Shown here piece by piece: positions 1 through 8,912 of a stretch of DNA of 8,912 bases; positions within the stretch are counted from its first letter, which is position 1; each line of letters starts with the position of its first letter. The notes under the pieces were generated by a model. The model saw only the letters and a list, made by a program, of their open reading frames with translations. It was not told the DNA's origin and did not search any database. Both the position numbers and the translations under genes were made by a program. The stretch comes from Deltaproteobacteria bacterium (GTDB lineage: Bacteria; JAUYMQ01): assembly GCA_030698575.1 (NCBI GenBank), contig JAUYMQ010000141.1:1-8912 (forward strand), read 5' to 3'.

Positions 1-1154
1 CGATGCCCGATGCGAGTCCCACGAAGTGGCACCTCGGGCACACAAGCTGGTTCTTCGAAACGTTCATTCTTGATCGCGAGCTGCCGGGCTACCGGCGTTT
101 CGATCCGCAATACGCCATCCTCTTCAATTCCTACTACAACACGGTCGGCCCCCAGCACCCCCGTCCCGAACGGGGGCTGCTCACGCGCCCGTCCCTGGAT
201 GAGGTGCGGGCCTACCGTGGCCACGTCGATCGCGCCGTCCTCGGATTTCTGGAGGGCGCTTCGACGCCCTCTCGCCCGAGCCTCGAAGTCCTGCGCATCG
301 GCCTTCACCACGAACAGCAACACCAGGAACTGCTCCTCACCGACGTGAAGCACCTCTTTTCCCGGAACCCCTTGCACCCGGCCTACCGCGAGTGTCCCGA
401 AACGCCGGCCGGCGACGTGAAGCCGGTCGGCTGGCACCACTACCCGGAGGGCCTCCAGTGGACGGGCCACACGGGCGACGGGTTTTCCTTCGACAACGAG
501 ACGCCGCGCCACCGCGTGTTCGTCGAGGCCTTCGAGATCGCATCGCGCCAGGTCACGAACGCGGAGTTCCTGGCCTTCATCGAAGCCGGCGGCTACGACC
601 GTGCGGAGCTCTGGCTGTCCGACGGCTGGACTGCGGTGAACTCCGCCCGGCTCACGGTGCCGCTCTACTGGGAGCGCCACGACGGGGCCTGGCGCACGCA
701 CACGCTCTCCGGCCTCCACACACTCCGCCTGGACGAACCGGTGTGCCACGTGAGTTATTACGAAGCCGACGCCTACGCGCGCTGGGCCGGCGCGAGGCTT
801 CCCACCGAGGCGGAGTGGGAAGTGGCGTCTCCCGGGCAGGGTGGCGGGGAAAATTTTCTCGAGGACGGGCGCTTGCACCCGGTGCCCGCGCCGCCCGCCG
901 ACGACGGCCCGGCGCAACTTCTCGGCAACCTCTGGGAATGGACGCAGAGCCCCTACGCGGCCTACCCGGGCTACGCGCCGCCCGACGGCGCGCTTGGCGA
1001 ATACAACGGCAAGTTCATGTGCAACCAGATGGTGCTCCGGGGCGGCTCATGCGCCACGCCGCGGTCGCACATCCGCGGAACCTACCGAAATTTCTTTCCG
1101 CCCGACGCCCGCTGGCAGTTCAGCGGCATCCGCCTTGCGCGGGACGCCCGCTAG
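1..1154 (+). CDS. egtB: EgtB-type ergothioneine sulfoxide synthase (5' end missing)
   Basis: Non-haem iron enzyme that in the EgtB family uses O2 to join gamma-glutamylcysteine (or cysteine) to hercynine, the central step of ergothioneine synthesis in the cytosol. Counting from the codon at position 3, an N-terminal DinB-like part carries the three iron-ligand histidines in family motifs: H13 in KWHLGHTSWFFE, and H103 and H107 in HHEQQHQE. The rest is an FGE-sulfatase/SUMF1 fold, seen as PRHRVFVEAFEIA, RLPTEAEWE, GNLWEWT and a typical C-terminus with VLRGGS and RWQFSGIRLAR. The Met at position 3 aligns with the internal MPDASPTKWH motif of family members, so the true start and about 40-60 residues lie upstream of the window. 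It ends at TAG 1152-1154. No egtD methyltransferase follows, so any egtD partner would be upstream or elsewhere. A selenoneine synthase (SenA) or OvoA-like role is possible but less likely. The family call is firm; the exact substrate is inferred. Confidence 0.92.
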   Translation, partial: MPDASPTKWHLGHTSWFFETFILDRELPGYRRFDPQYAILFNSYYNTVGPQHPRPERGLLTRPSLDEVRAYRGHVDRAVLGFLEGASTPSRPSLEVLRIGLHHEQQHQELLLTDVKHLFSRNPLHPAYRECPETPAGDVKPVGWHHYPEGLQWTGHTGDGFSFDNETPRHRVFVEAFEIASRQVTNAEFLAFIEAGGYDRAELWLSDGWTAVNSARLTVPLYWERHDGAWRTHTLSGLHTLRLDEPVCHVSYYEADAYARWAGARLPTEAEWEVASPGQGGGENFLEDGRLHPVPAPPADDGPAQLLGNLWEWTQSPYAAYPGYAPPDGALGEYNGKFMCNQMVLRGGSCATPRSHIRGTYRNFFPPDARWQFSGIRLARDAR

Positions 1155-1166
1155 CCTGAAAGCTGG

Positions 1167-1189
1167 CGGAGAGACGGGGCAATTCTCCG
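1167..1189 (+). repeat. Small inverted repeat between egtB and aat
   Basis: CGGAGA (1167-1172) is the exact reverse complement of TCTCCG (1184-1189), around an 11-base loop. It lies in the 39-bp gap before aat. No T-run follows, so it is not a convincing terminator. It could fold in the RNA just ahead of the aat start, which has no strong Shine-Dalgarno sequence of its own. It may also be chance in GC-rich DNA. Confidence 0.25.
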
Positions 1190-1193
1190 GGAC

Positions 1194-1934
1194 GTGATGC
1201 CGGTCATCTGGTTGGGAAAGCGTCTGATCTTCCCCCCGCCCGGGGCCGCTCTGCCGAGCGGACTTCTTGCCGCGGGGGGCGATCTCTCGCCGGACCGTCT
1301 CCTGCTGGCCTACGCGTCGGGCATTTTTCCGTGGTACTCCGAGGGCGACCCGATACTCTGGTTCTCGCCCGATCCCCGGATGGTGCTGCTCCCCTCGCAA
1401 CTGCGCGTCTCGCGCAGTTTGCGCAAGTTTGCGCGTCGGGCGCGGCTCGAGCTTCGAATGGACACGGCCTTCGAAGCGGTCATTCGGGCCTGCGCCGGGG
1501 CGAAGCGGCCGGGCGGTGAGGGCACCTGGATCACGAAGGACATGATCCGCGCCTACAGCCGCCTGCACGAAATGGGATACGCACATAGCGCGGAGGCGTG
1601 GGTGGAGGGGCGTCTGGCCGCCGGCGTCTACGGGGTCTCGCTGGGCGGGGCCTTCTTCGCTGAATCGATGTTCACACGCCTGCCCAACGCTTCGAAGACC
1701 GCACTCGTGGCGCTCGTGCGGCAGGTCCATGCCTGGAACTTCGATTTCGTCGACTGCCAGGTGCACACCGAGAATCTGGCGCGTTTCGGGGCAACCGAGT
1801 GGCCGCGCGGACGCTTTCTTGGGGCGCTCGATCGGACCCTGCGGCGTCCCACGCTGCGCGGGCGCTGGTCCTTTGAACGGGACGTGCTGGAGGCCCTGCG
1901 GGAGCCAGCCCCCGAAGGAACCAAACCCGGTTAA
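1194..1934 (+). CDS. aat: Leucyl/phenylalanyl-tRNA--protein transferase
   Basis: Cytosolic enzyme of the bacterial N-end rule. It moves Leu or Phe from aminoacyl-tRNA onto proteins with N-terminal Arg or Lys, marking them for ClpS/ClpAP degradation. The 246-residue product matches the family along its length (E. coli Aat is 234). Visible motifs are AAGGDLSP, GIFPWY (43-48), ILWFSPDPR, TWIT, the E157-containing AESMF, and D187-C188-Q189, which corresponds to the catalytic Asp/Gln pair described for E. coli Aat. Two starts are adjacent, GTG 1194 and ATG 1197; the ATG is the more usual choice and would give 245 residues. Neither has a strong ribosome-binding site. The gene lies 39 bp after egtB and 17 bp before the quinone reductase, so it is probably co-transcribed with them. 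Identity is secure; only the start is uncertain. Confidence 0.95.
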   Translation: MMPVIWLGKRLIFPPPGAALPSGLLAAGGDLSPDRLLLAYASGIFPWYSEGDPILWFSPDPRMVLLPSQLRVSRSLRKFARRARLELRMDTAFEAVIRACAGAKRPGGEGTWITKDMIRAYSRLHEMGYAHSAEAWVEGRLAAGVYGVSLGGAFFAESMFTRLPNASKTALVALVRQVHAWNFDFVDCQVHTENLARFGATEWPRGRFLGALDRTLRRPTLRGRWSFERDVLEALREPAPEGTKPG

Positions 1935-1951
1935 CGAGGAGGCGGTTCGCG

Positions 1952-2929
1952 ATGGCAGGTTGTATTCGGGTGCACGAGACCGGCGGGCCGGAGGTGCTCC
2001 TCTGGGAGGAGGCGCCGGTGCGGGACGCCGGGCCGGGAGAGGCCCTGATCCGCCAGACCGCCGTCGGGCTCAACTACATCGACGTTTACTTTCGGAAGGG
2101 CCTCTACCCGGCGCCGGGATTACCCTTCACGCCCGGCATGGAAGGCGCCGGCGTGGTGGAAGTGGTGGGTGCGGGGGTCGCCGATCTTGCGCCGGGTGAT
2201 CGCGTGGCCTACGCCGGCGCCCCGATCGGCAGCTACGCGGAGTCGCGCGTGATGCCGGCGGATCGCCTGGTGAAGCTCCCGGCGACAATCGACGACCGGA
2301 TCGCCGCCGCCATGATGCTCAAGGGGATGACCGCCCAGTACCTTCTGAAGCGGACCGCGAACCTCCGATCCGGAGACACGATCCTGGTTCATGCCGCAGC
2401 GGGCGGCGTGGGCCTCATCCTGTGCCAGTGGGCGCGCAGCCTCGGCGTGCGTGTCATCGGCACGGTCGGAAGCGAGGAGAAGGCGGCGCTGGCCTCGTCC
2501 CACGGCTGCGATCACACGGTGATCTACACGAAGGAAAACATGGTGGATCGCGTGCGCGAGATCACGGCGGGGGAAGGGGTGGCGGTCGTCTACGACTCGG
2601 TCGGGAAGGACACTTTCGAGGCATCTCTTGACTGTCTCCGGCCGCTCGGACTCCTGGTGAGCTTCGGGCAGTCCTCGGGACCGGTCCCCGCCTTCGATAT
2701 CGGCCTGCTGAACCTGAAAGGATCGCTGTTTCTCACGCGGCCGAGCCTCTTTCACTACACAATGAGCCGGGCCGATCTGCTTGCGACGGCATCGGATCTC
2801 TTTGACGTGGTGGCGGGCGGGACGGTGCGGATCGGCGTGAACCAGACCTACCCGCTCCGCGAGGCGGAGCGATCGCATCGCGATCTCGAGGCCCGGCGCA
2901 CGACAGGCTCCACTGTGCTCCTGCCCTGA
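1952..2929 (+). CDS. qor: Zinc-independent NADPH:quinone oxidoreductase (QOR/zeta-crystallin type, MDR superfamily)
   Basis: Soluble medium-chain reductase expected to transfer electrons from NADPH to quinones or other activated double bonds. At 325 residues it matches E. coli QorA (327). The N-terminal GroES-like domain (about 1-120) has the QOR signature LNYIDVYFRKGLYP and GMEGAGVVEVVG. The Rossmann domain contains HAAAGGVG (147-154), the NADPH-binding loop that marks the quinone-reductase branch. Cysteines expected for catalytic or structural zinc in alcohol dehydrogenases are absent. The ATG at 1952 has an excellent ribosome-binding site, AGGAGG at 1937-1942 with 9-nt spacing, and follows the aat stop (1932-1934) by 17 bp. 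The family is clear; the physiological electron acceptor cannot be read from the sequence. Confidence 0.9.
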   Translation: MAGCIRVHETGGPEVLLWEEAPVRDAGPGEALIRQTAVGLNYIDVYFRKGLYPAPGLPFTPGMEGAGVVEVVGAGVADLAPGDRVAYAGAPIGSYAESRVMPADRLVKLPATIDDRIAAAMMLKGMTAQYLLKRTANLRSGDTILVHAAAGGVGLILCQWARSLGVRVIGTVGSEEKAALASSHGCDHTVIYTKENMVDRVREITAGEGVAVVYDSVGKDTFEASLDCLRPLGLLVSFGQSSGPVPAFDIGLLNLKGSLFLTRPSLFHYTMSRADLLATASDLFDVVAGGTVRIGVNQTYPLREAERSHRDLEARRTTGSTVLLP

Positions 2930-2951
2930 GCAAAACCGCAGGTTGGCAACG

Positions 2952-2966
2952 GCGGGCGGCGCCCGC
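2952..2966 (+). repeat. Perfect GC hairpin abutting the ribosome-binding site of the VOC gene
   Basis: GCGGGC-GGC-GCCCGC forms six G/C pairs with a 3-base loop. It ends one base before the AGGAGG (2967-2972) of the next gene. A shorter AACC-GCA-GGTT hairpin lies just upstream (2934-2944). No T-tract follows, so an intrinsic terminator is unlikely. The position fits an RNA structure that modulates ribosome access or shields a processed 5' end. The effect is inferred. Confidence 0.4.
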
Positions 2967-2976
2967 AGGAGGCGGC

Positions 2977-3369
2977 ATGGAACTTTCGGCTCCTGACTAC
3001 ATTGTACTGGTGGTGGCGGATCTGGAGCGCGCGATCCGGTTCTACTCGGATGTACTGGGGCTCCGTCTGGCCCACCGTGCGGAAGCCTACGCGCAGTTCG
3101 ACACCGGGCGAACGCGGCTGGCGCTCTACACCCGGGCGGCCATGGGAAAGACGCTCGGTATCCCCCTCGTAGCACCTTCGGAAGATGCGCCGGCCTTCGA
3201 ACTGGGTTTCAAGGTGGATGACGCTGAAGCGGCCTACGCGGAGATCGTCAGGAAGGGCGCTCGCCCGGTGACGCCGCCAATCGATCGGTCCTGGGGGCAG
3301 CGAACGGCTTACGTGCGCGATCCCGACGGCCACCTCGTCGAGCTGGCGCAAGATCTCGGGAGGTCCTGA
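2977..3369 (+). CDS. VOC-superfamily (glyoxalase/bleomycin-resistance-like) protein
   Basis: A 130-residue protein with the paired beta-alpha-beta-beta-beta modules of the vicinal oxygen chelate fold. The first module is DYIVLVVADLERAIRFYSDV with VLGL; the second is FELGFKVDDAEAAYAEI followed by YVRDPDGHLVEL. Family members are glyoxalases, dioxygenases, fosfomycin/bleomycin-resistance proteins or binding proteins. Of the usual metal-ligand positions, only the last glutamate (E122) looks canonical. The first-strand histidine is replaced by Y8 and the second-module histidine position by E75, which points to a bleomycin-resistance-type binding protein or altered metal use rather than true glyoxalase I. 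The ATG has AGGAGG at 2967-2972 but only 4 nt of spacing, with a strong hairpin directly upstream. It follows qor by 47 bp. The fold is confident; the function is unknown. Confidence 0.8.
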   Translation: MELSAPDYIVLVVADLERAIRFYSDVLGLRLAHRAEAYAQFDTGRTRLALYTRAAMGKTLGIPLVAPSEDAPAFELGFKVDDAEAAYAEIVRKGARPVTPPIDRSWGQRTAYVRDPDGHLVELAQDLGRS

Positions 3370-3370
3370 C

Positions 3371-3398
3371 GCGCGCCGGTCCGTTCGGCGGCGTGCGC
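3371..3398 (+). repeat. Imperfect GC-rich inverted repeat after the VOC gene
   Basis: GCGCGCCG (3371-3378) can pair with CGGC (3389-3392) plus GCGC (3395-3398), leaving a two-base bulge and a 10-base loop. It starts two bases after the stop codon. It could act in 3'-end formation for the egtB-aat-qor-VOC unit, but there is no T-tract, so it is not an intrinsic terminator by the usual criteria. Confidence 0.2.
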
Positions 3399-3404
3399 GG
3401 CAGG

Positions 3405-3433
3405 TTGCGGCCTCAGCGAAGGGCGGGCATCAT
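3405..3433 (+). promoter_or_regulatory. Weak candidate housekeeping promoter for the aldehyde dehydrogenase unit
   Basis: TTGCGG (3405-3410) and CATCAT (3428-3433) are separated by 17 bases. They match the sigma-70 boxes TTGACA and TATAAT at three and four of six positions. This would start RNA near 3440, upstream of the ribosome-binding site at 3456-3461. The match is weak and rests mainly on position and on overlap with the palindrome at 3429-3445. Confidence 0.25.
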
Positions 3434-3445
3434 GAATCTCATGAT
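3429..3445 (+). promoter_or_regulatory. 17-bp perfect palindrome, candidate operator for the dehydrogenase unit
   Basis: ATCATGA-ATC-TCATGAT has two 7-bp arms that are exact reverse complements around a 3-bp spacer. It is AT-rich in a GC-rich background, ends 24 bp before the ATG at 3470 and lies ahead of the Shine-Dalgarno sequence. Size and symmetry suit a dimeric HTH repressor such as a GntR-, TetR- or MarR-type protein, but I do not recognise the specific site. No regulator gene lies beside it. Confidence 0.5.
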
Positions 3446-3469
3446 AGAAAGGCCAGAGGAGATCGCGCG

Positions 3470-4831
3470 ATGATGGAGTCCGTCAATCCGGCGACGGAGG
3501 AGCACGTCAGGACCTACGAAGAATGGTCCGGCGCCGATCTCGAGGGTGCGCTCGATGCGTCGCACCGCGCGTGGCTTTCCTGGCGGGAAACGTCTTTCGG
3601 TCACCGTGCTGACCTCATGCGCCGGGCGGGGCGCGTGCTCAGGGAGCGCCGGGCGGAGTACGCGCGGCTCGCCACCATCGAGATGGGTAAGCCCATCACG
3701 GGGGCGCTCGCCGAAGTTGAGAAGTGCGCAGAGGGGTGCGACTACTACGCCGACACGGCCGCCGCGCACCTCGCCGATGAGGTGGTCCGGAGCGCGGCGT
3801 CGAAGAGCTACGTTCGCTACGACCCCCTTGGCGTGGTTCTGGCTGTCATGCCCTGGAACTTCCCCTTCTGGCAGGTCTTCCGGTTCGCCGCGCCGGCGCT
3901 CATGGCGGGAAACGGCGGGGTGCTGAAGCACGCCTCGAACGTCACCGGCTGCGCCCTGGCCATCGAGGACGTCTTCCGGCGGGCGGGCTTCCCGGCGGAT
4001 CTGTTTCGGACGCTTCTTGTGGGCGTGGCCAGCGTGGAGGGAATCATTGCCGACGACCGCATAGCCGCGGCCACGCTCACCGGAAGCGAGCGGGCGGGCA
4101 TTGCCGTCGGATCGCAGGCGGGGAGGGCGTTGAAGCCGTCGGTTCTCGAACTCGGCGGGTCCGACCCCTTCATCGTCCTCGACGACGCCGACGTCGAAAC
4201 GGCCGCCCGGGTGGGCGCCCAGGCGCGCACGGTGAACTCGGGGCAGAGCTGCATTGCCGCCAAGCGGTTCGTCGTCGTCGAAAAGATCGCAGGCGAATTC
4301 CTGAAGCACTTCACCGCGCGCATGGCCGATCTGCGGATGGGGGATCCCCTCGACGAGAGGACCGAGATTGGCCCACAGGCTCGCCAGGACCTCCGTGACG
4401 AGCTTCACGATCAGGTAACCCGCTCGGTCACCGCCGGGGCGCGGGTGCTTCTCGGCGCCGAAATCCCGAAGGGCAAGGGGTACTTTTACCCGGCGACCGT
4501 GCTCAGCGACGTCGGGCCCGGCATGCCGGCCTACGAGGAGGAACTGTTCGGCCCGGTGGCCGCCGTCATCGTCGCCAGGGACACCGAGGACGCCCTTCGC
4601 ATTGCGAACAGCAGCCGCTTTGGCCTGGGAGCAAGCCTCTGGACCCGTGATCTTGGACAGGCCGAGCGCCTCGCGCGGCGTGTCGAGGCCGGGAGCGTGT
4701 TCGTCAACGGCCTCGTGAAGAGCGACCCGCGGCTCCCTTTCGGCGGCATCAAGAAGTCCGGCTATGGCAGGGAGCTTTCGCGCCACGGCATCCAGGCTTT
4801 CGTGAACACAAAGACCGTCTTCATCGCATGA
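3470..4831 (+). CDS. NAD(P)-dependent succinate-semialdehyde dehydrogenase (Sad/YneI-type ALDH)
   Basis: Aldehyde dehydrogenase, 453 residues, closely resembling E. coli Sad/YneI (462), which oxidises succinate semialdehyde to succinate in 4-aminobutyrate and related catabolism. Shared Sad-type stretches include IEMGKPI, MPWNFPFWQVFR, GNGGVLKHASN, LELGGSDPF, AAKRF and LRDELH. Catalytic residues are visible: N130 in MPWNFP, K153 in LKHA, E227 in LELGG and nucleophile C261 in NSGQSC. The C-terminal PFGGIKKSGYGRELS is also typical. Two tandem ATGs exist (3470 and 3473). GAGGAG at 3456-3461 sits 8 nt before the first, which I chose. A 17-bp palindrome lies immediately upstream. The stop overlaps the next start in ATGA (4828-4831), implying translational coupling. 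Substrate is inferred from family similarity; other semialdehydes or aldehydes are possible. Confidence 0.9.
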   Translation: MMESVNPATEEHVRTYEEWSGADLEGALDASHRAWLSWRETSFGHRADLMRRAGRVLRERRAEYARLATIEMGKPITGALAEVEKCAEGCDYYADTAAAHLADEVVRSAASKSYVRYDPLGVVLAVMPWNFPFWQVFRFAAPALMAGNGGVLKHASNVTGCALAIEDVFRRAGFPADLFRTLLVGVASVEGIIADDRIAAATLTGSERAGIAVGSQAGRALKPSVLELGGSDPFIVLDDADVETAARVGAQARTVNSGQSCIAAKRFVVVEKIAGEFLKHFTARMADLRMGDPLDERTEIGPQARQDLRDELHDQVTRSVTAGARVLLGAEIPKGKGYFYPATVLSDVGPGMPAYEEELFGPVAAVIVARDTEDALRIANSSRFGLGASLWTRDLGQAERLARRVEAGSVFVNGLVKSDPRLPFGGIKKSGYGRELSRHGIQAFVNTKTVFIA

Positions 4832-6405
4832 ATCAGGTATCGCTGATCCGGACCCTCGCCCGCTCGCGCGCCTTCCCCGATCGCCCGCGAAAGGTGCGGC
4901 TCGTCCAGACCCATCTCTCCTACGTGTTCCTCACTCCGACGCGCGTTTACAAGATCAAGAAATCCGTGGATCTCGGCTTCGCCGACTTCTCGACGCTTGC
5001 CCGCCGCCGCCGCTACTGCCGCGTGGAGGTCGAGGTCAACCGGCGGCTGGCGCCGCGGGTTTACCTGGGGATCGAGCCGGTGGTCCTGGTCGCGGGGCGT
5101 CCGGTCGTCGGCGGGCGGGGCAGGGCGGTGGAGTATGCGGTGGTCATGCGGCGGCTTCCCGACACAAGGCTTCTCAGCCGACGGCTCCGGCGGGGGCCTG
5201 GCGACTATCCCCTCGTCGCGCGCGTGGCCGAGCGTCTGGCCCGCTTTTACGGCCAGGTGAAGCTCGGGCCCGGCGATCGGGACACGGGTGCGGGGCCGCT
5301 GGCCCGCGTGGTGCGCGACAACTTCAGGGTGCTGGAAAAATTCTCCGGAGACCTGTTCGACGCGGAGGCGCTTGCAGCGCTCAAGGGGTGGAGTGAGCAT
5401 GAGCTTGCAGCGATGCGACGGCGCATCGAGCAGCGCGCGCGCGAGGGACGATCGGTCGAAGGCCATGGAGATCTCCACCTCGCGCATATTTATGTGAACA
5501 ACGAGATCGAGATTCTCGACGGGACGGAGTTCTCTCGCCGTTTCCGGGCCGGGGACTACGCCAAAGATGTAGCCTTTCTGGCGATGGATCTGGAGGCCCG
5601 CGATCGCCATGATCTTTCACGCCATCTCGTTCGGATCCTGGCGAGGCGGCTCCGCGATCCGGATCTCCCGCGGCTTCTTCCGTTCTACAAGGCCTACCGG
5701 GCGCTTGTCCGGGCGAAGGTGAACGCGCTGCTGACAGGGGAGCGCGAAGTGCCCATCGAGGCGCGGCGGGCCGGGGCAAGAGGAGCGCGGCGCTATTTCA
5801 AACTGGCTGAGCGCATCACGCGCTGGCGCGGCGCGCCCGCGCTCATCGTGATGGGGGGGCTCACGGGCGTTGGGAAGACGGCCCTGGCCCTGGACGTCGC
5901 CAGGCGCTACGGCGTGGAGTGGGTCGCCACGGACGTGGCGCGGAAGCTTCTTGCGGGGCTGGATCCTTTCCTGTCCGCCCGCGCCGGAATCGGGCGCGGG
6001 CTCTACTCCCCCGCGCATCGCCGGGCCACCCTGCGGGCCGTGCTGCGCGAGGCTCGCTCGCTCCTGCGCTCCGGGCGGCCCGTCATTCTCGATGGGACGT
6101 TCCAGCGCCGCGAGGATCGAGCGGCGGTTCGCCGCCTCGCCCGGCGCGAGTGCGCTGAGATCAGGTTTCTCTGGTGCGAGGCGCCCCTCGATGTGGTCCG
6201 ACGCCGGTTCAGAAAGCGCGCCGAAGGGCCGTCCTTCTCCGATGCCGATTGGAAGGTCTACCTTGCGATGCGCAAGAGGCAGGAGCCTCCCGTCGAAATA
6301 CCGCTGTCCGAGATCACCTTTCTTGACACAACCTGCGCAAGCCCCGTCCTCTGGAGGCGCATTGACGCGCTGCTTGCTCCACTCGCTTCGCCTCCTTCCC
6401 GCTGA
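4828..6405 (+). CDS. Fused APH-like kinase / P-loop AAA kinase (COG2187-COG0645 type)
   Basis: A 525-residue two-domain protein. The N-terminal part (about 1-320) is an aminoglycoside-phosphotransferase-like kinase domain. It has the lysine-containing VYKIKKSVDLGF and the catalytic-loop motif GHGDLHLAHI (212-221, with D215), then the ILDGTEF segment with candidate metal-binding D231, and CxEFN-like context ending in AFLAMDLE. The C-terminal part (about 335-520) is a P-loop kinase with Walker A GLTGVGKT (344-351, K350), then TDVARKLL and VILDGTFQRREDR, typical of the zeta-toxin/gluconate-kinase-like COG0645 group. This fusion is widespread and often annotated 'bifunctional aminoglycoside phosphotransferase/ATP-binding protein', but its real substrate is not established. 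Family members usually have Cys after the Asp of the ILD segment; here it is Gly. ATGA overlap with the dehydrogenase shows the two are made together. It is not good evidence for antibiotic resistance. Confidence 0.85.
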   Translation: MNQVSLIRTLARSRAFPDRPRKVRLVQTHLSYVFLTPTRVYKIKKSVDLGFADFSTLARRRRYCRVEVEVNRRLAPRVYLGIEPVVLVAGRPVVGGRGRAVEYAVVMRRLPDTRLLSRRLRRGPGDYPLVARVAERLARFYGQVKLGPGDRDTGAGPLARVVRDNFRVLEKFSGDLFDAEALAALKGWSEHELAAMRRRIEQRAREGRSVEGHGDLHLAHIYVNNEIEILDGTEFSRRFRAGDYAKDVAFLAMDLEARDRHDLSRHLVRILARRLRDPDLPRLLPFYKAYRALVRAKVNALLTGEREVPIEARRAGARGARRYFKLAERITRWRGAPALIVMGGLTGVGKTALALDVARRYGVEWVATDVARKLLAGLDPFLSARAGIGRGLYSPAHRRATLRAVLREARSLLRSGRPVILDGTFQRREDRAAVRRLARRECAEIRFLWCEAPLDVVRRRFRKRAEGPSFSDADWKVYLAMRKRQEPPVEIPLSEITFLDTTCASPVLWRRIDALLAPLASPPSR

Positions 6406-6410
6406 AAGCT

Positions 6411-6447
6411 CACATCTGTTGCAAAACTTGCACTGTTCCCAGATGTG
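6411..6447 (+). repeat. 8-bp inverted repeat bracketing a candidate enhancer site
   Basis: CACATCTG (6411-6418) is repeated exactly in reverse complement as CAGATGTG (6440-6447), with 21 bp between. It starts five bases after the upstream kinase stop. The spacer contains the palindrome TGCAA-AAC-TTGCA. There is no T-run after the right arm, so it is not a standard terminator; it could be part of the upstream control region of the regulator gene. Confidence 0.4.
6420..6432 (+). promoter_or_regulatory. Candidate upstream activator site 1 for the NtrC-type regulator
   Basis: TGCAA-AAC-TTGCA is a perfect 5-3-5 palindrome centred about 159 bp before the predicted start of the sigma-54 transcript at about 6585. 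The same architecture, CGCAA-CTT-TTGCG, occurs at 8131-8143 upstream of the second sigma-54 promoter. Dyad-symmetric sites 80-160 bp upstream are what Fis-type HTH activators of this family bind. Assignment to this regulator is inferred. Confidence 0.5.
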
Positions 6448-6448
6448 G

Positions 6449-6461
6449 TGCAAAGTCTGCT
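6449..6461 (+). promoter_or_regulatory. Degenerate second activator half-site
   Basis: TGCAA-AGT-CTGCT keeps the left arm of the palindrome exactly and three of five bases of the right arm. It lies 29 bp after the left arm of the site at 6420, close to three helical turns, so two dimers could bind on nearly the same face of the DNA. It is supported only by similarity and spacing. Confidence 0.3.
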
Positions 6462-6558
6462 TAAAGGCGGAATGGACTCCCTGAGACGCCGAGTCCGTCG
6501 CCTTAAAAATGCCACTGATTTCAATTGGTTCCCCAAGGAGAGGGAGACCCGCGGGGTG

Positions 6559-6574
6559 TGGCATGATGCTTGCT
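6559..6574 (+). promoter_or_regulatory. Sigma-54 promoter of the response-regulator gene
   Basis: TGGCAT-GATGC-TTGCT matches the -24/-12 consensus TGGCAC-N5-TTGC(A/T) at every position but one, with the invariant GG (6560-6561) and GC (6572-6573) at correct spacing. RNA is expected to start near 6585, giving a leader of about 91 nt before the ATG at 6676. Because the promoter lies inside any longer reading frame from 6445, it also supports the shorter start for the regulator. Confidence 0.8.
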
Positions 6575-6599
6575 CTATTCTTGCCAGACCATCGGCTAT

Positions 6600-6620
6600 G
6601 GCACCAATATTCCAGGTGCC
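6600..6620 (+). repeat. Leader hairpin in the regulator mRNA
   Basis: GGCACC (6600-6605) and GGTGCC (6615-6620) are perfect reverse complements around a 9-base loop, within the predicted 5' untranslated leader about 15 nt after the expected RNA start. The leader also carries ACCATCGG twice (6588-6595 and 6640-6647). It may stabilise the 5' end; no riboswitch class is recognised. Confidence 0.3.
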
Positions 6621-6675
6621 CGAAGCCGGACGGCGGAAAACCATCGGACTCGGACCGGTGAGAGGTGGGGGATCC

Positions 6676-8064
6676 ATGAGCAAAACGCAGCCGGACAAGC
6701 GGGGACGAATTCTCGTGGTGGACGACGAGAAGGGCGCCCGCGAGGCGCTCGCCGACATTCTGACCGAGGACGGCTATCAGGTATCCGTGGCGGCTGATGG
6801 CGTGGAGGGTTTTGAGCGGGTGCAGGCGGACGCGCCAGACGTGGTGATCTCCGATTTCAAGATGCCCAGGCTCGACGGAATCAATCTGCTCCGGAAATCT
6901 CTCACCATCGATCCCGATCTCAAATTCGTTCTGATGACGGCTTTTGGCACGATCAAGACCGCCGTGGAGGCAATGAAGCTCGGAGCCGAGGACTACCTCG
7001 TAAAGCCGGTCAACCTGGAGGAGGTACAGATCGTCATCGCGCGATGCCTGAAGGGGCGCCGCCTCGTCGAGGAGGCTCGGGGTCTGCGCGAACGTCTGGA
7101 TGAGAAGTACCGCTTCGACAACATCGTCGGTAACAGCCCGCAGATGCAGCTCGTTTTCAAGACCGTCGAACAGATCGCCCCGAGCAGGTCCAATGTTTTA
7201 ATCACCGGTGAGAGCGGAACGGGAAAGGAGCTGATCGCGCAGGCGATCCATCAGCACAGCCCGCGGAAAGACAAGGCCTTCGTGGTCCTGAATTGCGCGA
7301 GCCTCACCGAAACCCTGCTCGAAAGCGAGTTGTTCGGCCACGAGAAGGGATCCTTCACGGGTGCGACCGGCCGCCGCCGGGGCCGCCTGGAGCAGGCGGA
7401 TGGGGGGACCCTGTTCCTCGACGAGGTCGGCGAGGTGCCGCAGTCCACTCAGGTGAAGCTGCTCCGCTTCCTCCAGTCGAGGGAGATCGAACGGGTTGGC
7501 GGCAACGAGGTTCTGAAGCTGGACGTGCGGGTGGTAACGGCGACCCACCGTGACCTGAAACAGCTCATCGAAAGCGAGACTTTCCGCGAAGATCTCTTCT
7601 ATCGTCTGAATGTCATCGAGATAGGCCTTCCGCCGCTTCGCGAACGAAAGGGGGATATCCCCGCGCTCTCCGATTTCTTCATCCGGCGATACGCCGCCGA
7701 AAACCGGAAGCAGATAACGGGGATCGAGGAGGCCGCCCTTCAGGATCTTATTCGCTACGACTGGCCGGGCAACATTCGCGAGCTCGAAAACATCATCGAG
7801 CGCGCCGTGGTGCTCGCCGGTGGTAAGCGAATCACGCAGGACAACCTGCCTGAGCTTGCCGTCGAACCGGGCAAGGCGGCCAACCGCTTTCAGTTCACGG
7901 CCGGCGTGACGCTGGGCGAAGCCGAGCGGGAGATCATCCTCCGCACTCTCGACGCCGTCGGCGGACACGTTCCGAGAGCCGCCGAGCTCCTTGGCATTTC
8001 ACCCCGCAAGATCTACTACCGGCTCAAGGAGTACGGCCACGAGGCCCGGTCGAAAGCCTCCTGA
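6676..8064 (+). CDS. Sigma-54-dependent NtrC-family response regulator
   Basis: A 462-residue two-component activator that, when phosphorylated, should hydrolyse ATP to open sigma-54 promoters. The receiver domain (about 11-125) has D16/D17, phospho-acceptor D60 in ISDFKMP, T88 in MTAFG and K110 in LVKP, so all switch residues are present. The AAA+ domain (about 135-375) has Walker A GESGTGKE (178-185), the sigma-54-contact loop GSFTGA (225-230, a variant of GAFTGA) and Walker B TLFLDEVGE (D249, E250). FREDLFYRLNV and DWPGNIRELENIIERA also match the family. The C-terminal Fis-type HTH (about 425-455) includes RAAELLGISPRKIYYRLKEYG. The start at 6676 is chosen over an upstream GTG at 6445 because it has a purine-rich AGGTGGGGG ribosome-binding site, starts right before a normal receiver and follows the sigma-54 promoter. 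No sensor kinase is adjacent, so its input is unknown. Confidence 0.95.
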   Translation: MSKTQPDKRGRILVVDDEKGAREALADILTEDGYQVSVAADGVEGFERVQADAPDVVISDFKMPRLDGINLLRKSLTIDPDLKFVLMTAFGTIKTAVEAMKLGAEDYLVKPVNLEEVQIVIARCLKGRRLVEEARGLRERLDEKYRFDNIVGNSPQMQLVFKTVEQIAPSRSNVLITGESGTGKELIAQAIHQHSPRKDKAFVVLNCASLTETLLESELFGHEKGSFTGATGRRRGRLEQADGGTLFLDEVGEVPQSTQVKLLRFLQSREIERVGGNEVLKLDVRVVTATHRDLKQLIESETFREDLFYRLNVIEIGLPPLRERKGDIPALSDFFIRRYAAENRKQITGIEEAALQDLIRYDWPGNIRELENIIERAVVLAGGKRITQDNLPELAVEPGKAANRFQFTAGVTLGEAEREIILRTLDAVGGHVPRAAELLGISPRKIYYRLKEYGHEARSKAS

Positions 8065-8130
8065 GGTCCCGGGCGCGAGTCGACGTTCCCCCTCAAGCTG
8101 CAGTGAAGAACGACACTGTCTTTCGCATGA

Positions 8131-8143
8131 CGCAACTTTTGCG
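8131..8143 (+). promoter_or_regulatory. Candidate upstream activator site for the CBS operon
   Basis: CGCAA-CTT-TTGCG is a perfect 5-3-5 palindrome centred about 118 bp before the predicted RNA start near 8255. Its pattern matches TGCAA-AAC-TTGCA at 6420-6432. A lone TTGCA half-site (8171-8175) lies about three helical turns downstream. CACTGT precedes the CGCAA arm by 17 bp here (8114-8119), and CACTGT (6431-6436) precedes the TGCAA arm at 6449 by 18 bp. Binding by the adjacent regulator is inferred. Confidence 0.5.
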
Positions 8144-8228
8144 CCGTTTCGGGAGTGATAAGCCTGGAAGTTGCAGGGTGTGCGCGATTCGGGCGTGTTC
8201 ACTCCGGAATTCGAGGGAAAAACCTTTC

Positions 8229-8244
8229 TGGCACGCGAGTTGCA
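8229..8244 (+). promoter_or_regulatory. Exact-consensus sigma-54 promoter of the CBS-domain operon
   Basis: TGGCAC-GCGAG-TTGCA is identical to the sigma-54 consensus TGGCAC-N5-TTGCA, with GG at 8230-8231 and GC at 8242-8243 in correct register. RNA should start near 8255, giving a leader of about 67 nt before the ATG at 8322. It lies in a 257-bp gap that has no convincing gene. Such a full match by chance is very unlikely in so short a region. Confidence 0.92.
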
Positions 8245-8321
8245 AACACCACGCTAAGGAAGGGAACGCGGGATTCCAGTCAGCCTGAACCGGCGGGCAA
8301 ACTGGCTGCAGGGAGTTCAAG

Positions 8322-8816
8322 ATGAACAAAGCGGATGCAAAGCCTCAGACGCTGCCGCGCGGAACGGGAGGCTCCGGTTTCTCCCCGAGCGGGAGCGTGC
8401 TCGGGATCATGCAGACTCCGGTGTGGACACTGCAGGCCAGCGATCCGTTGACGAAGGCGATCAACCTGCTTGGTTCGGAGAAGGCGCGCCAGTCCCCGGT
8501 CCTGAAGGGGGATGAATTGATTGGTGTTCTCTGCAGCTGCCATCTCTCCGAGCTTCTCGCCGCCTCCCTCCGCGAGCTTGCCAATGGCAAGGGGCTTGGT
8601 GAGTTAAACCGCGTCCGCATCGAGGAGGTAGTCGCGGGAGGCGCCGTCTCGATTGGTCCCTATCATTCGATCGTGGCGGCCGCACAGGTCTTGCTCGAGC
8701 GGCGGTCCTGCGCGCTCCCTGTCGTTGACCAACGGCGGGTCGTGGGCCTGGTCACCCAGGGCGATTTGCTCCGGGCGCTCATCGATCGGGTGAAGGAGCT
8801 GGAGGCACGCCTATGA
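8322..8816 (+). CDS. Two-CBS-domain protein under sigma-54 control
   Basis: A 164-residue soluble protein, essentially a stand-alone CBS pair (Bateman module), which in other proteins binds adenine nucleotides or related ligands and acts as an energy or second-messenger sensor. After a Gly/Pro/Ser-rich, probably flexible N-terminus (1-25), CBS1 spans about 27-82 (IMQTPVWTLQASDPL to LIGVLCSCHLSELL) and is the more divergent. CBS2 spans about 98-155 and is typical: SIVAAAQVLLERRSCALPVVDQRRVVGLVTQGDLLRAL. No membrane segment or catalytic domain is attached, so it probably acts through a partner. The ATG has AGGGAG at 8310-8315 with 6-nt spacing and follows an exact sigma-54 promoter. Its stop overlaps the next start (ATGA, 8813-8816). 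Ligand and partner are unknown. Confidence 0.88.
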   Translation: MNKADAKPQTLPRGTGGSGFSPSGSVLGIMQTPVWTLQASDPLTKAINLLGSEKARQSPVLKGDELIGVLCSCHLSELLAASLRELANGKGLGELNRVRIEEVVAGGAVSIGPYHSIVAAAQVLLERRSCALPVVDQRRVVGLVTQGDLLRALIDRVKELEARL

Positions 8817-8912
8817 CTACAAAGAACGCCCAGGGAAAGAACCGAAGCAGAAACGAGGAGCCGATGGATGCTGAAATCAACGAAAACAAGATCGTGAACG
8901 ATATCATCGAAA
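8813..8912 (+). CDS. Unidentified gene translationally coupled to the CBS gene (3' end missing)
   Basis: Only 33 codons are visible, open to the window end. The ATG at 8813 overlaps the CBS stop and has GGAGG at 8801-8805 with 7-nt spacing, a strong signal for coupled translation. An in-frame ATG at 8864 is an alternative start but has GAGGAG only 3 nt away. The first 17 residues are polar and Lys/Asn/Arg-rich, likely disordered; then comes MDAEINENKIVNDIIE, which looks like the start of a helix. The 100 visible bases contain only 45 G/C, clearly below the neighbouring genes. I do not recognise the family. As an operon partner it is a candidate for the protein that the CBS module regulates. 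Confidence 0.7.
   Translation, partial: MTTKNAQGKNRSRNEEPMDAEINENKIVNDIIE

Follow-up and report, generated by a model that had tools for sequence, protein, structure and literature searches.

The window, by which we mean the whole stretch of DNA analysed here (8,912 nucleotides, one entire contig), very probably carries, judging from its sequence, a new and phylogenetically distant example of the recently described NmpR system, in an unrelated lineage. A gene for an NtrC-type response regulator is followed there by a gene for a stand-alone CBS-domain protein, and each is preceded by a predicted sigma-54 promoter and a pair of enhancer palindromes. In all likelihood the regulator drives the sigma-54 promoter of the adjacent CBS operon, and it probably also drives its own gene from 6559-6574, in an autoregulatory fashion. 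The features on which this reading is built are the following, the enhancer sites being compared with GCGCA-N5-TGCGC.

4828..6405, + strand: kinase-like protein (AAA_33 ATPase), preceding the regulator gene
6419..6433, + strand: predicted enhancer site 1 of the regulator promoter, TTGCA-AAACT-TGCAC, 7/10
6448..6462, + strand: predicted enhancer site 2 of the regulator promoter, GTGCA-AAGTC-TGCTT, 7/10
6559..6574, + strand: second predicted sigma-54 promoter, TGGCAT-GATGC-TTGCT, upstream of the regulator gene
6676..8064, + strand: NmpR-like NtrC-type response regulator, with receiver, sigma-54 AAA+ activator domain with GSFTGA loop, and Fis-type helix-turn-helix
8130..8144, + strand: predicted enhancer site 1 of the CBS promoter, ACGCA-ACTTT-TGCGC, 9/10, centre about -118
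8171..8185, + strand: predicted enhancer site 2 of the CBS promoter, TTGCA-GGGTG-TGCGC, 8/10, centre about -77
8229..8244, + strand: predicted sigma-54 (-24/-12) promoter of the CBS gene, TGGCAC-GCGAG-TTGCA (TGGCACGCGAGTTGCA)
8322..8816, + strand: stand-alone tandem CBS (Bateman) protein of 164 aa, with ATG start and GGGAG Shine-Dalgarno
8813..8912, + strand: start of the next gene, in ATGA overlap with the CBS stop; 33 codons, then the contig end

The original prediction had placed an exact TGGCAC-N5-TTGCA box about 78 bp ahead of the CBS start and downstream of an NtrC-type activator gene, and this is indeed what we find: the string is present on the + strand at 8229-8244, GG at 8230-8231 and GC at 8242-8243 give the correct -24/-12 spacing, 77 bp separate the end of the box from the CBS ATG (8322), and the activator gene is that at 6676-8064. 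The predicted transcription start lies near 8254-8255. In Markov-1 random windows the exact consensus is expected 0.001 times per window, against one observed, and the looser TGGCAY-N5-TTGCW 0.008 times, against two observed; none of 1000 such windows contained two. The second box, at 6559-6574, had been overlooked together with the enhancer palindromes of both promoters, and a further candidate at 6599 was discarded as it is without the GC doublet.

The wider genome (4.13 Mb in 653 contigs, 91.6% complete) encodes a single copy of rpoN and about 20 sigma-54 activator domains, and contains 30 sites of the form TGGCAY-N5-TTGCW, versus 3 for the reversed pattern. Approximately 27 of the 30 are intergenic according to a simple coding-potential gene caller, and the genes behind consensus sites include an ammonium transporter, two pilins, pilM, a FliA-like sigma factor, lpxC, an Flp pilin and other NtrC-type regulators. 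Considering that sites genome-wide are mostly intergenic and that many stand before typical sigma-54 targets, an intergenic site of such quality is very likely a promoter; with its doublets at -24/-12, a gene downstream and a host that possesses RpoN, 8229-8244 is almost certainly one.

Elsewhere in this genome, four genes for SpvB/Tc-like large proteins (L032, L040, L044 and L056) have an exact sigma-54 consensus 79-247 bp upstream, and the contig of one of them (C312) also carries a partial sigma-54 activator; these genes could possibly form a sigma-54-controlled family. Two tandem pilin genes (L038 and L039, contig C253) lie downstream of a gene for an NtrC-type regulator, and each has a sigma-54 site to itself, in what looks like a PilR/PilA type of arrangement.

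Both promoters of the window carry a pair of predicted enhancer palindromes. Ahead of the CBS promoter the sites begin 41 bp apart, leaving a gap of 26 bp, and ahead of the regulator promoter they begin 29 bp apart, with a gap of 14 bp; the GCA-N5-TGC core is present in all four. In Myxococcus xanthus, NmpR binds GCGCA-N5-TGCGC, usually as two sites 14-15 bp apart, or 24 bp before nmpU, and the same core is intact in every bound site (PMC11841059). Paired palindromes of this type, at comparable distances and upstream of sigma-54 promoters, are found in the window also. The form of our pattern was arrived at after seeing the window, an initial palindrome (GCAAAASTTGC) having been dropped as too narrow and replaced by the general form GCA-N5-TGC; the published NmpR consensus is independent of the window. 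When the two intergenic regions were shuffled 2000 times, a palindrome common to both appeared in 37 cases, so that the shared palindrome taken alone is modest evidence, and CGCA-N5-TGCG is expected by chance once in every 2-3 windows. Since YGCAA-N3-TTGCR is not enriched genome-wide (19 sites versus 18 for the control), only palindromes tied to sigma-54 promoters count. For GCAAAANNTGC, 20 sites occur in the genome, and a consensus sigma-54 box lies downstream of only the two in the window (6420-6432 and 8131-8143).

Loci of the regulator's relatives offer a further perspective on these sites. CGCA-N5-TGCG occurs 87 times in them, 44 times upstream of regulator, CBS, universal stress or globin-kinase genes, versus 22 occurrences (3 upstream of those genes) for an N4 spacer and 23 (1 upstream) for N6. 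We built a site matrix from these 44 upstream sites, window data excluded, and scanned it over the window and 97,978 positions of the window's own genome. Its top match in the window is 8131-8143, at 19.9 bits, with the runner-up at 10.3 and a background maximum of 13.8 bits in the 97,978 positions; third and fourth place go to the sites at 6449 and 8172, and ninth place to that at 6420, all within the two intergenic regions. Most pairs in other loci (20) have a spacing of 29-31 bp, and 3 more are 40-41 bp apart; the window has one of each kind, at 29 and 41. In a genome with some 20 activators, it is the enhancer sites that provide the real evidence for the link between this regulator and the CBS gene.

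The regulator itself contains the phospho-acceptor Asp of its receiver (in SDF), a GAFTGA-type loop in the form GSFTGA, and a Fis-type helix-turn-helix. Its domain architecture is common to the AtoC, NtrC and ZraR response regulators, and among NCBIfam models it is matched best by AtoC, PEP-CTERM response regulator, ZraR and NtrC; all of these scores fall well below the curated cut-offs (497.7 versus 714 for AtoC), and so we assign it to none of these named types. Across 386 diverse genomes the best matches, at 53-58% identity, stand apart from most others (45-52%), and 40 of the 282 genomes in the phylum of the best match, which looks like the myxobacterial one, have a match at 52-58%. Short peptides of the regulator searched against genome contigs gave six matches, all of them non-orthologous. 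The tree places the window regulator outside a 42-row NmpR-like clade, as its sister (97/74 at the fork, and 97/85 for the clade without the window regulator), and together they fall inside a 100/100 group of 46, whose other branch consists of L108, L109 and L111. The recognition helix is nearly identical between window (PRKIYYRLKEY) and clade (VRKIQYRLKEY).

Among the loci of the NmpR-like regulators, 23 contain globin-coupled histidine kinases, 17 contain CBS genes and more than 20 contain universal stress genes, and in two of them (L198 and L199) globin kinase, regulator and CBS gene follow one another consecutively. Sigma-54 sites stand directly before regulator, CBS, universal stress or globin-kinase genes 20 times in other loci, and the reversed control does so 0 times. 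Close homologues of the AAA_33 protein that precedes the window regulator are found beside universal stress genes in four NmpR-like loci (L107, L163, L166 and L170), with a palindrome 68-87 bp upstream in three of the four. In L193, L195 and L197, an NmpR-like regulator and globin kinase lie beside copper-ATPase, CcoS-like and HemN-like genes, neighbours which fit the oxygen-utilization regulon described for M. xanthus.

For the CBS protein, Pfam scores the second repeat only, and alignments to the solved tandem-CBS proteins MJ1225 and AcuB cover both repeats, making it a tandem CBS protein; the T-x-x-D nucleotide-site sequence is typical only in the second (VGLVTQGD). Its family suggests that it may act by binding adenine nucleotides. 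A structure model made without alignment was discarded (mean pLDDT 39). We found no relative among GTDB genome contigs and, in 98 diverse genomes, weak matches only (20-45% identity) with no strong sigma-54 box ahead of them, so that CBS orthology is not traceable by sequence. At the other end of the window (3-1154) lies EgtB, for ergothioneine biosynthesis; its model match begins at position 29, and its start is probably truncated by the contig end.

Taken as a circuit, these elements could work as follows. The phosphorylated regulator would assemble on the enhancer pair at 8130-8144 and 8171-8185, about 70-125 bp before the transcription start, and its AAA+ domain would open sigma-54 polymerase at 8229-8244, allowing transcription of the CBS operon. 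Bound at 6419-6433 and 6448-6462, it would drive its own gene as well, from 6559-6574, and so close a positive loop; this binding and activation at both promoters is what we infer from the sites and the kinship. The signal could be low oxygen or an associated fall in energy state, and the CBS protein could sense that energy state via adenine nucleotides. Such a circuit would be that of M. xanthus NmpR, which acts on mxan_4236 and on itself through GCGCA-N5-TGCGC and sigma-54 under low oxygen. There, the CBS gene mxan_4236 heads its own operon, is activated by NmpR through sigma-54 and is induced under hypoxia in an NmpR-dependent manner, with EMSA and lacZ support (PMC11841059). It had been proposed in the original prediction that the neighbouring regulator controls the CBS operon, and that the CBS protein, with an unknown partner, is an output of two-component signalling. 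The former is strengthened by the paired NmpR-type palindromes at both promoters, the sister position of the regulator and the experiments on M. xanthus NmpR, and the latter is likewise favoured by the site pairs, the regulator's kinship and the NmpR-driven CBS gene of M. xanthus (PMC11841059). The proposed partner would be encoded by the ORF from 8813, of which the contig contains 33 codons.

Where the circuit takes its input from is a more delicate matter. The window holds no cognate kinase for the regulator, and of the globin-coupled kinase NmpU and its relay NmpS/NmpT, which would make this a full NmpRSTU system, no counterpart lies in the window, nor was a protoglobin domain found in the 91.6%-complete genome. 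As a consequence, oxygen as the signal is something that we infer, and we regard the chances that the input is oxygen or energy state as evenly balanced. Perhaps the wiring is NmpR-like and the input is not oxygen, the sensor kinase having been exchanged as in L108, L109 and L111, where the regulator is in an operon with a kinase bearing a periplasmic solute-binding domain. Only the input would set this apart from the reading above, and we consider it quite possible, if somewhat short of probable. The missing protoglobin speaks for such an exchange, as do those three neighbourhoods and the placement of the window regulator in the tree between the branch with solute-binding kinases and that with globin kinases. 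On the other hand, a globin kinase may simply be missing from an assembly of this completeness and in 653 contigs, the contig stops just downstream of CBS, and the enhancers and CBS target match the globin branch and not L108, L109 and L111, where no NmpR-type palindrome was found near the regulator. We tentatively raise the idea that NmpR-type enhancer, promoter and CBS wiring has been kept outside the described lineages, with the globin kinase replaced by a different sensor.

Could the promoter be real, and yet answer to another of the roughly 20 activators, whilst the adjacent regulator controls something else? Several bacterial NtrC-type regulators act solely at distant promoters, and this, along with the sheer number of activator domains, gives the idea some footing. 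However, like pairs of sites precede both the regulator's own promoter and that of CBS, they are of the type bound by the regulator's relatives, and the other regulators of this genome that we examined have recognition helices different from that of the window regulator; we therefore judge control by another activator to be unlikely. That the box is a chance intergenic match, with CBS transcribed from a sigma-70-type promoter or by read-through, is most improbable given its rarity in random windows, the excess of such sites genome-wide and the enhancer sites at the right distance.

If control by the adjacent regulator holds, the implications reach beyond this contig. To our knowledge, experimental knowledge of the NmpR circuit comes from M. 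xanthus only, and we know of no target genes of AfGcHK-type oxygen sensors outside M. xanthus. The circuit would now extend to a lineage whose phylum is represented by this one genome in the collection that we compared. Next to globin-coupled kinases, many genomes show the NmpR-type site again, with its pairing and helical spacing, and AfGcHK-type sensors thereby gain a predicted and directly testable regulon of CBS, universal stress and AAA_33 kinase genes.

Among known systems, the AfGcHK locus of Anaeromyxobacter sp. Fw109-5 (PDB 5ohe) is matched by L110, which has a homologue of AfGcHK (229 bits), an NmpR-like regulator, CBS and universal stress genes; a kinase of this type was not found in the window's genome. 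In M. xanthus, the globin kinase NmpU acts on NmpR via NmpS, and for other bacteria synteny of the NmpRSTU system with a CBS gene had already been pointed out (PMC6211767). Unlike in M. xanthus, the window regulator has its own promoter and is followed by CBS with a second promoter, genes like NmpS, NmpT or NmpU are absent from the window, no protoglobin gene was detected in the genome, the regulator belongs to a sister lineage, and the sites drift from the consensus (9, 8, 7 and 7 of 10). Nonetheless, much is held in common with NmpR and mxan_4236: an NtrC-type regulator, a sigma-54 promoter, paired enhancer sites whose gaps of 14 and about 26 bp resemble the 14-15 bp and 24 bp (upstream of nmpU) of M. 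xanthus, a CBS-domain target gene, assigned here by promoter sequence, and, as predicted for the window, autoregulation.
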